IMG/VR virus record: IMGVR_UViG_3300029448_000054
Location: 1 to 55,048 of that record
Direction: 5' to 3' (one strand)
Origin: a virus
Length of the DNA: 55,048 nucleotides
The notes beneath the pieces were generated by a model, which was given only the letters and a program-made list of their open reading frames with translations, had not been told where the DNA came from and did no database searches. Positions within the stretch are counted from its first letter, which is position 1; the number at the start of each line of letters is the position of its first letter. The position numbers were made by a program, and so were the translations under genes. Shown here one piece after another: positions 1 through 55,048 of the stretch.

Positions 1-392
1 TTACGGCATATTACCAGTTTTGGCTTATTGCCGCTATCCCAATCACGCCAAACGTGCTGTGGGCAATCCTTCATAATCAAATACTCGATTGCTTGCTCTT
101 CTGTCATTGCCTCGACAGGCTTTGTGTTATGGAGCAAGTAACCCCTAGTATGCTTCGTAAAGCCCTCTTCGGCTTCATCTTTAGCTAGTTCCCAGTATAC
201 CTGTACTGGTGGTAGGATGCCGCCCTGTAGCGCACAAGCCATCCAGTTAGGGTCAGGCACAAGTATCTTTGCACATTCGTCAATGCTGTCCTCATAGACT
301 ACACGATAGTCTGACTGCACACCGTCTAGGTTTTCCTTTGCCCAGCATAGGCGGTCAAATAGGTGTGTGCCTTGAAACTGTGGTGTTTCCAT
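1..392 (-). CDS. Phage tail-region protein, partial (3' end outside window)
   Basis: An open frame starts with ATG at 392 (protein begins METPQFQGTHLF) and runs off the window edge with no stop, giving at least 130 residues. It is rich in Trp, Asp and Glu and contains a segment of the type EEQAIEYLIMKD near the end. Proteins like this often sit directly after tail-fibre genes in marine phages and may assist fibre assembly, but that role is inference. The ATG overlaps the TAA stop of the fibre gene upstream, so translation is probably coupled. No catalytic motif is visible. Confidence 0.75.
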   Translation of the reverse strand, partial: METPQFQGTHLFDRLCWAKENLDGVQSDYRVVYEDSIDECAKILVPDPNWMACALQGGILPPVQVYWELAKDEAEEGFTKHTRGYLLHNTKPVEAMTEEQAIEYLIMKDCPQHVWRDWDSGNKPKLVICR

Positions 393-781
393 TATGCTAG
401 GTCTCCGTGTAATACTCTACAAGCTAGAGAAGGGTCTTCGGTTGAGGTGTTTGCGTAAGCATTAACATAAAGTGCAGCAGAAGTGGTTGGTGCTGTTCCT
501 GTATATGCTTGACTTAAACATTCTTGACTGTTGCTACCTTCTCCAGCCATTCCACTATGGCAATAATTAATATTCCCCATTAGTGAAGTTATTGTAAAAG
601 TCATAAGTCCAGTTCCTTCATCTGTAAAACTAGAGTGGTTAAATGAATCACGCACAACATTACTAGATTTTTGTTGAAAATTAATCCACGCCTTCGCACT
701 ACCCTGCACAACGTACTGCGTATCAAGTGACCCAGCGGTGCTGTGTTCTAGGGTATCTGCTTTGATTTTTCCTAGTGCCAT
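392..781 (-). CDS. Tail-fibre-type protein, paralogue 1 of 3
   Basis: A 129-aa protein beginning MALGKIKADTLEHSTAGS, an N-terminal segment common in tail fibre or appendage proteins of marine phages. The middle (AKAWINFQQ then DSFNHSSFTDEGTG) is the core shared with the next gene upstream, and the last four residues are GDLA, as in both neighbouring paralogues. Low charge and Ser/Thr/Gly/Asn-rich composition fit a beta-rich receptor-binding appendage. Its stop and the next ATG share bases, and its own ATG overlaps the upstream stop. Host-receptor binding is inferred from composition and position. Confidence 0.7.
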   Translation of the reverse strand: MALGKIKADTLEHSTAGSLDTQYVVQGSAKAWINFQQKSSNVVRDSFNHSSFTDEGTGLMTFTITSLMGNINYCHSGMAGEGSNSQECLSQAYTGTAPTTSAALYVNAYANTSTEDPSLACRVLHGDLA

Positions 782-1176
782 TATGCTAAATCCCCTGTCA
801 CCTGACTGCCAAGATACTCAGCATCAGCTAACGAACTCGCTTCAATTTCAGTGACTATTCTGTGTGCTGATGTTGTAATAAATGAACTGTCTTGCGGATA
901 ACATATGGGAACTTGGCTTTGAATAGCACAATTCATAGTTAATCCATAATGCTCACTTGCCATATTGTTAGAATAATTCATTGTTGCCTTTCCAGTCGCA
1001 GTGTCAGTTAAACTAGAAATATTAAATGAATCATCTACTGTTGTAACATCTACAGAACACCAAGCCTTCGCCAACCCCTGCTGCAAGTTAGTAGTCGTGC
1101 TATTACCTTCGCCTGTCACAACGATAGACCCAGCGGTGCTTGTGCCAGTGAGTTTGTCTGTTTTTATCTCACTCAT
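781..1176 (-). CDS. Tail-fibre-type protein, paralogue 2 of 3
   Basis: A 131-aa protein starting MSEIKTDKLTGTSTAGSIVV, with the shared core QGLAKAWCSVDV and DSFNISSLTDTATG, ending GDLA. It aligns by eye with the 129-aa gene downstream (AKAW, DSFNxSS, TDxxTG), so the two are tandem duplicates that have diverged. It overlaps the gene upstream by 4 bases (ATGA type). Likely a short tail appendage subunit; no enzymatic motif is seen. Confidence 0.7.
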   Translation of the reverse strand: MSEIKTDKLTGTSTAGSIVVTGEGNSTTTNLQQGLAKAWCSVDVTTVDDSFNISSLTDTATGKATMNYSNNMASEHYGLTMNCAIQSQVPICYPQDSSFITTSAHRIVTEIEASSLADAEYLGSQVTGDLA

Positions 1177-1601
1177 GCTAGGTCTCCATGTGATGACATA
1201 TAATGGGCTGACAAATCTGTTCTAGCACCATTAGCACTAGCGTCAGAACCATAACCATAACTAGCGGATACAACTGATGCGCTTCTAGCCACACTACCAT
1301 CTTCGCCTGTCGTAGCTGCACCGCCTCTGTTTGCCGACACTCCATTTAAACTACCATCTGTAAATTCATCAAAAGCATCAGTTAAATTTATTTTGTTATC
1401 TACTGAACCAAACGCATTTGTTAGATTTGACCTAAATTGTCCTGCCGCACTATCTGTTGTGCTAGATGAATTTAACGTAAACCCTAGTACAGTTGCATTA
1501 ACTGCATCATAAGCAAATAAATGTTTTGGTGCATTTTGCTTCGTCAGCGTAGCCGCACCACCGCCTGTGCTTTGTATGGTATCTGCTTTTAATGTACTCA
1601 T
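1173..1601 (-). CDS. Tail-fibre-type protein, paralogue 3 of 3
   Basis: A 142-aa protein starting MSTLKADTIQSTGGGAATLT, the N-terminal tag seen in many marine phage fibre proteins. It keeps a loose version of the shared core (KHLFAYDAVNA, then SSSTTDSAAGQF) and ends in HGDLA, linking it to the two downstream paralogues. Gly, Ser, Ala and Asn dominate. It overlaps the neighbouring genes by 4 bases on each side. Probably a receptor-contacting appendage protein; the ligand is unknown. Confidence 0.68.
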   Translation of the reverse strand: MSTLKADTIQSTGGGAATLTKQNAPKHLFAYDAVNATVLGFTLNSSSTTDSAAGQFRSNLTNAFGSVDNKINLTDAFDEFTDGSLNGVSANRGGAATTGEDGSVARSASVVSASYGYGSDASANGARTDLSAHYMSSHGDLA

Positions 1602-2047
1602 AGCGTCACCAATGTTCCACCGCTTTCAACGGTTAATGTAACACCAGAAGCCACAGTAAACGGACCAGTTACGTTGGCGTTCTCTGTAGCTAGGATGGTT
1701 GTGTCTGCTGTAAGTGATTGTGCGTTAGTACGGAACAAGCCACCAGCCTTGAAGTTACCCTTGTTTTCAGCGGCTGGAGTGACCGTGCCTACTTGAGGAG
1801 ATAAGTAATTTACAAAGATATTGCCTGTACCAGAAGAAGGCGCGGCAGTAAATGTCAAAGTAGTGCCATCAGGAATAGTATAAGCATTGCTATCTTGAAC
1901 CACTCCATCTACAGAAACAAGTACATCTTGAACTGAAGAAACTGTCGTAGTTAAAGTAAAAGTTGTATCACTGCCATCACCATTAAAGCGTTGTACAACA
2001 GGGGTGCTTTCAAAAATCGTAGCAGGATTATTCCCATAATACGGCAT
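1598..2047 (-). CDS. Tail appendage protein with fibre N-terminal domain
   Basis: A 149-aa protein starting MPYYGNNPATIFESTPVVQRFNGDGSDTTF... This start, followed by SVSSVQDVLVSVDGVVQ-like text and IPDGTTLTFTAAPSSGTGNIFVNYL, is a recognisable beta-sandwich found at the N terminus of many marine phage tail fibres, where it probably attaches the fibre to the tail. The last 50 residues (TGPFTVASGVTLTVESGGTLVTL) look like one beta-helix rung. Here the domain stands alone instead of heading a long fibre, so it may act as an adaptor for the short fibre proteins downstream (inference). Confidence 0.7.
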   Translation of the reverse strand: MPYYGNNPATIFESTPVVQRFNGDGSDTTFTLTTTVSSVQDVLVSVDGVVQDSNAYTIPDGTTLTFTAAPSSGTGNIFVNYLSPQVGTVTPAAENKGNFKAGGLFRTNAQSLTADTTILATENANVTGPFTVASGVTLTVESGGTLVTL

Positions 2048-2376
2048 CAGGTGATCTCCATTATACTCGCTACTGTATCCAGACTATTCGCAGTATCCGA
2101 TTGCAGAATCAAGCTGTGGCCTGTTTCCATAACGATTTTGTTGCCACCCATATACTCAAAACTAGACGCGGCAGGGATAGGTATATCTTTAGCAAGATGT
2201 ACAACCTGTCCAGCATTGAGTTTTATATCCACAGTAATTTGGCTAGAAGACGTATTCGACAAAGTCAAACCAATAACAACCGTAGTAGTGCTACTTGGGA
2301 CAGTATATACCGTCATATCACTATTAGCTGTAGTGTTAGATCCGTTAAATACTTTGTTTTTAAAGGTGTTAGCCAT
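2047..2376 (-). CDS. Small virion protein, beta-rich
   Basis: A 109-aa protein (MANTFKNKVFNGSNTTANS...) with alternating hydrophobic/Ser/Thr stretches such as VYTVPSSTTTVVIGLTLSN and VDIKLNAGQVVHLAKDIPIPA. This pattern is typical of small beta-sandwich phage structural proteins. The ATG at 2376 lies 12 bases after the upstream stop, and its own stop overlaps the next ATG. Position within the fibre cluster suggests a tail or baseplate accessory protein; no specific function can be assigned. Confidence 0.65.
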   Translation of the reverse strand: MANTFKNKVFNGSNTTANSDMTVYTVPSSTTTVVIGLTLSNTSSSQITVDIKLNAGQVVHLAKDIPIPAASSFEYMGGNKIVMETGHSLILQSDTANSLDTVASIMEIT

Positions 2377-2388
2377 TGCTACCCCCTA

Positions 2389-2835
2389 TCAAACATCGTC
2401 TAAGAGAGCGGCTACAATACAAGTAACAGTTCCTGTAGAAGATATTGCATGAACATCAGCTACCGTGGCATTAGGCAATCTAGCAAAAAATGTTTCAGAA
2501 GGACCTACTGTAACCCCATCACCAGCAGAGCTAGAAGCAGTACCCGCATCAAACACCATATAAACGCTTGCTGTAGTGCTTTGGTTTTGAACAAATAAGA
2601 ACTTTACCTTATCGCCTGTTGCTACCGCAGTAGGAGCTGTATCATCATCTACCGCTGTGTAATCAAGAAAATAGCCAGCTATCAAATCAGTACTAGAATT
2701 AGAAACACTCGTCAATTTGTAATACCATTTATCATTAACATCTGCCGGAGCTACTGTTAGACTCCCTGATAAAGTGGTTGCTATCTCATCAGGCAACATT
2801 GTTGCCGAAATAGATACATTTGCTGAATCTGCCAT
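2389..2835 (-). CDS. Virion-associated protein in tail cluster
   Basis: A 148-aa protein (MADSANVSISATMLPDEIATTLSGSLTVAP...) with beta-strand-like segments and no charged catalytic clusters. The text DKVKFLFVQNQSTTASVYMVFDAGTASSSAGDG suggests a beta-sandwich. It is in the same operon as the fibre genes, 9 bases from the gene upstream. Structural tail role inferred from context and composition only. Confidence 0.6.
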   Translation of the reverse strand: MADSANVSISATMLPDEIATTLSGSLTVAPADVNDKWYYKLTSVSNSSTDLIAGYFLDYTAVDDDTAPTAVATGDKVKFLFVQNQSTTASVYMVFDAGTASSSAGDGVTVGPSETFFARLPNATVADVHAISSTGTVTCIVAALLDDV

Positions 2836-2844
2836 TATTAACTC

Positions 2845-3357
2845 CTATCCTAAAGCTATGGCTAAAGCGGTTGCCGTGCCAGCTACTCCAGCACTACTCC
2901 CTAAATTAAAAGTAGAGGCAACACTTGTAACTGCTCCTCCTGACCCAGCACCGTCACAAAAAACAATGTCTGATGTCCCATTTGGTATTGATACTGTTGC
3001 ACCCGAACCTTGTTGGATAGTAGCACTTCTACCACCTGTTAAAGAGTTTTGGATGATAAAAAACTTACTAGATGTATTCGGCGCAATCGTTACGACATTT
3101 GTGCCACCTAAATCAGAACCGCTATCTTTGAGGTTTATAACAGAAAACATTCCTGTCTGGACATTACTTTGCCCAGAAGTAGGGCTTGCAGCTCGTATCG
3201 TTAAATCTGTAGTTAAATCCGAAGCAGTTAAATCAGAAAAACCTGTTATTCGATCAAAAATATCAAAATTAAAATTGGTTACATCACCCCAAGTACCGGA
3301 GAGTTCACCTGAAGCCGGTTTTTCTATACCTATATTTGTACTGAATGAACTAGCCAT
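2845..3357 (-). CDS. Tail fibre-like protein
   Basis: A 170-aa protein (MASSFSTNIGIEKPASGELSGTWGD...). The motif GIEKPxxGExxGTWGDxxN near the N terminus is common to tail-fibre or tail-spike-associated proteins of marine phages, usually followed by a beta-helical body. The remainder (NLKDSGSDLGGTNVVTIAPNTSSKFFIIQN...ATIQQGSGATVSIPNG) looks like beta-helix rungs. Likely part of the receptor-binding apparatus; receptor unknown. Confidence 0.7.
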   Translation of the reverse strand: MASSFSTNIGIEKPASGELSGTWGDVTNFNFDIFDRITGFSDLTASDLTTDLTIRAASPTSGQSNVQTGMFSVINLKDSGSDLGGTNVVTIAPNTSSKFFIIQNSLTGGRSATIQQGSGATVSIPNGTSDIVFCDGAGSGGAVTSVASTFNLGSSAGVAGTATALAIALG

Positions 3358-3366
3358 TTACTGCTC

Positions 3367-3996
3367 CTATGCCGCTATCTCTATCCAATTTGGAGTTTGA
3401 GAAGGAGTTTCCTCCGACCAAGCAGTTGTCGTTACCGTAACCGTTGTCCAATTTGGGTTCTGGCTAGGAACGATAGCTGAGTATATTTGAACTATACCAA
3501 CATTTCCTGTTACTGCAACCCCTGTAACATCAACTTCTATAGAAGGTACAGCATTTACTGAGCCAAGTGCGCTTGTAGCCGCTACGCCTGTGACAGCAAA
3601 AGAAGATGTACCAGTAACCGTTAAAGAGCCAAGTGCGCTTGTAGCCCCTACTCCTGTAGCAAGCACCAAAGCTGAAGCTGTGACTGCTTCTTCACCAAGA
3701 CTTATTGTAGCTACCGCGCCAACACCAACAACATTTGCAGAACAATTTGTTGTTTCTTCACCGAGTGCGCTAGTGCCAGCTACTCCTGTCGGCACGAGTA
3801 AAGATGTGCCTGTAACAGCTACTGAGCCAACCGCGCTTGTTGCCGCTACCCCTGTAACATTTACTTCTATAGAAGGGATAGCAAGGGCTGTACCGAGTGC
3901 GCTAGTGCCAGCTACTCCTGTGACAACGACGGGTATTGCTTGGTTCCAAGCCCCTTGATTCCAAGTTCCTCTGCCCCAACCCGTGATATTAGCCAC
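3367..3996 (-). CDS. Repeat-rich tail structural protein
   Basis: A 209-aa protein made of repeated units around the motif V-T-G-V-A-x-T-S-A-L-G, seen about seven times (GVAGTSALGT, GVAATSAVGS, GVGATSALGS and others). It starts with a Trp/Gly motif GWGRGTWNQGAWNQ and ends with two copies of a PSQxPNWxxV/I motif. The regular spacing suggests a beta-repeat rod or beta-helix. Such repeats are prone to unequal recombination, so length could vary between relatives (inference). It lies at the head of the fibre cluster. Confidence 0.68.
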   Translation of the reverse strand: MANITGWGRGTWNQGAWNQAIPVVVTGVAGTSALGTALAIPSIEVNVTGVAATSAVGSVAVTGTSLLVPTGVAGTSALGEETTNCSANVVGVGAVATISLGEEAVTASALVLATGVGATSALGSLTVTGTSSFAVTGVAATSALGSVNAVPSIEVDVTGVAVTGNVGIVQIYSAIVPSQNPNWTTVTVTTTAWSEETPSQTPNWIEIAA

Positions 3997-4008
3997 AGTA
4001 TTACTCCA

Positions 4009-4461
4009 TTATGCTATACGGATAATGGCATTACTCGCATCTGCTGTTGGGAACTGAATAGTAAACGTCCCAGAAGTAGAGGTTTTGTTAGAGGTGAAAT
4101 CTAACACTGCTACTGCTTTATTACTATTTGTATCATTATAAATCAAAGCACCCATTGCTGTAATAGTAGCTGACGTAAAACTTAGGTCAACAAAATCAGT
4201 AAGTGCAGTTGTGCCTGATGTAGTTGGTGCAACTTTAGTAAGTGTGCCTCCACCAGTAGCATACGTTCCGCTAGAAGCTACCTCACCAGTAGTGGTAAAT
4301 GCGGTTGTTGTCGCGCCTAGTGTAGCTGTAGTGTTTGATTTGCCCCCACTACCCTCTGCATACAATGCCAATTTAAAAGCATTACCATTTGTTGCGAAAT
4401 TGTGTGTGCCTAGCATTAACTCTTGTTTAAATGCGGTACACAGTGCTTGTGCGATTGCCAT
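4009..4461 (-). CDS. Phage structural protein, Thr/Gly-rich
   Basis: A 150-aa protein: MAIAQALCTAFKQELMLGTHNF followed by a Thr/Ser/Gly-rich region (TTATLGATTTAFTTTGEVASSGTYATGGG) and a beta-rich C-terminal part. This N-terminal motif (SFKxELLxGxHNF-like) is known from small phage tail or capsid-associated proteins. Its ATG overlaps the stop of the gene upstream. A structural role is the best reading; it could be a tail tip or decoration protein. Confidence 0.65.
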   Translation of the reverse strand: MAIAQALCTAFKQELMLGTHNFATNGNAFKLALYAEGSGGKSNTTATLGATTTAFTTTGEVASSGTYATGGGTLTKVAPTTSGTTALTDFVDLSFTSATITAMGALIYNDTNSNKAVAVLDFTSNKTSTSGTFTIQFPTADASNAIIRIA

Positions 4462-4748
4462 TACAGTCTCCCAATAGCTTCTGCTAATTCAATTTGTCCA
4501 GCTTCACGAACCTTCGCGCAAATACTAGCACGTTCTTCTTTCCTAGCCAACTCTATATAGTATTGCGCTAGATTTCTTACTCTATCCCTAAACGCCTCAG
4601 CTTGTAAACGTATTGGCTCGGGAGCATCATCAGATATGTAGATAAGTTTATTAGATAGCATTTCAGCTATTTGATCGTTTGATAAACCACCATTTTCGGA
4701 GGTCATTACATTAACAGAGCCCACTGTTCCCACGCTTAAATCAAACAT
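4461..4748 (-). CDS. Small helical protein, unknown function
   Basis: The frame is open further upstream, but the ATG at 4748 (MFDLSVGTVGSVNVMTSENGG) has a GGGAG ribosome site 8 bases away and is the likely start, giving a 95-aa protein. The second half is helical and charged (EPIRLQAEAFRDRVRNLAQYY, then RKEERASICAKVREAGQIELAEAI). The start overlaps the end of the Rossmann-like gene upstream. Phage connector regions often carry such a small helical protein. Function not recognised. Confidence 0.6.
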   Translation of the reverse strand: MFDLSVGTVGSVNVMTSENGGLSNDQIAEMLSNKLIYISDDAPEPIRLQAEAFRDRVRNLAQYYIELARKEERASICAKVREAGQIELAEAIGRL

Positions 4749-5418
4749 GATCATGTCTCCCAAAAATGACTGGGTCACTCTCCACTGGCTCTGGTGGTTT
4801 AAACTCAGATTGTTTCATTATCATCAGACCGCCATCTTGAACTGTTTGTACAAAAGGATCCTCTAACCTATGATATCCATATAGTTTTTCATTCTCTGGC
4901 ACATTAGTATCTAAAAGCCCGGATCTATGTGCAACTTCTAATTTTATGCCTCTACTAGCAGCTATAGCGCACCAAAACTCTACACAAGCCCTGCCTGATT
5001 CAGCCGTATTTACATCTTTGTAAGTGAAATCTAAACCATACAAACAAAGGCAAGTTACTTTTTTCCATATTGCGTATGCTATTGCGTAAGCGACAGTATT
5101 ATTGAAATAACAATAGCCTAGCTCTGTGGCGACCTCTTTAAGAGGATAAAGTTTTAGTTGTTTAACTCTTTTATCTAGCTGACAAGTATAAATAGGGTTT
5201 TTATTTTTCTCTAAAAACTCTCTAGCTATACCTGTTTGAGCACTAGCGTTTTCCGTATCTAAAAACCTAGACACAGGATCCATCATAAACGTCTTATCAA
5301 CGTGGATTACAGCACCTATAGAATTAATGCCCCAAGTTTCGTCAAATTTTTCTGATGCGACTCTAGCAGAAATATAATCTGCATAGCTGCCACCTAAACC
5401 GACAATGGCAACTTTCAT
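4741..5418 (-). CDS. Rossmann-like protein, DUF115/MptE-like resemblance
   Basis: A 225-aa soluble protein beginning with a nucleotide-binding type strand-loop (MKVAIVGLGGSYADY). Further on it has FMMDPVSRFLDTE, YCYFNNTVAYAIAYAIWKKVTCLCLYGLDF and an AESGRACVEFWCAIAASRGI segment. The order (glycine-rich loop, MDP, strand ending YGxDF, ExxxxxxxxxAxxRGI) resembles DUF115/MptE-like Rossmann proteins, which include pyrophosphokinases and sugar-transfer accessory factors. That likeness is pattern-based and tentative. Its place in the connector/tail region is odd for an enzyme; it might modify a virion component or the cell surface (inference). Confidence 0.55.
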   Translation of the reverse strand: MKVAIVGLGGSYADYISARVASEKFDETWGINSIGAVIHVDKTFMMDPVSRFLDTENASAQTGIAREFLEKNKNPIYTCQLDKRVKQLKLYPLKEVATELGYCYFNNTVAYAIAYAIWKKVTCLCLYGLDFTYKDVNTAESGRACVEFWCAIAASRGIKLEVAHRSGLLDTNVPENEKLYGYHRLEDPFVQTVQDGGLMIMKQSEFKPPEPVESDPVIFGRHDHV

Positions 5419-6269
5419 GTTCTAGCCCTGCTAGGCAATCCTTGTCTGTATGCATCAGCATTTTCACGGGCTTCTGCTAAATCTTTAACCCTGCCTAATG
5501 ATTCTATAAAACGACCATTATACAAATCCATCATATCTTTTTCACCTTTCATAAAGGTGTACGCTTCTACTAAACAACCATACAGCATAGTGTTGGGCGC
5601 ATTTTCACTTAAATAAGTAAGAGTAGTATCAGCACTGGTAGAAACCACTGTCCCTGTCGCGCCACTTGTACTGCCTGTTATTGTTTCACCCACCGTGAAA
5701 TCAGTGCTTGGTATAATAATATCTAAAACAGTCGCACTAGTTATAGAAGATATAGTGGTTGTTGCCCCGCTCGTGCCACCTGTGATTGTTTCATTAGCTT
5801 GAAAAGTACCACTCACACTGCTTACTGTCAACTCAAATTTACTTTCGGTAAGACTAGCTGGTCTGTAGTAATAATGAAGTTCTGAACTAAACGCGGCATT
5901 CGGGGTGGGAGCTAAAATAAAATTTTGATAATCATACACCGCGTAATATTTAGGAACACCCGTGACAGAAGAATCAGGGTATGATTCCTGCAAATAATTT
6001 ACATCTTTTTGTAACAAAAATTCTTTAGAGGAGTTATTTGTAATGCTGACACTAAAAGCCGCTAAAAAATCTGTCGGCATACCTAAAAATTGGTTGCCAG
6101 AAGATAATGCACCTGTAGCGTTTTTGCGGAATACTTCTAAATCTACTGTCGTAAAAATACGTTGTTCTGTGGCTTTTACAAAATCAGATAAATGAGACAC
6201 AAAAGAAACTTCTGTGTTTTCCGTGTAATCTTTGATAGCGGTTTTTAACTGTGTATATGTAAAACTCAT
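5415..6269 (-). CDS. Head-tail adaptor-type protein with inserted repeats
   Basis: A 284-aa protein. The N-terminal part (YTQLKTAIKDYTENTEVSFVSHLSDFVKATEQRIF) and C-terminal part (LYGCLVEAYTFMKGEKDMMDLYNGRFIESLGRVKDL) match the helical phage adaptor fold of marine podovirus-like phages. Between them, about residues 150-220, sit two copies of a Ser/Thr/Gly repeat, GTFQANETITGGTSGATTT and TDFTVGETITGSTSGATGT, typical of surface-exposed beta-repeats of tail proteins. The insertion may project from the connector. It follows the other adaptor-type gene and likely forms the neck. Confidence 0.7.
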   Translation of the reverse strand: MSFTYTQLKTAIKDYTENTEVSFVSHLSDFVKATEQRIFTTVDLEVFRKNATGALSSGNQFLGMPTDFLAAFSVSITNNSSKEFLLQKDVNYLQESYPDSSVTGVPKYYAVYDYQNFILAPTPNAAFSSELHYYYRPASLTESKFELTVSSVSGTFQANETITGGTSGATTTISSITSATVLDIIIPSTDFTVGETITGSTSGATGTVVSTSADTTLTYLSENAPNTMLYGCLVEAYTFMKGEKDMMDLYNGRFIESLGRVKDLAEARENADAYRQGLPSRART

Positions 6270-6580
6270 GATATAACCACCGTAACTGTGCCGACACTTC
6301 CTGTTGCTTCGAAAGTAGTTAACTCTGCCCCTATGATGCCCAAACCAACATTAGTGTAAACTATAAATCTGTTATTGTCTTCTTTTACATCTGTTCTAGG
6401 TTGAAACAGTGCCTCTGCATCTGATCCCGTTTGCGTAGGCTCAAGCTGAGGTGCTTTAGGTTCAAAACACTCTGAGCAAACTTTAAAATTGTTCCATTCC
6501 TCTTTTAAAGAAAGATATGAATATCTAAACCCACACCTATCACAAATTGCTTGAGAATATTTTCCTAAAGCATACGACAT
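6266..6580 (-). CDS. Small zinc-finger-like connector-region protein
   Basis: The ATG at 6580 (MSYALGKYSQAICDRCG) overlaps the TGA of the gene upstream (TGATG), so I take this start; 104 aa. Two Cys pairs, CDRCG and CSEC about 25 residues apart, form a plausible zinc site, with KEEWNNFKVCSECFEPKAPQLEP between and after. This pattern recurs in marine phage genomes between two adaptor-like genes. The C-terminal half is beta-rich. Probably a structural or assembly protein of the neck; no enzyme motif is seen. Confidence 0.68.
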   Translation of the reverse strand: MSYALGKYSQAICDRCGFRYSYLSLKEEWNNFKVCSECFEPKAPQLEPTQTGSDAEALFQPRTDVKEDNNRFIVYTNVGLGIIGAELTTFEATGSVGTVTVVIS

Positions 6581-7257
6581 CAACTAAATCCATAATAATC
6601 TCGACGAGGAACCAAAGAAAGATTAGCTCTATCTACATCTTCATACGCAGCACGACTAAACTCTTCTTCATAAACTGCTTTAAGAATTTGTATACGATCA
6701 GGAGCTTTTTTCATAGCTAAGTAATATGCTAACCCCGCTGCTAAACAAGGGTAAAATCTAAACGGGACATCTAAAGTATTAATAGAAGAATCAGCATCTT
6801 CAATACGAGTTAATCTATCGTAGACTAGAGTATAAGAGGTATTCGGGGTAGGCCAAACTTTAATAGTGGGGGCTATTTGTCTATCAACATACCATTGACT
6901 AGGCTGAGCTTCAGTATTTTTGCTAGGGATGTTTATAAAAGCATCTCTACTTATCCTAGTTATTTGGGTATCTGATTGTGAGGAACCTGTACCTGTTCTT
7001 ATAACAGCACTCAAAATATCAATAGTATCGGTAGGTAATGAGTAAGTAGCTGTACCCGAAGTTAACGATAGAGTACTTTGTTCTATCGTCCACCTATTCA
7101 ACCCCCTGTTTGCCCAATCAGCAAACATAAGATTCAAAGAGCGGGTGGCTGTTCTCACATCATACCCTGTACGAACTTCTAAGCCACACCGCTCAAAAGC
7201 TTCTTCAATGTAGTCGTTTACATCAAGCTCAAAATCAGTTGACCCAGAGGTAGCCAT
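6580..7257 (-). CDS. Head-tail adaptor protein (P22 gp4-like)
   Basis: A 225-aa protein with the helical start DFELDVNDYIEEAFERCGLEVRTGYDVRTATRSLNLMFADWANRGLNRWTIEQ and a conserved middle YSLPTDTIDILSAVIR. This layout (helix bundle, WANRGLNLW-like motif, LP..xxDIL) is well known in podovirus-like marine phages and corresponds to the P22 gp4 tail accessory/adaptor role, forming a ring under the portal. It heads the connector gene set, which continues with the zinc-finger-like and the repeat-bearing adaptor genes. Function is known by family resemblance, not shown here. Confidence 0.75.
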   Translation of the reverse strand: MATSGSTDFELDVNDYIEEAFERCGLEVRTGYDVRTATRSLNLMFADWANRGLNRWTIEQSTLSLTSGTATYSLPTDTIDILSAVIRTGTGSSQSDTQITRISRDAFINIPSKNTEAQPSQWYVDRQIAPTIKVWPTPNTSYTLVYDRLTRIEDADSSINTLDVPFRFYPCLAAGLAYYLAMKKAPDRIQILKAVYEEEFSRAAYEDVDRANLSLVPRRDYYGFS

Positions 7258-7427
7258 TAGCTATACGGACCTTTAATAATCTTAGGGTCGCCCATCTTTT
7301 TTACTTTATTGACAGCACCACCTTTAGACATTTTCATGACTTTATTGACAGCACCGCCTTTAGCCATTTTTTTCATTTTATTAACTGCCCCGCCTTTAGC
7401 GTACATCTTCTTTTTCATCTTCGCCAT
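7257..7427 (-). CDS. Short Lys-rich repeat protein
   Basis: I place the start at the ATG at 7427 with GAGG upstream; 56 aa. The protein contains three copies of a unit KGGAVNKxxKM, is very basic, and ends GDPKIIKGPYS. Short proteins with KGGAVxKxxxM repeats are frequent in marine phage head gene clusters; their job is unknown, perhaps binding packaged DNA. It overlaps the end of the 237-aa gene. A start at 7433 or 7475 cannot be excluded. Confidence 0.6.
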   Translation of the reverse strand: MAKMKKKMYAKGGAVNKMKKMAKGGAVNKVMKMSKGGAVNKVKKMGDPKIIKGPYS

Positions 7428-8109
7428 CTTCATTTTCCTCTTCTGCGTAGAGATTATCAAAGATCTGATTGACATCCATTGTATAGTCTAAATCAGACTT
7501 TGAATAGTGAATGTGTTGTGAGGGTTTAAATTGAGGAGCTCCCTCCCCTGTAACATACCATGCTGGGTGTGTTACTCTCACACGATTATTAGGCAAAGCC
7601 ACAATATTACCTGTCCATTCACCAGCATCTAATAACTCTAACACATGGCTTTGTTTGTGTTGAGCTGGATCATCTGCTACTTCACTATCTGTATAGTCAA
7701 CAGTAAAATAGTATTTTGCAGGGTAAAACTCACCATCGATTTTTGCAATCCAAGGGCAGGGTTTTGCTCTGTTCAGACTATACACGGCATGAGTATGCGA
7801 CATACAATCCCAAGGTTGTGCTTGGTATACATCCATAGGTCGAGGCCAACCCTCAAGTTGAGTATCACCGACCAAAGCTGTTATAGGCATTCTTGCCCAC
7901 ATAGCACCACCATGAACATTTTCTTCGTCGGTTTCATCACTCTCACAACCTGTGAATATAACTTGAAAACTCAAACATCTGTTTGGCATAGTTGTGACAG
8001 CTATTACCATTGCATGAAGAAACTCTCCATGGAAATTTTCGTGGTTGCAAGTATACTCCCGCCTTACCCAACATTTAAAGTAGGGGACGTTACTTGTTAA
8101 ATAGTTCAT
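7396..8109 (-). CDS. Conserved phage structural-region protein
   Basis: A 237-aa acidic protein (MNYLTSNVPYFKCWVRREYTCNHENFHGEFLHAMVI...). Conserved-looking features are the HGEFLxAxVxAV segment, GGAMWARMPITALVGD and WDCMSHTHAVYSLNRAKPCPWIAK, and a highly acidic tail (EEENEDGEDEKED). Proteins with the same pattern occur in head/connector clusters of uncultured marine phages. No catalytic motif is clear, though the Cys and His residues could bind metal. Overlaps its neighbours on both sides by a few bases. Confidence 0.65.
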   Translation of the reverse strand: MNYLTSNVPYFKCWVRREYTCNHENFHGEFLHAMVIAVTTMPNRCLSFQVIFTGCESDETDEENVHGGAMWARMPITALVGDTQLEGWPRPMDVYQAQPWDCMSHTHAVYSLNRAKPCPWIAKIDGEFYPAKYYFTVDYTDSEVADDPAQHKQSHVLELLDAGEWTGNIVALPNNRVRVTHPAWYVTGEGAPQFKPSQHIHYSKSDLDYTMDVNQIFDNLYAEEENEDGEDEKEDVR

Positions 8110-8381
8110 TTTTTCTTTTTATCCTCTTTCTTTTTTGGTTTTTTACCTTTTCCAAAAATATGAGCATCTACTTTAGCTGCTTTGCCGCCTGTTAGAACAC
8201 TGTTCACTCTAGCCATAGCCCATTGACTAGGGGTTGTCCCAGGACGATGCCCTGTCCGATAAGCAGCTAACCCTTTATTATAGACTCTTTGAAGCTGACC
8301 TGTCGTAACTTTTTTACCTTTTTTACGAGCAGCTTCAGCTTTTTTTGCTAGTGACGTTTTTGTTCCTGCGCTTAGTGCCAT
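8106..8381 (-). CDS. Small basic head-region protein (DUF5824-like)
   Basis: A 91-aa protein with the conserved motif AYRTGHRPGTTPSQWAMARV followed by NSVLTGGKAAKVDAHIF and a poly-Lys tail. This motif defines a small phage family annotated as DUF5824, common in cyanophages and other marine phages. Function unknown; the basic tails suggest contact with DNA or acidic scaffold. It overlaps the gene upstream (8335-8493) and the 237-aa gene downstream. Confidence 0.7.
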   Translation of the reverse strand: MALSAGTKTSLAKKAEAARKKGKKVTTGQLQRVYNKGLAAYRTGHRPGTTPSQWAMARVNSVLTGGKAAKVDAHIFGKGKKPKKKEDKKKK

Positions 8382-8493
8382 TAGCTTTTCCTTTCGTTTT
8401 AGCCGCAGTAATTATATCTGCACGAGTTATCTTGCCACGAGGAGGTGCAAAAGCCGCTAACTTTTTTTGCTTTGCAGATAATTTTTTTACCAT
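8335..8493 (-). CDS. 52-aa basic phage protein
   Basis: A short frame, ATG at 8493 and TGA at 8335, encodes MVKKLSAKQKKLAAFAPPRG, then KITRADIITAAKTKGKANGTKRRNKN and a Lys/Ser end. The pattern (L-x-x-K-Q-K-K-L-A-x-x-A-P-P-x-x-K-I-T-x-A-D) is common in tiny head-cluster proteins of marine phages. It fills the space between two basic genes and overlaps the following ATG. I consider it real because of the motif, the close packing and the correct orientation. Confidence 0.65.
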   Translation of the reverse strand: MVKKLSAKQKKLAAFAPPRGKITRADIITAAKTKGKANGTKRRNKNVTSKKS

Positions 8494-8495
8494 GA

Positions 8496-8780
8496 CTATG
8501 TCTTTTTACCCCCAAACATTTTACGGAACTTTTTCGTATGCACGGATTCTTTCGTTTTCCTTCTAGCTCCTGACTTATTAGTATCACTTGGGAAAACATA
8601 AGCGGAAGGATCCTTTGCTGATTTTTTTGAATTACGTTGTATTTCTTTACGACGTTTTTTCTTATCTTCAGGACTTAACCCTGCAAGATATTTAGCAGGG
8701 ATTTTGCGTTTTGATTTTTTCTTGCGACTAGAGGGGGCAGTCTTAATCTGCTTTGCCATATTGCCTCTTGTCATAGCCAT
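8496..8780 (-). CDS. Basic head-region protein
   Basis: Start taken as the ATG at 8780, which overlaps the TAA of the gene upstream (TAATG); 94 aa. A second ATG at 8759 (MAKQIKTAPSS) with AGAGG just before is an alternative. The protein is Lys/Arg-rich, with KYLAGLSPEDKKKRRKEIQRN, DPSAYVFPSDTN and an RKTKESVHTKKFRKMFG end, a pattern typical of small marine phage proteins of unknown function. Likely associated with DNA or the capsid interior (inference). Confidence 0.68.
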   Translation of the reverse strand: MAMTRGNMAKQIKTAPSSRKKKSKRKIPAKYLAGLSPEDKKKRRKEIQRNSKKSAKDPSAYVFPSDTNKSGARRKTKESVHTKKFRKMFGGKKT

Positions 8781-8938
8781 TACATTATCCTCGGCACAGC
8801 CGCCGCTGCTATAATCAACACTGCTATGCCCCACAATCTCATATCTAATTTATCAAGTTGTTTTTGTATTTGGGCATAACGCTCACTGCAATCTGCCTCA
8901 TGCTTTTCTAACAACTTTAAAACATCATCTGCTTTCAT
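8780..8938 (-). CDS. XhlA-like small membrane protein (possible lysis factor)
   Basis: A start at 8938 gives a 52-aa protein: a charged amphipathic helix (MKADDVLKLLEKHEADCSER, then YAQIQKQLDKLDMRL) followed by one membrane segment (WGIAVLIIAAAAVPRIM). This order, coiled-coil then C-terminal membrane helix, is that of XhlA-type hemolysin/holin helpers. It might assist lysis or anchor something to the membrane. The frame is open upstream to 8995, but that would overlap the gene before. Family assignment is by architecture only. Confidence 0.6.
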   Translation of the reverse strand: MKADDVLKLLEKHEADCSERYAQIQKQLDKLDMRLWGIAVLIIAAAAVPRIM

Positions 8939-8939
8939 G

Positions 8940-9224
8940 TCACCACGCCTTACATGACCAATACCGCGCACTAAATTTATCTTTAGCACTAGCACAATTA
9001 TGACGAGCCCTGAAAGATTTACGCCTTGCAGGGATGTCTTTTTTAATACTCATATTGGGGTCACCAAACCTCACAAGTTTTATTTGGTCACCTTTTTTAG
9101 CTAATACTGCTGATTTTTTCTTAGCTCCAGGAGTGCGTTTCGGTTTGTTGAATCCAGGAAAAGTCTCCCCTCGGTATGATATTTTACCGGAAGGAGTTCT
9201 TTTTACATCCTTTGCACTAGGCAT
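8940..9224 (-). CDS. Small conserved basic phage protein
   Basis: A 94-aa protein: MPSAKDVKRTPSGKISYRGE, then TFPGFNKPKRTPGAKKKSAVLAKKGDQIKLVRFGDPNM, then IKKDIPARRKSFRARHNC and KFSARYWSCKAW. The ARRKSFRARHxCxxxxxKxxxxYWSCKxW end is a known conserved module in marine phages, with three Cys and a His that could hold a metal. The family has no proven function. It sits two bases from its neighbour, in a run of small basic head-region genes. Confidence 0.7.
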   Translation of the reverse strand: MPSAKDVKRTPSGKISYRGETFPGFNKPKRTPGAKKKSAVLAKKGDQIKLVRFGDPNMSIKKDIPARRKSFRARHNCASAKDKFSARYWSCKAW

Positions 9225-9502
9225 TATGACAAAAATACCGTGATAGAATCAATAGCCGTTAGGGTAGTCAAGGTAGGACTAGATGAACATTTAATACCTT
9301 CATCGGGAACGTATATTGAATCTGTTTGGTCTGTTGTAGAAACAATATCTAAAACAGTTGCACCCGAAGCTCCATCTTTAATAATAAAAGCGGGGGAGCC
9401 TGAACCATTAGTTTTTATATACACACCTCTGATCCTAGAAGGACCAGCAAAGAAAGCACCTGTTGCAGTTCGTGTAATAGCTTTTACATCTGAGCCAGCC
9501 AT
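9224..9502 (-). CDS. Small virion protein
   Basis: A 92-aa protein (MAGSDVKAITRTATGAFFAG, then PSRIRGVYIKTNGSGSPAFIIKDGASGATVLDI...). The pattern of RIRGVYI-strand, SGSPxFxIKDGxSGxTxLDI, and Ile-rich end is common to small phage capsid or tail beta-barrels. It lies between the capsid-linked 182-aa gene and the small basic genes, and a terminator stands before it. A minor capsid or decoration role is likely but unproven. Confidence 0.65.
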   Translation of the reverse strand: MAGSDVKAITRTATGAFFAGPSRIRGVYIKTNGSGSPAFIIKDGASGATVLDIVSTTDQTDSIYVPDEGIKCSSSPTLTTLTAIDSITVFLS

Positions 9503-9512
9503 ATTATTCTCC

Positions 9513-9542
9513 TTTTAAAAAGAGAGGGGCTAACCCCTCTCT
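9513..9542 (-). terminator. Intrinsic terminator after the 182-aa structural gene
   Basis: Read on the minus strand, a perfect 9-bp stem AGAGAGGGG/CCCCTCTCT with a 4-base loop is followed by five T. It lies directly after the stop at 9551 and would end transcripts from the capsid genes, with the small basic genes below it depending on read-through or another promoter. Confidence 0.8.
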
Positions 9543-9550
9543 ATTGCACA

Positions 9551-10099
9551 CTAAGCAATTTGAACATACTCAATGATAAAGGTGAACGATCCTGCTGTTG
9601 TTGCGTCCACAGTGTTTGTGATGTTGCAGTAAATAGTTCTTTCAGTATCTGTGTACTGCACAGAAGCTGGAGCGGTAGCCGCGTTCTGCGTTTGAACAAC
9701 CAAAGTAGTCGTAGTTACGTTGTGAACAACAACGGTTGTGCCGCCATCAAGGATTTCATCAGTGATTGCCGCAACAATTTGTGCGCCAGAAGAAGAAGTA
9801 CCAACTTCGTAACCGATATCGCCTGTTCCAATAACGGGAGAAACGTCACAAAAGATTTTAATGTCGGTGATGATTGTGTTTGCTGGTTGTGTGAACTCAC
9901 CGATAGTTGGGCTATCACCCGCTGTTGTATTCACTGTCACACCAGTGGCGTAACCAACATGCTTGATGTATTTATTAGTGAAAATACCAGTAGAAGCAAC
10001 AGATGAGGTTTCAGTGATTGCCCCTGTTGTCGCATTTTTATTAATAACTTTAAAACCGTTTTCAGAGCGTACCGCTCCGTTAAAAGTAGTTACAGCCAT
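9551..10099 (-). CDS. Capsid-associated structural protein
   Basis: A 182-aa beta-rich protein (MAVTTFNGAVRSENGFKVINKNATTGAITETSS...) with long Val/Thr/Ile alternations. It begins with the FNGAVRSENGFKxI motif seen in structural proteins that follow the capsid gene in marine phages. It is bracketed by two intrinsic terminators, one upstream after the capsid gene (10168-10197) and one downstream. The separate transcript fits an abundant virion protein such as a head decoration or tail protein. No catalytic residues are seen. Confidence 0.68.
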   Translation of the reverse strand: MAVTTFNGAVRSENGFKVINKNATTGAITETSSVASTGIFTNKYIKHVGYATGVTVNTTAGDSPTIGEFTQPANTIITDIKIFCDVSPVIGTGDIGYEVGTSSSGAQIVAAITDEILDGGTTVVVHNVTTTTLVVQTQNAATAPASVQYTDTERTIYCNITNTVDATTAGSFTFIIEYVQIA

Positions 10100-10167
10100 T
10101 TCATTCTCCTGTCTTGGCTAATGTCAACCACCCAATGTGGTTGTCAGGACTTGCAGAAACTATAAAC

Positions 10168-10197
10168 AAAAAAAGGGCGGCTCGCAAGCCGCCCTTT
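10168..10197 (-). terminator. Intrinsic terminator after the major capsid gene
   Basis: On the minus strand, an 8-bp GC stem GGGCGGCT/AGCCGCCC (10175-10194) with loop TGCG is followed by seven T. It lies 15 bases past the stop of the capsid gene, so capsid transcripts probably stop here in part, which would set the ratio of capsid to downstream structural genes. Confidence 0.85.
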
Positions 10198-10211
10198 CGT
10201 AATACAGTGTA

Positions 10212-11120
10212 TTAGGCTCCAGGAGAACCAAACACACAACGCGGGTCAGACACCCCGAAGCTATAACGCTCACGGGCTTTGTAACGCACGTTACCTGTAT
10301 CAAAATCGCCTTCCATAGCAGTTTGCATCGGTGTACGAACAAAATGCTTGAAGCCGTTTGGTGCATCCGTTTTAATGAAAAACGCATCTGTATCGGTTAG
10401 GAAGTGATTAACAACATAACCATCAGGAAGCATCCCCATATTACGGACTGCGTTGACATCATTGTCTGCAGTAGCAGGACGCAGATTAGAAGCCATCAAA
10501 CGCTCAGCTACAAACTGAAGTGCTGGTGGGATAACCATCTTCATACCACGAAGAGCAATTTTAAGACCACGCTCATCAATGAAAGCTGAAATATCAATCA
10601 AGGATTGCTCGAGTGATGTTTCATTCAAATCAGCAGATGTAGTCAATTCATTTTTAAAATTGCCACCTGAAGTAGTGGGATGATCCGTTGCACACAATTC
10701 CTTACCATCACCAAGCAAGAAATTAGAGTCAAAAGCATTGTTTAGAACAGATGCTGCTTTGACTTGCTTAGTATTAGCCATGGAACGTGCCAGCGCACGA
10801 GTATAACGAGAACTGAGCTTGTCGTAAAGATTATCTTCAACAGCTTCCTCAGTAATCGAAAATGCAAGTGCAATGGTTTCATGTGTGTAACGAGCTGTAA
10901 ATGATTCGTTTGCAATATCAAATGATACTGCTGAGCCCTCTTGTTTAGTGGGGGCAGCTCCGAATCCAGCCAACATTACTTCTTCTTCAAACGCACGATC
11001 TGAATTTTCTTGATCATAGATCTCGGCATGTTCATTATCGTAGCGGTCATACTCCAAACCGAACAGGGCGTTTAGTCCCGGCTCTAGTTCTTTAAGGAGT
11101 TGGGATCTTGCAATAGCCAT
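10212..11120 (-). CDS. Major capsid protein (Mu gpT-like)
   Basis: A 302-aa protein starting MAIARSQLLKELEPGLNALFGLEYDRYDNEHAEIYD. The order (KELEPGLNALFGxEY, then FEEEVMLAGFGAA, then ARYTHETIALAFSITEEAVEDNLYD, and AAxVLNNAFD) matches Mu gpT-type major head subunits, an HK97-fold family abundant in marine phages. It forms the capsid shell. It follows the scaffold-like gene and two small head genes, and a strong terminator comes next, as expected for a highly expressed gene. A clear ATG has a TAAGGAG-type site upstream. Confidence 0.85.
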   Translation of the reverse strand: MAIARSQLLKELEPGLNALFGLEYDRYDNEHAEIYDQENSDRAFEEEVMLAGFGAAPTKQEGSAVSFDIANESFTARYTHETIALAFSITEEAVEDNLYDKLSSRYTRALARSMANTKQVKAASVLNNAFDSNFLLGDGKELCATDHPTTSGGNFKNELTTSADLNETSLEQSLIDISAFIDERGLKIALRGMKMVIPPALQFVAERLMASNLRPATADNDVNAVRNMGMLPDGYVVNHFLTDTDAFFIKTDAPNGFKHFVRTPMQTAMEGDFDTGNVRYKARERYSFGVSDPRCVFGSPGA

Positions 11121-11133
11121 ATCTAATTACTCC

Positions 11134-11757
11134 TTATAGACCAGTGGTTGCAGTATGGAAAGGAAGATTCAGTTTAACCAAGAACACTACGCCAGCAGCA
11201 GTAACGTCAATTTCGTCAAATGAATCCTTAATGCCCACAACACGGAAGTTATCCGTAGCAGTAGTAGCACCAGCAGAAGCTACAGAAAGCTCACCGATAG
11301 AATTACCAGTAGAACCGTTCTCTGAGCCAAATCCTGTTCCTTCAGCGTTTCCATGAATCAAAGCAGTTGCCGTTGCAATATTAGTCAACGTAGCATCTCC
11401 TTGGATTTCATACACTTGATGTGGGTTATCGTAAACGAAAACCCGCGCTTCAGTGTTTGCTTTTAAAGAAGCAGTTCCAGGATAGTGGTTAGAAAAAGTT
11501 GGAGTACCATCAAGAGCGACGTACTCACATCCACCCATAACACCTAGGATAGCAACGCTACCACCGTCAGCCGCGCTTACATCCACAAGTCCGTTAGTCA
11601 GGGGGATAACCATGTCACCTTGGTAGATGGCAGAGCTAGATCCTGCTGTAGCAGATACTTGTACGAGGTAAGAAGTCAAACCGTTGGAGTTCGCCGCGCT
11701 ACCTAGAAGGTTGTGTGGACGTAATCCAAATGGTCCATCAATATTTGATCCGGCCAT
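11134..11757 (-). CDS. Head decoration/capsid-associated protein
   Basis: A 207-aa protein (MAGSNIDGPFGLRPHNLLGS...) with the GPFGLRPxxxxxGSxxNxxxxxY start seen in proteins placed directly before gpT-type capsid genes in marine phages. The body is beta-rich and has GGCEYVALDGTPTFSNHYPG and VFVYDNPHQVYEIQ motifs. It is best read as a capsid cement or decoration protein. The gene lies 13 bases upstream of the capsid gene in the same transcript. Confidence 0.75.
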   Translation of the reverse strand: MAGSNIDGPFGLRPHNLLGSAANSNGLTSYLVQVSATAGSSSAIYQGDMVIPLTNGLVDVSAADGGSVAILGVMGGCEYVALDGTPTFSNHYPGTASLKANTEARVFVYDNPHQVYEIQGDATLTNIATATALIHGNAEGTGFGSENGSTGNSIGELSVASAGATTATDNFRVVGIKDSFDEIDVTAAGVVFLVKLNLPFHTATTGL

Positions 11758-11775
11758 AATAAAGTCCTTCCTTCA

Positions 11776-12228
11776 TTACTCAGAGCCTCCTTTGGCTCCA
11801 AAAGTTACACGAGATTGCCGTTCATTATGAATCGGCATTGAACTATGCTGTTCTCTCATTAAATCATTATCGACCGCAATCATCTGATCAGCTGTCTTTT
11901 GCTTGTAGTGATCATCACGTTCTTGCTTCGACTCAATAGGAAAACGAGCTAAAATAAGACCACCAACACCAATAACTCCTGCATGTTTACCATCTTGTAT
12001 AGTAGGAGCTTGGAAATCAGGGTACTCATCGGCGCGAACTAATTCAAAGCCTTCGCGAAGGCGAGCTGAAAGGTTTTTACTATCATCGTACCCCATAACA
12101 GAGTCACGGATCCAACGATGAGTATATCCCTCAGGGGGAGGTGGGGCGTCCAACGTAGACGGGGGTTGCCAAGGTTTACGGCGCGTGTCTTTTTCACGAG
12201 TGGCAGTTGTGCGTGGGGTACGATCCAT
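11776..12228 (-). CDS. Conserved head-region protein
   Basis: A 150-aa hydrophilic protein. After a basic Pro-rich start (TPRTTATREKDTRRKPWQPPS) come PPPPEGYTHRWIRDSVMGYDDSKNLSARLREGFELVRADEYPDFQAPT and a glycine-rich GVIGVGGLILARFP. The motif HRWIRxSxxGxxDxxNVxxRxxEGxExVRxxEYP is widespread in marine podovirus-like genomes between scaffold and capsid genes. Function unknown; probably a head assembly factor. Confidence 0.72.
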   Translation of the reverse strand: MDRTPRTTATREKDTRRKPWQPPSTLDAPPPPEGYTHRWIRDSVMGYDDSKNLSARLREGFELVRADEYPDFQAPTIQDGKHAGVIGVGGLILARFPIESKQERDDHYKQKTADQMIAVDNDLMREQHSSMPIHNERQSRVTFGAKGGSE

Positions 12229-12239
12229 GATCTAGTCCT

Positions 12240-13118
12240 TCACGATTGTAAGCGAGCAAGTTGCTTCGCGTATTGTTCATAAGATACACCTAATTTATCT
12301 GCGATTGCAACCTGAGAAGGTGATAATTTGATTTTTTTGTTAGAAGGCTTTCCAGAAGAACGTGTTGCACCCGCAACAGGTGCTCTAGCAGCAGACCTAT
12401 TATCTTGTTGAAATTTATGAGGAAATTCCTCTCGGATACGTTTATCTAGCTCTTGGTAATACTCATCTGAGCTAGGGTCAAAATATTCGTTTTCTACAAG
12501 GCTTTTATGAATAGAAAAAGCTGTGAGAGTCATAGGCTCGTTTTCGCCAAACCACGAATTACGCTCTGCCCATGACCTTGCTTTAGGGTCTGGCTGATTA
12601 GTAGGCTGTGGTTGTGCTTGTTGTGGGGGTTGTGGTGGAGCAGCTTTTCGTTGTTCTAATTGATGTTTAGCTACATTTAACCGCTCTGATTCTATAGCTA
12701 GTTTTGCTATTGACTTTTGAGCTTCTATTTGTGCATCAACATCACCTAAATTAATAGCATCAGATAATTTCTTTTTAAGAACATCTTCTTGGGATGTTAC
12801 TCTTTGGTCATACTCACTTATGTACGATTCATCAATTTGAGAACTGCGTTTCGCAAGCTCTTCATTTTGTTTTTGAACAGATTGAGCATATTCAGTAGCT
12901 GCTTTTTCACGACGCTCAGCTTCCCGCATTTTGTAGGTGAGCTTTTCAATGCGCTTTTTGACTTTGTCGCTGTAACCTTCGAGGTCTTCGTCTGAGGTTT
13001 CTTCACTGGCGATTTCTTCGCTAGTGGTTTCTTCACTGGCGATTTCTTCTGTGTTTTCTGTTTCATTTTCCAATTCCACTTCTACAACATCTTCTTCTAC
13101 TTTTTTTGCTTCCGGCAT
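12240..13118 (-). CDS. Scaffolding-type protein
   Basis: Start chosen at ATG 13118 (MPEAKKVEEDVVE) with AGGAG 8 bases before; 292 aa. The first 45 residues are strongly acidic with repeats of EEIASEET, followed by a long predicted coiled coil (KVKKRIEKLTYKMREAERRE onward), a Pro/Gln linker (APPQPPQQAQPQPTNQP) and a basic C terminus (KPSNKKIKLSPSQVAIADKLGVSYEQYAKQL). An acidic, coiled-coil protein with a basic capsid-binding tail just before the capsid gene is the hallmark of a scaffold. Confidence 0.75.
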   Translation of the reverse strand: MPEAKKVEEDVVEVELENETENTEEIASEETTSEEIASEETSDEDLEGYSDKVKKRIEKLTYKMREAERREKAATEYAQSVQKQNEELAKRSSQIDESYISEYDQRVTSQEDVLKKKLSDAINLGDVDAQIEAQKSIAKLAIESERLNVAKHQLEQRKAAPPQPPQQAQPQPTNQPDPKARSWAERNSWFGENEPMTLTAFSIHKSLVENEYFDPSSDEYYQELDKRIREEFPHKFQQDNRSAARAPVAGATRSSGKPSNKKIKLSPSQVAIADKLGVSYEQYAKQLARLQS

Positions 13119-13129
13119 AAGATACACTC

Positions 13130-13576
13130 CTATGTGTGAATAATGTCTTCAGGATCGTTGATTGTAGCTAGGATTTCATCATCATTTAACAAACGAACTT
13201 CACCACCATCTATTTTAAAGCGGCTACCAGCATACCGACCAAAAATAACCCAATCGCCTTCTTTACACCAAGGCTTCCAATTTTCTGTTGGGTCATTGGC
13301 ATTTCCAAACTTAACAGGGTCTTTATATGCAAGCGGACCGACTTTTACTACATAGCCACAAACAGTAGCTAATGCTTCGCGGTCTACAGTAGAATCTGGT
13401 ATATAGATACCCCCTGCTGTTTTACCTTTGCCACGGTAGGGCAGAATAAGAATACGCCAACCAGAAGGTTCTGGCAGTTTTTCTTTAGCAGTAATATTAT
13501 CAGGGGAGGTTTGTTTTTTAGCGGCATGTTGAGCAGCTTTTGCATACCGCTCTGGAACTAATAGAGTTTTACTCAT
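13130..13576 (-). CDS. GroES-like co-chaperonin
   Basis: A 148-aa protein. From about residue 40 it follows the Cpn10 pattern: GWRILILPYRGKGKTAGGIYIPDS, then a strand VCGYVVKVGP, WCKEGDWVIFGRYAGSRFKIDGGEVRLLNDDEILATI. This is the GroES order of mobile-loop-like glycine stretch, then KxGDxVxFxxYxGxxxxxxGxExxxxxxDDILA. It would cap host GroEL so that a phage protein, most likely the capsid subunit, can fold. It lies directly before the scaffold and capsid genes, which supports that role. The extra N-terminal 38 residues are unusual. Confidence 0.8.
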   Translation of the reverse strand: MSKTLLVPERYAKAAQHAAKKQTSPDNITAKEKLPEPSGWRILILPYRGKGKTAGGIYIPDSTVDREALATVCGYVVKVGPLAYKDPVKFGNANDPTENWKPWCKEGDWVIFGRYAGSRFKIDGGEVRLLNDDEILATINDPEDIIHT

Positions 13577-13760
13577 GTTCTATCCTTTTTAGCAGGAGAT
13601 CTAACTCCTGTTTTACGTTAGCAAGTTCTGCAAGCCTCGCTCGCAGTTCCTGGAATGCGGCAAAATCTTTCACCTGACCTTCTATTAATTGGTCAGTAAG
13701 TGTCTTTTCCCGTTCAGATAGTATTTTAAGGAGTTTTTCGTGTATGTAAAGGGTAGACAT
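13569..13760 (-). CDS. Short coiled-coil protein
   Basis: A 63-aa, almost wholly helical protein (MSTLYIHEKLLKILSEREKT, then LTDQLIEGQVKDFAAFQELRARLAELANVKQELDLLLKRIE) with heptad-like Leu spacing. It overlaps the chaperonin gene by 8 bases. Such small coiled-coil genes are common near marine phage head genes; perhaps an assembly helper. No further assignment. Confidence 0.65.
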   Translation of the reverse strand: MSTLYIHEKLLKILSEREKTLTDQLIEGQVKDFAAFQELRARLAELANVKQELDLLLKRIEHE

Positions 13761-13904
13761 CTATGCTTTACGAACTTTCTTGCGTTTTTTAGCTGTTTTA
13801 GCTGCATTTTTAAAATCTGCTGCTGAGGGTGCTCCTGCTTGTCCAGGTTTACGCATAGGTTTACCGCTCGCCCTTCTCTTTGCTATGTTTGCATATAAAC
13901 TCAT
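13761..13904 (-). CDS. 47-aa basic conserved phage protein
   Basis: ATG at 13904, TAG at 13761. The protein starts MSLYANIAKRRASGKPMRKP and continues GQAGAPSAADFKNAAKTAKKRKKVRKA. The order MSLYANIxxKRxxxxxxxMRKPGxxGAPxxxxFxxAAKTAK is a well-conserved tiny protein of cyanophages and other marine phages. It abuts the coiled-coil gene and overlaps the holin gene end by 4 bases. Function unknown; high Lys/Arg suggests nucleic acid contact. Confidence 0.75.
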   Translation of the reverse strand: MSLYANIAKRRASGKPMRKPGQAGAPSAADFKNAAKTAKKRKKVRKA

Positions 13905-14278
13905 TTTTTAAAGCCTTTCAGTCCACGGATTCCAAAACTTGCACCGATACTCGCATACATCGCCCATTGAAACCACTCAGGTGTATTAGACAATGCTGCA
14001 AACCCTTCTTGAACATAAGGCTGGGTAAACGGAATAAAACACATCGCTATAATGATAATGAACAAAATTGTCCATGCTTCATCTTTCCAGCTATTATCAC
14101 TAGCTTGAGCCATAATTTTTTCCCAGCCAGCTTCATGTGTCGCGGCTGTAACCATAACCTGTGCTTCTGCTTCAGCGCGAGCTTTCGCTACTGCGCCTTT
14201 AGCTTTAGTTTGCTCAACTTTAGATTCCATCCAGCTACCAGCTAGGTTTGCTATTGGACCTATGAGTGCCTGAAACAT
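13901..14278 (-). CDS. Holin (3TM family)
   Basis: A 125-aa protein: an N-terminal hydrophobic stretch MFQALIGPIANLAGSWM, a charged Ala-rich helix (KVEQTKAKGAVAKARAEAEA), then ASDNSWKDEAWTILFIIIIAMCFIPF and MYASIGASFGIRGLKGFKK. The SWKDE-W motif before a membrane helix, a short periplasmic turn and a second helix ending GxRGLxxF matches the three-helix holin family. It would make membrane lesions that release lysozyme; the lysozyme gene lies far off, at 45416. Its ATG overlaps the stop of the gene upstream. Confidence 0.75.
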   Translation of the reverse strand: MFQALIGPIANLAGSWMESKVEQTKAKGAVAKARAEAEAQVMVTAATHEAGWEKIMAQASDNSWKDEAWTILFIIIIAMCFIPFTQPYVQEGFAALSNTPEWFQWAMYASIGASFGIRGLKGFKK

Positions 14279-14490
14279 TAATATAACTCCTTACTTGCAG
14301 CTACCTTAACAGGTTTACAATAAGCGGTTGCTCTGTGTTTAGCAGGGACACCACTTAAACTTCCATAATTACCATATCTCTTAGTTATTTGAGAAGCAAA
14401 ATAATTACAATCAACTACTGATCTAAAATACATATCTTGACTCTGTACTTTACCACCTAATACAACTACTAATAAAAACGCATGAATCAC
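14278..14490 (-). CDS. Small secreted or membrane-anchored protein
   Basis: A 70-aa protein with a hydrophobic start (MIHAFLLVVVLGGKVQSQDM) that could be a signal peptide or anchor, followed by a region with three Cys (FRSVVDCNYFASQITKRYG...ATAYCKPVKV). Small proteins with the pattern SxxDCxxFAxxI...AYCxPV are known next to holin genes in marine phages. A spanin-like or lysis-linked role is possible. Position between a holin and an EF-hand membrane protein supports that. Confidence 0.6.
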   Translation of the reverse strand: MIHAFLLVVVLGGKVQSQDMYFRSVVDCNYFASQITKRYGNYGSLSGVPAKHRATAYCKPVKVAASKELY

Positions 14491-14801
14491 TTTCTATTCA
14501 TCCAAGCTGTTGTGCCCATATAGGCTCCAACAATACCCGCTCCAGATAAATAAAACAGATTAGATATATCAGATAAAGCCTTTACCCTATCCAAAGGGAT
14601 AAAAAACATAGCTACAGTAAATAAACCCATGCTTATTAATGTATATCGAGCCATCCTAAGTTGAGCTAAATGCTTACGAAGATTGTCTTCTGTTGTTTTA
14701 ATTTCTTTGACATGAGACAGTTCTTCATCACTAACAATGCCATCACCATCTTCATCGTATTCAGCAAACTTAGATTGTTTTTGCAGTTTTTTCTGAGCCA
14801 C
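14487..14801 (-). CDS. EF-hand membrane protein (holin candidate)
   Basis: A 104-aa protein with a complete EF-hand calcium loop near the N terminus, DEDGDGIVSDEE (Asp at loop positions 1, 3 and 5, Gly at 6, Val at 8, Glu at 12), then a charged helix and two membrane segments (YTLISMGLFTVAMFFI and LFYLSGAGIVGAYMG). Cytoplasmic EF-hand plus two helices suggests calcium could tune a membrane event such as lysis timing; this is inference. It sits in the holin cluster, overlapping neighbours by 1-4 bases. Confidence 0.72.
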   Translation of the reverse strand: MAQKKLQKQSKFAEYDEDGDGIVSDEELSHVKEIKTTEDNLRKHLAQLRMARYTLISMGLFTVAMFFIPLDRVKALSDISNLFYLSGAGIVGAYMGTTAWMNRK

Positions 14802-15034
14802 TAACGCACCCCTGTAAACTTTGTCCCTGCAATAGCTGCACCCGCACCACGCGAACCACCGCGTTTTGCAACTTCGCCAGTTCTTGGAGAACCTTTGCTA
14901 CGATTAGCGATACCCCTGCGTTTAAATTCTTCAAACGACATAGTTTCATCATAATCGCCATCATAAAACATTTCGCGTAGTGCTTGCTCTGGATCAATGG
15001 GTATTTCTTTTACATCTTTATTTTTTGAAGTCAT
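14801..15034 (-). CDS. Small hypothetical protein
   Basis: A 77-aa protein: acidic first half (PIDPEQALREMFYDGDYDETMSFEEFKRRGIANRS) and a Gly/Arg/Ala-rich second half (KRGGSRGAGAAIAGTKFTG). The second half resembles the short RGG-type basic tails in marine phage head proteins. It overlaps the EF-hand gene by one base. No function recognised. Confidence 0.6.
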   Translation of the reverse strand: MTSKNKDVKEIPIDPEQALREMFYDGDYDETMSFEEFKRRGIANRSKGSPRTGEVAKRGGSRGAGAAIAGTKFTGVR

Positions 15035-15035
15035 T

Positions 15036-16232
15036 TTATTTCCCTATGTTTTGTATAAATGATTCGAAGGTAAAAGGTGATGCTCCGCTGGGAGCTCTTG
15101 TTCCAGTAAAGGTTTGTACATCTCGATCTTTATCGTATGTACCACTGTACGTTTTACCTGTTTCAGTATCCATATACCCTCCAGGAATTGAAACAATTCC
15201 TTCGCCTAACGCTTTTGCTTTCTCAAAAAACGAGCCTAACCCAGCTACTTGGTTAGCCGTAGAAGGACCACCTAAAGCACGGAAAGATGTATCTATACTT
15301 TCTGGTGTGACAGGATTACGATCTGGAAACCCTACATTCACATCACCAAAAGGAGTAGGCACGTCTACGCTACGAGGTAAGCCAAAAGCGTCTAACACAT
15401 CATTTACTGCTGGTCCGCGAGAGGGAGCTAATTGCAAATTAGGTATATCCACAGTAGGCATTTGGAAATTCCTTATATCATCTAAAGTTATTCCTGCATC
15501 TGCAAATTGCTGTGTACCCGAAGATGTGCCAGAAGTGGTTCTAGAACCATAATTCTGCCCTCCTGGATAAGATGCCGAAAAATCATCAAAACCAACAGGA
15601 GCAGGAGCATCATCAGGACGACCTGTATATTCACCAATAATACTATCTTTTCCCACTATTGTATTGCCTGAAGCTATACCTGTGTTTTTTGATGCAGGAT
15701 TTGTTGTAGAACCAATACCGAATCGTCCCGCGATAGTATTCGCTAATCCAACTATACCTTTTACTGTATCAGTTCCAGGAACGACCGCGGATAATGCCCC
15801 TAATGGTGTATTTCGTCCTGGAATAGCCATATTCGCTACATTTTCAACAAAACCTTTTTTGGTATCATAACCAAACATTCCTGGAATATCAACTGACGGT
15901 CTAGCCCCTAATTGACCAGCTACATAATTTTGGGTAGAAGTAGCATAAGGATCCATACCTCTAGATATTGCATCTAAAGCAGCATTATATGCTTCAGCTC
16001 CTGGACCAGACATTCTACCAGAAGCTGTATAACCTTGTTCTTCTTGTGAGCCTCCTGGACCATCTTGCCGACCACCGCCAGAAGCTATACCCCCCGAAGG
16101 CGTACCTCCGTAATTTCCAGCACCGAAATCCTGTTCATTACCGCCCATGCCATCATTGCCACCGCTATTACCGGAAGAAGAGCCACTACTTGAGCTACCT
16201 GCTCCACCCCCACCCATTCCTGGTTCTGGCAT
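15036..16232 (-). CDS. Gly/Ser-rich protein after the portal, unknown function
   Basis: A 398-aa protein. Its first 70 residues are almost only Gly, Ser, Asn and Gln; the rest is low in charge, with repeated Gly/Pro/Asn turns. The end has a more ordered look: GIVSIPGGYMDTETGKTYSGTYDKDRDVQTFTG. It follows the portal gene with its ATG overlapping the portal stop. A flexible virion or assembly protein is likely. Low complexity prevents a family call. Confidence 0.6.
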   Translation of the reverse strand: MPEPGMGGGGAGSSSSGSSSGNSGGNDGMGGNEQDFGAGNYGGTPSGGIASGGGRQDGPGGSQEEQGYTASGRMSGPGAEAYNAALDAISRGMDPYATSTQNYVAGQLGARPSVDIPGMFGYDTKKGFVENVANMAIPGRNTPLGALSAVVPGTDTVKGIVGLANTIAGRFGIGSTTNPASKNTGIASGNTIVGKDSIIGEYTGRPDDAPAPVGFDDFSASYPGGQNYGSRTTSGTSSGTQQFADAGITLDDIRNFQMPTVDIPNLQLAPSRGPAVNDVLDAFGLPRSVDVPTPFGDVNVGFPDRNPVTPESIDTSFRALGGPSTANQVAGLGSFFEKAKALGEGIVSIPGGYMDTETGKTYSGTYDKDRDVQTFTGTRAPSGASPFTFESFIQNIGK

Positions 16233-18634
16233 TATCCTCTCCCCTTATTGGCTGAACGTTGCATAGCAATTTGTGCTCGCATCTGAGCTATATCTTCTGT
16301 ACTGCCAATACGCTCACGTTGGATAGCCGCTTGCTCTTGAGCTTTCTGTTTATTAAACTCAAGCTCCATTTGCTCTTGTTGGGCATCTTGCATCTGATCT
16401 TGTTGCTTTAACTGTAACTCTTGTTGTTTTAATTCTACTAAGGGGTCTTGTCTTTGAGCACCAAGAACCTGTGCTTCTTCTTGCAAGTAAGCAGTCATCA
16501 GCTCAGCTTCTATTTCATCACTTCTATTTTGCATCATTTCAGGAGGTATTTCTTGCCCCTGTTGCTGCATAGCTTGCATTTCTTGTTGTGCAACCATCTG
16601 CCCTTTTAAACTTAGATGCTCGAATATATGTGTTTGCAAAATCTGCATAGATGCAGGATTGCCTTTTACTGTCATACTCTGCATAAAAGCTAAATGCGTT
16701 TGTATATGTGCATCATGGTTTTGTTCTGGGAAGGCTTTTAATTGTTGCCTACCAGCCATAGCTAATTGCAATTGACCATTTTCAGTAATCGCATTTGTAG
16801 GCTGTGGTTGTTGTGGAGGTGTTAATATCTGCTCAATATTATCTACACCCAAAGCACTATACATCCTGCGATATGCTTCATAAGTATTATGCATTTGTGG
16901 ATTAGCTTGTGCGAGTTTTAATTGCTCTGCTGCTAAACTTACACGCTGGGACATACTGAAAATATTAGGGTTAGCTACAGGTACAATATCCACACGACCA
17001 TCAAAATCCTGTGCTTTCATGCCTTGCTGATTACCTGTAACATTGTACAAATAATCACTGCCATCTGCAGCTATGATCTCAGCAAGCAATTTAAATTCTT
17101 GCTTCATAGCATTGTACAAACGCTTATGCACAGCAGACATAATACGACTGCCACGTTCCATAAGCGCAACTGTTGTACCTACAGGCATCTCAGTATTCTG
17201 AATATTGCCTGTACCTATATCTGTTGTGCCTACAAATTTCTGTGCCGCTTGTACTACAAAACCAAGCAGCTGAAACAGAGTCGCGCTCGGCTCTTTGTAG
17301 GGCAGAGGTAAGAGTGAGCCGCGAAGCTCCGTTCCAACAACATCGACATCACGCCATTCTCCAGGCTGAAGTGGCTGATCATCATCTCGTATGCGTAAAC
17401 CTCTTGCTTTAAATCCAGCTGGCATATTTGATAAAGTACCAGCATCAATTAACTGCCGTAGGTTAGCTGTAGCTGTGCGGGATAGATTACCAAGTAAATG
17501 AATTAGGCCATTACCATAGAATCCAAGTCCAGGAGTAAACATATAATGAATAAAATATTGTTTTTTCCGCTTAAACGCATCATCTTCAGCATAATTACGG
17601 TACACAGACAAAACATCGCCCGAATCAGAAGATACCGTCACAATGTACGGCAGTTTTATACCTGTTGGCTCACCTTCGTCATCTTTATCCGCAAAATCTT
17701 CTAAATCTAAATAACAATGGCACTCATAAAGGGTTAGTTCTTCATATGAACCTGACTTTTCCAAACCCGAAAGCTCTTCTTTAGCCTCTTTTAGCTCATC
17801 ATACTCACCTTCTCCAGGAGTTACCTCTAAATCACGGTAAAAACCATTCACTTGTAGCTTCCGTAACTCATTTTCGGACATACGAATGATATGTGTAACA
17901 CGTTCACATGAGGCTAAATCAGTAGCATTGTATGGAACTAGCAAATCTTCCGCCTGTACAAACTTACTTACCTGTCTGCCAAGCTGTGGATCAGGGTAAA
18001 CTTTCTTAAATGCACTACCACATAGTCCTAAGTAGTATAACATCTGGTCAAATTCAGAATCATACTCTTCCATAACATGCAAAAGCTGATAATTCATCTC
18101 AGTTTTTATACGTTCTGACTGTTTTTCTAATTCTGGTGATGTATCACCCAAGACTTGTGTACGGACAGGACCACTCGGGGGCAATAATTCTTTATAGGCT
18201 TGGCTTTGGAATTGGCTAACTGCTTCATTCAGCATTGGGTGTATAACACCAGTAGCTCCTTGGAATGGTTCTGTACGGTTCTCATACTTAACACCAAGTA
18301 AATCTAAACCTTTTGTATAAACATTTAACCATTCATTACGCGAACTCTTATCTTCATCTACTTTTTCAAGTATCATACTAGATATACCTGTAAGTTCATC
18401 CTCATCGATAAACTCAGCAAGGTTATCCATAAATTGTGCTTCACCCTTATCTTCCGCATCAGGCTCAGCAAACTCTACTGAACCATCTTCCATTGTTGAC
18501 ATTTCCATACCATCAAAAGAAGGTTCAGGGGCAGTCGTCGGTAATTCTATTTCTAATGGGTCTGACTCTAATTGCTGACCAACCAATGTAAATTCACGCT
18601 CAACATTATTATAAGGGCTAGGTTGTTTTGCCAT
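16232..18634 (-). CDS. Portal protein
   Basis: An 800-aa protein, the size of P22-like portals. Visible features are an acidic N-terminal region, EWLNVYTKGLDLLGVKYENRTEPFQGATGVIHPMLNEAV (the family's conserved core start), YYLGLCGSAFKKVYPDP, PYIVTVSSDSGDVLSVYRNY, FTPGLGFYGNGLIHLLGN and EMPVGTTVALMERGSRIMSAVHKRLY, then a Gln-rich coiled-coil C terminus (QQEQMELEFNKQKAQEQ). It forms the dodecameric ring through which DNA enters and leaves. The ATG at 18634 has a strong GGAGG site. It follows terL as in most phages. Confidence 0.88.
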   Translation of the reverse strand: MAKQPSPYNNVEREFTLVGQQLESDPLEIELPTTAPEPSFDGMEMSTMEDGSVEFAEPDAEDKGEAQFMDNLAEFIDEDELTGISSMILEKVDEDKSSRNEWLNVYTKGLDLLGVKYENRTEPFQGATGVIHPMLNEAVSQFQSQAYKELLPPSGPVRTQVLGDTSPELEKQSERIKTEMNYQLLHVMEEYDSEFDQMLYYLGLCGSAFKKVYPDPQLGRQVSKFVQAEDLLVPYNATDLASCERVTHIIRMSENELRKLQVNGFYRDLEVTPGEGEYDELKEAKEELSGLEKSGSYEELTLYECHCYLDLEDFADKDDEGEPTGIKLPYIVTVSSDSGDVLSVYRNYAEDDAFKRKKQYFIHYMFTPGLGFYGNGLIHLLGNLSRTATANLRQLIDAGTLSNMPAGFKARGLRIRDDDQPLQPGEWRDVDVVGTELRGSLLPLPYKEPSATLFQLLGFVVQAAQKFVGTTDIGTGNIQNTEMPVGTTVALMERGSRIMSAVHKRLYNAMKQEFKLLAEIIAADGSDYLYNVTGNQQGMKAQDFDGRVDIVPVANPNIFSMSQRVSLAAEQLKLAQANPQMHNTYEAYRRMYSALGVDNIEQILTPPQQPQPTNAITENGQLQLAMAGRQQLKAFPEQNHDAHIQTHLAFMQSMTVKGNPASMQILQTHIFEHLSLKGQMVAQQEMQAMQQQGQEIPPEMMQNRSDEIEAELMTAYLQEEAQVLGAQRQDPLVELKQQELQLKQQDQMQDAQQEQMELEFNKQKAQEQAAIQRERIGSTEDIAQMRAQIAMQRSANKGRG

Positions 18635-18770
18635 CAGTTTTACCTCCCTGTATAACTCGGAGCATTGGGGCTGGCTTATCTTCTAAACTATTTAGAACAA
18701 TCTCAAGGAGTTTTTTCAACTCCTCAATTCTATCCGTAGTAGGAGTTCGTTCTTGGCGGTACATCGACAT
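18618..18770 (-). CDS. 50-aa protein between terL and portal
   Basis: Start at ATG 18770 (MSMYRQERTPTTDRIEELKK) gives 50 residues, a short helix LLEIVLNSLEDKPAPMLRV and a basic end IQGGKTDGKTT. It overlaps the end of terL by about 40 bases and the portal start by 17. A longer start at 18806 would lie fully inside terL. Tight packing argues for a real gene, but there is no motif. Confidence 0.5.
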   Translation of the reverse strand: MSMYRQERTPTTDRIEELKKLLEIVLNSLEDKPAPMLRVIQGGKTDGKTT

Positions 18771-20220
18771 GGTCGTTATAATCCTCTGGGTGCTGTATAA
18801 ACCCACCTTCGCGGAAACGTCGGAGAGCCTGTGTTACTGTATCAACAAAATCATCATTTTCACCAACCGGAAATGAAGCACACTCTTCTATCACTTCCTC
18901 TGCCCATCTAGTATCTGGAGCCCATACTAACCCACTTTCTAGGATTGGCGCAATGGAGTTTACTCGAGTATATTTATCATTACCTCTACTCGGGGAATAA
19001 TTCTGCACAGGAATACCCATACTACGCAATTCTTGCGTTAATGGCATACCAGTCGCTTTTGCCTCAATAATCACACATTCAGGCTCCCAATAATCATATT
19101 CTTCTTTTGCAATACGCTTTAAATCAGGGAAATCCCATCTACCTCTTCGCGCATCTACTAGAATAATGTTGGGGGGTTCTCCCTCCACGGGATAAAATAC
19201 ACCCCATGTGGTTATCGCACTATAATCAGCATTCTCCTTTTTACTAAATGCTGTATCATAACTCTGCATAACATAACTTAATTTAGGGATATCTTCTTTT
19301 TCCCACTGATTCCACCACTCACGCTTCAAAATAGCAGTCGTCTCACTCGTAGGATTCTGCTGCCATTGGGCTTCCCATTTACCTACTGATAATGAAGCCT
19401 TCACCTTTAATAATTCTTCTTTTTTCCAAAACTCAGGCCATAACACTTTATAACCATCTTCAGATTTTTCATCTTCTAATAATGCCGGAAACTCTACTAC
19501 TTCCCATTGGTCAGCCAGTACATCTCGCGCTTGCTGTTTTAATAATTTGCCAGTTAAATCAATCTCTGACCAACGCGTCATCACAATTACAATCGCTCCT
19601 CCAGGCTGCAATCTCTGCCGTGGACCAGATGTATACCACTCATAGGCATTCTCTAATGCTGCGGGTGACATTGCATCTTGTTCGGAGTGCGGGTCATCAA
19701 TAATCATTAAATCCGCACCACGGCCTGTAATCGCGCCACCTACACCCGCCGCAAAATATTCACCGCCAGCATGGGTCTCCCATCTGCCAGCCGCACTACT
19801 ATCCTGCCGTAATTTTACATCTGGAAAGACCAGAGAGTAATCGGTACTATTCATAAGGTTACGCACCTTTCGGCCAAACCTCACCGCTAACTCACCTGTA
19901 TGCGTTGCTTGAATAATCTTTAACTTTGGATTCAAACCCATTAAATAACTCGGCAATAAATAACTGGCATACTCCGACTTCGTATGTCGCGGCGGCATAT
20001 TCACAATTAACCGCTTAATACTACCATCAGCTAAACCATTAAACTTCTTTGCCATTATCTTATGGTGCTTCCCCTCAATAAACTCAGGCCATACTGTTTT
20101 ACAATAGGCCATAAAATCCTTCTTCGCGTGATCACTCGAGATGTGCTGTTTCTGCTTCTCAAGCAAACGTGCATACTGCTTCAATACTTCTTCAGGGACA
20201 GTCATTGGGGCATTTGTCAT
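18730..20220 (-). CDS. terL: Terminase large subunit
   Basis: A 496-aa packaging motor. ATPase: Walker A-like PPRHTKS at about 76-82, Walker B LMIIDDP at about 171-177, and motif III region IVIVMTRW. Nuclease (RNase H fold): Asp322 in QSYDTAF, Glu386 in VIIEAKATG, and Asp457/Asp460 in NDDFVDTVTQAL. It translocates DNA through the portal and cuts it at the end. The PPRHTKSE form of the Walker A is typical of this family. No strong ribosome site precedes the ATG at 20220; a second Met at codon 6 is possible. The leader holds the hairpins at 20389-20445. Confidence 0.92.
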   Translation of the reverse strand: MTNAPMTVPEEVLKQYARLLEKQKQHISSDHAKKDFMAYCKTVWPEFIEGKHHKIMAKKFNGLADGSIKRLIVNMPPRHTKSEYASYLLPSYLMGLNPKLKIIQATHTGELAVRFGRKVRNLMNSTDYSLVFPDVKLRQDSSAAGRWETHAGGEYFAAGVGGAITGRGADLMIIDDPHSEQDAMSPAALENAYEWYTSGPRQRLQPGGAIVIVMTRWSEIDLTGKLLKQQARDVLADQWEVVEFPALLEDEKSEDGYKVLWPEFWKKEELLKVKASLSVGKWEAQWQQNPTSETTAILKREWWNQWEKEDIPKLSYVMQSYDTAFSKKENADYSAITTWGVFYPVEGEPPNIILVDARRGRWDFPDLKRIAKEEYDYWEPECVIIEAKATGMPLTQELRSMGIPVQNYSPSRGNDKYTRVNSIAPILESGLVWAPDTRWAEEVIEECASFPVGENDDFVDTVTQALRRFREGGFIQHPEDYNDHVDVPPRTNSYYG

Positions 20221-20454
20221 AATTATTTAATAATATAAAAATTTTCTTGGCGCAAGACTCTCCGATCATTGTTTCAAAAAGGGGGGTGGAGGTACGCTGA
20301 ATAATTTTCAGAGTGGTAATGATTTGGACAGAACCGTGTACTGCGCTGCGCTGGTACAGGTTCATCGCTCTCTAGGGGGGTTGCCCCTGTTGCAAAAGTG
20401 CAACACTGTAACAAATGTGCAGCGGGGTACCTTTTGGCACCCCGCCGCTAGGGG
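20221..20454. other. Non-coding leader between terL and the GA/TC-free gene
   Basis: No gene is seen. Positions 20221-20372 are ordinary, with an A/T-rich stretch just before terL. From 20377 to 20445 there are several short hairpins: GGGG/CCCC at 20377-20387, GTTGCA/TGCAAC at 20389-20404 and a strong one at 20422-20445. The last TC before the dinucleotide-free island is at 20371-20372. A structured, non-coding spot directly before terL and between the two terminase genes is a reasonable place for a packaging site (inference). Confidence 0.6.
20422..20445 (-). terminator. Strong hairpin after the GA/TC-free gene (terminator or structural element)
   Basis: A 10-bp stem GCGGGGTACC/GGCACCCCGC with a 4-base loop (AAAA on the minus strand). 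One pair is a wobble. It lies 10 bases past the TAA of the 181-aa gene. No T run follows on the minus strand, so it is not a classic terminator; it may protect the RNA end or be part of a DNA site. The hairpin itself obeys the GA/TC ban. Confidence 0.6.
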
Positions 20455-21000
20455 TTAGCTTGCCAGTACTAGCTTGCCAAACGCTGTGCCGTATGTGGCA
20501 ACTGTTTGGCTGCTTAAAGCAAACGCACCGTTTAGTATTGCGGCAACCGCGTTTTGGTTAGTGTGTGCGCTGTTAGCGTTACACAGTACACCGCTGCCGC
20601 CTTTAAGCACACCGTTAGCATGTGTGCCAGCAATGTGCATTGCTGCATGGCACTGTACTAATGGGGTGGCTGTTAGCTTGCTAGGCACTTTTGTATTAAT
20701 GCCAGCAACATTAAAGCATTTAACACCCTTAACAGTATGCTGTGGCACACCATTTACACACGCCCATAACATTAAGCCGCGTGCGCTAATAACGCCCTGC
20801 TTGTTTGGCTGCATAACCGCCCATAGCTTGCCGCCACCAAACAGTACACCGTTTGCCAATGCATTAGGCGTAAACTGTAAAGCTACATTGCCCATGCCGT
20901 TAGCGTTAATAAAGGCGTGCATAGCTGCAACATTAATATTGCCAGCCGCACCATTTGCACCGTTAAAAGCCTGTGCCGCTTGTGTTGTTGTGTTAACCAT
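20455..21000 (-). CDS. 181-aa protein with no Asp or Glu, encoded in GA/TC-free DNA
   Basis: ATG at 21000 with AAAAAGGGG upstream; TAA at 20455. Composition is rich in Ala, Gly, Asn and Val, with one Arg and zero acidic residues. Motif-like parts are NVAAMHAFINANGMGNVALQ, NGVLFGGGKLW, SARGLMLWACVNGVPQHTVK and NGVLKGGSGVL (a second copy of NGVLFGGG). Ser is coded only by AGY; TCN, GAN, GGA, AGA, CGA, ATC, TTC, CTC and GTC codons are all absent, as are GA and TC across codon junctions. The codons favour G in position 1, as real genes do. The ribosome site lacks the usual GGAG because that would contain GA. Absence of TGA stops inflates frame length here (a 208-aa frame is also open on the plus strand), so the gene is likely but not certain. 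No family recognised. Confidence 0.7.
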   Translation of the reverse strand: MVNTTTQAAQAFNGANGAAGNINVAAMHAFINANGMGNVALQFTPNALANGVLFGGGKLWAVMQPNKQGVISARGLMLWACVNGVPQHTVKGVKCFNVAGINTKVPSKLTATPLVQCHAAMHIAGTHANGVLKGGSGVLCNANSAHTNQNAVAAILNGAFALSSQTVATYGTAFGKLVLAS

Positions 21001-21085
21001 TGTTAACCCCTTTTTAGTTAACGCCGCCGCCCTATGCGGTGGCTATACATATTTTATGCCACAGGTGGGATATGGGTGTAAACCC

Positions 21086-21136
21086 CTAAAAGCACATTAA
21101 TGCAAAAATAATTGCAATAACCCCAATTAACGCCAT
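21086..21136 (-). CDS. Possible 16-aa hydrophobic peptide
   Basis: ATG at 21136-21134 overlaps the TAA of the small membrane protein gene (TAATG), so it could be made by coupled translation. The peptide MALIGVIAIIFALMCF is one short membrane helix, ending TAG at 21086. It lies in DNA that also lacks GA and TC. It may be chance; there is no independent ribosome site. Confidence 0.3.
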   Translation of the reverse strand: MALIGVIAIIFALMCF

Positions 21137-21312
21137 TAGCATTTGTGCCGCCATGCACCGATATAGCCGACCATAAAGCTGGATAAGCCAATGGCAAATA
21201 TCATTGCGGTCATGTAATGGTGCAACGGTGGGATATTAAACAGGTCCGCACTGGTAAACATTAAGAACACACCAGCCAACATAAGATAGGTATATGTAAA
21301 GATCATCAACAT
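21136..21312 (-). CDS. Small membrane protein, two helices
   Basis: Start at ATG 21312 after GGGGAG; 58 aa. Two membrane segments are visible: MLMIFTYTYLMLAGVFLMF and MTAMIFAIGLSSFMVGYIGA, with a short polar loop (TSADLFNIPPLHHY) and a basic end WRHKC. It sits between terS and terL in a run of small genes. Holin-like or membrane-modifying roles are possible, but no family is recognised. Confidence 0.58.
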   Translation of the reverse strand: MLMIFTYTYLMLAGVFLMFTSADLFNIPPLHHYMTAMIFAIGLSSFMVGYIGAWRHKC

Positions 21313-21314
21313 AA

Positions 21315-21503
21315 CTAGCTCCCCATAACAGTGCCATGCTGACACCATGCAGTAATTTCATCAAACAGTGCTTTCGGCACAATTTTGGTTTCATCGTTTG
21401 GTCCCCAGCCAATATTTACGCATTGACTAATAGGCACACAGCCAAACTCACGGTGATACAAAAAGTCCTCATCCGTTTGCTCTCGTAAAGTATCGTAGTC
21501 CAT
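21315..21503 (-). CDS. 62-aa hypothetical protein
   Basis: A soluble acidic protein (MDYDTLREQTDEDFLYHREF, then GCVPISQCVNIGWGPNDETKIVPKALFDEITAWCQHGTVMG) with an AGGAG-like site (aaaggagctg) upstream of the ATG at 21503. Three Cys and one His near the ends could bind a metal. It overlaps the membrane protein frame by none or few bases. Function unknown. Confidence 0.55.
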   Translation of the reverse strand: MDYDTLREQTDEDFLYHREFGCVPISQCVNIGWGPNDETKIVPKALFDEITAWCQHGTVMGS

Positions 21504-21674
21504 AACCAGCTCCTTTGCGTTAAGTTATGTATTTACAGTGCCAGCCGCCGAGCTGTCTTGCCAGCACAAAATTGTCACAGCGACCAGGATTGACTTCTGG
21601 AGAAGTCTGGCGAAATTTAATGATGTAGTGTGAGTATATATGACGGTGCATATATAATGAGATCTTTTTCTATC

Positions 21675-21694
21675 TCCATCCATCCATCCATCCA
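21675..21694. repeat. Tandem tetranucleotide repeat TCCA x5
   Basis: Five perfect TCCA copies (ATGG on the minus strand), followed by TCA. The same ATGGATGG word recurs within the VRR-NUC-like gene (22396-22462), where it encodes repeated Met-Asp-Gly. Slippage could change copy number; it lies in non-coding DNA after a terminator on the transcribed strand. Confidence 0.85.
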
Positions 21695-21696
21695 TC

Positions 21697-21726
21697 AAAA
21701 AAGAAAGGGCGACCAATCGGCCGCCC
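21697..21726 (-). terminator. Intrinsic terminator after the 162-aa gene
   Basis: On the minus strand a GGGCGG...CGCCC stem (21707-21726) is followed by TTTCTTTTTT. It lies 12 bases past the stop at 21739, and would separate the terS-nuclease transcript from the terL transcript. Confidence 0.8.
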
Positions 21727-21738
21727 ATCCTAAGATAA

Positions 21739-22191
21739 TTAAGCTGGGATAACGAACAGCTCAACGAAGTTCTTGCCCCATGTAGCCTTGGCTGATGGTG
21801 ACTGCCCACCATTAAGCGCGTCCAATAAAGCATGGAACTTTCTTGCCTTGATTGACTTATGGGCTAAGTCTACATCGGTTAAGGTAACTACATGACCCTC
21901 ATGGTCGGAGTTGATCAACTGCCATACTACCTTACCACGAAGGGTGAGGTTGGGATTGCCTACCTCATCAAATAATGTTTTTGCCTTTTCAAAAGGAAAA
22001 GGATTAGGCGTACCAACTACATCAACAGTAGGCCGGACACCGACATTATTTGGATTGCCGCCAGCTTGCTCTTGGACAAACTTAAAAATGTCCTGAGCGG
22101 TGACTCCCATATTACGCTGGTCCTCGGGGAGAGAATTAATGCCCTGAAAAGTGATTTCCTGAGCTACGACTTTTTTAGCTGATTTAGCCAT
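21739..22191 (-). CDS. 150-aa conserved phage protein
   Basis: Start at ATG 22191 (MAKSAKKVVAQEITFQGINS) after AAGGAAC; 150 aa. The protein has SLPEDQRNMGVTAQDIFKFVQEQAGG, TPNPFPFEKAKTLFDEVGNPNLTLRGKVVWQLIN, and ARKFHALLDALNGGQSPSAKATWGKNFVELF. It is soluble, with no clear catalytic motif. It stands between the nuclease gene and a terminator in the packaging region. A DNA-binding or virion role would fit; not recognised. Confidence 0.6.
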   Translation of the reverse strand: MAKSAKKVVAQEITFQGINSLPEDQRNMGVTAQDIFKFVQEQAGGNPNNVGVRPTVDVVGTPNPFPFEKAKTLFDEVGNPNLTLRGKVVWQLINSDHEGHVVTLTDVDLAHKSIKARKFHALLDALNGGQSPSAKATWGKNFVELFVIPA

Positions 22192-22344
22192 GATAAGTTC
22201 CTTTCTACGAACTTGAGTTAGTAGCAACCCTGCTACACATATAGAGTAGCAAATAGACCTTCCGCTGTAAACACCTAAGTTATCATAATGAGTAAAAAAG
22301 ATACGAGCAGCTCGACACCTGATGTCATGTGAATTCTACCGATA

Positions 22345-22782
22345 TCACCGGACCTCTCGACCTGGATCGTCGCTCATCATCAGTCGTCGGAGGACTCTTG
22401 CCCATCCATCTCCATCCATCGGCCATTCCATCCGGTCATCGTACAATGGCTCTCCATCCATCAATCTCTTACTCAGGTTTCGGCCATCCATAAATAATAG
22501 CTGCCCTGACGAAGGATGATGAACCAAGTTCCAAACGCATCCACCAACAGATGTTCTTGAGGTCTGCCATGCTATTTGATGAGGACGCCACTTGGGGAAC
22601 TTCTTGTCAGACTTTGTCGCAAGTATCTTTAACTCTACCCAGAAATCCTTGCCATTCAAGCAACCATTGACATCAGGCACTCCTGGACTTGCCCATGACT
22701 CCATTCTAGTCCAGTGTACCCCAAGGGGTCTGGTTCCATCGCGTAAGGCTTTCCAAAGTTTAGACTCAGGGTTCTTTGCCAT
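22345..22782 (-). CDS. VRR-NUC-like endonuclease
   Basis: A 145-aa protein with a PD-(D/E)xK core of the VRR-NUC type: ESKLWKALRDGTRPLGVHWTRMESWASPGVPDVNGCLNGKDFWVELKIL. Asp in GVPDV and Glu-Leu-Lys in WVELK supply the metal site, and KFPKWRPHQIAWQ is the usual downstream motif. These nucleases cut branched or flap DNA. Here the gene overlaps terS by 17 bases, so it may help resolve concatemers or trim ends during packaging (inference). The C terminus has repeats of Met-Asp-Gly coded by ATGGATGG words. Confidence 0.8.
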   Translation of the reverse strand: MAKNPESKLWKALRDGTRPLGVHWTRMESWASPGVPDVNGCLNGKDFWVELKILATKSDKKFPKWRPHQIAWQTSRTSVGGCVWNLVHHPSSGQLLFMDGRNLSKRLMDGEPLYDDRMEWPMDGDGWARVLRRLMMSDDPGREVR

Positions 22783-23326
22783 CAGGTAAAACCTCCAGTT
22801 TGTCCATCTCTATGACAGGGCTGGTCGCTTCTACCAATGCTGGGTAGTCTTGCTGTATCCGCTTAATTTCAGTAAGCACTTCTTCTTTACTCATTTGGTC
22901 TATCTTACCATGCAGTATTTCTTTACGGTCAATGTAAAGACCCGCAGCTTGGCCTCTTGATTTTTCAGCCGAGACTGCTGCTGCATAGTTTCCATTCTGC
23001 ATAGCTACATCACGGAGTTGTGCTAACTTCTGTACATGGCTTTCAAAGGTGACCTCGTACTTCTGTTGTAGCTCTTTCTTTATTTCATATACCCTGTTCA
23101 AAACCTGAGGGTAGTTACGTCCGTTCAACATATGGCTTGCGATAGAGTGTGCATTGGATTCAGCGTACCCTGCCCTGAGTGCTGCTTCCGTCTGTGTAAC
23201 TTCTTCTGTTGCATAGATCATTGCAAACTTTTCCTGCATGGGTGTCAGCCCTTTTTCCACCCGAGGATTAGCCACAATGTCCAAACTGTTTTTATGAGTA
23301 ACCTTTGCCTTTGCCATAAGACTCAT
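22766..23326 (-). CDS. terS: Terminase small subunit
   Basis: A 186-aa protein with an N-terminal helix-turn-helix of the TerS kind: GLTPMQEKFAMIYATEEVTQTEAALRAGYAESNAHSIASHMLN. A helical oligomerisation region follows (VYEIKKELQQKYEVTFESHVQKLAQLRDVAMQNGNYAAAVSAEKSRGQAAGLYI). It recognises the packaging site and recruits TerL. Start at 23326 or at codon 4 (MAKAKVTHK); neither has a strong ribosome site. It precedes the VRR-NUC gene and, after a 2.5-kb gap of small genes, terL. Confidence 0.82.
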   Translation of the reverse strand: MSLMAKAKVTHKNSLDIVANPRVEKGLTPMQEKFAMIYATEEVTQTEAALRAGYAESNAHSIASHMLNGRNYPQVLNRVYEIKKELQQKYEVTFESHVQKLAQLRDVAMQNGNYAAAVSAEKSRGQAAGLYIDRKEILHGKIDQMSKEEVLTEIKRIQQDYPALVEATSPVIEMDKLEVLPDGKEP

Positions 23327-23650
23327 ACTACTTTTCTATAATAGGAAGGTAAATAGAAATCGAGTCATTTCAAAAAACCAACGGCTGAAACTCGCGTAGC
23401 TGTCTAAAGTTTAGACTACAATATATGATTTAGAGGTATAACCCTTTGATATGTTTGTATAGCCAGATAACGTATATTTGAATATCGGATAGAGTACCAT
23501 ACCCCATATTTCATTTTCGGTACTATATGTAAAAGTGCCAGAATATCAGAGAGCCACGGTTATTAGACCGTGACCCGTGACCTTTGTATTATTGTTAGAT
23601 AAAGATGATTACCAGTAAAACAGGTATCATATCCCAGAGTAATTCCATGA
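23327..23650. promoter_or_regulatory. Intergenic region upstream of terS with a palindrome
   Basis: No gene. A perfect palindrome GTCTAAA-G-TTTAGAC lies at 23402-23416, about 75 bases before the terS ATG, and a hairpin CACGGT/ACCGTG at 23552-23569. A TATTAT near 23340 on the minus strand could be a -10 but lacks a good -35. The region most likely contains the late promoter and operator for the packaging genes (inference). Confidence 0.5.
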
Positions 23651-24052
23651 TTACCACCAGCAAGAGTAAACGACTTGTTTACCCTCCTTGATGGCAGCTT
23701 TTGCGGCTTCTATAAAAGCTAGGTCATCTTCCCTGTAATGTTTTACAGATTCATCTTGGAATTGGTGACCGTAGAAAAAACCGCCATCACAAACATTTTC
23801 AACATATCCATTATGAATGGCTCCCTCCAGCTTATTTATATCACCTTCAGTAAGCACCATATCATTGCAGTTAAGCTCAACGGCTGGTCTGCCAGTTTTT
23901 TCAACCCACAGTTGCTCCATAAAATCTTGGAGCCGAGCATGTTTACGCCAGTAAAAATCTTCATCAGCAATTTTTACTGTATACTCTTTGCCAGCATCAT
24001 CTACACGTTTTTCGGTTGTGCAGCCAATCATACCATATTGATCTAATCCCAT
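23651..24052 (-). CDS. Conserved phage protein (MGLDQYxxxG family)
   Basis: A 133-aa acidic protein, MGLDQYGMIGCTTEKRVDDA, then DEDFYWRKHARLQDFMEQLW, LNCNDMVLTEGDINKLEGAIHNGYV, DGGFFYGHQFQDESVKHYREDDLAFIEAAKAAIKEGKQVVYSCWW. This set of motifs (MGLDQY, WRKHxxLQ, CNDxxL, GFFFG, YxxxDLxFIxxAxxxIxxGxxVxYxSWW) is common to many T4-like and marine phages. Function unknown. It stands alone between the packaging operon and the accessory genes. Confidence 0.72.
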   Translation of the reverse strand: MGLDQYGMIGCTTEKRVDDAGKEYTVKIADEDFYWRKHARLQDFMEQLWVEKTGRPAVELNCNDMVLTEGDINKLEGAIHNGYVENVCDGGFFYGHQFQDESVKHYREDDLAFIEAAKAAIKEGKQVVYSCWW

Positions 24053-24061
24053 TATACCCTC

Positions 24062-24301
24062 CTATATATCTAACTCTTTGCAACTAGCACGATAAGCCAA
24101 CTCTTCTTCGCACTTAGGACAAGGTGTTTTGTCTTTATCATCTATATGCTTTGCATAATTGTTACCGAGCATTGGCATCCCACAAAGAGTGCCAGAGTAA
24201 GATCCAGGAACAGACCAGTGTTGCTGACCTAGCTTTTTAGTCCACTCATACAACCCAAGATCTTTAGCAACCCTTGGAACATAATTAAGTATTTCAGTCA
24301 T
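24062..24301 (-). CDS. 79-aa small protein with Cys pair
   Basis: MTEILNYVPRVAKDLGLYEW followed by TKKLGQQHWSVPGSYSGTLCGMPMLGNNYAKHIDDKDKTPCPKCEEELA. The C-terminal CPKC with an earlier Cys and His (CGMPML, KHID) could form a zinc site; the layout (LCGxPML...CxKC) recalls small phage proteins of the DUF type found in actinobacterial genomes. Function unknown. It lies 9 bases upstream of the 133-aa gene. Confidence 0.55.
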   Translation of the reverse strand: MTEILNYVPRVAKDLGLYEWTKKLGQQHWSVPGSYSGTLCGMPMLGNNYAKHIDDKDKTPCPKCEEELAYRASCKELDI

Positions 24302-24403
24302 TATACCCTCCAGTTAAGATTGAGCAGCCGCGCTGCCTATAATTATATAATAAAGCGTGATGCCACATGAAGTAGTATTAAGTACTCCATGTGACTATTT
24401 TGT

Positions 24404-24466
24404 TTAGCTGAGTATCCACAGAACTATGAGCACAGATATTGCACCTAAAAGGCCAAAGAGTATCAT
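24404..24466 (-). CDS. Possible 20-aa membrane peptide
   Basis: The ATG at 24466 overlaps the TGA of the 116-aa gene (ATGA), a layout used throughout this genome for coupled genes. It encodes MILFGLLGAISVLIVLWILS then TAA, which is a single clean membrane helix. The coupling and the high hydrophobicity make it better than chance, but the size is at the limit of what can be argued. Confidence 0.4.
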   Translation of the reverse strand: MILFGLLGAISVLIVLWILS

Positions 24467-24813
24467 GCTACGTTTGTATCCCGTGGTATATCAATGATAT
24501 GCCATACTGCCTCAAGTAATGCTTCTTCACCCACATCACTAGAAAGTAATAGGGCAGAACATTTAGGCTCATCAGCAACTGGAACAACTGTTGGTGGACC
24601 ATCAATATGTGGATAGTAATAGCACACCAGCATATAATCATCTGCCCAACCTGTTTCCGTTACTTGTGGTAAACGAGTAACAACCAAACGCTCAACTTCT
24701 GTGATCCATAAATCACAAGATGTTTCACTAAGGGTTGGATCACACATTGTTTGTGATTTACGAGAGTAGTCTTCCATAACAGACTGTACCTGTTGCAAGA
24801 ATTGAGTAGCCAT
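24463..24813 (-). CDS. 116-aa acidic hypothetical protein
   Basis: A soluble protein (MATQFLQQVQSVMEDYSRKS, later TSCDLWITEVERLVVTRLPQVTETGWADDYMLVCYYYPHIDGPPTVVPVADEPKCSALLL). It has many Asp/Glu and no membrane segment. An AGGAG-type site precedes the ATG. It follows the terminator at 24905-24933, so it begins a new transcript segment. No family recognised. Confidence 0.58.
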   Translation of the reverse strand: MATQFLQQVQSVMEDYSRKSQTMCDPTLSETSCDLWITEVERLVVTRLPQVTETGWADDYMLVCYYYPHIDGPPTVVPVADEPKCSALLLSSDVGEEALLEAVWHIIDIPRDTNVA

Positions 24814-24904
24814 TGCTACCTCCTTTTGTTGATGTAGCCCTTATTGGCTACCCTTATATAATAAGGTGTGATAGGTATAAGTGTGTCTTTTATGTTCATC
24901 GCGA

Positions 24905-24933
24905 TAAAAAAGACGGCCACCGAAGTGACCGCC
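24905..24933 (-). terminator. Intrinsic terminator with UUCG tetraloop
   Basis: On the minus strand GGCGGTCAC-TTCG-GTGGCCGTC forms a 9-bp stem (two wobble pairs) closed by the extra-stable C-UUCG-G loop and followed by TTTTTT. It lies between the genes ending at 24990 and starting at 24813 and would end the accessory gene transcript. Confidence 0.85.
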
Positions 24934-24989
24934 AAGTTAAGGGAGGATATACACAAGAGTTTTTTCTTGCACACTTATCATTATACATC

Positions 24990-25211
24990 TTATTGATTGA
25001 TGCAAGGGTTAATCCGTTCCATCAATTTATTCATAACAATATCGGCACGTTCAGCAGTTGCTCCATCTATCCATTCTTCTATTTCATCAGGATCCATCCC
25101 TGCTTTAGAAAGTTCCATGGCGCATTGTCGGGCATCCGTATCACCTTCTAAAAAGTGATACTGTGCTTCTTCTTGCATTTCCATCATCATTGCTTTGACT
25201 TTACCCATCAT
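24990..25211 (-). CDS. 73-aa hypothetical protein
   Basis: MMGKVKAMMMEMQEEAQYHF followed by LEGDTDARQCAMELSKAGMDPDEIEEWIDGATAERADIVMNKLMERINPCIN. Entirely helical in appearance and acidic. The start overlaps the stop of the gene upstream by 4 bases. It is the last gene before the UUCG terminator. Function unknown. Confidence 0.55.
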   Translation of the reverse strand: MMGKVKAMMMEMQEEAQYHFLEGDTDARQCAMELSKAGMDPDEIEEWIDGATAERADIVMNKLMERINPCINQ

Positions 25212-25399
25212 CTGTCTCCCATTTTATATTCGGCATCCAAATCCATCCAAGCATTCTCGTAAGCATAATCCCAATTAGAATGATAGCCTGTAGCTATGTC
25301 ATCATCGGCAATACACTTAGCCCAATGGTCAAGACTAGGCTCATGGTCAAGTGGCAAATCAAGTTGACTATTCATCATCTTCATACTCCACCCATCCAT
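25208..25399 (-). CDS. 63-aa hypothetical protein
   Basis: MDGWSMKMMNSQLDLPLDHE then PSLDHWAKCIADDDIATGYHSNWDYAYENAWMDLDAEYKMGD. A later start at MMNSQLDLPL is possible, since the first residues overlap the gene upstream by 32 bases. Rich in Asp and Trp. Reminiscent of small acidic phage accessory proteins; function unknown. Confidence 0.5.
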   Translation of the reverse strand: MDGWSMKMMNSQLDLPLDHEPSLDHWAKCIADDDIATGYHSNWDYAYENAWMDLDAEYKMGDR

Positions 25400-25565
25400 C
25401 TGGTCCCCATATACTTAAATGAGACCCTGCTTTACCATCCTTGATTAAAGCATTTGCGAAAATTTTTGCATACTCTTCACGGTGAAACTCTCCAAAGATA
25501 AAACCATCTTCTTGCACGTGAAAGGGTATACCGCTTGAACGCCAATCCTCAGAATCTATTCTCAT
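25368..25565 (-). CDS. 65-aa hypothetical protein
   Basis: MRIDSEDWRSSGIPFHVQED then GFIFGEFHREEYAKIFANALIKDGKAGSHLSIWGPDGWVEYEDDE. Small, mixed alpha/beta, acidic. ATGA overlap with the 57-aa gene upstream. Function unknown; likely an early or host-interaction gene by its position. Confidence 0.55.
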   Translation of the reverse strand: MRIDSEDWRSSGIPFHVQEDGFIFGEFHREEYAKIFANALIKDGKAGSHLSIWGPDGWVEYEDDE

Positions 25566-25735
25566 TTTTTATACTCCTTCATCCATGTATTAAGAATATC
25601 GGTTGCGAGATGTTTGGTTATATCAAACTCTTGCATAAGGTAGATAGTAGCCCCGAACATATTGGTTTCACCACTATCCCGTAACTCATCAAGGAATTGT
25701 TTGTATGAATCACTCAACCCACCAGAGCTACCCAT
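25562..25735 (-). CDS. 57-aa hypothetical protein
   Basis: ATG at 25735 overlaps the TAA of the 131-aa gene (TAATG) and the TGA at 25562 overlaps the next ATG (ATGA). The protein reads MGSSGGLSDSYKQFLDELRD then SGETNMFGATIYLMQEFDITKHLATDILNTWMKEYKK. The pattern (FLxxLRxSGxxNMFGAxxYLxxxFxLxxxxAxxxLxxWM) is a small helical family common in marine phages. Its exact fit into a gap with overlaps at both ends makes it very likely real. Confidence 0.75.
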   Translation of the reverse strand: MGSSGGLSDSYKQFLDELRDSGETNMFGATIYLMQEFDITKHLATDILNTWMKEYKK

Positions 25736-26130
25736 TAGTATTCACTCGGTAGCATAAGTAAGCCATCCGAAAGGTAGAACTTGTAATAGGGCAGAAAACC
25801 AGAGTTAGGTGGCAGGTCTGTATACTCAATAGTACGAGTATGCAGAGTTATTGGACCATCACCTTTATCACCATCTGTGCCTATAATCACTGCACTATTA
25901 TCATCATTAACAGTTACTTCAATGAAGATAATATAATCCTCCTCACTAAGCAGTGGTAGAAACTCAGTAGCTATAATATCCATAAACCAGTAAGCACCCA
26001 TCCTTTCAGCAAAGGCTTTAGTACCATCCGTAAGCCGTAGCTCAGGGGTCATAGGCAGTTTATGGGAATACTGATTTAGGCTACCAGTAAAGGCATCAAA
26101 ATCAAAGATTAAGTCTTTTGCGTTATTCAT
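25735..26130 (-). CDS. 131-aa hypothetical protein
   Basis: MNNAKDLIFDFDAFTGSLNQ with later LTDGTKAFAERMGAYWFMDIIATEFLPLL, YIIFIEVTVNDDNSAVIIGTDGDKGDGPITLHTRTIEYTDLPPNSG and FYLSDGLLMLPSEY. The set (FTGxxxxYxxxLxxxxxTDGxxxLAExxGAYWLxDxIAS) matches a small phage family related to DUF6876, found in many phages and bacteria, function unknown. Start and stop overlap neighbours. Confidence 0.68.
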   Translation of the reverse strand: MNNAKDLIFDFDAFTGSLNQYSHKLPMTPELRLTDGTKAFAERMGAYWFMDIIATEFLPLLSEEDYIIFIEVTVNDDNSAVIIGTDGDKGDGPITLHTRTIEYTDLPPNSGFLPYYKFYLSDGLLMLPSEY

Positions 26131-26378
26131 TATACCCTCCGTAATTTATCGTTAATAAGTTGATAATGACCATGAAGTTTAAACCGTTTATCTTTTTTGG
26201 TTTTCACTACATAAACATCATCAGGGTTATACTTATCAGGCCATGCTTTTGCCTGACGTTGTATTTTGTTTTGGATAGCACCAATGGTTTTATCCATAGC
26301 ATAAATAGTCACGATATCCCCTGCAAAGGGGCGAATGATAGACTCATTACCGCAAGATAAATTGTACCAATAATACAT
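26130..26378 (-). CDS. 82-aa hypothetical protein
   Basis: MYYWYNLSCGNESIIRPFAG then DIVTIYAMDKTIGAIQNKIQRQAKAWPDKYNPDDVYVVKTKKDKRFKLHGHYQLINDKLRRV. Basic C terminus. A clear AAAGGAG site lies before the ATG, the first gene after the dyad-rich intergenic region, so it is likely the head of the small-gene operon running to the UUCG terminator. Confidence 0.58.
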   Translation of the reverse strand: MYYWYNLSCGNESIIRPFAGDIVTIYAMDKTIGAIQNKIQRQAKAWPDKYNPDDVYVVKTKKDKRFKLHGHYQLINDKLRRV

Positions 26379-26666
26379 CGCTAACTCCTTTCTGCGAGTT
26401 AAGGTTATAGTTTAATAATAAAGCCTGAGGCATTGAAAACAACTAATAAATACTCAAAATAATCGGTTAGGTGTTCCATGGATTTGCAGCCAATGATTTA
26501 AGGTAGACACTGCTTTTGACACACTCCATTATGCTAAACATCAAGGGTCATAATGGGTAGGCATCCATGGCCTTGTATTACACGATAATATATCGCTAGG
26601 ACGTCGACAAACCTAATACACGTCGCCCTTGAAAGGTGGAGAAGAAACTCCTATGCGTCTACCCCC
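26379..26666. promoter_or_regulatory. 288-bp non-coding region with nested inverted repeats
   Basis: No gene seen. Nested dyads: outer CCATGGAT (26476-26483) with ATCCATGG (26563-26570) and inner CCATTATG (26526-26533) with CATAATGG (26549-26556), plus CGATA-ATA-TATCG at 26583-26595. AT-rich DNA lies toward the gene at 26378. The structure could be an operator, a promoter region or a replication start; nothing decides among these. Confidence 0.5.
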
Positions 26667-26933
26667 TTATCTCGGAACAGGATTATTATTATCCTGCCCA
26701 TATCTATATGATAATGTCCAGAACTTAGTTTGGTCTTCAGTATAACTAAGAGATCTGAACTCATTACCTTCTATAATCCAAACTACATTATCAGGCCGGA
26801 AACAAATCCTACTATGTAGATGGCATTCATCAATACCAAATGCTGCACACTCTGCTCCTGTTGGGCTTGCCCAATCCAGTGATACTACTTGCTCAAGAAG
26901 TGAGCCACTATTTTCCAAATCTTGTTTATCCAT
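26667..26933 (-). CDS. 88-aa hypothetical protein
   Basis: MDKQDLENSGSLLEQVVSLD then WASPTGAECAAFGIDECHLHSRICFRPDNVVWIIEGNEFRSLSYTEDQTKFWTLSYRYG. It has three Cys and two His in ECAAFGIDECHLHSRIC, which could hold a metal ion. GAGGACATC precedes the ATG at 26933. Function unknown; last gene before the dyad-rich intergenic region. Confidence 0.55.
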   Translation of the reverse strand: MDKQDLENSGSLLEQVVSLDWASPTGAECAAFGIDECHLHSRICFRPDNVVWIIEGNEFRSLSYTEDQTKFWTLSYRYGQDNNNPVPR

Positions 26934-26981
26934 GATGTCCTCTTTGGTGTTGCAGATAAAATATGTAACCCGATCAATGAG

Positions 26982-27179
26982 TTACCCCCAGTCTTTACGT
27001 TCTTCTTCCTGTCTGTACGCATTATGGTACTCCTCAATCTGAGCTTCGGTCATTTGTGGTGGGATAATGCGCTCACCAACATATGTACCCTCGGGATAGT
27101 AATGAGGTTTGTAAGGCCGACCATAATAACGGTCAGCCCCACCACGATCCGCTGGTGAACCATGCTTACCCCGCGTCAC
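26982..27179 (-). CDS. Small Tyr/Pro-rich hypothetical protein
   Basis: The frame is open to 27296, but the part before 27179 lies wholly inside the upstream gene. A GTG at 27179 (giving 65 aa, VTRGKHGSPADRGGADRYYG, then RPYKPHYYPEGTYVGERIIPPQMTEAQIEEYHNAYRQEEE) is a plausible start. The RGGADxYYGRxxxPHYxxxGTxxG text is a compositional motif seen in small phage proteins. Function unknown and start uncertain. Confidence 0.5.
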   Translation of the reverse strand: MTRGKHGSPADRGGADRYYGRPYKPHYYPEGTYVGERIIPPQMTEAQIEEYHNAYRQEEERKDWG

Positions 27180-27399
27180 GAGCTGCCACCCTATCCTCAT
27201 GGGCTTGGGCAATACGCTCAGCACATAACATAGCTTCTTTATGTACAGCAGGATACCGCGCCTCAACAAAACCAGCATATGCGAGTAACTCACCATACAT
27301 CTGACTCAAGTCACCAATAGACATAGCAGCATCAAGTATACTGTGATGCACCTTGGTAAACTCTTCAAGGTTTTCAATCAAGTCTGTATTTCCAGTCAT
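27166..27399 (-). CDS. 77-aa helical protein
   Basis: MTGNTDLIENLEEFTKVHHS then ILDAAMSIGDLSQMYGELLAYAGFVEARYPAVHKEAMLCAERIAQAHEDRVAARDAG. Nearly all helix, no motif. A GAAAGGAG site lies before the ATG at 27399, so it may open a small operon with the genes at 27179 and 26933. Function unknown. Confidence 0.6.
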   Translation of the reverse strand: MTGNTDLIENLEEFTKVHHSILDAAMSIGDLSQMYGELLAYAGFVEARYPAVHKEAMLCAERIAQAHEDRVAARDAG

Positions 27400-27438
27400 G
27401 GCTTGCTCCTTTCTATTAACAAATTGCCATATATTATA

Positions 27439-27765
27439 TTAAGTATTTACAGCCTCATGCACAAGCCGTAATTTATCACGCCGATAAATATTGTATATCA
27501 TCTGTCGGCTTACATCATAATCATTAGCGATACTTTGGTATGATTCACCAGCCTCCCTTCTATTGCGAATATCAATACGGCGAGCCATAATCCAATCAGC
27601 ATCTTGGCGAGTATGCCTTCCATCCGGTAAATCCAGATTGTATTGCATCTTCCATCGGAGAACGGTTGGTGGTGCAATATCAAAATGATCACGGAACTCT
27701 TTATGGCTGCCGACGGTTGCTGCTACCTCGCGCAGAGTTTCTACATCAATCGGAACTCTAGCCAT
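27439..27765 (-). CDS. HTH DNA-binding protein
   Basis: Start chosen at ATG 27765 with GGGAG 7 bases upstream; 108 aa. Two helix-turn-helix-like segments: VATVGSHKEFRDHFDIAPPTVLRWKM and a resolvase/Hin-like RREAGESYQSIANDYDVSRQMIYNIYRRDKL near the C terminus. The latter has the A-x-x-x-x-V-S-x-x-x-I-Y pattern of recombinase HTHs. With no catalytic domain it is likely a transcription regulator of phage or host genes (inference). Confidence 0.65.
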   Translation of the reverse strand: MARVPIDVETLREVAATVGSHKEFRDHFDIAPPTVLRWKMQYNLDLPDGRHTRQDADWIMARRIDIRNRREAGESYQSIANDYDVSRQMIYNIYRRDKLRLVHEAVNT

Positions 27766-28015
27766 CCTGTTTCTCCCAGAAACTATCTGGTCTATCATAT
27801 GGATGTTTAGGTGTACTAGCATCACCAGAGCGCAATTTGTAATGACGAGTGGTATGCTCTTTAGGTGTTTCATGGAATGATTCCATATACCGATGCAGTT
27901 CTTTTAATGATGGAAACATTAATGGTCCTTTTACCATCGGTCCATCCAGTAACCATATCTTCTGACCAGTATCACTAACATCTTCAGCTTGGTAAATTTC
28001 CCAAATGGGTTTCAT
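27758..28015 (-). CDS. 85-aa hypothetical protein
   Basis: MKPIWEIYQAEDVSDTGQKI then WLLDGPMVKGPLMFPSLKELHRYMESFHETPKEHTTRHYKLRSGDASTPKHPYDRPDSFWEKQDG. Soluble, His-rich, no motif recognised. It lies between two DNA-binding-like genes and overlaps both by 4-8 bases, so the three are probably co-translated. Confidence 0.58.
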   Translation of the reverse strand: MKPIWEIYQAEDVSDTGQKIWLLDGPMVKGPLMFPSLKELHRYMESFHETPKEHTTRHYKLRSGDASTPKHPYDRPDSFWEKQDG

Positions 28016-28455
28016 GCTGCCCTCCTTGCCATAACTGAATTATGCGAACGAATACCGCGAGTTGTTATATGATAATAGTAAGGGCGACCAGAAGTACCGA
28101 TACGTTCTAAATCACCACGGTGGCAAAGTGTTGATAGTATTTTAGAAGGGTCACACTCATCAGCCAGATGGTCAAAATCATCTTTACACATTGTCGCTCT
28201 TGTTTGTGCAAACTGCTCAAGTATTTTAGAAGTATAGCTATCTTTTGTACTCATTGCTCGCATAGCAGTAGCTTTTTTCTTACGACGTATCGGCAAGGCT
28301 GGTGACATTGGTTTAAGGTCAGCGAGCATTGGCATTTGTTTAATTAACCAACGGATCTGACCACCAACAGTACGGCACTCATGGTCAGCTACTCGCTTGA
28401 GTATTTCATATGTCTCTATATCAATAGCGACTGATTTATGGTTATTGGTGTCCAT
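28012..28455 (-). CDS. Putative RHH plus winged-helix regulator
   Basis: A 147-aa protein. N terminus SVAIDIETYEILKRVADHECRTVGGQIRWLIKQ has the strand-helix-helix look of ribbon-helix-helix repressors (V-x-I-x-x-E-x-Y-x-x-L-K...V-G-x-x-I-R-x-L-I). A basic linker (RRKKKATAMR) follows, then KILEQFAQTRATMCKDDFDHLADECDPSKILSTLCHRGDLERIGTSGRPYYY, which resembles a winged helix. It probably controls early phage genes. Fold calls are by eye. Confidence 0.6.
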   Translation of the reverse strand: MDTNNHKSVAIDIETYEILKRVADHECRTVGGQIRWLIKQMPMLADLKPMSPALPIRRKKKATAMRAMSTKDSYTSKILEQFAQTRATMCKDDFDHLADECDPSKILSTLCHRGDLERIGTSGRPYYYHITTRGIRSHNSVMARRAA

Positions 28456-28464
28456 TTCTTTCTC

Positions 28465-28938
28465 CTATGCACACAGGTCTAACATAAAGTCGGGGATAGG
28501 TCTATCCGTCCATTTACAGAACTTTGACTTTTCCCCACGGTAGTAATCACGGTACGCAACCATAACATCATGGTGTTTGTACTGCTCCGGCATTGCTTGC
28601 GGAAGAGTAGTAACGCCTCGCGCTTTTAATGCTGGAGGAGCACAACGTACAGCATACAATACTGATTCGGACTTATGAATATTGCCGTATCTGTATGTGT
28701 ATTCTTTGAATAAGTGATAGCCTATACGCCATGCCAGACGGTAATTATCTACAGTCTGGCCTACCCATATCGTACATGGGTGTTTAGGGTGAACAGGCAT
28801 ATAAGGTGCTTCATTGCCATGCTGCCAATGAGTAGTACAAAGCATTTGCACCATCTCAAGTGGCATCTTGACAACATGCTTATCACAATGCATTTGAGCA
28901 CATTGCTTGGGATCCATGGAAAGCCAGAATATATTCAT
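28465..28938 (-). CDS. Conserved phage protein (CAxxHCDKHVVKM family)
   Basis: A 157-aa protein with MNIFWLSMDPKQCAQMHCDK, then HVVKMPLEMVQMLCTTHW, HPKHPCTIWVGQTVDNYRLAWRIGYHLFKEYTYRYGNIHKSE, PQAMPEQYKHHDVMVAYRDYYRGEKSKFCKWTDRPIPDFM. The motif set (DPxxCAxxHCDKHVxKMxLExxQML, HPxxxWxxxxxxNYxW, EYTYRYGKxHKSE, QAMPxxYK, AYRxYYxxxK) is widely conserved in marine and T4-like phages. Conserved Cys, His, Asp and Lys suggest a catalytic role, but it has no proven function. Confidence 0.78.
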   Translation of the reverse strand: MNIFWLSMDPKQCAQMHCDKHVVKMPLEMVQMLCTTHWQHGNEAPYMPVHPKHPCTIWVGQTVDNYRLAWRIGYHLFKEYTYRYGNIHKSESVLYAVRCAPPALKARGVTTLPQAMPEQYKHHDVMVAYRDYYRGEKSKFCKWTDRPIPDFMLDLCA

Positions 28939-29183
28939 GGCATACGATCCTCGGGCAATGGCAAACTGACTGTGAGTAAGCGGTTAGGAGGCTGGCATAC
29001 AGCATACATGAGTACCCTGCGGCGCGGCTCTGTAGATTTTACCTTGCGTATTGCCATAGTAGCATCCTGCAAATCATCATAACGCCATGTACTGTATTTG
29101 GCACAGCCATGGAACTCTGTAATTGTGTAATAAACTACATGGTCAAACATATAGTCTTCGTATTGTTGCCAATCCATAAGCAA
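28935..29183 (-). CDS. 82-aa hypothetical protein
   Basis: MLMDWQQYEDYMFDHVVYYT then ITEFHGCAKYSTWRYDDLQDATMAIRKVKSTEPRRRVLMYAVCQPPNRLLTVSLPLPEDRM. Looks like a small alpha/beta domain (WRYxxLxxAxxxxRxxxxxxPxRRxLIYAV). A start at MDWQQYED is also possible. ATGA overlap with the conserved gene downstream. Function unknown. Confidence 0.58.
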   Translation of the reverse strand: MLMDWQQYEDYMFDHVVYYTITEFHGCAKYSTWRYDDLQDATMAIRKVKSTEPRRRVLMYAVCQPPNRLLTVSLPLPEDRMP

Positions 29184-29265
29184 ACCTTTCTGTGTTTACT
29201 TAATTATAGTAGCATAACTATTTACGGATTTGTACTTCGGGGTAGTAAAAAAGTTATCTTTTTTA

Positions 29266-29793
29266 TCAAACGCTTAAATTATAATGAGTTAGCACTTTAT
29301 TGACTGGCTCAAAATCAGGTAGATCAGAAAACCTTTTGTATAAGAAGTTGATACCTGTATGCATAATCACTTTCATTTGTTCACTTTGACTTGAGTGGCG
29401 ATTAGAATAGAGTACCAGTTCAAGCATATCTGCCATTTTCAATCTATTCTTTTCATCTGCGGTAAGAACAAATATCAATCCAAGGTCTTCAAATACTTTT
29501 TTCTCAGCATCTTCAAATGCTTTTTGTACTTCAGGATAAGACCATTTAGCGGTAGCTGGTATATCACCAAGTATCAATTCAGGCACATCATGATACAATG
29601 AAGCCATGATGAGTTGTTTTGTACTATCAGGCCAGAGTTGGTCTATCAATATACTTACTGCGTATGAATGTGCTCCCACTGTCTGTCTTTCTGCTTGCAT
29701 GGCAACTGTATGGAAGCGCAATAAAAATTGAGCATCCCATGCTGTTGTCAAAGTTTTAATGTTTGGTATTGTCTGGCATTGGTGTCCCGCCAT
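29266..29793 (-). CDS. HD-domain nucleotide phosphohydrolase (YfbR-like)
   Basis: A 175-aa protein with the HD signature spread as in YfbR-type 5'-nucleotidases: RFHTVAMQAERQTVGAHSYAVSILI (first His), SLYHDVPELILGDIPATAKW (His-Asp pair, GDxPxxxKW) and KMADMLELVLY (last Asp). Such enzymes dephosphorylate deoxynucleotides. The DatZ dATPase of cyanophage S-2L belongs to the same broad family. In this phage it may trim a normal nucleotide pool so that a modified one is used (inference). GAGGGG lies before the ATG at 29793; it overlaps the polymerase gene by 38 bases. Confidence 0.78.
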   Translation of the reverse strand: MAGHQCQTIPNIKTLTTAWDAQFLLRFHTVAMQAERQTVGAHSYAVSILIDQLWPDSTKQLIMASLYHDVPELILGDIPATAKWSYPEVQKAFEDAEKKVFEDLGLIFVLTADEKNRLKMADMLELVLYSNRHSSQSEQMKVIMHTGINFLYKRFSDLPDFEPVNKVLTHYNLSV

Positions 29794-31675
29794 CTTTTAC
29801 CCCTCTTGACCAAGGCTTATCACTAAATGTCTTTTTTGCTTCGCCCCAACTCGGACCAAACTCTGCATCTACCACACTTGGTATCTGCATATCTACACAA
29901 GTCTCCATGATCTCTTGTATCACAGAGGCTGTTTCTGGTTCAGCTACTGATATATCTAATTCATCATGCACTTGTATCAATGGTGTTATACCTTCTTTAT
30001 GTAAAGCTACCATCGCAGCTTTTGTTTGGTCGGCAGCACTACCCTGTATCAATCGGTTAAGGGCTTTATATGTGAAAGCGCGTTTGATAGCTGGACCATG
30101 CTCAGCATATGCATCTTCATATGTCTGTGGTTTATACAATCCATAAGCATTTGGTTCCCATTTATCAAACCTACATTTGCGACCAAGCAGGGTACGGATA
30201 ACACCTTTATTAGAAGCACGGTTGACTACATAATCAGCAAGCTGTTGAACAAAAGGGACTTTACCATGATACTCTTTAAATAAATCTTTAGCATCCTCAT
30301 ACTCAAGTCCTAATTGTTCTGCCAGTTTATTCTTACCCATCCCATAGAACAAACCAAGGTTAATATCTTTTGCTTGTTTACGAGGTACTCCAACTATATC
30401 GGCAGCCATCTGGTGGAAATCTGTAGTAGCATCTACATTGTACTGGTCAGCAAACTCTTGTGCGCCAGTCAATTTAAGTAGGCTAGAATAATGGACGACG
30501 AGCCGTGGTTCTTGGCTACTATAATCAAAAGCACCCCACAGTTCACCTTCTTCGGGTAAGAACAATCCGCGTATCATAGGACCAATCTCAGCATTCCTTG
30601 CTGGTACTTGCTGTAGATTAGGATTGCTATAACTGAACCGACCTGTAACTGTCCCACCATCATCACTACGGAGGCTATGTGCCTCAGCATGAATACGACC
30701 GTTATGTTGGTGCTTTATAATAGTGTCGATAAAGGTGGTTCTAGCTTTATTCAGCTCACGAGCTCGAACCACGGCCTGAGGAAGTGCATGGGCATGGTTG
30801 GCTAGAAAATTCTTAGTGAAGCTAGGCTGGCCTGATTTGGGCGTTTTAGGGTAAGTCAACCCCTTTGCATCAAATGCTTTAGCGATACTTGCCGCTGCCC
30901 ATATATCAATATCTGTACCACCTGATTCTTGTAATACTTTTTCCTCTTCCCTTTGCAGATACACCTTTAACTCTTCAGCTTTTTCTAGGTCTACCCGCAC
31001 ACCTTTCTTACGCATATCAAATACAACTTTGAGGACTTGTAATTCAAGGTCAAATATATCTGCTATATCTTCTTTTACTATTATACCTTTAAAGAACTGC
31101 CACAATTTCAGGGTAAGTGCAGCATCCTGTTCAGCATATGCACCCACAAAATGAGCAGGGAGTTTCCACATTTCACTCTTAGCATTTACACCAAAAGAGT
31201 TAGCTGCTTCATATAAATCTTTTTCACTCTTACGCTCATTCAGGTAATCACGGCCTAAAGCATTGAGGGCATAACTAAACCTATTTTCATCAATAAGTGC
31301 AGCTACAATCATTGTATCTACAATACGGCCTTTTACTTCTATACCTTCTGCCCATAACCATCCAAGGTCATACATAGCATTATGCATAATATAATCACGC
31401 TCAATTGAGCATACATCAGCTAACCAGCGGAGTGTTTGTTTAGCATCAAGGTTACTACCATTATCATGCCGGATAGGGAAATACCAAGCAGCACCATCCA
31501 CAGCTACCGCGATGCCAATTACATAACCATCTTTACGAGGCCATCCACTACCACGAGATGTAAGGTTAGGGTCACAGGTTTCTAAATCAATAGATACCTC
31601 CCTAGCTTCCGATAGATCGGGATAGCCATCTGGCATTACCCATTCAGTCGGTGGTGTGAATAGTGGGAATTGCAT
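29756..31675 (-). CDS. polA: DNA polymerase, family A
   Basis: A 639-aa replicative polymerase. The 3'-5' exonuclease is present: Asp30/Glu32 in SIDLET, Asp103 in HNAMYDLGWL, and Tyr180/Asp184 in YAEQD. Polymerase motif A is DYSSQEPRL (Asp384). Motif B is RKQAKDINLGLFYG (Arg432, Lys436, Tyr444), with Leu440 at the site equal to E. coli Phe762. Motif C is QVHDELD (Asp571, Glu572). There is no 5' nuclease domain. The motif A form (SSQEPR for SQIELR) and Leu762 mark a marine phage lineage. It lies after the modification cassette. Confidence 0.92.
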   Translation of the reverse strand: MQFPLFTPPTEWVMPDGYPDLSEAREVSIDLETCDPNLTSRGSGWPRKDGYVIGIAVAVDGAAWYFPIRHDNGSNLDAKQTLRWLADVCSIERDYIMHNAMYDLGWLWAEGIEVKGRIVDTMIVAALIDENRFSYALNALGRDYLNERKSEKDLYEAANSFGVNAKSEMWKLPAHFVGAYAEQDAALTLKLWQFFKGIIVKEDIADIFDLELQVLKVVFDMRKKGVRVDLEKAEELKVYLQREEEKVLQESGGTDIDIWAAASIAKAFDAKGLTYPKTPKSGQPSFTKNFLANHAHALPQAVVRARELNKARTTFIDTIIKHQHNGRIHAEAHSLRSDDGGTVTGRFSYSNPNLQQVPARNAEIGPMIRGLFLPEEGELWGAFDYSSQEPRLVVHYSSLLKLTGAQEFADQYNVDATTDFHQMAADIVGVPRKQAKDINLGLFYGMGKNKLAEQLGLEYEDAKDLFKEYHGKVPFVQQLADYVVNRASNKGVIRTLLGRKCRFDKWEPNAYGLYKPQTYEDAYAEHGPAIKRAFTYKALNRLIQGSAADQTKAAMVALHKEGITPLIQVHDELDISVAEPETASVIQEIMETCVDMQIPSVVDAEFGPSWGEAKKTFSDKPWSRGVKDGGTPMPDNTKH

Positions 31676-31817
31676 CTTTTACCTTTACCATCATAGGTTG
31701 GTTACATTTAGAACAGTGAGGCCATTTGTTTTTGAGTTTACGGAAGGTAATAACTTTCTTTTCCCTTCCGCATTCACATTCAGCCAATACTTCTCTATCT
31801 AGCTTTTCGTTATCCAT
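31644..31817 (-). CDS. 57-aa zinc-ribbon-like protein
   Basis: ATG at 31817 overlaps the TAA of the 132-aa gene by 8 bases; the TGA at 31644 lies 32 bases inside the polymerase gene. The protein reads MDNEKLDREVLAECECGREK, KVITFRKLKNKWPHCSKCNQ and PMMVKVKDAIPTIHTTD. Two Cys pairs, CEC and CSKC 18 residues apart, form a small zinc ribbon. It fills an otherwise empty gap between two genes and follows the coupled-gene style of this genome. Confidence 0.65.
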   Translation of the reverse strand: MDNEKLDREVLAECECGREKKVITFRKLKNKWPHCSKCNQPMMVKVKDAIPTIHTTD

Positions 31818-32208
31818 TCCCTCGCATTCGCACTTCTGCCTCTACAAGAAACAAATACCTACGCAAATCACGGATATCATCAAGTATACCTTCCTCACGC
31901 ATATCATCTTTAGCAGCTAAGAATACATCATAATTGTATTCATTCACTTGCTTTTCAAGCCTATCCCATTTGCGAGCCAGCATCATAAATGCACCAACAC
32001 CGCCACGCTGTTTCCAACTATCACCATAAGATTGCTCAGAACCATGCAGCCCTTCTACATCTTGATTAGCTAACCCGAGGATATTATTAACAATAGGGCT
32101 ATAATCATCAGGGGTAATATCATCCTTTTTTGCCATAACCGTATACTCCTCCCAATTTAATTCCTTCATACGCCTTTTCATGTATTGTTCGTGGCTTTCT
32201 CTTCCCAT
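31810..32208 (-). CDS. Nmad1/DUF1599-like nucleotide modification associated protein
   Basis: A 132-aa protein. The core GSEQSYGDSWKQRGGVGAFMMLARKWDRLE, then EEGILDDIRDLRRYLFLVEAEV, recalls the DUF1599 family, renamed nucleotide modification associated domain 1, which has a MazG-like helical fold. The name came from its genomic link with nucleotide modification genes, and here it overlaps the thymidylate synthase-like gene by 31 bases. Both the ATG at 32208 (AGGAGAG upstream) and one at 32136 (MAKKDDITPDD, GGAGGAG upstream) have good ribosome sites. Two products are possible. Family call is moderately sure. Confidence 0.62.
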   Translation of the reverse strand: MGRESHEQYMKRRMKELNWEEYTVMAKKDDITPDDYSPIVNNILGLANQDVEGLHGSEQSYGDSWKQRGGVGAFMMLARKWDRLEKQVNEYNYDVFLAAKDDMREEGILDDIRDLRRYLFLVEAEVRMRGNG

Positions 32209-33206
32209 TTATCTCTCCTACGTTCTAACCATTCCCAAGTGGCTAAATGCCAATCATCGGGTTTTATATCTGCACAATGGTCAAAAGCTAAAGCTAATTC
32301 TTTAGCTTTCCATGCTTGCCATACTCGGTGCATAGGTTGTGCCAAATCAGAGAAACAGGAGTTTTTATATGCTCTTGGCCTTTCAGCATCCTCCATAAAC
32401 CAACTAAGCTCTTTATCAAATGATTCTATATTATTTACCAAAGCATCTGGCCTAATCATACGCACATTATATGATTCATAATCAGGCTGCATACCCTCTA
32501 GCTTTTTTAATACTTCAGTATAAGCATGGAGGTTATTACTAAACTGTGTATAGATGCCAACACTCGCGCCGATGCGTGAGGCTATATACTCTTGGAGAAT
32601 GGACATATGGACAGCATTAGCTCCCAATGCACCCCAGATCATATCATTACTACGGTTGCATACTGTCATATCAAGTATATTATCACGCACACTAAAATAG
32701 ATATGGGTATTACAAGGGTGGTCTTTACAGCTATTAGCCATCCGTAAATCACCTTCAGCATCCCACATTGCAAGCACTGCTCGTCTATCATTTGTATGTG
32801 TCATTAATCTATGGGTGATCACATCAATCTGGTCACGATGGAAATAATTACGCCAACGATAACCATATGCTCCCTGTAATAATTTACCATCATCACTATA
32901 CTCACCCATCCGTGCATTATAGCGTTGTATCCACTCTAAATCATTACGCCCTGCTAACATCCACAGGCTTTCCATAAAATGAAATATGGGGTTTGCATCA
33001 CGCTCGGGATAGAACAGTACACGTTCGCGTGGGCTATTGTAGACAATAGCGCATGGTTCACGGAACTCAATTGCTTTACCATTACGAGTTTCTACTTCTA
33101 CACCATCAGCTTCTAATGCTTGCTTCACAACAAACAATGCTTCACTTACATTTCCTACGGTGAAAGTATGCACCCCTCGCATGGGTGCTTTGCCATATAA
33201 TGCCAT
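32178..33206 (-). CDS. Thymidylate synthase family: probable dNMP (dUMP) hydroxymethylase
   Basis: A 342-aa protein of the ThyA fold: Arg141-Arg142 (phosphate), Cys165 in HPCNTHIYF (nucleophile), RSND at 185-188, and FSNNLHAY near 222. It departs from ThyA at defining sites: Cys-Asn in place of Cys-His, WGALGANAVH in place of LGLPFNIASY, and QFSNN in place of HLYSNH. The usual C-terminal Val-Ala-Val type end is absent. These changes recall phage deoxynucleotide hydroxymethylases. It may make 5-hydroxymethyl-dUMP (or thymidylate) from dUMP and methylene-tetrahydrofolate. Its neighbours, an HMUDK-helical protein, radical SAM enzyme and glycosyltransferase, favour the first. Not decided by sequence alone. 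Confidence 0.75.
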   Translation of the reverse strand: MALYGKAPMRGVHTFTVGNVSEALFVVKQALEADGVEVETRNGKAIEFREPCAIVYNSPRERVLFYPERDANPIFHFMESLWMLAGRNDLEWIQRYNARMGEYSDDGKLLQGAYGYRWRNYFHRDQIDVITHRLMTHTNDRRAVLAMWDAEGDLRMANSCKDHPCNTHIYFSVRDNILDMTVCNRSNDMIWGALGANAVHMSILQEYIASRIGASVGIYTQFSNNLHAYTEVLKKLEGMQPDYESYNVRMIRPDALVNNIESFDKELSWFMEDAERPRAYKNSCFSDLAQPMHRVWQAWKAKELALAFDHCADIKPDDWHLATWEWLERRRDKWEEKATNNT

Positions 33207-33235
33207 ATTTAACCGCCTTTCTATGGGGTTTTAAA

Positions 33236-33249
33236 GCCGCTACAGCGGC
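33236..33249 (-). terminator. Hairpin after the radical SAM gene
   Basis: GCCGCT/AGCGGC with a 2-base centre, followed on the minus strand by TTTAAAA. It lies 41 bases past the stop of the radical SAM gene and 30 bases before the synthase ATG. The stem is short and the T run poor, so it may only attenuate. Confidence 0.45.
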
Positions 33250-33289
33250 CTGAGTTAATGTGCCTTACCCTACTACTAAAAGCAACCCT

Positions 33290-34309
33290 CTAGCTGTCTG
33301 AGTAACCTGTAATAAAGTCAAAATGTTTCTTGACCCTTTTAGTATAAGTACCTCCTTTTAACGCCTCCTTGATTGCAAGCGTTGTTTCCTCAGTAGGCTC
33401 GGGTAATGCCTTGCGTCCCATGCGGTCAGGTAACAATCCATTACGCAAAGTGGTATTGTCACAACCGTTACAAGGACCGAAATCACGTTGCCCATGATAC
33501 AATTTTGTTCGCGCTGCATGAAATGCCTCCCCCTGCCATACTTCTTCCATTGGTGTATCAATTACATTGCCACACTTATACCATCCTACCCAATCATTAC
33601 AGCAAACAGCAACATTACCATCCCAACGTATAGACATCTCACGGAAAGGTTTGGCACACCGTTTACCATCTTGTTCATGGTTTAGATGGAAAGCGTTACC
33701 AGCGTGGTTACTGACTTGGGCATGGGTTCCACTTGTAGCGAGCGTAAGATCCATTCCAACCACGATAATATGTTCAGTAGCTTTTCGTCGTTGGTGAGGG
33801 TTTGCGTTACGTTCTGCGGGGTATTCGTATACAGGGTATGGACCATTATATCTCTCCTTTATTTTATCCACTATTTTTATACGATCATAATTATCAAGAA
33901 ACAGTACATTCAACCCTGCTTCCATCAGTTGGTTGACACTTTTTTCAGTGTCGCGTAAAAGACCACCACCATTACTGGTCATCATTAAAGATGTTTTTGG
34001 TAACTCCTGACGGAACAATCTAATCATATCAATAAAGAAAGGATGCATAGTTGGCTCACCATGCATGGCAAACTCTAGCCGAGGGTTCCACCCTGCTTCT
34101 TTTATACGAGCACATATAGCCCTAGCTGCTTTGATACTTAGATATTTGTAAGGGGCAGATGCTTTACCATGCGTATTATCCGGACCATCTGCACCATTCT
34201 CTCGTATAGATTGTATACCGCAAAAAGAACAAGCAAGGTTACAACCCTCTGCTAATTCTATCTGAATAGAGTTTGGTGGGTCTTGGTGATTGTTAGATTG
34301 CGCCGCCAT
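33290..34309 (-). CDS. Radical SAM/SPASM-type enzyme
   Basis: Start taken at ATG 34309 (MAAQSNNHQDPPNSIQIELA), 339 aa, overlapping the glycosyltransferase gene by 17 bases. Cys23, Cys27 and Cys30 form the CxxxCxxC [4Fe-4S] site, with LEFAMHGEPTMHP as the GGE-type SAM motif. The C-terminal half has RCAKPFREMSIRWDGNVAVCC, KCGNV and FGPCNGCD, a SPASM-like set of Cys for auxiliary clusters. The enzyme makes a 5'-deoxyadenosyl radical. In the thymidine hypermodification pathways of other phages a radical SAM isomerase rearranges an amino-acid-thymidine adduct; a similar role here is inference. Confidence 0.8.
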   Translation of the reverse strand: MAAQSNNHQDPPNSIQIELAEGCNLACSFCGIQSIRENGADGPDNTHGKASAPYKYLSIKAARAICARIKEAGWNPRLEFAMHGEPTMHPFFIDMIRLFRQELPKTSLMMTSNGGGLLRDTEKSVNQLMEAGLNVLFLDNYDRIKIVDKIKERYNGPYPVYEYPAERNANPHQRRKATEHIIVVGMDLTLATSGTHAQVSNHAGNAFHLNHEQDGKRCAKPFREMSIRWDGNVAVCCNDWVGWYKCGNVIDTPMEEVWQGEAFHAARTKLYHGQRDFGPCNGCDNTTLRNGLLPDRMGRKALPEPTEETTLAIKEALKGGTYTKRVKKHFDFITGYSDS

Positions 34310-35078
34310 CTTTAGCCGCCTTTCTCCATTGTACACGAACATCCCAGCGTGTTTTCATACCTTCCCACCCTGTTTTAGTTTCTTTCTGTACTGCTTTCAC
34401 ATACATAGGAAACTCTTCTGCTAATGCTAGGCTTGCTTTTTCTTGTAACTCTGCATTGCGGTATGAACTGCAACCTCCAGCCGCACCGGAAGCACCACGT
34501 TGATCCCATGTCCAATCAACAATAACAGCATTACGATGTCCTGACTGAAACAGTTTCAGGGTAACGTAATAATCCTCCATCAGATCCATGGCATCATAAC
34601 GTATACCTAAATTATGTATTATTTCAGGGCGTATTGCATGGACAGCATTTTGTCGCATACCATATTTAACTGTATCGGGGAAGTGCTTATCATTCATTTG
34701 CCGTGGGCTGAGGCCAACATGGGTATGGTTCATTAATAACCATTCCATACGCTCCCATAACTCATGCATTTCTTCTTGGTTTGTTTTTCTTAGGTTGGCA
34801 GCCATCCCATGTATGCGGCGACCAAATATAAGATCATCATCCAAAACAATAATTTTATCATGTCCTGCCTCCATAGCATGTTCTAATATAAACTGCCTTA
34901 CATTATTGATTCCTTTAATTTCACCGCGATTTATACAATCACGTCCCTGTTTTGTATGCCAGTTTATTTCTTCTTGTGGGCAAACAAGAGCAGCATACTC
35001 TCGGGCTTCCGGACCAATACTATCCCAAGTAATTTGGTTATTCATCCTACCCCTTGTTGGTATATATATCGGTATCAT
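34293..35078 (-). CDS. GT-A glycosyltransferase, TAGT-like
   Basis: A 261-aa protein starting MIPIYIPTRGRMNNQ, the first strand and loop of GT-A folds. A DxD-type metal site LDDDLIF is at 80-86, NAVHAIRPEII and DLMEDYYVTLKLFQSG (Glu168/Asp169) follow, then a DWTWDQRGASGAAGGCSSYR acceptor-side loop. The layout matches TET/JBP-associated glycosyltransferases (TAGT), predicted to add sugars to hydroxymethylated pyrimidines. No TET/JBP gene is in the window, but the synthase-like gene could supply hydroxymethyl-U. ATGA overlap with the zinc ribbon gene. Confidence 0.75.
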   Translation of the reverse strand: MIPIYIPTRGRMNNQITWDSIGPEAREYAALVCPQEEINWHTKQGRDCINRGEIKGINNVRQFILEHAMEAGHDKIIVLDDDLIFGRRIHGMAANLRKTNQEEMHELWERMEWLLMNHTHVGLSPRQMNDKHFPDTVKYGMRQNAVHAIRPEIIHNLGIRYDAMDLMEDYYVTLKLFQSGHRNAVIVDWTWDQRGASGAAGGCSSYRNAELQEKASLALAEEFPMYVKAVQKETKTGWEGMKTRWDVRVQWRKAAKDGGAI

Positions 35079-35368
35079 ATCTCATCCTCATCAAATATTA
35101 CTTGGCCTTCTAATACTGCGGCCTCTAACTCTTCATCGGTTAAATGTTCTAACTCAAACATCGTTGGTTTTGGCTTTGGTTTCAACCTTTTCTTTTTTGG
35201 TTTTACCAATTTCAGTTTGGGCGGCTCTTTGCTCTTGGGCGGCTCTAATACTTCCAATGTCCGATAATTGTATTTGCATTTCGGACAATACCTCTTCCTC
35301 CAAGTGGTTTTGTTTCGAGTTCGACTGTCCACGACGGAAGATCTGCCATTGCATTTTGGGCACAACAT
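35075..35368 (-). CDS. NrdR-like zinc-ribbon protein lacking the ATP-cone
   Basis: A 97-aa protein. MLCPKCNGRSSVVDSRTRNK, then TTWRKRYCPKCKYNYRTLEVL is the NrdR zinc ribbon: CPKC, VVDSR, RxRYCPKC and YRTLE. In NrdR, a repressor of ribonucleotide reductase genes, an ATP-cone follows; here there is instead a Lys/Pro-rich linker (KKKRLKPKPKP) and an acidic end. It might bind NrdR boxes in the host and change dNTP supply, or act in the modification cassette in which it lies. Two bases separate it from the hypermodification gene. Confidence 0.75.
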   Translation of the reverse strand: MLCPKCNGRSSVVDSRTRNKTTWRKRYCPKCKYNYRTLEVLEPPKSKEPPKLKLVKPKKKRLKPKPKPTMFELEHLTDEELEAAVLEGQVIFDEDEI

Positions 35369-35370
35369 AT

Positions 35371-36267
35371 CTACGCCACCTCCCCATGTACAGCCTCCAG
35401 CATAGAACCTTGTAACCCATTATACTTACTGCGAGGTGTACCTTGACCAAGGCGTACACGCTCATATTTATCCCACTCGCATAAGCTATGTTCAATGCAA
35501 CGCATATCCACTGCCAAATTCGGGATGTGATCACCAAGATAACGGTGCGAATCTTCGTGTAGATCTTGCATCTCCCTATTACTTTGATAGGCACTTAACG
35601 CTTTAGTGAGGGGTCTGCCATGGATCCTGTTGAGGCCACGTTTTGCTCCCGGACCAGCGTTTGCCCATTTGTATTTATCTTTTGCTTGATCAAGGACAGG
35701 TGTGTAGTTGAGGTCTGTGACGACCTCATAAGACATAAAACCTCCCCCGCCCCATCCTTTATATGCACCCAACGCTTTGTGTACTTCTTCCAGCGATTGC
35801 GTATCAGCGGCGGTCTGCGCCAACGCTTCTCTATTCTCCCATATCGGCGAAAGGAAATGGTCAACAACGACCTCCGACTTTGGTGCTTTAAGACCTTGGT
35901 TAGTGATTATATACGCACCAGTGAATGTCCGTAAACCATTGTCAATTCTAGTTTGTATAAGTTCTTTTGTGCGAGCAGGATTAAATTCTTCTACCCAACC
36001 ATGTTCTTCAGCAAACTCACTTGTGCCAACCATACGAAACATACAACAGTTAAATATCATTTCACCATGTGGGCGGTTATCATTTGGCTTAGTCCAGTTT
36101 TGGCGCATCCAAACAGTCACCCTATCATTCTCACGGAAAGGGTTAGTAAACTTATAATCCCGCAGTATAGGGTCATCAGTCCAAGGGGCTGGTTGCCCCT
36201 TGGCTCGTTTTTGGTAAATAGCGTGACGCTCGTTTATCCAGTAGCAGAACCTTTCTATGTTCTCCAT
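35371..36267 (-). CDS. DNA base hypermodification protein (HMUDK-helical/aGPT-Pplase type)
   Basis: A 298-aa protein with the N-terminal motif set WINERHAIYQKRAKGQPAPW, TDDPIL (31-36), FTNPFRENDRVTVWMRQNW. Later come LGAYKGWGGGGFMSYEVVTDL (about 166-186) and GPGAKRGLNRIHG (205-217), a helix-hairpin-helix-like part. This order marks the helical domain of 5-hydroxymethyl-dU DNA kinases and the related glutamyl/putrescinyl-thymine pyrophosphorylases, which act on hydroxymethyl-U in DNA. The P-loop kinase domain is absent, so it is a stand-alone version. It starts the cassette. Its exact substrate cannot be read from sequence. Confidence 0.8.
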   Translation of the reverse strand: MENIERFCYWINERHAIYQKRAKGQPAPWTDDPILRDYKFTNPFRENDRVTVWMRQNWTKPNDNRPHGEMIFNCCMFRMVGTSEFAEEHGWVEEFNPARTKELIQTRIDNGLRTFTGAYIITNQGLKAPKSEVVVDHFLSPIWENREALAQTAADTQSLEEVHKALGAYKGWGGGGFMSYEVVTDLNYTPVLDQAKDKYKWANAGPGAKRGLNRIHGRPLTKALSAYQSNREMQDLHEDSHRYLGDHIPNLAVDMRCIEHSLCEWDKYERVRLGQGTPRSKYNGLQGSMLEAVHGEVA

Positions 36268-36270
36268 AAT

Positions 36271-36888
36271 TTATTCTCCTAACTGGATACAGCCTTTTTC
36301 AATAGCAAGGCGAATATCAACGCTATTGCCTCCGGGACTTAGTGCTTTCATAGCGGTAAGTGCTTCACCCACTGTTGGTGATTTAACAAGGGCTTCAAAG
36401 TTATGCCAACGATTACTGTTTTCACGGTAAGGGTTTTGGTACACACCTGAAGCACCAGCAATCACAAGTATCTTAGCATTTAAATCATACTTAGATTTTG
36501 CTACACGCTTTGGTTTATCGGTTACAATAGCCTCAATGCCTTGTGGCTCGGGCGTGATATCTACTACTTCGGCAGTCATGTGTTTCTCCTTTGAAACAGG
36601 TTTATATTTCTTAGCTTTCTCATGAACATACTCAGCAAAATTCTTATGAAAGCTGGGATAATTTGGCAGGGTACATTCACCCTGAGTAGCTGTAACGACA
36701 CTGCGTAACTCTTCTTCACTGTATGTATCCTGTAATTGATGTAGTTCAGAGAACACGATACTATGCTCATTCAATTCTTTGCACTCCCTTAACTCTCGTA
36801 AGGATTTGAAAACAAAGTAAGAATACGGATCATTACGGTTACTTTCTATACTGTTTTCTAATACAGCATATGTCTTTATGGCTACCAT
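36271..36888 (-). CDS. 205-aa hypothetical protein with internal start
   Basis: MVAIKTYAVLENSIESNRND then FKSLRELRECKELNEHSIVFSELHQLQDTYSEEELRSVV... In the middle, an in-frame ATG at 36579 (MTAEVVDITPEPQGIEA) has AGGAG 6 bases before it, so a 102-aa C-terminal product is likely made too. The C-terminal part has KSKYDLNAKILVIAGASGVYQNPYRENSNRWHNFEALVKSPTVGEAL, resembling a small DNA-binding or winged-helix-like unit, but no family is sure. It precedes the hypermodification gene by 3 bases, in the same operon. Confidence 0.6.
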   Translation of the reverse strand: MVAIKTYAVLENSIESNRNDPYSYFVFKSLRELRECKELNEHSIVFSELHQLQDTYSEEELRSVVTATQGECTLPNYPSFHKNFAEYVHEKAKKYKPVSKEKHMTAEVVDITPEPQGIEAIVTDKPKRVAKSKYDLNAKILVIAGASGVYQNPYRENSNRWHNFEALVKSPTVGEALTAMKALSPGGNSVDIRLAIEKGCIQLGE

Positions 36889-36961
36889 GATTGCCTCCTT
36901 TCTATGGGGCTAATAAATAAACTCTAGCTATATGTAGGGAATCAAGCAAGTGCTAAATACT

Positions 36962-37001
36962 CAAACACCTCCCTAAAAGTTATCTCCTAGGAAGGTGTTT
37001 G
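36962..37001 (-). terminator. Stable hairpin after the DUF932 gene
   Basis: A 14-bp stem CAAACACCTCCCTA/TAGGAAGGTGTTTG with one mismatch lies in the 143-bp gap after the DUF932 gene. There is no T run on the minus strand, so it may be an RNA stabiliser or a weak terminator, not a classic one. Confidence 0.5.
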
Positions 37002-37031
37002 GCGAAAGGCAGGGTTATCCGAGCCTTCACA

Positions 37032-38057
37032 TTAAGCGGCAAACTCTAATGCTTTTGCCATAGCTTTACGCTTAGTCTGTGCGGCTGAGCCAAACCAAGC
37101 TGAGTTAAGTGCATGGTCACGGGTCTTAGCACGTTTCTGGTGATCCATAACATACGTCACACCATTGAGTGCTCCCCACCAAGTACCCTTGGCAGACTGC
37201 ATATCATGTCCAGGAGATGTTTCAATAGCTTCCAGTATAGACTGGGAGGTTTTGGTAAACTCCTCATGCAAAGGTGGTAGGTCTTTTTCCTTAGATTTAC
37301 CACGCTCAATAAGTAGTTTAGGTTGGAATAACTCAGCAATATACTGGTCTATCTGCTCTTTAGTAGCCTTCTTACCAGCAAGGAACTCTGACTGTTCTTG
37401 GAACTTAGTCATTTGCTCACCACTAATACCAAGTGCTGTTTCGGCAGCTTGCATAATTTCCTCGTCAAACATTTGCAAATGCAATACGCGGAACTTACCA
37501 GTCATACCTTCTTGGCTAAGAGCTAGGGTAATCGTATTGTTACATACAACACGGATAGGTGTGAACATAACTGTCATAGCAGTACCTACTTTGTGACTGT
37601 TAGCCATAAGTAAGTAACCCTCTATATCATCACCGCCAGCCAGCTTAAAACCTTTCTTGATTTTAGCCAAGCCCCAGACACGCTCACCATCACTTAGGCT
37701 ACCAGCCGTATCCATTTCCATATGCCCTGCTTCAGTAAACTTTTTAAAGAAGGACATTGTTTCATGGTTCTGGAAAGGAACAAACCCTTCACCGCAATGG
37801 GATAATACACGGTTATCTGAATCACGAACTACCGCATAATGCTCATTAGCGCGGAGCATTTGTGCTTCACCTCGTGGGTCATTGAGATCCCATGTATTTG
37901 GTTTATCTGCAAAGTACATCGGACGTTTACTTACTGTCCAGTCTAGCTTTGCAGCTTTGAGCATTTGCTCAGGTGTGAGGTTGCCCTCAACTTTTTCGCC
38001 AAGCCCATGCCAAGGAACCTGTCCTGCATAAGCCATTGTTTCAACCATATGTGCCAT
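37032..38057 (-). CDS. DUF932 (phage/plasmid-like) protein
   Basis: A 341-aa protein with the start MAHMVETMAYAGQVPWHGLG and EKVEGNLTPEQMLKAAKLDWTVSKRPMYF, then ANEHYAVVRDSDNRVLSHCGEGFVPFQNHE, KVGTAMTVMFTPIRVVCNNTITLAL and a C-terminal THE-type part HDMQSAKGTWWGALNGVTYVMDHQKR. This is the DUF932/TIGR03299 family, found on many phages and plasmids near replication or repair genes. Its function is not established. It is placed between the helicase and the hypermodification operons. Confidence 0.85.
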   Translation of the reverse strand: MAHMVETMAYAGQVPWHGLGEKVEGNLTPEQMLKAAKLDWTVSKRPMYFADKPNTWDLNDPRGEAQMLRANEHYAVVRDSDNRVLSHCGEGFVPFQNHETMSFFKKFTEAGHMEMDTAGSLSDGERVWGLAKIKKGFKLAGGDDIEGYLLMANSHKVGTAMTVMFTPIRVVCNNTITLALSQEGMTGKFRVLHLQMFDEEIMQAAETALGISGEQMTKFQEQSEFLAGKKATKEQIDQYIAELFQPKLLIERGKSKEKDLPPLHEEFTKTSQSILEAIETSPGHDMQSAKGTWWGALNGVTYVMDHQKRAKTRDHALNSAWFGSAAQTKRKAMAKALEFAA

Positions 38058-38080
38058 TTTATCTTCCTTTCTATAAAGAG

Positions 38081-38344
38081 TTAAGCACCAGTGTCTACAC
38101 TAGGTAGAACATCAAAGTCAGACAAAGCAATGTCCAACCAACAAGTGTTGCCTTCAGAACTAATAGCAATGTGGCAACGCATTTCTACGTCATTATGCAG
38201 CAGTGTCTCGATAATGGGGAACTTAAACCCATCAGACAAACGCTTTATAAACTTAGGCTCAACGGTACGGTTAGCTTTACGCTGTATCGCACGTTCATTA
38301 AGTTTAGCGAACTGCTCTTTAGTTAAGTATTTTACGTCGGACAT
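38081..38344 (-). CDS. 87-aa hypothetical protein
   Basis: MSDVKYLTKEQFAKLNERAI then QRKANRTVEPKFIKRLSDGFKFPIIETLLHNDVEMRCHIAISSEGNTCWLDIALSDFDVLPSVDTGA. A helical start and beta-rich second half. AAAGGGG lies before the ATG. It is in the 400-base space between the helicase and DUF932 genes. Function unknown. Confidence 0.6.
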   Translation of the reverse strand: MSDVKYLTKEQFAKLNERAIQRKANRTVEPKFIKRLSDGFKFPIIETLLHNDVEMRCHIAISSEGNTCWLDIALSDFDVLPSVDTGA

Positions 38345-38433
38345 ACTAGCCCCTTTCTGTGGGTGGTTTGTGTATAGGTATATTTAATAGGTGTAGCTTT
38401 TGGAGCGCAACCACAAACAGGTCGCTATGATAA

Positions 38434-39951
38434 TTATGCTGGGATTTGATAACCACGGCTATACATTGGGTGTATTAGATGAAGATGTTGTAAAGCGCGA
38501 GTAAGACCCACATAAAACACGCGAGCCTCATCCAGATGTTCGTTCTCAAACTTACGCCACATAGAATAAGAACGACGCATAGTATCAGTGAGAAGCATAA
38601 CGTGATCAGCTTGTGCTCCTTTTGCAGAATGAATCGTAGAGATTCGGATGCGTGGCTCTTCTGTAAGTGACTCGCCTTTACGAAGACAAGCCTTTATATA
38701 ACGTCTATCATTCTCTGATATCTTACCTAATCCTTCATCCCAAGGTAAGGTATGTAATAGACCATAAAAATCTAAAAGGTCTTGCATTGCATATCGCTGG
38801 TCAGATTGTCCTTTATTAAATGTCTTATGACCATATGCTACTTGGCTACCCAACAGCATTTGACCATAGACTATACGCACCTGTTCTGCATTCAGGGTAG
38901 AACCATTCCTCATATTTTCCCATAAACGCACAGCTTCCAAAACTTTACCATCAATAGATTTACTGCCATTATAGATATATAAATGGCCTCGGCGACGTAC
39001 CTCTTCTTCTATTTGTTTTGCCCCTCTTGTTGTACGGCTTAACAAAAGCCAATCACCGTTAGCCATATTCACTTCTTCGGAGTGCCTATGCCAATTGATG
39101 CAACCATCCTCATCCCGTGGGTTGAACTCTTTGGGTCGTCTATCAATAACTCGCTGAATAACTTTTTGACTAAGTGCATGATGAGTGGCGGGAATCCTGT
39201 AACTTTGATCCAGCACAGTGACACTTCCTTGCAACCCTATGAAGTAATCTACATCTGCACCCGCATAGCGGAAGATAGCTTGGTCATCATCGCCAGCTAC
39301 AAACACCTCTTTGGCATTAGCTTGTAATAGATGCACCATTTTCCATTGTAGCGGTGAGAGGTCTTGGGCTTCATCAATAAAGACTACTTCAAGTTTAGGT
39401 GCTAACTCTCTATAACAAAACTGCTCAAGCATATCAGTATAATCAAAAAGCTGGTATCTATCTTTCCATGCTTTTAAACCTCTATCAACATAATCTACCC
39501 TAGCCCAATCTGTTTTTAAAGGGACAGTAGACTCATTGTATGCTTGTTGTAATGGTTGTTGTAGTATTCGTGCGATGTTTATTATTTCTAAAAATTTATC
39601 ACCATAACCAAAATCTTTGTACGGACCTTGGTCAGTTAGACCTGAGTTGAAAAAGCCACCAATCTTTAACCATTCACCAACTTCAGGAAACTTATCCGCA
39701 GTCATTATCTGGTTATGGTTTATACCCATCTGCATAAAGGCAAGGCTATGGAGGGTACGGAAAAAAGGTAGATCACGTCTACTTAATTTAAATTTACCAC
39801 AAGCACGATCTATTGCTTCTGCCGCTGCACGACGAGTAAAACCGAAATAACCAATACGATCAGGTGGGACACCCTTTAACATATACTCTTCGACCTTGTT
39901 TAACAGATAAGTTGTTTTCCCTGTTCCTGGAGGTCCGAGTATTATATTCAT
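38434..39951 (-). CDS. UvrD/Rep-like superfamily 1 helicase
   Basis: A 505-aa SF1 helicase. Walker A GPPGTGKT at 6-13, motif Ia YFGFTRRAAAEA, FFRTLHSLAF, Walker B VVFIDEAQDLSPLQW near 195, motif III VAGDDDQAIFRYAGAD, motif IV SYRIPATH, and the C-terminal HSAKGAQADHVMLLTD and ARVFYVGLTRAL. It moves along single-stranded DNA with ATP and may unwind the fork or aid repair and recombination. With no DnaB-type helicase visible, it could be the replicative one (inference). ATGA-type overlap with the primase gene. Confidence 0.88.
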   Translation of the reverse strand: MNIILGPPGTGKTTYLLNKVEEYMLKGVPPDRIGYFGFTRRAAAEAIDRACGKFKLSRRDLPFFRTLHSLAFMQMGINHNQIMTADKFPEVGEWLKIGGFFNSGLTDQGPYKDFGYGDKFLEIINIARILQQPLQQAYNESTVPLKTDWARVDYVDRGLKAWKDRYQLFDYTDMLEQFCYRELAPKLEVVFIDEAQDLSPLQWKMVHLLQANAKEVFVAGDDDQAIFRYAGADVDYFIGLQGSVTVLDQSYRIPATHHALSQKVIQRVIDRRPKEFNPRDEDGCINWHRHSEEVNMANGDWLLLSRTTRGAKQIEEEVRRRGHLYIYNGSKSIDGKVLEAVRLWENMRNGSTLNAEQVRIVYGQMLLGSQVAYGHKTFNKGQSDQRYAMQDLLDFYGLLHTLPWDEGLGKISENDRRYIKACLRKGESLTEEPRIRISTIHSAKGAQADHVMLLTDTMRRSYSMWRKFENEHLDEARVFYVGLTRALQHLHLIHPMYSRGYQIPA

Positions 39952-41465
39952 CAGAGTATTTCTTCTTGATCCGGTAAGTGTGGTAACTCTAATGGCTCTT
40001 GGCTATCTGCAAAATAATCTTGTGGCAGTGACCATACATGGACACCTTTGTTTTTAACACGCCAGAACATTTTTTCAGCTTCAAGCCCCTGTAACCTAAG
40101 AGTTATTTTATTAGAGGTATAGTGGTTAAAGTCATTAACAGTCAGGTGCTTTTTAATATCCTTAACTTGAAAGAATACCTTATCTTCTAACCATACCGCT
40201 ACACCCTGTAGCACATCTTCACGCTCTGTACCTTTAGCTCTATCAGTACAAAATTGTGAGAGTAAATCTTCAAACTCACCTTTTATTGTAGCGTCAGGAG
40301 GCACTTCCACAATAGTTAAGTTATCTAATAATAACTGTATACGTGTCTGCCATGCTCTTTGGCTAACAGCAATAGGTAGCTTATTGATTTGAGCTACACA
40401 ATCCCTTTGGAAACGAGTTTGGCTAATCAAACCATCTGTACTTAACTCTAGCCTATTACCATCTACATCTAATAACCATATCGGTGGGTCACCATCAATC
40501 TTTGTAAGGCTAGACATCTGGTTTTGTACACCAGCCGGACCAACACCAAATTTACGAGTAACGCATATATCTTTATTACAAAAAGGTTTGATAGGTTGGT
40601 CATCACATTTATAATAATAATCTTTACGTTGTAGCTGTTTGATAACAGCACCTACCTCAGTATGGCTAAGAGGTGGCTGTAAGTAATCAACATTATATCT
40701 TTGCACTAATGCTTCCCAATTATCAGCATCAAACATTCGTGCGTACACACCCAAATTAAAGAGAGCATTGTTGCGTGAGCCTTCACCAAACCCTTGCTGA
40801 CAAAGTTCATTCAAACAAGGTGGACCATCCTTTAACTTTGGTTCAGGTTCTGATATACGGTACTTTGCAAAATCCTCAGGTGTTATTAGATATCGGGCTG
40901 CTTTAGTTACAAAATCTTTAGGCGGCATTAACTCGCCTTTAAAATCATAAACAGACCGTGTACTTAAATCACCTTTAAAGTACGGCATATTCAAACCATT
41001 ACCAGTATCACCACGGTCTACCAAAATGGTTGTTTGTTTAGGGAATATCTCACCTTCAGCATGGCCTAATGATGCAGCTAACTCAGTAAGTTTAGATTGT
41101 ACAAACTCAGCTTTCAGCGCATCTTTAAAGAAAAAATAAACATGAGCACCACCACTTTTACTACGCCCTACCCATCCTATAATTTTTGCTTCTTTTAATT
41201 TATTTACTAATGATTGATGGTCAACACTGTAATTATCAATATCAATCGCACCCCATTTACACAGACTATCATCACGAATAGGAATGATTCCTAAACCCTG
41301 TTTACCATCAAGGTGCTGTTGCCAGAGTTCTTCTGTGGGTGGCTCTTTTATAATTTTGTATACGCCTAGACGCTTACCATCACCGCGCTGTTCTTCAGGG
41401 TTAAACACCCCATGAGCGCGTTTATTACCATCAAATAATTTTAAAAACTGTTCTGCTAATGTCAT
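39951..41465 (-). CDS. Archaeo-eukaryotic-type primase (AEP/TOTE-like)
   Basis: Start at ATG 41465 after GGAGAAA; 504 aa. The N-terminal 200 residues carry AEP primase signs: WGAIDIDN (Asp75, Asp77, metal site), GRSKSGGAHVYFFF (SxSxGxH-like motif, Ser104-Gly-Gly-Ala-His108) and EIFPKQTTI. The region around 300 has two Cys/His (YYKCDDQPIKPFCNKDICVTRKFG), a possible zinc knuckle as in TOTE-type primases. The C-terminal half has no Walker motif, so it has no helicase. It makes primers for the polymerase. Confidence 0.82.
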   Translation of the reverse strand: MTLAEQFLKLFDGNKRAHGVFNPEEQRGDGKRLGVYKIIKEPPTEELWQQHLDGKQGLGIIPIRDDSLCKWGAIDIDNYSVDHQSLVNKLKEAKIIGWVGRSKSGGAHVYFFFKDALKAEFVQSKLTELAASLGHAEGEIFPKQTTILVDRGDTGNGLNMPYFKGDLSTRSVYDFKGELMPPKDFVTKAARYLITPEDFAKYRISEPEPKLKDGPPCLNELCQQGFGEGSRNNALFNLGVYARMFDADNWEALVQRYNVDYLQPPLSHTEVGAVIKQLQRKDYYYKCDDQPIKPFCNKDICVTRKFGVGPAGVQNQMSSLTKIDGDPPIWLLDVDGNRLELSTDGLISQTRFQRDCVAQINKLPIAVSQRAWQTRIQLLLDNLTIVEVPPDATIKGEFEDLLSQFCTDRAKGTEREDVLQGVAVWLEDKVFFQVKDIKKHLTVNDFNHYTSNKITLRLQGLEAEKMFWRVKNKGVHVWSLPQDYFADSQEPLELPHLPDQEEIL

Positions 41466-41486
41466 TGCTTTCTCCAATGAGAAGGG

Positions 41487-41528
41487 TGGGAGAGTAAGGT
41501 TAGTTGATACCTAAACCCTACCCTCCCG
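41487..41528 (-). other. Imperfect hairpin between SSB and primase genes
   Basis: In the 98-base gap, GGGAGAGTAAGGTTAG can pair with CTAAACCCTACCCTCCC with bulges. No T run follows on the minus strand, so it could be a regulatory structure or a weak pause. Nothing else is visible in the gap. Confidence 0.4.
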
Positions 41529-41563
41529 AGCAACCTAGAGGCGATCAACCCCCTTGGTTGTAC

Positions 41564-42364
41564 TTAAAAAGGCACATCATCATCGGGTGCTGCACCTTTA
41601 TCCTTAGGCTCTGGAGGGGCTGTTTCTTTTACCTCTACTTCACCAGCTTTTACTGATTTAGCAAATGCTACAGCCATCTCAAATACATTAGCTTCTTCAG
41701 CATCTGTTAGGCTTATCGGACCGACTTTATTAATTTCCCAACCAAACCAATTACCTTTATCATTGCTTTCAGCAACTGTAGATAATTGATATTTATGAGA
41801 CATCATTGGTAAAGTGTACGGACCGTTTTTGCCTTGTGCTGTAAGAGCTTGCATTTGTGTGACCCATTTACGAGCTTTCTTTAACTGTGTACTAGACATA
41901 GTTATTAAGCACCGTTGGGGACCATCCTCATCAAGCAGAATTACAAAGAACTGTGCTGTATTAGTAAGTATATTACCATTAGGCAGGATATCCTCACCAC
42001 GCTCATTCTTTGTTGTAGTATTGGTAATAGGATCATCAGGGTGGTATGAACCAAAATAGCCACCACCTTTTTCCCTTGGAGCCCATTCTACAAACCTACG
42101 ATTGTAATAGCATGGAACAACAGTCACACCCTTTTCACCATCGTATGCTTTATTAGCTACCGTATTAAACATCATACCAGCTTCAGCACCCTCAACATAA
42201 GCACCATCACGCTTATTCACTTGTGGACTGAGTTGTGCGAGTATGCGTAAAAACGGTACTGCCATATCTTGTGAGGTGGTTTCTTCAAAACCCAAACCAC
42301 CTAAATCTTCAAACTGTGCTAATGCTACAGCAGAAGACTCTTTCTTTGCTACTTCTGTTGCCAT
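41564..42364 (-). CDS. Single-stranded DNA-binding protein (SSB-like)
   Basis: A 266-aa protein. The start (EDLGGLGFEETTSQDMAVPFLRILAQLSPQVNKRDGAYVEGAEAGMMFNTV) and middle (VVPCYYNRRFVEWAPREKGGGYFGSYHPDD) are those of a phage ssDNA-binding family. The end, after an acidic Pro/Lys linker, is DDDVPF, which matches the DDDIPF tip with which bacterial SSB recruits partners. It would coat single strands and attract host or phage replication proteins. It stands next to the primase and helicase genes. Confidence 0.82.
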   Translation of the reverse strand: MATEVAKKESSAVALAQFEDLGGLGFEETTSQDMAVPFLRILAQLSPQVNKRDGAYVEGAEAGMMFNTVANKAYDGEKGVTVVPCYYNRRFVEWAPREKGGGYFGSYHPDDPITNTTTKNERGEDILPNGNILTNTAQFFVILLDEDGPQRCLITMSSTQLKKARKWVTQMQALTAQGKNGPYTLPMMSHKYQLSTVAESNDKGNWFGWEINKVGPISLTDAEEANVFEMAVAFAKSVKAGEVEVKETAPPEPKDKGAAPDDDVPF

Positions 42365-42366
42365 AT

Positions 42367-42909
42367 CTACCTCCGTATTTTGGCTCTCTGCCCCACATAA
42401 ATACCCAACAGGTCATATGGCAAATTCTCGCCTTTTTCTACCTGTTCCTTCACAAACGACTTTAGTGTCATGGGTTCCACCCAAGTCTTAGTTTGTGTTT
42501 GCATACCGCGCTGTTCAAGCTCGGCAAGCAAATCTTTAGCAGAGTTATCCTCACCACGACCAAAGGCCGCTGTAACGTGGTTCTTTATAAGGGAACCATG
42601 CCCTGCTTCTATAAGCCATTGAAAGGCTTCATCCGTACGGTCTTTGGCAATGCTGGCATTATAATAAGGCGCAACACTAATCTCACTGCCATCCTCCATC
42701 TTAAGTTCAGTAACCCCATACTCTTGCAAAGCGGCTGGTAACAAATCTTCTGCTACCTTGCGATGCTCGCGTTTGGAATCCTTTAACTCTAACTCTAGAT
42801 CAGCAATGCGTTTCTCTAACGCAATTTGTTGTTTGCATAGGTTACTCACAGTGCTGATACCCGATTGATTTATGCTGGTTAGGTCTCCAGCTACACTTTC
42901 AAAGTCCAT
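42367..42909 (-). CDS. Coiled-coil DNA-metabolism protein
   Basis: A 180-aa protein with a long coiled coil (CKQQIALEKRIADLELELKDSKREHRKVAEDLLPAALQEYGV), then LKMEDGSEISVAPYYNASIAKDRTDEAFQWLIEAGHGSLIKNHVTAAFGRGED, and a basic end. The combination of N-terminal coiled coil and this beta/alpha core is known next to phage SSB genes and is sometimes compared with Gam-like or recombination helper proteins. A role in replication or recombination is likely; the exact one is unknown. Confidence 0.62.
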   Translation of the reverse strand: MDFESVAGDLTSINQSGISTVSNLCKQQIALEKRIADLELELKDSKREHRKVAEDLLPAALQEYGVTELKMEDGSEISVAPYYNASIAKDRTDEAFQWLIEAGHGSLIKNHVTAAFGRGEDNSAKDLLAELEQRGMQTQTKTWVEPMTLKSFVKEQVEKGENLPYDLLGIYVGQRAKIRR

Positions 42910-43232
42910 TAACTAGACTCCTTCCTATGATATAGATCTACTTCCAACGGATAATAACGTTCCTCTAACCTATCCCACTTTAATGCTTTAAACCTACCAT
43001 TGTTCATTCTGGCTGCTTCAGCACAGGCAATGCCTATACATAAAGGGTCACCAGATAATAATAAGTAATCATTATCATTAAAGTTACGAAGGCCTCGGCT
43101 AATCCTACGCACCGTTGGTTGAGTGCTGAATGAAACCTGTTCTTTAGCCGGAACAAGTATCTGCAAATCGCCAAAAGCAACTGCATCTGTGATATCTCTA
43201 CCACGCACTTCTTGTGTAATGTAGACTGTCAC
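42909..43232 (-). CDS. 107-aa conserved phage protein
   Basis: MTVYITQEVRGRDITDAVAF then GDLQILVPAKEQVSFSTQPTVRRISRGLRNFNDNDYLLLSGDPLCIGIACAEAARMNNGRFKALKWDRLEERYYPLEVD. The order (VxGxDxxxAxxxGDxxxLxP...LxxFxDxDYLLLxGDPxxIGxAxxxAxxxNxGRFxxLKWDRxExxYxxxxVD) is widespread in marine phages next to replication genes. Function unknown. It is the first gene of the leftward replication operon, facing the divergent SNF2 gene. Confidence 0.68.
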   Translation of the reverse strand: MTVYITQEVRGRDITDAVAFGDLQILVPAKEQVSFSTQPTVRRISRGLRNFNDNDYLLLSGDPLCIGIACAEAARMNNGRFKALKWDRLEERYYPLEVDLYHRKESS

Positions 43233-43492
43233 GGCTTTCTACTCCGCTGCTTTCTATGCTTAGTAGTATTACCAAGCAAAATTACATTACACTTTTATAT
43301 ATAGGGGTAAAACAAAAAACTTATCATTGTTATCCATCCGATATTTTAATATCTGATATCTGATATCTGTGAATTGTTCATTTACAAACGGTTACTTTGA
43401 GCCCCTACGCGAGATAGAACACGAACATAAAAACATATGTAAGATTTTTGTTTTTGTGCTATTATAAAAAGTACCCAATAGAAAGCGGTGTA
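43233..43492. promoter_or_regulatory. Divergent promoter region between replication operon and SNF2 gene
   Basis: A 260-bp non-coding gap. For the plus strand, TGC-TATTAT (43457-43465) is a good extended -10, placing transcription start near 43472, 20 bases before the ATG at 43493. For the minus strand, a TATATAT (near 43294-43300) may be a -10 but the -35 is poor. Three tandem ATATCTG units sit at 43349-43369. The region is A/T-rich and next to the replication genes, so an origin is also possible. Confidence 0.6.
43349..43369. repeat. Three tandem 7-bp iterons (ATATCTG)
   Basis: ATATCTG occurs three times in a row with no spacing; each junction forms the palindrome GATATC. Iterons like this bind replication initiators or repressors. 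They lie midway in the divergent region between the SNF2 gene and the replication operon. Confidence 0.8.
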
Positions 43493-44929
43493 ATGCGTTA
43501 CAAATTTAAATACAAGCCCTACGAGCATCAGCTCGAGGCACTAAAAAGATCGTGGAATAAGAAAGAATTTGCCTACTTCATGGATATGGGGACAGGTAAA
43601 TCAAAAGTTCTTATTGATAATATGTGTGTACTCTACGACCGTGGAGAGATTACTGGTGCATTGATAGTTGCCCCTAAAGGTGTATACCGAAACTGGGAGC
43701 AAGGTGAACTGCCCACGCATATTCCTGAGCATGTCATGTATGATACAGTGCTATGGAATCCTAGCCAGACTAAAACACAATTAGAAAAACAAAATAAACT
43801 TTATGTTGTAGATGATAACCTAAAGATTTTTGTTATGAATGTAGAAGCTTTCAGTACCAAGAAAGGTTGTGAAGCTGCCGAACGTTTTTTAAATGCACAT
43901 CCTTCACTTATGGTTATTGATGAAAGCACTACTATAAAAAACAAAGATGCCAAACGTACTAAGAGTATTGTAAAGATAGGTAAAATTTCACAATACAGAC
44001 GTATACTTACAGGCTCACCTGTTACAAAAAGCCCTATGGATCTGTACACACAAGCAGAGTTTCTTGATGAATGGTTATTGGGGCATAGTAGTTTTTTCAG
44101 TTTCCAATATGAATATGCCATCGTACAAAGGCGTAGTATGGGAGCGCATAGTTTTAATCAAGTAGTAGGGTATCGTAATTTAGATAAACTTAATGGTATA
44201 CTTGAAAACTTTAGCTATCGCGTAAAGAAAGAAGACTGTTTAGATTTACCTGATAAAGTATATATCAAACGCAGTGTAGAACTCACTGAAGAACAAAAGT
44301 CTGTTTACAATAGTTTGAAAACATTTGCTCTGGCTTTGTTAGAAGATGGTTCAGTGACTACTGATACTATCCTTACGCAATTACTCAGGCTGCAACAAGT
44401 ATGCTCAGGCCATGTAAAAATGGATGATGGTGAAATGAAAACTTTCAACTCCGCTAAATTACCAGAGCTTATGTCTGTATTAGAAGAAGTAGATGGTAAA
44501 GTTATTATATGGGCTAACTTCACACATGATATAAAAACAATAGAACAAGAAATATCTAAAATGTATGGTGCTGAAACAGTAGCTACATACTATGGGGAAA
44601 CAGAGAGTGATGAACGGCAAGCTATTGTAAACCGCTTTCAAGATCCAGACAGCCCCCTTAAATACTTTATAGGCCAACCACGCACAGGTGGTTATGGGCT
44701 GACTCTGACAGAAGCTAAAACCGTTATATATTATAGTAATAACTTTGACCTTGAGATAAGGTTACAAAGCGAAGATAGAGCGCACCGTATTGGGCAAACA
44801 AGTAAAGTTACTTATATAGATATTGTAGCTGATAAAACAGTAGATGATAAAATACTATTAGCATTACGGAACAAAATCAATATAGCCAGCCAAGTTCTTG
44901 CTGAAGATTTTAGGGATTGGATTGTTTAA
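43493..44929 (+). CDS. SNF2-family helicase, the only plus-strand gene
   Basis: Start at ATG 43493, just after the promoter at 43457-43465; the frame is open 15 codons further up but those lie before the likely transcript start. 478 aa. Motifs: KPYEHQLEAL (Q-like motif), Walker A DMGTGKS (31-37), LMVIDESTTIKN (DExx), ILTGSPVTKSPMDLY, ANFTHDIKTIEQE, QPRTGGYGLTLTEAKTVIYYSNNFDLEIRLQSEDRAHRIGQ. It is a SWI2/SNF2 translocase that moves on double-stranded DNA and may remodel protein-DNA complexes. Its stop overlaps the convergent gene by 4 bases. Confidence 0.9.
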   Translation: MRYKFKYKPYEHQLEALKRSWNKKEFAYFMDMGTGKSKVLIDNMCVLYDRGEITGALIVAPKGVYRNWEQGELPTHIPEHVMYDTVLWNPSQTKTQLEKQNKLYVVDDNLKIFVMNVEAFSTKKGCEAAERFLNAHPSLMVIDESTTIKNKDAKRTKSIVKIGKISQYRRILTGSPVTKSPMDLYTQAEFLDEWLLGHSSFFSFQYEYAIVQRRSMGAHSFNQVVGYRNLDKLNGILENFSYRVKKEDCLDLPDKVYIKRSVELTEEQKSVYNSLKTFALALLEDGSVTTDTILTQLLRLQQVCSGHVKMDDGEMKTFNSAKLPELMSVLEEVDGKVIIWANFTHDIKTIEQEISKMYGAETVATYYGETESDERQAIVNRFQDPDSPLKYFIGQPRTGGYGLTLTEAKTVIYYSNNFDLEIRLQSEDRAHRIGQTSKVTYIDIVADKTVDDKILLALRNKINIASQVLAEDFRDWIV

Positions 44930-45414
44930 GATCTTGATATGATAAAAATCATACCAAGGAAAAATGTTGCGGCTGCAAGCACAGCACCACTTATCATCAA
45001 CAGTTGTTTCATATTTTCAGCAGCTTCTTTTTCTTGTTTACGTTTTAAACGACGAGCTTCAGCCGCAGCTTCTTTAGCTTCGCGTATACGTTTAGCTCTT
45101 TCATCTACGATACTTCTCCATGTTCCATGACCAAACCGCATATCAACCATACTGGCTATTTCGCGCATTTGTTCTTGGGCTAACTTTGCATCTATTATTT
45201 CTCTAGCAACATTAGTAACACCAAACTGATCACCAACACTAACGCCGGACTGTTGGCTACGACGTTGTTGGACTTGTTTTTCTCCCTCAAAGAGTTTGTC
45301 TATAAAACCCGCAATCTCACCGACATCATTAGCAGTACCAATAGCACCTTTAATACCATCAACAGCACTTTTGAATAAGGCTATCCCTGCGAGAGCAGTA
45401 GATATAGGTTCCAT
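44926..45414 (-). CDS. Membrane-anchored protein near the lysozyme
   Basis: A 162-aa protein: hydrophobic start (MEPISTALAGIALFKSAVDG), a long charged helix (AKRIREAKEAAAEARRLKRKQEKEAAENMKQ) and one C-terminal membrane segment (LLMISGAVLAAATFFLGMIFII). The order (helix-rich, then tail anchor) fits an inner-membrane accessory or internal virion protein. The lysozyme gene ends 1 base upstream, so it may aid lysis (spanin- or holin-like). Not assigned to a family. Confidence 0.6.
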   Translation of the reverse strand: MEPISTALAGIALFKSAVDGIKGAIGTANDVGEIAGFIDKLFEGEKQVQQRRSQQSGVSVGDQFGVTNVAREIIDAKLAQEQMREIASMVDMRFGHGTWRSIVDERAKRIREAKEAAAEARRLKRKQEKEAAENMKQLLMISGAVLAAATFFLGMIFIISRS

Positions 45415-45415
45415 A

Positions 45416-45856
45416 TCATACCTCCCGCATACGGGAGACTAACCGTTTAGCACGATTTGTTACTTGGTGATACCATTTTGAGTCAACCATCTCATCGGCT
45501 GCTTGCTGCCAATCACGTGCATCGACACCAGCTTTCATACCTTTGAATTTGCTTAACCGAGGGTATCCCATATTGAACATCATATTTGCTATTATTAGTT
45601 GCACTTCTTCTGGTAAGGAATCAAAGTCGGGGTACAATCGTTCACAGTCTTCGAGGACTGTTCCAACATCTTTATTAAAGCACTCTGCGACTCTATCTGT
45701 TGTGATAAATGTTCCGACTGGACGGTTATACTCTTCGTCAGATTCAGTGACCAAGTGACCAATCCCAAAAGTAGGCAGACCCAAATGATCCAAGTATATT
45801 TCATACTTACACCCCTCATCTGCTTCTATTTGTTTCCGTAATAATTCAAGATCCAT
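45416..45856 (-). CDS. T4-type lysozyme (endolysin, GH24)
   Basis: A 146-aa muramidase. The catalytic triad is clear: Glu14 in ADEGCKYE, Asp23 in IYLDHLG and Thr29 in PTFGIGH, the same spacing as Glu11, Asp20 and Thr26 of T4 lysozyme. The C-terminal lobe MFNMGYPRLSKFKGMKAGVDARDWQQAADEMVDSKWYHQVTNRAKRLVSRM is typical. It has no signal peptide, so it needs a holin; a 3TM holin is encoded at 13901-14278. It cleaves peptidoglycan at lysis, or at entry if carried in the virion. Confidence 0.92.
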   Translation of the reverse strand: MDLELLRKQIEADEGCKYEIYLDHLGLPTFGIGHLVTESDEEYNRPVGTFITTDRVAECFNKDVGTVLEDCERLYPDFDSLPEEVQLIIANMMFNMGYPRLSKFKGMKAGVDARDWQQAADEMVDSKWYHQVTNRAKRLVSRMREV

Positions 45857-48800
45857 TATGCTAATCCCATGATACCTTGGTTACGACGATTTGCTATTGC
45901 ACCACCTAACTCATCGCGAGGAAACAGAGAGGAAAAGTTCGTAATCCCTGCACCCTGACTAGCTCTAGGTGGTGGTTGTATCTGTGGTGCGCTCGCTAAT
46001 TGTGTAGGCGCAGGAGTAGTAGGGGCAATAGGTGGTGCGCTCACTACTTGTGTAGGTGCAGGAGGAGCAGCAACAGCGGCGAACTCATCACCCATCTCAG
46101 GTGGTTGCCCTGTGCGCTCTACTTCCTCTTTTGGTGTTTCTACATCTTTACTAAAACCATCACCTAATTGACCAAGTATATTGGCAAATACATTACCTCT
46201 TCGTTTATTCCAAAATCTTCCTAATCCAGGCTTACCACCATAGAGTTTTTTCAGTTGGGAAACAGAGGGAGGTGTAGCAAAAACACTTGCCATAATATTA
46301 TTGGTAAGGATAGTTCTAAAAGCCTGAAGTTCTAACCTAGCAACTCCTGAAACAGCTGATGCAGCTTGAATTTGACCACCAGCATCTATTTGAAAACCAG
46401 CTAAAAACGATGAATATATCTGATTATCTTGTAAATCTTTTATGTAAGAAGATGCTTTTTTATCATAAGTAGGAACATCACCTTTTATTGTAGCTGATTG
46501 AAATAAGGGTTTAAATTTAGCATAATCTTGTGAAAAATTAGTCAAATCAGTAAAGGCTTGAGCTAAAGGAGCTGGCTGAATAATATTTAAACCCTGTTTA
46601 TCAAAAGTAGAATTAGAGTCTAATATTTGTTTGAATATTGCTGCTCGCATATCGGTAGCTGTTTTACCATTTAATCCACCATTTCTATTTACAAAGTTGA
46701 TTATTTCGGCTTCTGTCATCTCATTAATAGATGTTAAAGCTCTTTCACCAACTGTCATCCTGCGGGACATCGCGGCATTGATGCCATCAGATTGTAACCA
46801 TGATGATTGCCTAGCTATATTTTCTAGAGCTTTACGGTCACCAGCATCAGGAACCATTTTTGCAAATAGATCATTATCCGCTTCCGTTATTTGACGAATA
46901 CGTTGTTGTGTCAATGCTGGATTTTGGTACAGCCAAGTGATAAAACCATCTTGTACATCTGCCACTAATTGACTAGCTGCAAGTTTACCATCAGGTCTAT
47001 TACCCGCCGCAGCTTTTGACATTTTGGTAAAATAATCCCAATCACGTGAGGTAAACTGACCTGTCCAAAACTTTTCTGCTAACTCATTTGGCATTACTTC
47101 TGACTTACGCGAAAACATACTGGCTATATTAGAAGCATTGAGTGTATCAGACTTTAACCTAGCTAGTGTTTTAGCTTCATCATAAAACTTTAAAAAGTCT
47201 GTGCCGCCGCCTGTGGGGTTTTCAAGTATATCATCTATAGCATCAATAATTTGTTTAGCTGATTTAGAATCAGCTTGATCATTCATTAATTTACTTGCTC
47301 TATCCCGTAATGCTTTTAACTGACTAAGCGAATCAAAACTAATTTTTTTACCTTGGTCTTTAACTACAAGTTTTTCAACATTTGGATTAATTACATTTAA
47401 TAAAGCATCTGTAATTTCTTTTAGTTCACCACTTAACTCACCTTGAGCACGAGTGGTAGGTGTTGGAATTAATTTACCTTTTGCATCAATAGCTCTACCA
47501 GATTTATCGGTGCGCCTTGGAACTGTTCTTATTTGTGTTCCTAATTGTATTGATCTAGCAATATCTTTTAGTGGGCTAAGATCAAATACTACACTATCCG
47601 CACCAGCCGTATTAAAGGCTTTTTTGTATGCCTGATCAATAAGCTCATTGTGTGAAACTTGCAGTTTTCCAGCAGATGTGCGTATGTTTTGCTCAATAGC
47701 TTCCAGTGTCATACCTTCGGGTAGTTTGCCACCAAATCTATTAGCAACTACTTGATAAACTTGTTCAGCTAAATCATCTTGTTGTAATTTGGTATAGGTG
47801 CTTAATTCATTTGCGGTAAATGAATCAAAATTACTTGCTGCTTTTGTTTTCAATGCTTCATACAATTTACGCTGTTGATTATTTAATAATCTTCCAGGAA
47901 TACTGGATGTTCCAGCCGTTTGTGTAAATGCTGCTTGAAGTAATTTGTTTTCTGTCGCTAATTGTGCTGCTCCAAACAATGGCAAATTAAGCCGTTCTGC
48001 CGCTTCCTGTGCAGCTAATGCTTGTTCTCCCGCTGCTTTTTTTGCAAGGATAGAACCGCCCTCTTCGCCAGTAAAGGCTTGCCTGAATTTACCTCCAGCA
48101 ACAGGGAGAAACTTAGTTATTAGTCCATCAATCAAACCGATTGTTGCAGCATCTTTTACACTAAGTTTTTCAATCAATTCTTCTTGAGTCATAGAAGTTT
48201 CATCAAGAATAGCTTGATCAATTAAATTACCTACAGTAGCTCCCGCAGCCGTGCCAACTAGAGGACTTAAAAATGTTCCTGCAACACTACCCGCTGTCGT
48301 AAAATTCAAAACATTACCAGTAAAACTAGCTATCTCATTACTTATATCACTTAAACCAGTGGGGTCTACAGCAAATACATCACCACCATCTGTGATACTA
48401 TACACTTCAGCAAACTTATTACCGCCTGTAGGGATCCTTGAGTATTTACCATCAGGATGATGTTTTTTAAAATATGCTTGGCGGTCAGCAAAAGTACCTG
48501 TTGTTCGCCTACGAGCTAATCCATCAGATACATTAAAACTCATTGGTCCAACAGTTTTACTACCCTGCCAATTATCACCAACTGTTTCACCAACAACTTG
48601 ATCAATACGCATAATTTCTGTTTCTAGAAACTCATTGTATTGTTCCATAGTTCTTGCATCACGAGCTTTAGTAATATCTATATCAATAGGTTGGAACTCA
48701 TTAGGGTCAGGCTCACCTAACCCTATAATGCGTAAATCATTTTGTATTTGTGCTTCAAGAGCTGCCGCATCAAGATCTTTATCTGCACCAGTAGCAATAA

Positions 48801-48957
48801 AATCTGCACCAGTAAAAGGTGTAAACCTAGCTCCTCCAGGAGTATAATCAATAGTTGGTGTTGTTTCTGCGGGTGTGGCAGTCACACCAAAATTACTAAT
48901 TGCTTGAGTGGCTGCAGGAGTTACACCGCTAGTTGTTGTGACGCCAAAGTTTTTCAT
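45856..48957 (-). CDS. Internal virion (ejection) protein, 1033 aa
   Basis: A very large, mostly helical protein. Near residues 225-290 (FTGNVLNFTTAGSVAGTFLSPLVGTAAGATVGNLIDQAIL) are Gly/Ala-rich segments able to insert into membranes. The C terminus is Pro-rich (PPAPTQVVSAPPIAPTTPAPTQ) and ends with ANRRNQGIMGLA. Two early copies of FGVTxTxxxTP are seen. It precedes the lysozyme gene and overlaps the 803-aa gene, like the large proteins that leave podovirus heads and form a channel through the cell wall. Confidence 0.72.
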   Translation of the reverse strand: MKNFGVTTTSGVTPAATQAISNFGVTATPAETTPTIDYTPGGARFTPFTGADFIATGADKDLDAAALEAQIQNDLRIIGLGEPDPNEFQPIDIDITKARDARTMEQYNEFLETEIMRIDQVVGETVGDNWQGSKTVGPMSFNVSDGLARRRTTGTFADRQAYFKKHHPDGKYSRIPTGGNKFAEVYSITDGGDVFAVDPTGLSDISNEIASFTGNVLNFTTAGSVAGTFLSPLVGTAAGATVGNLIDQAILDETSMTQEELIEKLSVKDAATIGLIDGLITKFLPVAGGKFRQAFTGEEGGSILAKKAAGEQALAAQEAAERLNLPLFGAAQLATENKLLQAAFTQTAGTSSIPGRLLNNQQRKLYEALKTKAASNFDSFTANELSTYTKLQQDDLAEQVYQVVANRFGGKLPEGMTLEAIEQNIRTSAGKLQVSHNELIDQAYKKAFNTAGADSVVFDLSPLKDIARSIQLGTQIRTVPRRTDKSGRAIDAKGKLIPTPTTRAQGELSGELKEITDALLNVINPNVEKLVVKDQGKKISFDSLSQLKALRDRASKLMNDQADSKSAKQIIDAIDDILENPTGGGTDFLKFYDEAKTLARLKSDTLNASNIASMFSRKSEVMPNELAEKFWTGQFTSRDWDYFTKMSKAAAGNRPDGKLAASQLVADVQDGFITWLYQNPALTQQRIRQITEADNDLFAKMVPDAGDRKALENIARQSSWLQSDGINAAMSRRMTVGERALTSINEMTEAEIINFVNRNGGLNGKTATDMRAAIFKQILDSNSTFDKQGLNIIQPAPLAQAFTDLTNFSQDYAKFKPLFQSATIKGDVPTYDKKASSYIKDLQDNQIYSSFLAGFQIDAGGQIQAASAVSGVARLELQAFRTILTNNIMASVFATPPSVSQLKKLYGGKPGLGRFWNKRRGNVFANILGQLGDGFSKDVETPKEEVERTGQPPEMGDEFAAVAAPPAPTQVVSAPPIAPTTPAPTQLASAPQIQPPPRASQGAGITNFSSLFPRDELGGAIANRRNQGIMGLA

Positions 48958-51368
48958 TAGTTTGACCCAGACAAATTAATCATGCTGTCGTAAAATGTAC
49001 CAGCATCAAGGTTTGCTAATCCAGGATTAGTAGCTTGTAAACTTGGGAAGTTGGCAATGAAAGTATTCCTATCCGGAGCAGCTTTAACAGCATTGTATCC
49101 TGCTACTTGATCAACTGGCACGAACCCACGATCTCCATTAGCATTTACAACAGCTAACGCACCATCAGGTATATTAGTTGCCTCGGTAACTGCGCCAGTT
49201 ATTTCATTACGGAGTTCATCTGTAATAACAGGATTATCTACTCTAATATTTCTCAAACCCTCATTAAATTTAGCATGAAGTTCTCTTGCACCTAGATTTT
49301 TATTAGCATCATCTAAATTAAACTGGGTAGCATATTCTGATTCAGCTTGAGCACGATTGTTAGCTGTAGCAAATACTTTATTAAGAACATTAAGACCTTT
49401 TTGTGAGACTAAAAGACTCGGACCAGCAGCTTTAATCAAATCAACTTCTGATTGATTCAAGTTTCCAGGAAAACTTTCTGCCATCATAACAGCAAACTGT
49501 GCGCTAACAGAACGTAATAGCTCACCAGAAGGCACATCATTACCTGTAGCACCGAAGAAATTATTAAAGCGGTCTTCACCGAGCATTGATTTCATCATAT
49601 CTCGGCCGCCCACTGCATCTACCATTTTAGTTATATTCAATCGTGTTTCTGCAAATGCTCCTGTTGTAAAGTTTTGTGAAGCTACTTGTGCCATATCTGC
49701 CATGTTTGAAAGTTTAGCAGCATTATCTGCGCCTTTATTTATATCGGTAATTTGTTTACCAAGCAAACCAGCAAACTCTTTATCCAATGCCTCATTAGGA
49801 TTAAACTGTGAAGTAACAGTAGTTTTACCTTTAATAAAAGCATCGATAGATTTAGTTACAAACAAATCTCTAGCTGCTGCTTTTTCAGCATCTGTACCCG
49901 ATGTTTTATCAAAAATCATTTGAGCTTGAGTATTCATAAGGTTAGTAAACTCAGGGTCTTTAGTTGTAAGTTTATCAGATAAGAACATCATTTCATTCTT
50001 AGCTTTTGCTACATCTGCATCAGTAGAAGCATCATTATTAGCAATAGCAGAAGCGGTATTAAATCTATCCATAAGTGCTATAAACTCAGGTGGTTGTACT
50101 CCTGTACCTTCAGCCCCTTCGATTTTAGTAGCTGAGTTTGTACTAGGGTCAAAAGCAAAATATCCTGTAGTAGCATTACCAAATATTTGATTTGCCTTAC
50201 CTGATCCTGCTTTTGCAGTCTGCACAGCATCTTTATCATCTAAATAAAAATATCCAAACTCAGAATCACCAAATATTTTAGGAGACTCACCCTGTCCAGT
50301 TACAACTGAAACATATTGATTATTATCATCTAAGTAACCATACCCTGAAGTTTTATTACCAAATATATCTTTTTTACGACCCAACCCCTCCCTCAAGGTA
50401 ATAGGTGTACTGGGATTAGCTGGATCAACAGCATAATAACCAATCGTTGCATCACCAAAAGTTTTGAGATCAGGAATCTTAAGTAAATCAGGTGCTACCT
50501 TTAATAGTAAATCAGACTCAGCTTTAGCTTTAGCTGTCTTACTTGCTGCGGTAGCTTCTGCTGCTTTTAATTTCACAGCTTGTTCAGTTTTGCTTTTAGC
50601 TTGAGCCATTTGCAAAATAGGATCACTTACAGCTTTAATTGTTTCAGGTGCTAAAACTGAAGTCAACAGCCCACCTTCTGGAGCATTAGCTACAGCAGCG
50701 GCTAAATTTAATCCGGCTATATAAGGGTTTAACTCATACCCTGTTTTATCACTACCCAATACATCTTTATAGTATTTAAGATTTTGGTCATATGTAGTAG
50801 CTTGGGGGACCAGACCCTGTAATGTTTTTAGAGTAGCTAAATTCATACCCGATGGAAATTTTGTTTCCCCTGTAGGTGGTGACCCATCTGCTCGCATTAC
50901 AGGTTGCTGACCACCCTGCATTGCATTAGCAGCACCTTGCATTGCACCCTGACTACCTAACTCACCAAGCATAGACATAATACCATCATCAGCAATAGCC
51001 CCACCCTCTTCCTGAGAGCCTTGTTCAGCGGAGTCTAGTAAAGTAAGGGAGGGCTGTATAAGAGTAAGTGCAGATTCGGGTGTTTTACCAGCATCTTCTT
51101 TACCAATATAACCAGCTAACTCATTACGTCGTTGGTCAATACTTTGATCATCACCACGGATAGCATTCATAATACCTACATAATCTTCAGCATTATCAAT
51201 ATCATCATTCATACTTTGGAGACCACCAGCTATCTCAGCTAGAGTACCCTCCATTTCAGCTTCTTGCTCAGGTGTAGTTTCTAACCCAGAAGTAATACCT
51301 GTCCCAGCAGCTTGTGGGACTTGGGTGGCTTGTCCACTAAACATTGCTCTCTGTAATACTGGATCCAT
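48957..51368 (-). CDS. Internal virion protein with FGxxxxGY repeats, 803 aa
   Basis: An Ala/Asn/Thr-rich protein. Near the middle (coding 50130-50470) are four tandem units of about 30-35 residues with the core F-G-x-x-x-x-G-Y-x-x-x-D (TFGDATIGYYAVD, IFGNKTSGYGYLDD, IFGDSEFGYFYLDD, IFGNATTGYFAFD). These look like beta-propeller or beta-repeat blades. Helical stretches flank them. Overlaps of one base with neighbours tie it to the ejection protein operon. A role as internal virion or tail protein is inferred. Confidence 0.68.
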   Translation of the reverse strand: MDPVLQRAMFSGQATQVPQAAGTGITSGLETTPEQEAEMEGTLAEIAGGLQSMNDDIDNAEDYVGIMNAIRGDDQSIDQRRNELAGYIGKEDAGKTPESALTLIQPSLTLLDSAEQGSQEEGGAIADDGIMSMLGELGSQGAMQGAANAMQGGQQPVMRADGSPPTGETKFPSGMNLATLKTLQGLVPQATTYDQNLKYYKDVLGSDKTGYELNPYIAGLNLAAAVANAPEGGLLTSVLAPETIKAVSDPILQMAQAKSKTEQAVKLKAAEATAASKTAKAKAESDLLLKVAPDLLKIPDLKTFGDATIGYYAVDPANPSTPITLREGLGRKKDIFGNKTSGYGYLDDNNQYVSVVTGQGESPKIFGDSEFGYFYLDDKDAVQTAKAGSGKANQIFGNATTGYFAFDPSTNSATKIEGAEGTGVQPPEFIALMDRFNTASAIANNDASTDADVAKAKNEMMFLSDKLTTKDPEFTNLMNTQAQMIFDKTSGTDAEKAAARDLFVTKSIDAFIKGKTTVTSQFNPNEALDKEFAGLLGKQITDINKGADNAAKLSNMADMAQVASQNFTTGAFAETRLNITKMVDAVGGRDMMKSMLGEDRFNNFFGATGNDVPSGELLRSVSAQFAVMMAESFPGNLNQSEVDLIKAAGPSLLVSQKGLNVLNKVFATANNRAQAESEYATQFNLDDANKNLGARELHAKFNEGLRNIRVDNPVITDELRNEITGAVTEATNIPDGALAVVNANGDRGFVPVDQVAGYNAVKAAPDRNTFIANFPSLQATNPGLANLDAGTFYDSMINLSGSN

Positions 51369-52228
51369 TAACTAAACGCTTTCCCTGCTGCACCATACAA
51401 GCTCAACCCACCAATCCCCGCACCAATCAATTGATTTAGTATACTTGGGTTTGGTGCTGCTGATTGTGTAATTGTAGATTGAGTACTAGGCGCACCCCGC
51501 AATACATCACCATAGAAACCGAGCCGTTGATAAGGCTCAAAAATCTTAGCCATTTGGGTTTGACGAGTGGCTTCATCCCCCGCTTGTAGTATACCTCTTT
51601 GTTGTTCACCAAGTGAAAATAAGTTTGATTGATCAGCTATACCTAATTTAGTAGCTAATTCACCTATTCCTGCTTGTTGTAAACCGAGTTGGCCTAATGC
51701 TTGGCCTCCCGCTAAATTCCTACCCAGTTCATTTTGGGCGGCAGCTTGTGCTTGTAAAAAATTATCAGCTTGAGATTTTGCTAATGCCGCAGCTTCATTA
51801 CGACCTATCTCAGCTTGTTGAACAGCCGCACGACTACCGCCAAATGCTCCTGCTTGTGCTGCTTGCTGACCCATTTGTGACCGTTGCATATCAAAAGCAC
51901 GAGTAATTTCGCTTTGTATCGCTTGCTGGTATGGGTTCATATAAGAAGCCATTTGGTTTGCTGTAGGCGCACCCATTGAACCTTGTAAAGCAGCAAGACC
52001 TAGATCTTGTGTAGCTCCGGCATCAGTTAAATAAGATTGATAACCACCTAAACCAGTAGAAGCAGCATTTAATGCATCTGTTTGTGCTTGCGTCATACCT
52101 TGTGAGGTAATAGCTGGTTGCCCTCCAGTCGGAGGCGCACTCGTCAGAGCTTTAGCTTGCTCCATAAGGCCAAGTTTGTAAGCCTCAATTTCGGGGGCTT
52201 CTCTGGTAATTACCGTTTCGGTAGCCAT
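51368..52228 (-). CDS. Internal virion/ejection protein, 286 aa
   Basis: An Ala/Gln/Gly-rich protein starting MATETVITREAPEIEAYKLG. The middle, QAIQSEITRAFDMQRSQMGQQAAQAGAFGGSRAAVQQAEIGRNEA, is typical of P22 gp7/T7 gp14-like ejection proteins of marine podovirus-like phages. The C terminus (NPSILNQLIGAGIGGLSLYGAAGKAF) is a membrane-prone helix. It is likely carried in the head and injected with the DNA to build the entry channel. Confidence 0.75.
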   Translation of the reverse strand: MATETVITREAPEIEAYKLGLMEQAKALTSAPPTGGQPAITSQGMTQAQTDALNAASTGLGGYQSYLTDAGATQDLGLAALQGSMGAPTANQMASYMNPYQQAIQSEITRAFDMQRSQMGQQAAQAGAFGGSRAAVQQAEIGRNEAAALAKSQADNFLQAQAAAQNELGRNLAGGQALGQLGLQQAGIGELATKLGIADQSNLFSLGEQQRGILQAGDEATRQTQMAKIFEPYQRLGFYGDVLRGAPSTQSTITQSAAPNPSILNQLIGAGIGGLSLYGAAGKAFS

Positions 52229-52230
52229 TC

Positions 52231-53754
52231 TTAACCTCTTCTTTCCAAGGAACGCATCATATCATACATTCTTTGTGCGCCAGCCCTACGGTCACCACCA
52301 CCCGCCCCACGGACAGCTTTTGCATTCATAACAAATTCACCATCACTTAGCATAGCTGGTATAGAATCACTGGTTGGTGTTCCAGGACCATTGATTGCGC
52401 CACCCCCTGCGGCATACATTGCTGGAGGAGTATAAAACGTGGGCTCTTGGTAGTAAGGGTTATCACCATAGAAGCGATCATCAAAGAACCTATCAGGGTA
52501 CTGAGCTTTATACTCATCTAAAGTTAACCCTGTAGAATCATCTACACCATCATCATCATCATCTGTATAAGTGAGAGCAAGAGCCGCTGTTCCTGCTGCT
52601 CCTGCCGCATATAAACTAGGCGCAGCTTTTGTTAAGAAACTAGGAGCTCCTGCTGTAGCTGCTTCTGCTATTTTAGCACTAGCTTGGTCTGTAATTGCTT
52701 TTTTAGCTGCTAAATCAAGTGTTGAATCACCTAATGTACTAAGAGCTTGTGCAGCCTCACCTCTTGCTATTTGTTGTTGTATTGCCGGATCTATACTTGC
52801 ACGATTTGGGCTAAATATTGATTCTAACGTACCTTCACCACTTACTGCTCCTGTTTTCGGATCGACAGTAGCTTTAGCAGGATCATATAAATATTTTTCC
52901 ATAAATGATTTTTCAGAAGGAACAATAGGTTTATCAATTCCAGCACCAGCACCAGCACCAGCAGTAGCATCTACTTTAACTGCTTTAACAGGGTTTGAAC
53001 CTTCTGTCATAAACGCATTTTTATCAGCAGCATCAGCTGCACTAACTTGAGCTACTTGACCTGCACCACTACCACTCATACCAAAACCGTAAGGATTATC
53101 ATAACTCAAACCACCTATACCACCTGTAGAGCCAAACAATCTATCTGTTTGTAGTGCTCCAGCTTGTAATGGGTTCCCTGCGGCAAACTTTACATTTTTC
53201 ATAAATGAACCAGAACCACTAGCTGGACCACTAAATCCAGCCGTTACACCACCTATCGCACCTGATATAAGGGCTGATTTAGCAGCATCTTTTAAACTAC
53301 CACCTTGTAATAATGTTGTGATACCAGATCCAAGCGCACTACCATATATCGGACCAAGAGCAAAAGATAAAGCTATTGGTAATACTACTGGAGCTATTTT
53401 CTTTACGATTTTTTTGACACCCCGACTTATTTTCCTAAATATCTTTTTAAGGAAAAACTCAGGTTGACCAGTAACTGGATTAATACTATTTAATTCACTA
53501 CCTACAATATAACGCTCAGGCTCAATACCCATATCTTCCATTTGGGTAAACAACATTTGTTTTAACCGAGGGTTTTCATCCAATACTTCCATTGGAACCA
53601 TTGTTTCACCTTCAGCGGCATGAACAATGTATGTATCACCATTACGACCAAAATCTGCTAACATTTCTGCCGCAGACCTCATTGTTTCTAAACCACCTGT
53701 CGGAATGAAAGGTTGTTCTTGTACCTCGTATGGGAGTGTCGCTATACCTTGCAT
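52231..53754 (-). CDS. Ejection protein with C-terminal SDSIPAMLSDGEFVM motif
   Basis: Start at ATG 53754 (MQGIATLPYEVQEQPFIPTG) after AAGGAAA; 507 aa. N-terminal motif DFGRNGDTYIVHAAEGETMVPMEVL is followed by basic helices (KKIFRKISRGVKKIVKKIAP) and hydrophobic glycine-rich stretches (VVLPIALSFALGPIYGSALGSG). The end, GPGTPTSDSIPAMLSDGEFVMNAKAVRGAG, is a module of tape-measure or ejection proteins in many marine phages. It is likely a head-carried protein that inserts into the host membrane. The frame is open 12 codons further up. Confidence 0.75.
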   Translation of the reverse strand: MQGIATLPYEVQEQPFIPTGGLETMRSAAEMLADFGRNGDTYIVHAAEGETMVPMEVLDENPRLKQMLFTQMEDMGIEPERYIVGSELNSINPVTGQPEFFLKKIFRKISRGVKKIVKKIAPVVLPIALSFALGPIYGSALGSGITTLLQGGSLKDAAKSALISGAIGGVTAGFSGPASGSGSFMKNVKFAAGNPLQAGALQTDRLFGSTGGIGGLSYDNPYGFGMSGSGAGQVAQVSAADAADKNAFMTEGSNPVKAVKVDATAGAGAGAGIDKPIVPSEKSFMEKYLYDPAKATVDPKTGAVSGEGTLESIFSPNRASIDPAIQQQIARGEAAQALSTLGDSTLDLAAKKAITDQASAKIAEAATAGAPSFLTKAAPSLYAAGAAGTAALALTYTDDDDDGVDDSTGLTLDEYKAQYPDRFFDDRFYGDNPYYQEPTFYTPPAMYAAGGGAINGPGTPTSDSIPAMLSDGEFVMNAKAVRGAGGGDRRAGAQRMYDMMRSLERRG

Positions 53755-53832
53755 CTTACTTTCCTTATAAAATGAGATGCAGGGTAGCAATGCCTGATAT
53801 TTGCTAATTGCATCATAACCATATTTTCTTCC

Positions 53833-54120
53833 CTATGCAACCGAGATAGTAACTGTTCCTATAGCGGTTGTTCCCTGCACACTACCAGAGTAAATTTCTT
53901 CTGATTCTATTATTTTTATAAACCCACCATCAGCTATATAAAAATCACCCTTTTCTAAAACATTAGCAGAACCACTACTAGGAATTCCTTGGAAGTTTAT
54001 ATCAGCAGACCTAACTTCATCTATTAATTGTTCTAATGTTCGTGCAAGTTGATGGATATAAACTTGATCATATTCACTAGGCGCAATAGGCAGTATCGGC
54101 CTGATTACTTTTTTACTCAT
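53833..54120 (-). CDS. 95-aa tail-region protein
   Basis: MSKKVIRPILPIAPSEYDQV then YIHQLARTLEQLIDEVRSADINFQGIPSSGSANVLEKGDFYIADGGFIKIIE. The first half is helical (YDQVYIHQLARTLEQLIDEV), the second beta-rich; this mix is known from small genes next to the stabilisation protein in marine podoviruses. ATGA overlap with the gene upstream. It probably forms a tail part, such as a small fibre connector. Confidence 0.65.
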   Translation of the reverse strand: MSKKVIRPILPIAPSEYDQVYIHQLARTLEQLIDEVRSADINFQGIPSSGSANVLEKGDFYIADGGFIKIIESEEIYSGSVQGTTAIGTVTISVA

Positions 54121-55048
54121 CTTCTGCCATCCGCACGGCTATCTAACCTTGGTGCGCCTAACCTCCATTTTACGCCAACTGCATCTTTTTCTACCCGAAT
54201 AGCCATTTGTCTACCCCGAGCGCGTAAATCAATTTTATCTGTATATTGTTCTACAGGAGAAGTAGCTGTGCGTACTGCAGAACCAGAAGCTGATTCTGTA
54301 AAACTGTCCCCTGAAAAATCTCTACTTTTTATAGTAAATTTAGCGGCAGGATTACTTGTACTAGAACCATCAAAAGTTAGATCTGGTATAATACGGTTTA
54401 CCAACATAAATTGTTGACCATCACCTATATCAAAATCAGATGATTCTACAAAAGCATTTATCGCAACTGCACTACCTGTACTGAAATCATCTTCACCATC
54501 TTCATGGTTATACAAATATGTATCTACACCTGTAGCTTGTGGGAAACTACGCAACCCAGAAGCACGGTCATTCCAAGCAGTGCGTACTAATGTCCCATAA
54601 TACCAGACTTGTTGCCCATAATTGTAGATTACATAACGGTCAATTTCTGATGAACTAGAAGAACAATAGAACCACCATACTTCAGTTTGACTAGCAATAG
54701 AACCGACATGAAATTTAAATGATTGCTGGTTATTCATATCACTAAATACATAATCGCGCACTGTACATGGGATAGCTTGAATACGGCCATCATATATATA
54801 GAAGTTTTCTTGACCCATCCAAAATACAATATCATTTACAGCAATAGCCGTATTTGGACCAGCTATACGAGTATTATCACCAATAAGTGAAACACCAAAA
54901 GTAAAAGGCGCACCAATAAACTGCATTGAGTAAAGTGATTGGTCTGTCCAAACAAGTATCTGACGGCTTGTCTGTATAGCTGTGATAATTTCACTACCTT
55001 TAGAAAGCCGTAAATCACCTGCTGTATTTGTAGCAGTAGGTGTCCAAT
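54117..55048 (-). CDS. Stabilisation/tail hub-type protein, partial (5' end outside window)
   Basis: The frame continues without a stop to the window edge (at least 310 residues; the first Met in the window is codon 41, MQFIGAP). Visible parts include TDQSLYSMQFIGAPFTFGVSLIG, VFWMGQENFYIYDGRIQAIPCTVRDYVFSDMN, VWYYGTLVRTAWNDRAS and a beta-rich end LGAPRLDSRADGRR. The pattern of short beta repeats with the WMGxxxFYIYDGR motif is that of P22 gp10-like packaged-DNA stabilisation proteins, which close the portal and attach tail parts. Same operon as the ejection proteins. Confidence 0.72.
   Translation of the reverse strand, partial: WTPTATNTAGDLRLSKGSEIITAIQTSRQILVWTDQSLYSMQFIGAPFTFGVSLIGDNTRIAGPNTAIAVNDIVFWMGQENFYIYDGRIQAIPCTVRDYVFSDMNNQQSFKFHVGSIASQTEVWWFYCSSSSSEIDRYVIYNYGQQVWYYGTLVRTAWNDRASGLRSFPQATGVDTYLYNHEDGEDDFSTGSAVAINAFVESSDFDIGDGQQFMLVNRIIPDLTFDGSSTSNPAAKFTIKSRDFSGDSFTESASGSAVRTATSPVEQYTDKIDLRARGRQMAIRVEKDAVGVKWRLGAPRLDSRADGRR

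What the first reader, a model, noticed from the sequence alone, without database searches (positions are those of the whole stretch)
20373..21068. A 696-bp island with not a single GA or TC dinucleotide
Reading every base step shows GA and TC (each the complement of the other) are wholly absent from 20373 to 21068, with only one GA in the next 90 bases (21069-21070). About 87 would be expected by chance in a stretch this long; the neighbouring DNA on both sides has them at normal density. Other dinucleotides are all present. The island includes a gene, its leader and a strong 3' hairpin. I know of no described element of this kind. It must reflect selection against a two-base word in DNA or RNA: avoidance of a modification, a nuclease or a binding protein.
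Basis: seen in the sequence. Interest (0 to 1): 0.97.

Follow-up and report, generated by a model that had tools for sequence, protein, structure and literature searches.

The report
Phage gene purged of GA and TC
A family of marine and freshwater phages that probably chemically decorate their DNA keeps one gene, with its promoter and terminator, completely free of the two-letter words GA and TC, most likely so that this stretch escapes the decoration and stays readable; no such gene has been described.

Summary
Window 20373-21068 has no GA or TC (expected number of such gaps by chance 7e-28), and no other dinucleotide pair behaves this way. It is not peculiar to this genome. Among 103 distinct homologous genes just upstream of terL in IMG/VR contigs, 52 have exactly zero GA and TC and 62 have at most one of each, although synonymous sites have turned over (dS up to 1.3). 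The gene (B) is a coding gene under purifying selection (dN/dS 0.04-0.22). It has its own sigma70-like promoter and 3' hairpin, and is a diverged paralogue of an ordinary neighbouring gene (A: GA 9-31, TC 13-39). Every B-containing contig long enough to show it carries a thymidine-hypermodification cluster (ThyA-like enzyme, HMUDK_hel, usually a glycosyltransferase). Four sister phages without the cluster lack gene and tract. In phages with related clusters, hypermodified T lies in TG/TC contexts, and 5hmU phosphorylation represses E. coli RNA polymerase. Best reading: a transcription unit kept free of modification targets, with the template strand the more strictly kept. Not shown: the modified base, its TC context, the effect on transcription, and what B does. 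About a tenth of B copies are relaxed, though the cluster is present.

The parts
20373..21068 (.). GA/TC-free island (effectively continuing to 21159 with one GA on + / TC on the sense strand at 21069-21070)
20455..21000 (-). gene B, 181 aa, no Asp or Glu, unknown function; under purifying selection (dN/dS 0.04-0.22)
21077..21082 (-). -35-like hexamer TTTACA of the conserved gene B promoter (about 82 nt upstream of the ATG)
21053..21058 (-). -10-like element CATAAA(AT) of the gene B promoter, 18-bp spacer
20419..20448 (-). 13-bp-stem hairpin after gene B, sequence varies with pairing kept; followed by a T run in one clade (terminator-like)
20388..20405 (-). second small palindrome TGTTGCACTTTTGCAACA just inside the 3' boundary of the island
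20221..20371 (.). conserved DNA between the island and terL with ordinary GA/TC; possible control or packaging site, function not tested
21086..21142 (-). possible 18-aa hydrophobic ORF in the 5' extension of the depleted region
21739..22191 (-). gene A: ordinary paralogue of gene B (normal GA, TC, Asp, Glu) with its own TTTACA-type promoter
18730..20220 (-). terminase large subunit; gene B lies some 210-630 bp upstream of it in the relatives
22766..23326 (-). terminase small subunit
32178..33206 (-). thymidylate-synthase-like protein, presumed dUMP hydroxymethylase (5hmdU synthesis)
33290..34342 (-). radical SAM/SPASM protein in the modification cluster
34293..35078 (-). TAGT-family (TET-associated) glycosyltransferase
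35371..36267 (-). HMUDK_hel protein (PF18723; aGPT-PPlase1 / 5-hmdU DNA kinase helical domain), presumed to act on T in DNA
36271..36888 (-). conserved ~200-aa partner of the modification cluster, no family match
29266..29793 (-). HD-domain YfbR-like 5'-deoxynucleotidase
29756..31675 (-). family A DNA polymerase

Best explanation
The island is one complete transcription unit (promoter, gene B, terminator-like hairpin) kept free of the target word of the phage's own DNA-hypermodification system. Inferred mechanism: the phage replaces T by 5-hydroxymethyl-dU (ThyA-like enzyme). The HMUDK_hel protein, with a glycosyltransferase or similar partner, then decorates T in 5'-TC-3'. GA on one strand is TC on the other, so a GA/TC-free duplex offers no target on either strand and stays undecorated. 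Bulky or charged groups on T hinder host RNA polymerase, above all on the template strand. Gene B therefore stays fully transcribable from fully modified DNA, either on entry or late in infection, while its ordinary paralogue A is made when modification matters less. Shown here: the island, its selective maintenance, its promoter-to-terminator extent, the A/B pair, and the link with the modification genes. Inferred: the base, the TC context, the effect on transcription and the timing.
For: (1) The avoided pair is a word and its reverse complement, as for a duplex-DNA target. The depleted region also covers the promoter and 41-150 nt upstream of the -35 in most relatives. (2) All 13 B-first contigs with enough upstream sequence carry HMUDK_hel; those without it end within about 12.5 kb upstream, while the cluster sits about 14 kb away. 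(3) Sister phages HTVC027P, HTVC023P, 023Pt_psg01 and DSL-LC04 (terL 54-62% identical) lack HMUDK_hel, the ThyA-like gene and A/B in the 50 kb of each that was searched, and have no tract (longest GA/TC gap 65-83). (4) In M6, ViI and phiW-14 resistant sites point to T in TG/TC, and the 5hmdU kinase blocks TG/TC sites (PMC6449724, PMC7653180). (5) 5hmU phosphorylation cut E. coli RNAP transcription to 37% of plain DNA (PMC6457204). (6) GA on the sense strand (TC on the template) is depleted in every B copy simulated, even relaxed ones, while sense TC is at expectation in several lineages.
Against: Modification was not measured, and TC-only specificity is assumed: the studied enzymes act on TG as well as TC, and TG is not avoided. 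The P-loop 5hmdU kinase family PF18748 was not found. M6 and Sonora have HMUDK_hel and ThyA-like genes but no tract and no A/B. G044 and G059 carry the cluster with a nearly ordinary B, and about a tenth of B copies are relaxed. Gene A has the same promoter type and is not GA-depleted, so strong expression alone does not demand the island. Why only this gene needs the exemption is not explained.
Confidence: 0.5

Rival explanations
1. RNA-level avoidance: the gene B mRNA lacks GA (and usually UC) to escape an endoribonuclease or RNA-binding protein active while B is expressed.
For: The strictest rule is strand-specific (no GA on the sense strand) and sense TC is optional. The tract matches a transcription unit with a hairpin at its end.
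Against: Depletion continues 41-150 nt upstream of the -35 in most relatives, though that DNA could be transcribed from an upstream gene. Two complementary words need two separate RNA rules but only one DNA rule. Several lineages keep a GA in the Shine-Dalgarno. It gives no reason for the link with modification genes.
Confidence: 0.17
2. Unmodified DNA landmark: the tract is a modification-free patch recognised as DNA, for example by the terminase for packaging or by replication proteins, and gene B is carried in it.
For: It lies just upstream of terL in nearly all relatives, next to conserved non-coding DNA.
Against: Gene B is under strong purifying selection and the tract follows the gene and its promoter and hairpin. 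Single-strand relaxation is hard to square with a duplex landmark, and a pac or cos site needs far less than 700 bp.
Confidence: 0.15
3. Avoidance of a nuclease or DNA-binding protein (phage or host) that acts on GA/TC in this region, unrelated to base modification.
For: It would equally produce absence of a word and its complement.
Against: The rest of the genome is full of GA/TC at normal density, so the factor would have to act here only; no candidate was found, and it does not predict the link with the modification cluster.
Confidence: 0.08
4. Mutation bias or hypermutation (for example a TC-preferring cytosine deaminase), or a protein that simply lacks Asp/Glu.
For: The protein has no Asp or Glu, which removes GAN codons.
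Against: TC sites of relatives are replaced by TT, TA, AC, GC, CC and others; with the protein fixed, codon simulation still expects 10-17 GA and 16-31 TC where most copies have none; non-coding flanks are also free of the words.
Confidence: 0.02

Closest known systems
Thymidine hypermodification of phages M6, ViI, phiW-14 (5hmdU kinase / aGPT-PPlase pathway; PMC6449724, PMC7653180)
   Same: ThyA-like enzyme, HMUDK_hel and family A polymerase are shared with M6; the known system acts on T in a dinucleotide context that includes TC.
   Different: No P-loop kinase PF18748 found here; a glycosyltransferase (TAGT or GT-group-1-like) sits in the cluster instead. M6 and Sonora show no word-free tract and no A/B genes.
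HTVC023P-type pelagiphages (HTVC027P, HTVC023P), 023Pt_psg01 and DSL-LC04
   Same: Nearest named relatives found by terL (54-62%) and DNA polymerase (52-56%).
   Different: In the 50 kb of each that was searched: no modification cluster, no A/B genes and no tract.
Restriction-site avoidance in phage genomes (own knowledge)
   Same: A short word is under-represented because of an enzyme that acts on it.
   Different: Here it is a 2-base word, removed completely, and only in one 0.7-1 kb gene unit while normal elsewhere.
CpG islands of vertebrates (own knowledge)
   Same: A promoter region kept free of a DNA modification.
   Different: There the target word is kept and protected; here the word itself is absent, in the coding region as well.

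Membership tests
Phage thymidine-hypermodification (M6/ViI/phiW-14 type) | thymidylate-synthase-like dUMP hydroxymethylase | tested here: met
   PF00303 71 bits in the window; 42% identical to the M6 ThyA-like protein; function by homology only
Phage thymidine-hypermodification (M6/ViI/phiW-14 type) | HMUDK_hel / aGPT-PPlase1 protein PF18723 | tested here: met
   E=4.9e-53 in the window and in all relatives with coverage
Phage thymidine-hypermodification (M6/ViI/phiW-14 type) | P-loop 5-hmdU DNA kinase PF18748 | tested here: not met
   no match at E<=1 in the window or 11 relatives; M6 gp54 and the Sonora homologue match it
Phage thymidine-hypermodification (M6/ViI/phiW-14 type) | hypermodified T in TG/TC context in virion DNA | not testable with these tools
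   needs DNA; no long-read or mass-spectrometry data at hand
DNA glycosylation of modified pyrimidines (TAGT systems) | TAGT glycosyltransferase PF20691 | tested here: met
   window E=1.8e-15 and its clade; absent from family-2 genomes, 11 of which have a GT-group-1-like protein instead
7-deazaguanine DNA modification (DpdA type, GA motif in phage CAjan) | DpdA and preQ0 synthesis genes | tested here: inconclusive
   none among the window ORFs scanned, but not every ORF was scanned; the GA motif of CAjan is from own knowledge

The most novel reading that the evidence does not exclude
A duplicated phage gene is recoded, strand by strand, to contain no target of the phage's own DNA-hypermodification enzyme, making a modification-exempt transcription unit that works where the other genes are hampered. 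The primary sequence itself would encode which stretch of a hypermodified genome stays open to RNA polymerase.
Probability: 0.45. Interest if true: 0.95.

Novelty: categorically new. Interest (0 to 1): 0.9.

Why it matters
Phage DNA hypermodification is usually studied as armour against restriction; how the phage's own genes are read from such DNA is little explored. A gene purged of the presumed target word would be a natural record of the modification's sequence context and of its cost to transcription, strand by strand. It gives a testable prediction (T modified in TC in these phages) from sequence alone, and a general way to find modification targets in uncultured phages by looking for word-free genes. 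The A/B pair supplies a built-in control in most genomes.

Tried and rejected
Sequence and fold searches for gene B: no Pfam or PHROG family (Pfam matches of single A2 members were weak), no PDB sequence relative, Rfam nothing, AlphaFold model of moderate confidence (pLDDT 71) without any Foldseek match; the gene A model was poor (pLDDT 51) and not searched. GenBank phages hold no tblastn relative of A or B (5, 81), nor do GTDB contigs of B (42). P-loop 5hmdU kinase PF18748: absent. Another dinucleotide taking over in relaxed lineages: none. Changed residues in HMUDK_hel of the relaxed genomes G044/G059: only a few substitutions, no obvious loss of function. The idea that TTTACA replaces TTGACA because of GA avoidance was dropped: gene A also uses TTTACA (114). 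Deaminase-type mutation bias: rejected. First try of fetching genome pieces failed on a length limit and was redone. The CAjan nanopore paper and two papers on thymidine hypermodification were not held. Literature searches found no description of such a tract.

Full report
Observation. The window holds no GA or TC from 20373 to 21068. At the window's own density the expected number of such gaps is 7e-28; the second longest gap adjoins it (91) and the third is 71. Other dinucleotide pairs show nothing like it.

What lies there. The tract holds one gene on the minus strand (20455-21000, 181 aa, no Asp or Glu), here called B, just upstream of the terminase large subunit gene. Alignment of relatives shows a promoter about 82 nt before the ATG (TTTACA, 17-18 nt, TATAAAAT-like), a leader, the ORF and a strong 13-bp hairpin whose sequence varies while pairing is kept, in one clade followed by a run of T. 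The 3' limit of the tract is nearly constant, mostly 75-97 nt after the stop codon; the 5' limit varies.

It is conserved. A protein search gave 22 and then 60 IMG/VR loci, down to 29% identity, most with a GA/TC-free tract of 600-970 bp at this gene. Scanning genomes that carry the modification gene HMUDK_hel found more tracts, and these encode a second, distantly related set of proteins. Profile comparison joins them to B (E=4.9e-6) and, more strongly, to an ordinary gene a few genes upstream, here called A (window 21739-22191; E=2.8e-13). A and B are therefore paralogues, although the direct A2-A4 comparison is weak. Over 103 distinct B proteins, 52 have exactly zero GA and TC, 62 at most one of each, 15 at most one GA but two or more TC, 15 have a few GA, and 11 are relaxed; 43 distinct A copies have GA 9-31 and TC 13-39.

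It is selected. Holding the protein fixed and drawing codons from the same genome, 10-17 GA and 16-31 TC are expected where most B copies have none; the least seen in 2000 draws was 1 and 3. Synonymous sites turn over freely (dS up to 1.3) while dN/dS is 0.04-0.22. TC sites of relaxed relatives correspond to TT, TA, AC, GC, CC and others, so no single mutation type is responsible. On a terL tree the state of the tract needs at least 13 changes, and close relatives differ.

Strands. In several lineages sense-strand TC is at its expectation while GA remains at 0-2; in others TC is zero with 2-5 GA. Even relaxed copies are short of sense GA (17/24, 11/19, 9/15, 9/21). The template strand is therefore the more strictly kept.

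Link with DNA modification. The window encodes a ThyA-like enzyme, HMUDK_hel, a TAGT glycosyltransferase, a radical SAM protein and an HD nucleotidase. All 13 contigs found through gene B that reach far enough upstream carry HMUDK_hel, and the ThyA-like enzyme and a TAGT were found in all 11 records (the window among them) that showed HMUDK_hel in that test. In the other lineages the slot of the glycosyltransferase is filled by a GT-group-1-like protein in 11 genomes and an unassigned protein in 3. The nearest named phages (terL 54-62%) lack the cluster, A/B and the tract in the 50 kb of each that was searched. Phages M6 and Sonora have related modification genes but no A/B and no tract. Published work on M6, ViI and phiW-14 places the hypermodified T in TG/TC (PMC6449724, PMC7653180), and phosphorylation of 5hmU reduced transcription by E. 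coli RNA polymerase (PMC6457204).

Interpretation. The simplest single rule is 'no TC on the DNA', fitting a modification target, and the promoter-to-terminator extent and template bias point to transcription. The proposal is a transcription unit exempt from hypermodification. The weak points are plain: no modification has been measured; the known enzymes also act on TG; the P-loop kinase is missing; a few genomes have the cluster and a nearly ordinary B; gene A, with a similar promoter, is not depleted. The RNA-level rival is disfavoured mainly because the depletion runs past the promoter into DNA that this promoter does not transcribe, but upstream read-through is not excluded. The function of B is unknown; it has no relative of known structure.

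Noticed in passing
window 21739-22191 (-) and relatives: Gene A has more TC on the sense strand than codon simulation predicts in most genomes, which may reflect codon choice in a highly expressed gene.
   Followed up: partly
window 20221-20371; same place in relatives: Strongly conserved DNA between the island and terL, ending in CACCCCCCTTTTT-like sequence; possible packaging or control site.
   Followed up: no
L073-L092 clade, both flanks of the island: A GTTAACATGTTAAC-like palindrome occurs both upstream of the promoter and just inside the 3' limit of the island.
   Followed up: no
window 36271-36888 (-): A ~200-aa protein with no family match is conserved next to HMUDK_hel in most of these genomes and may be part of the modification system.
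   Followed up: partly
G044, G059 (L193, L209), G062, G097: Relaxed B copies with 7-12 Asp/Glu in genomes that retain the modification cluster; a useful natural contrast.
   Followed up: partly
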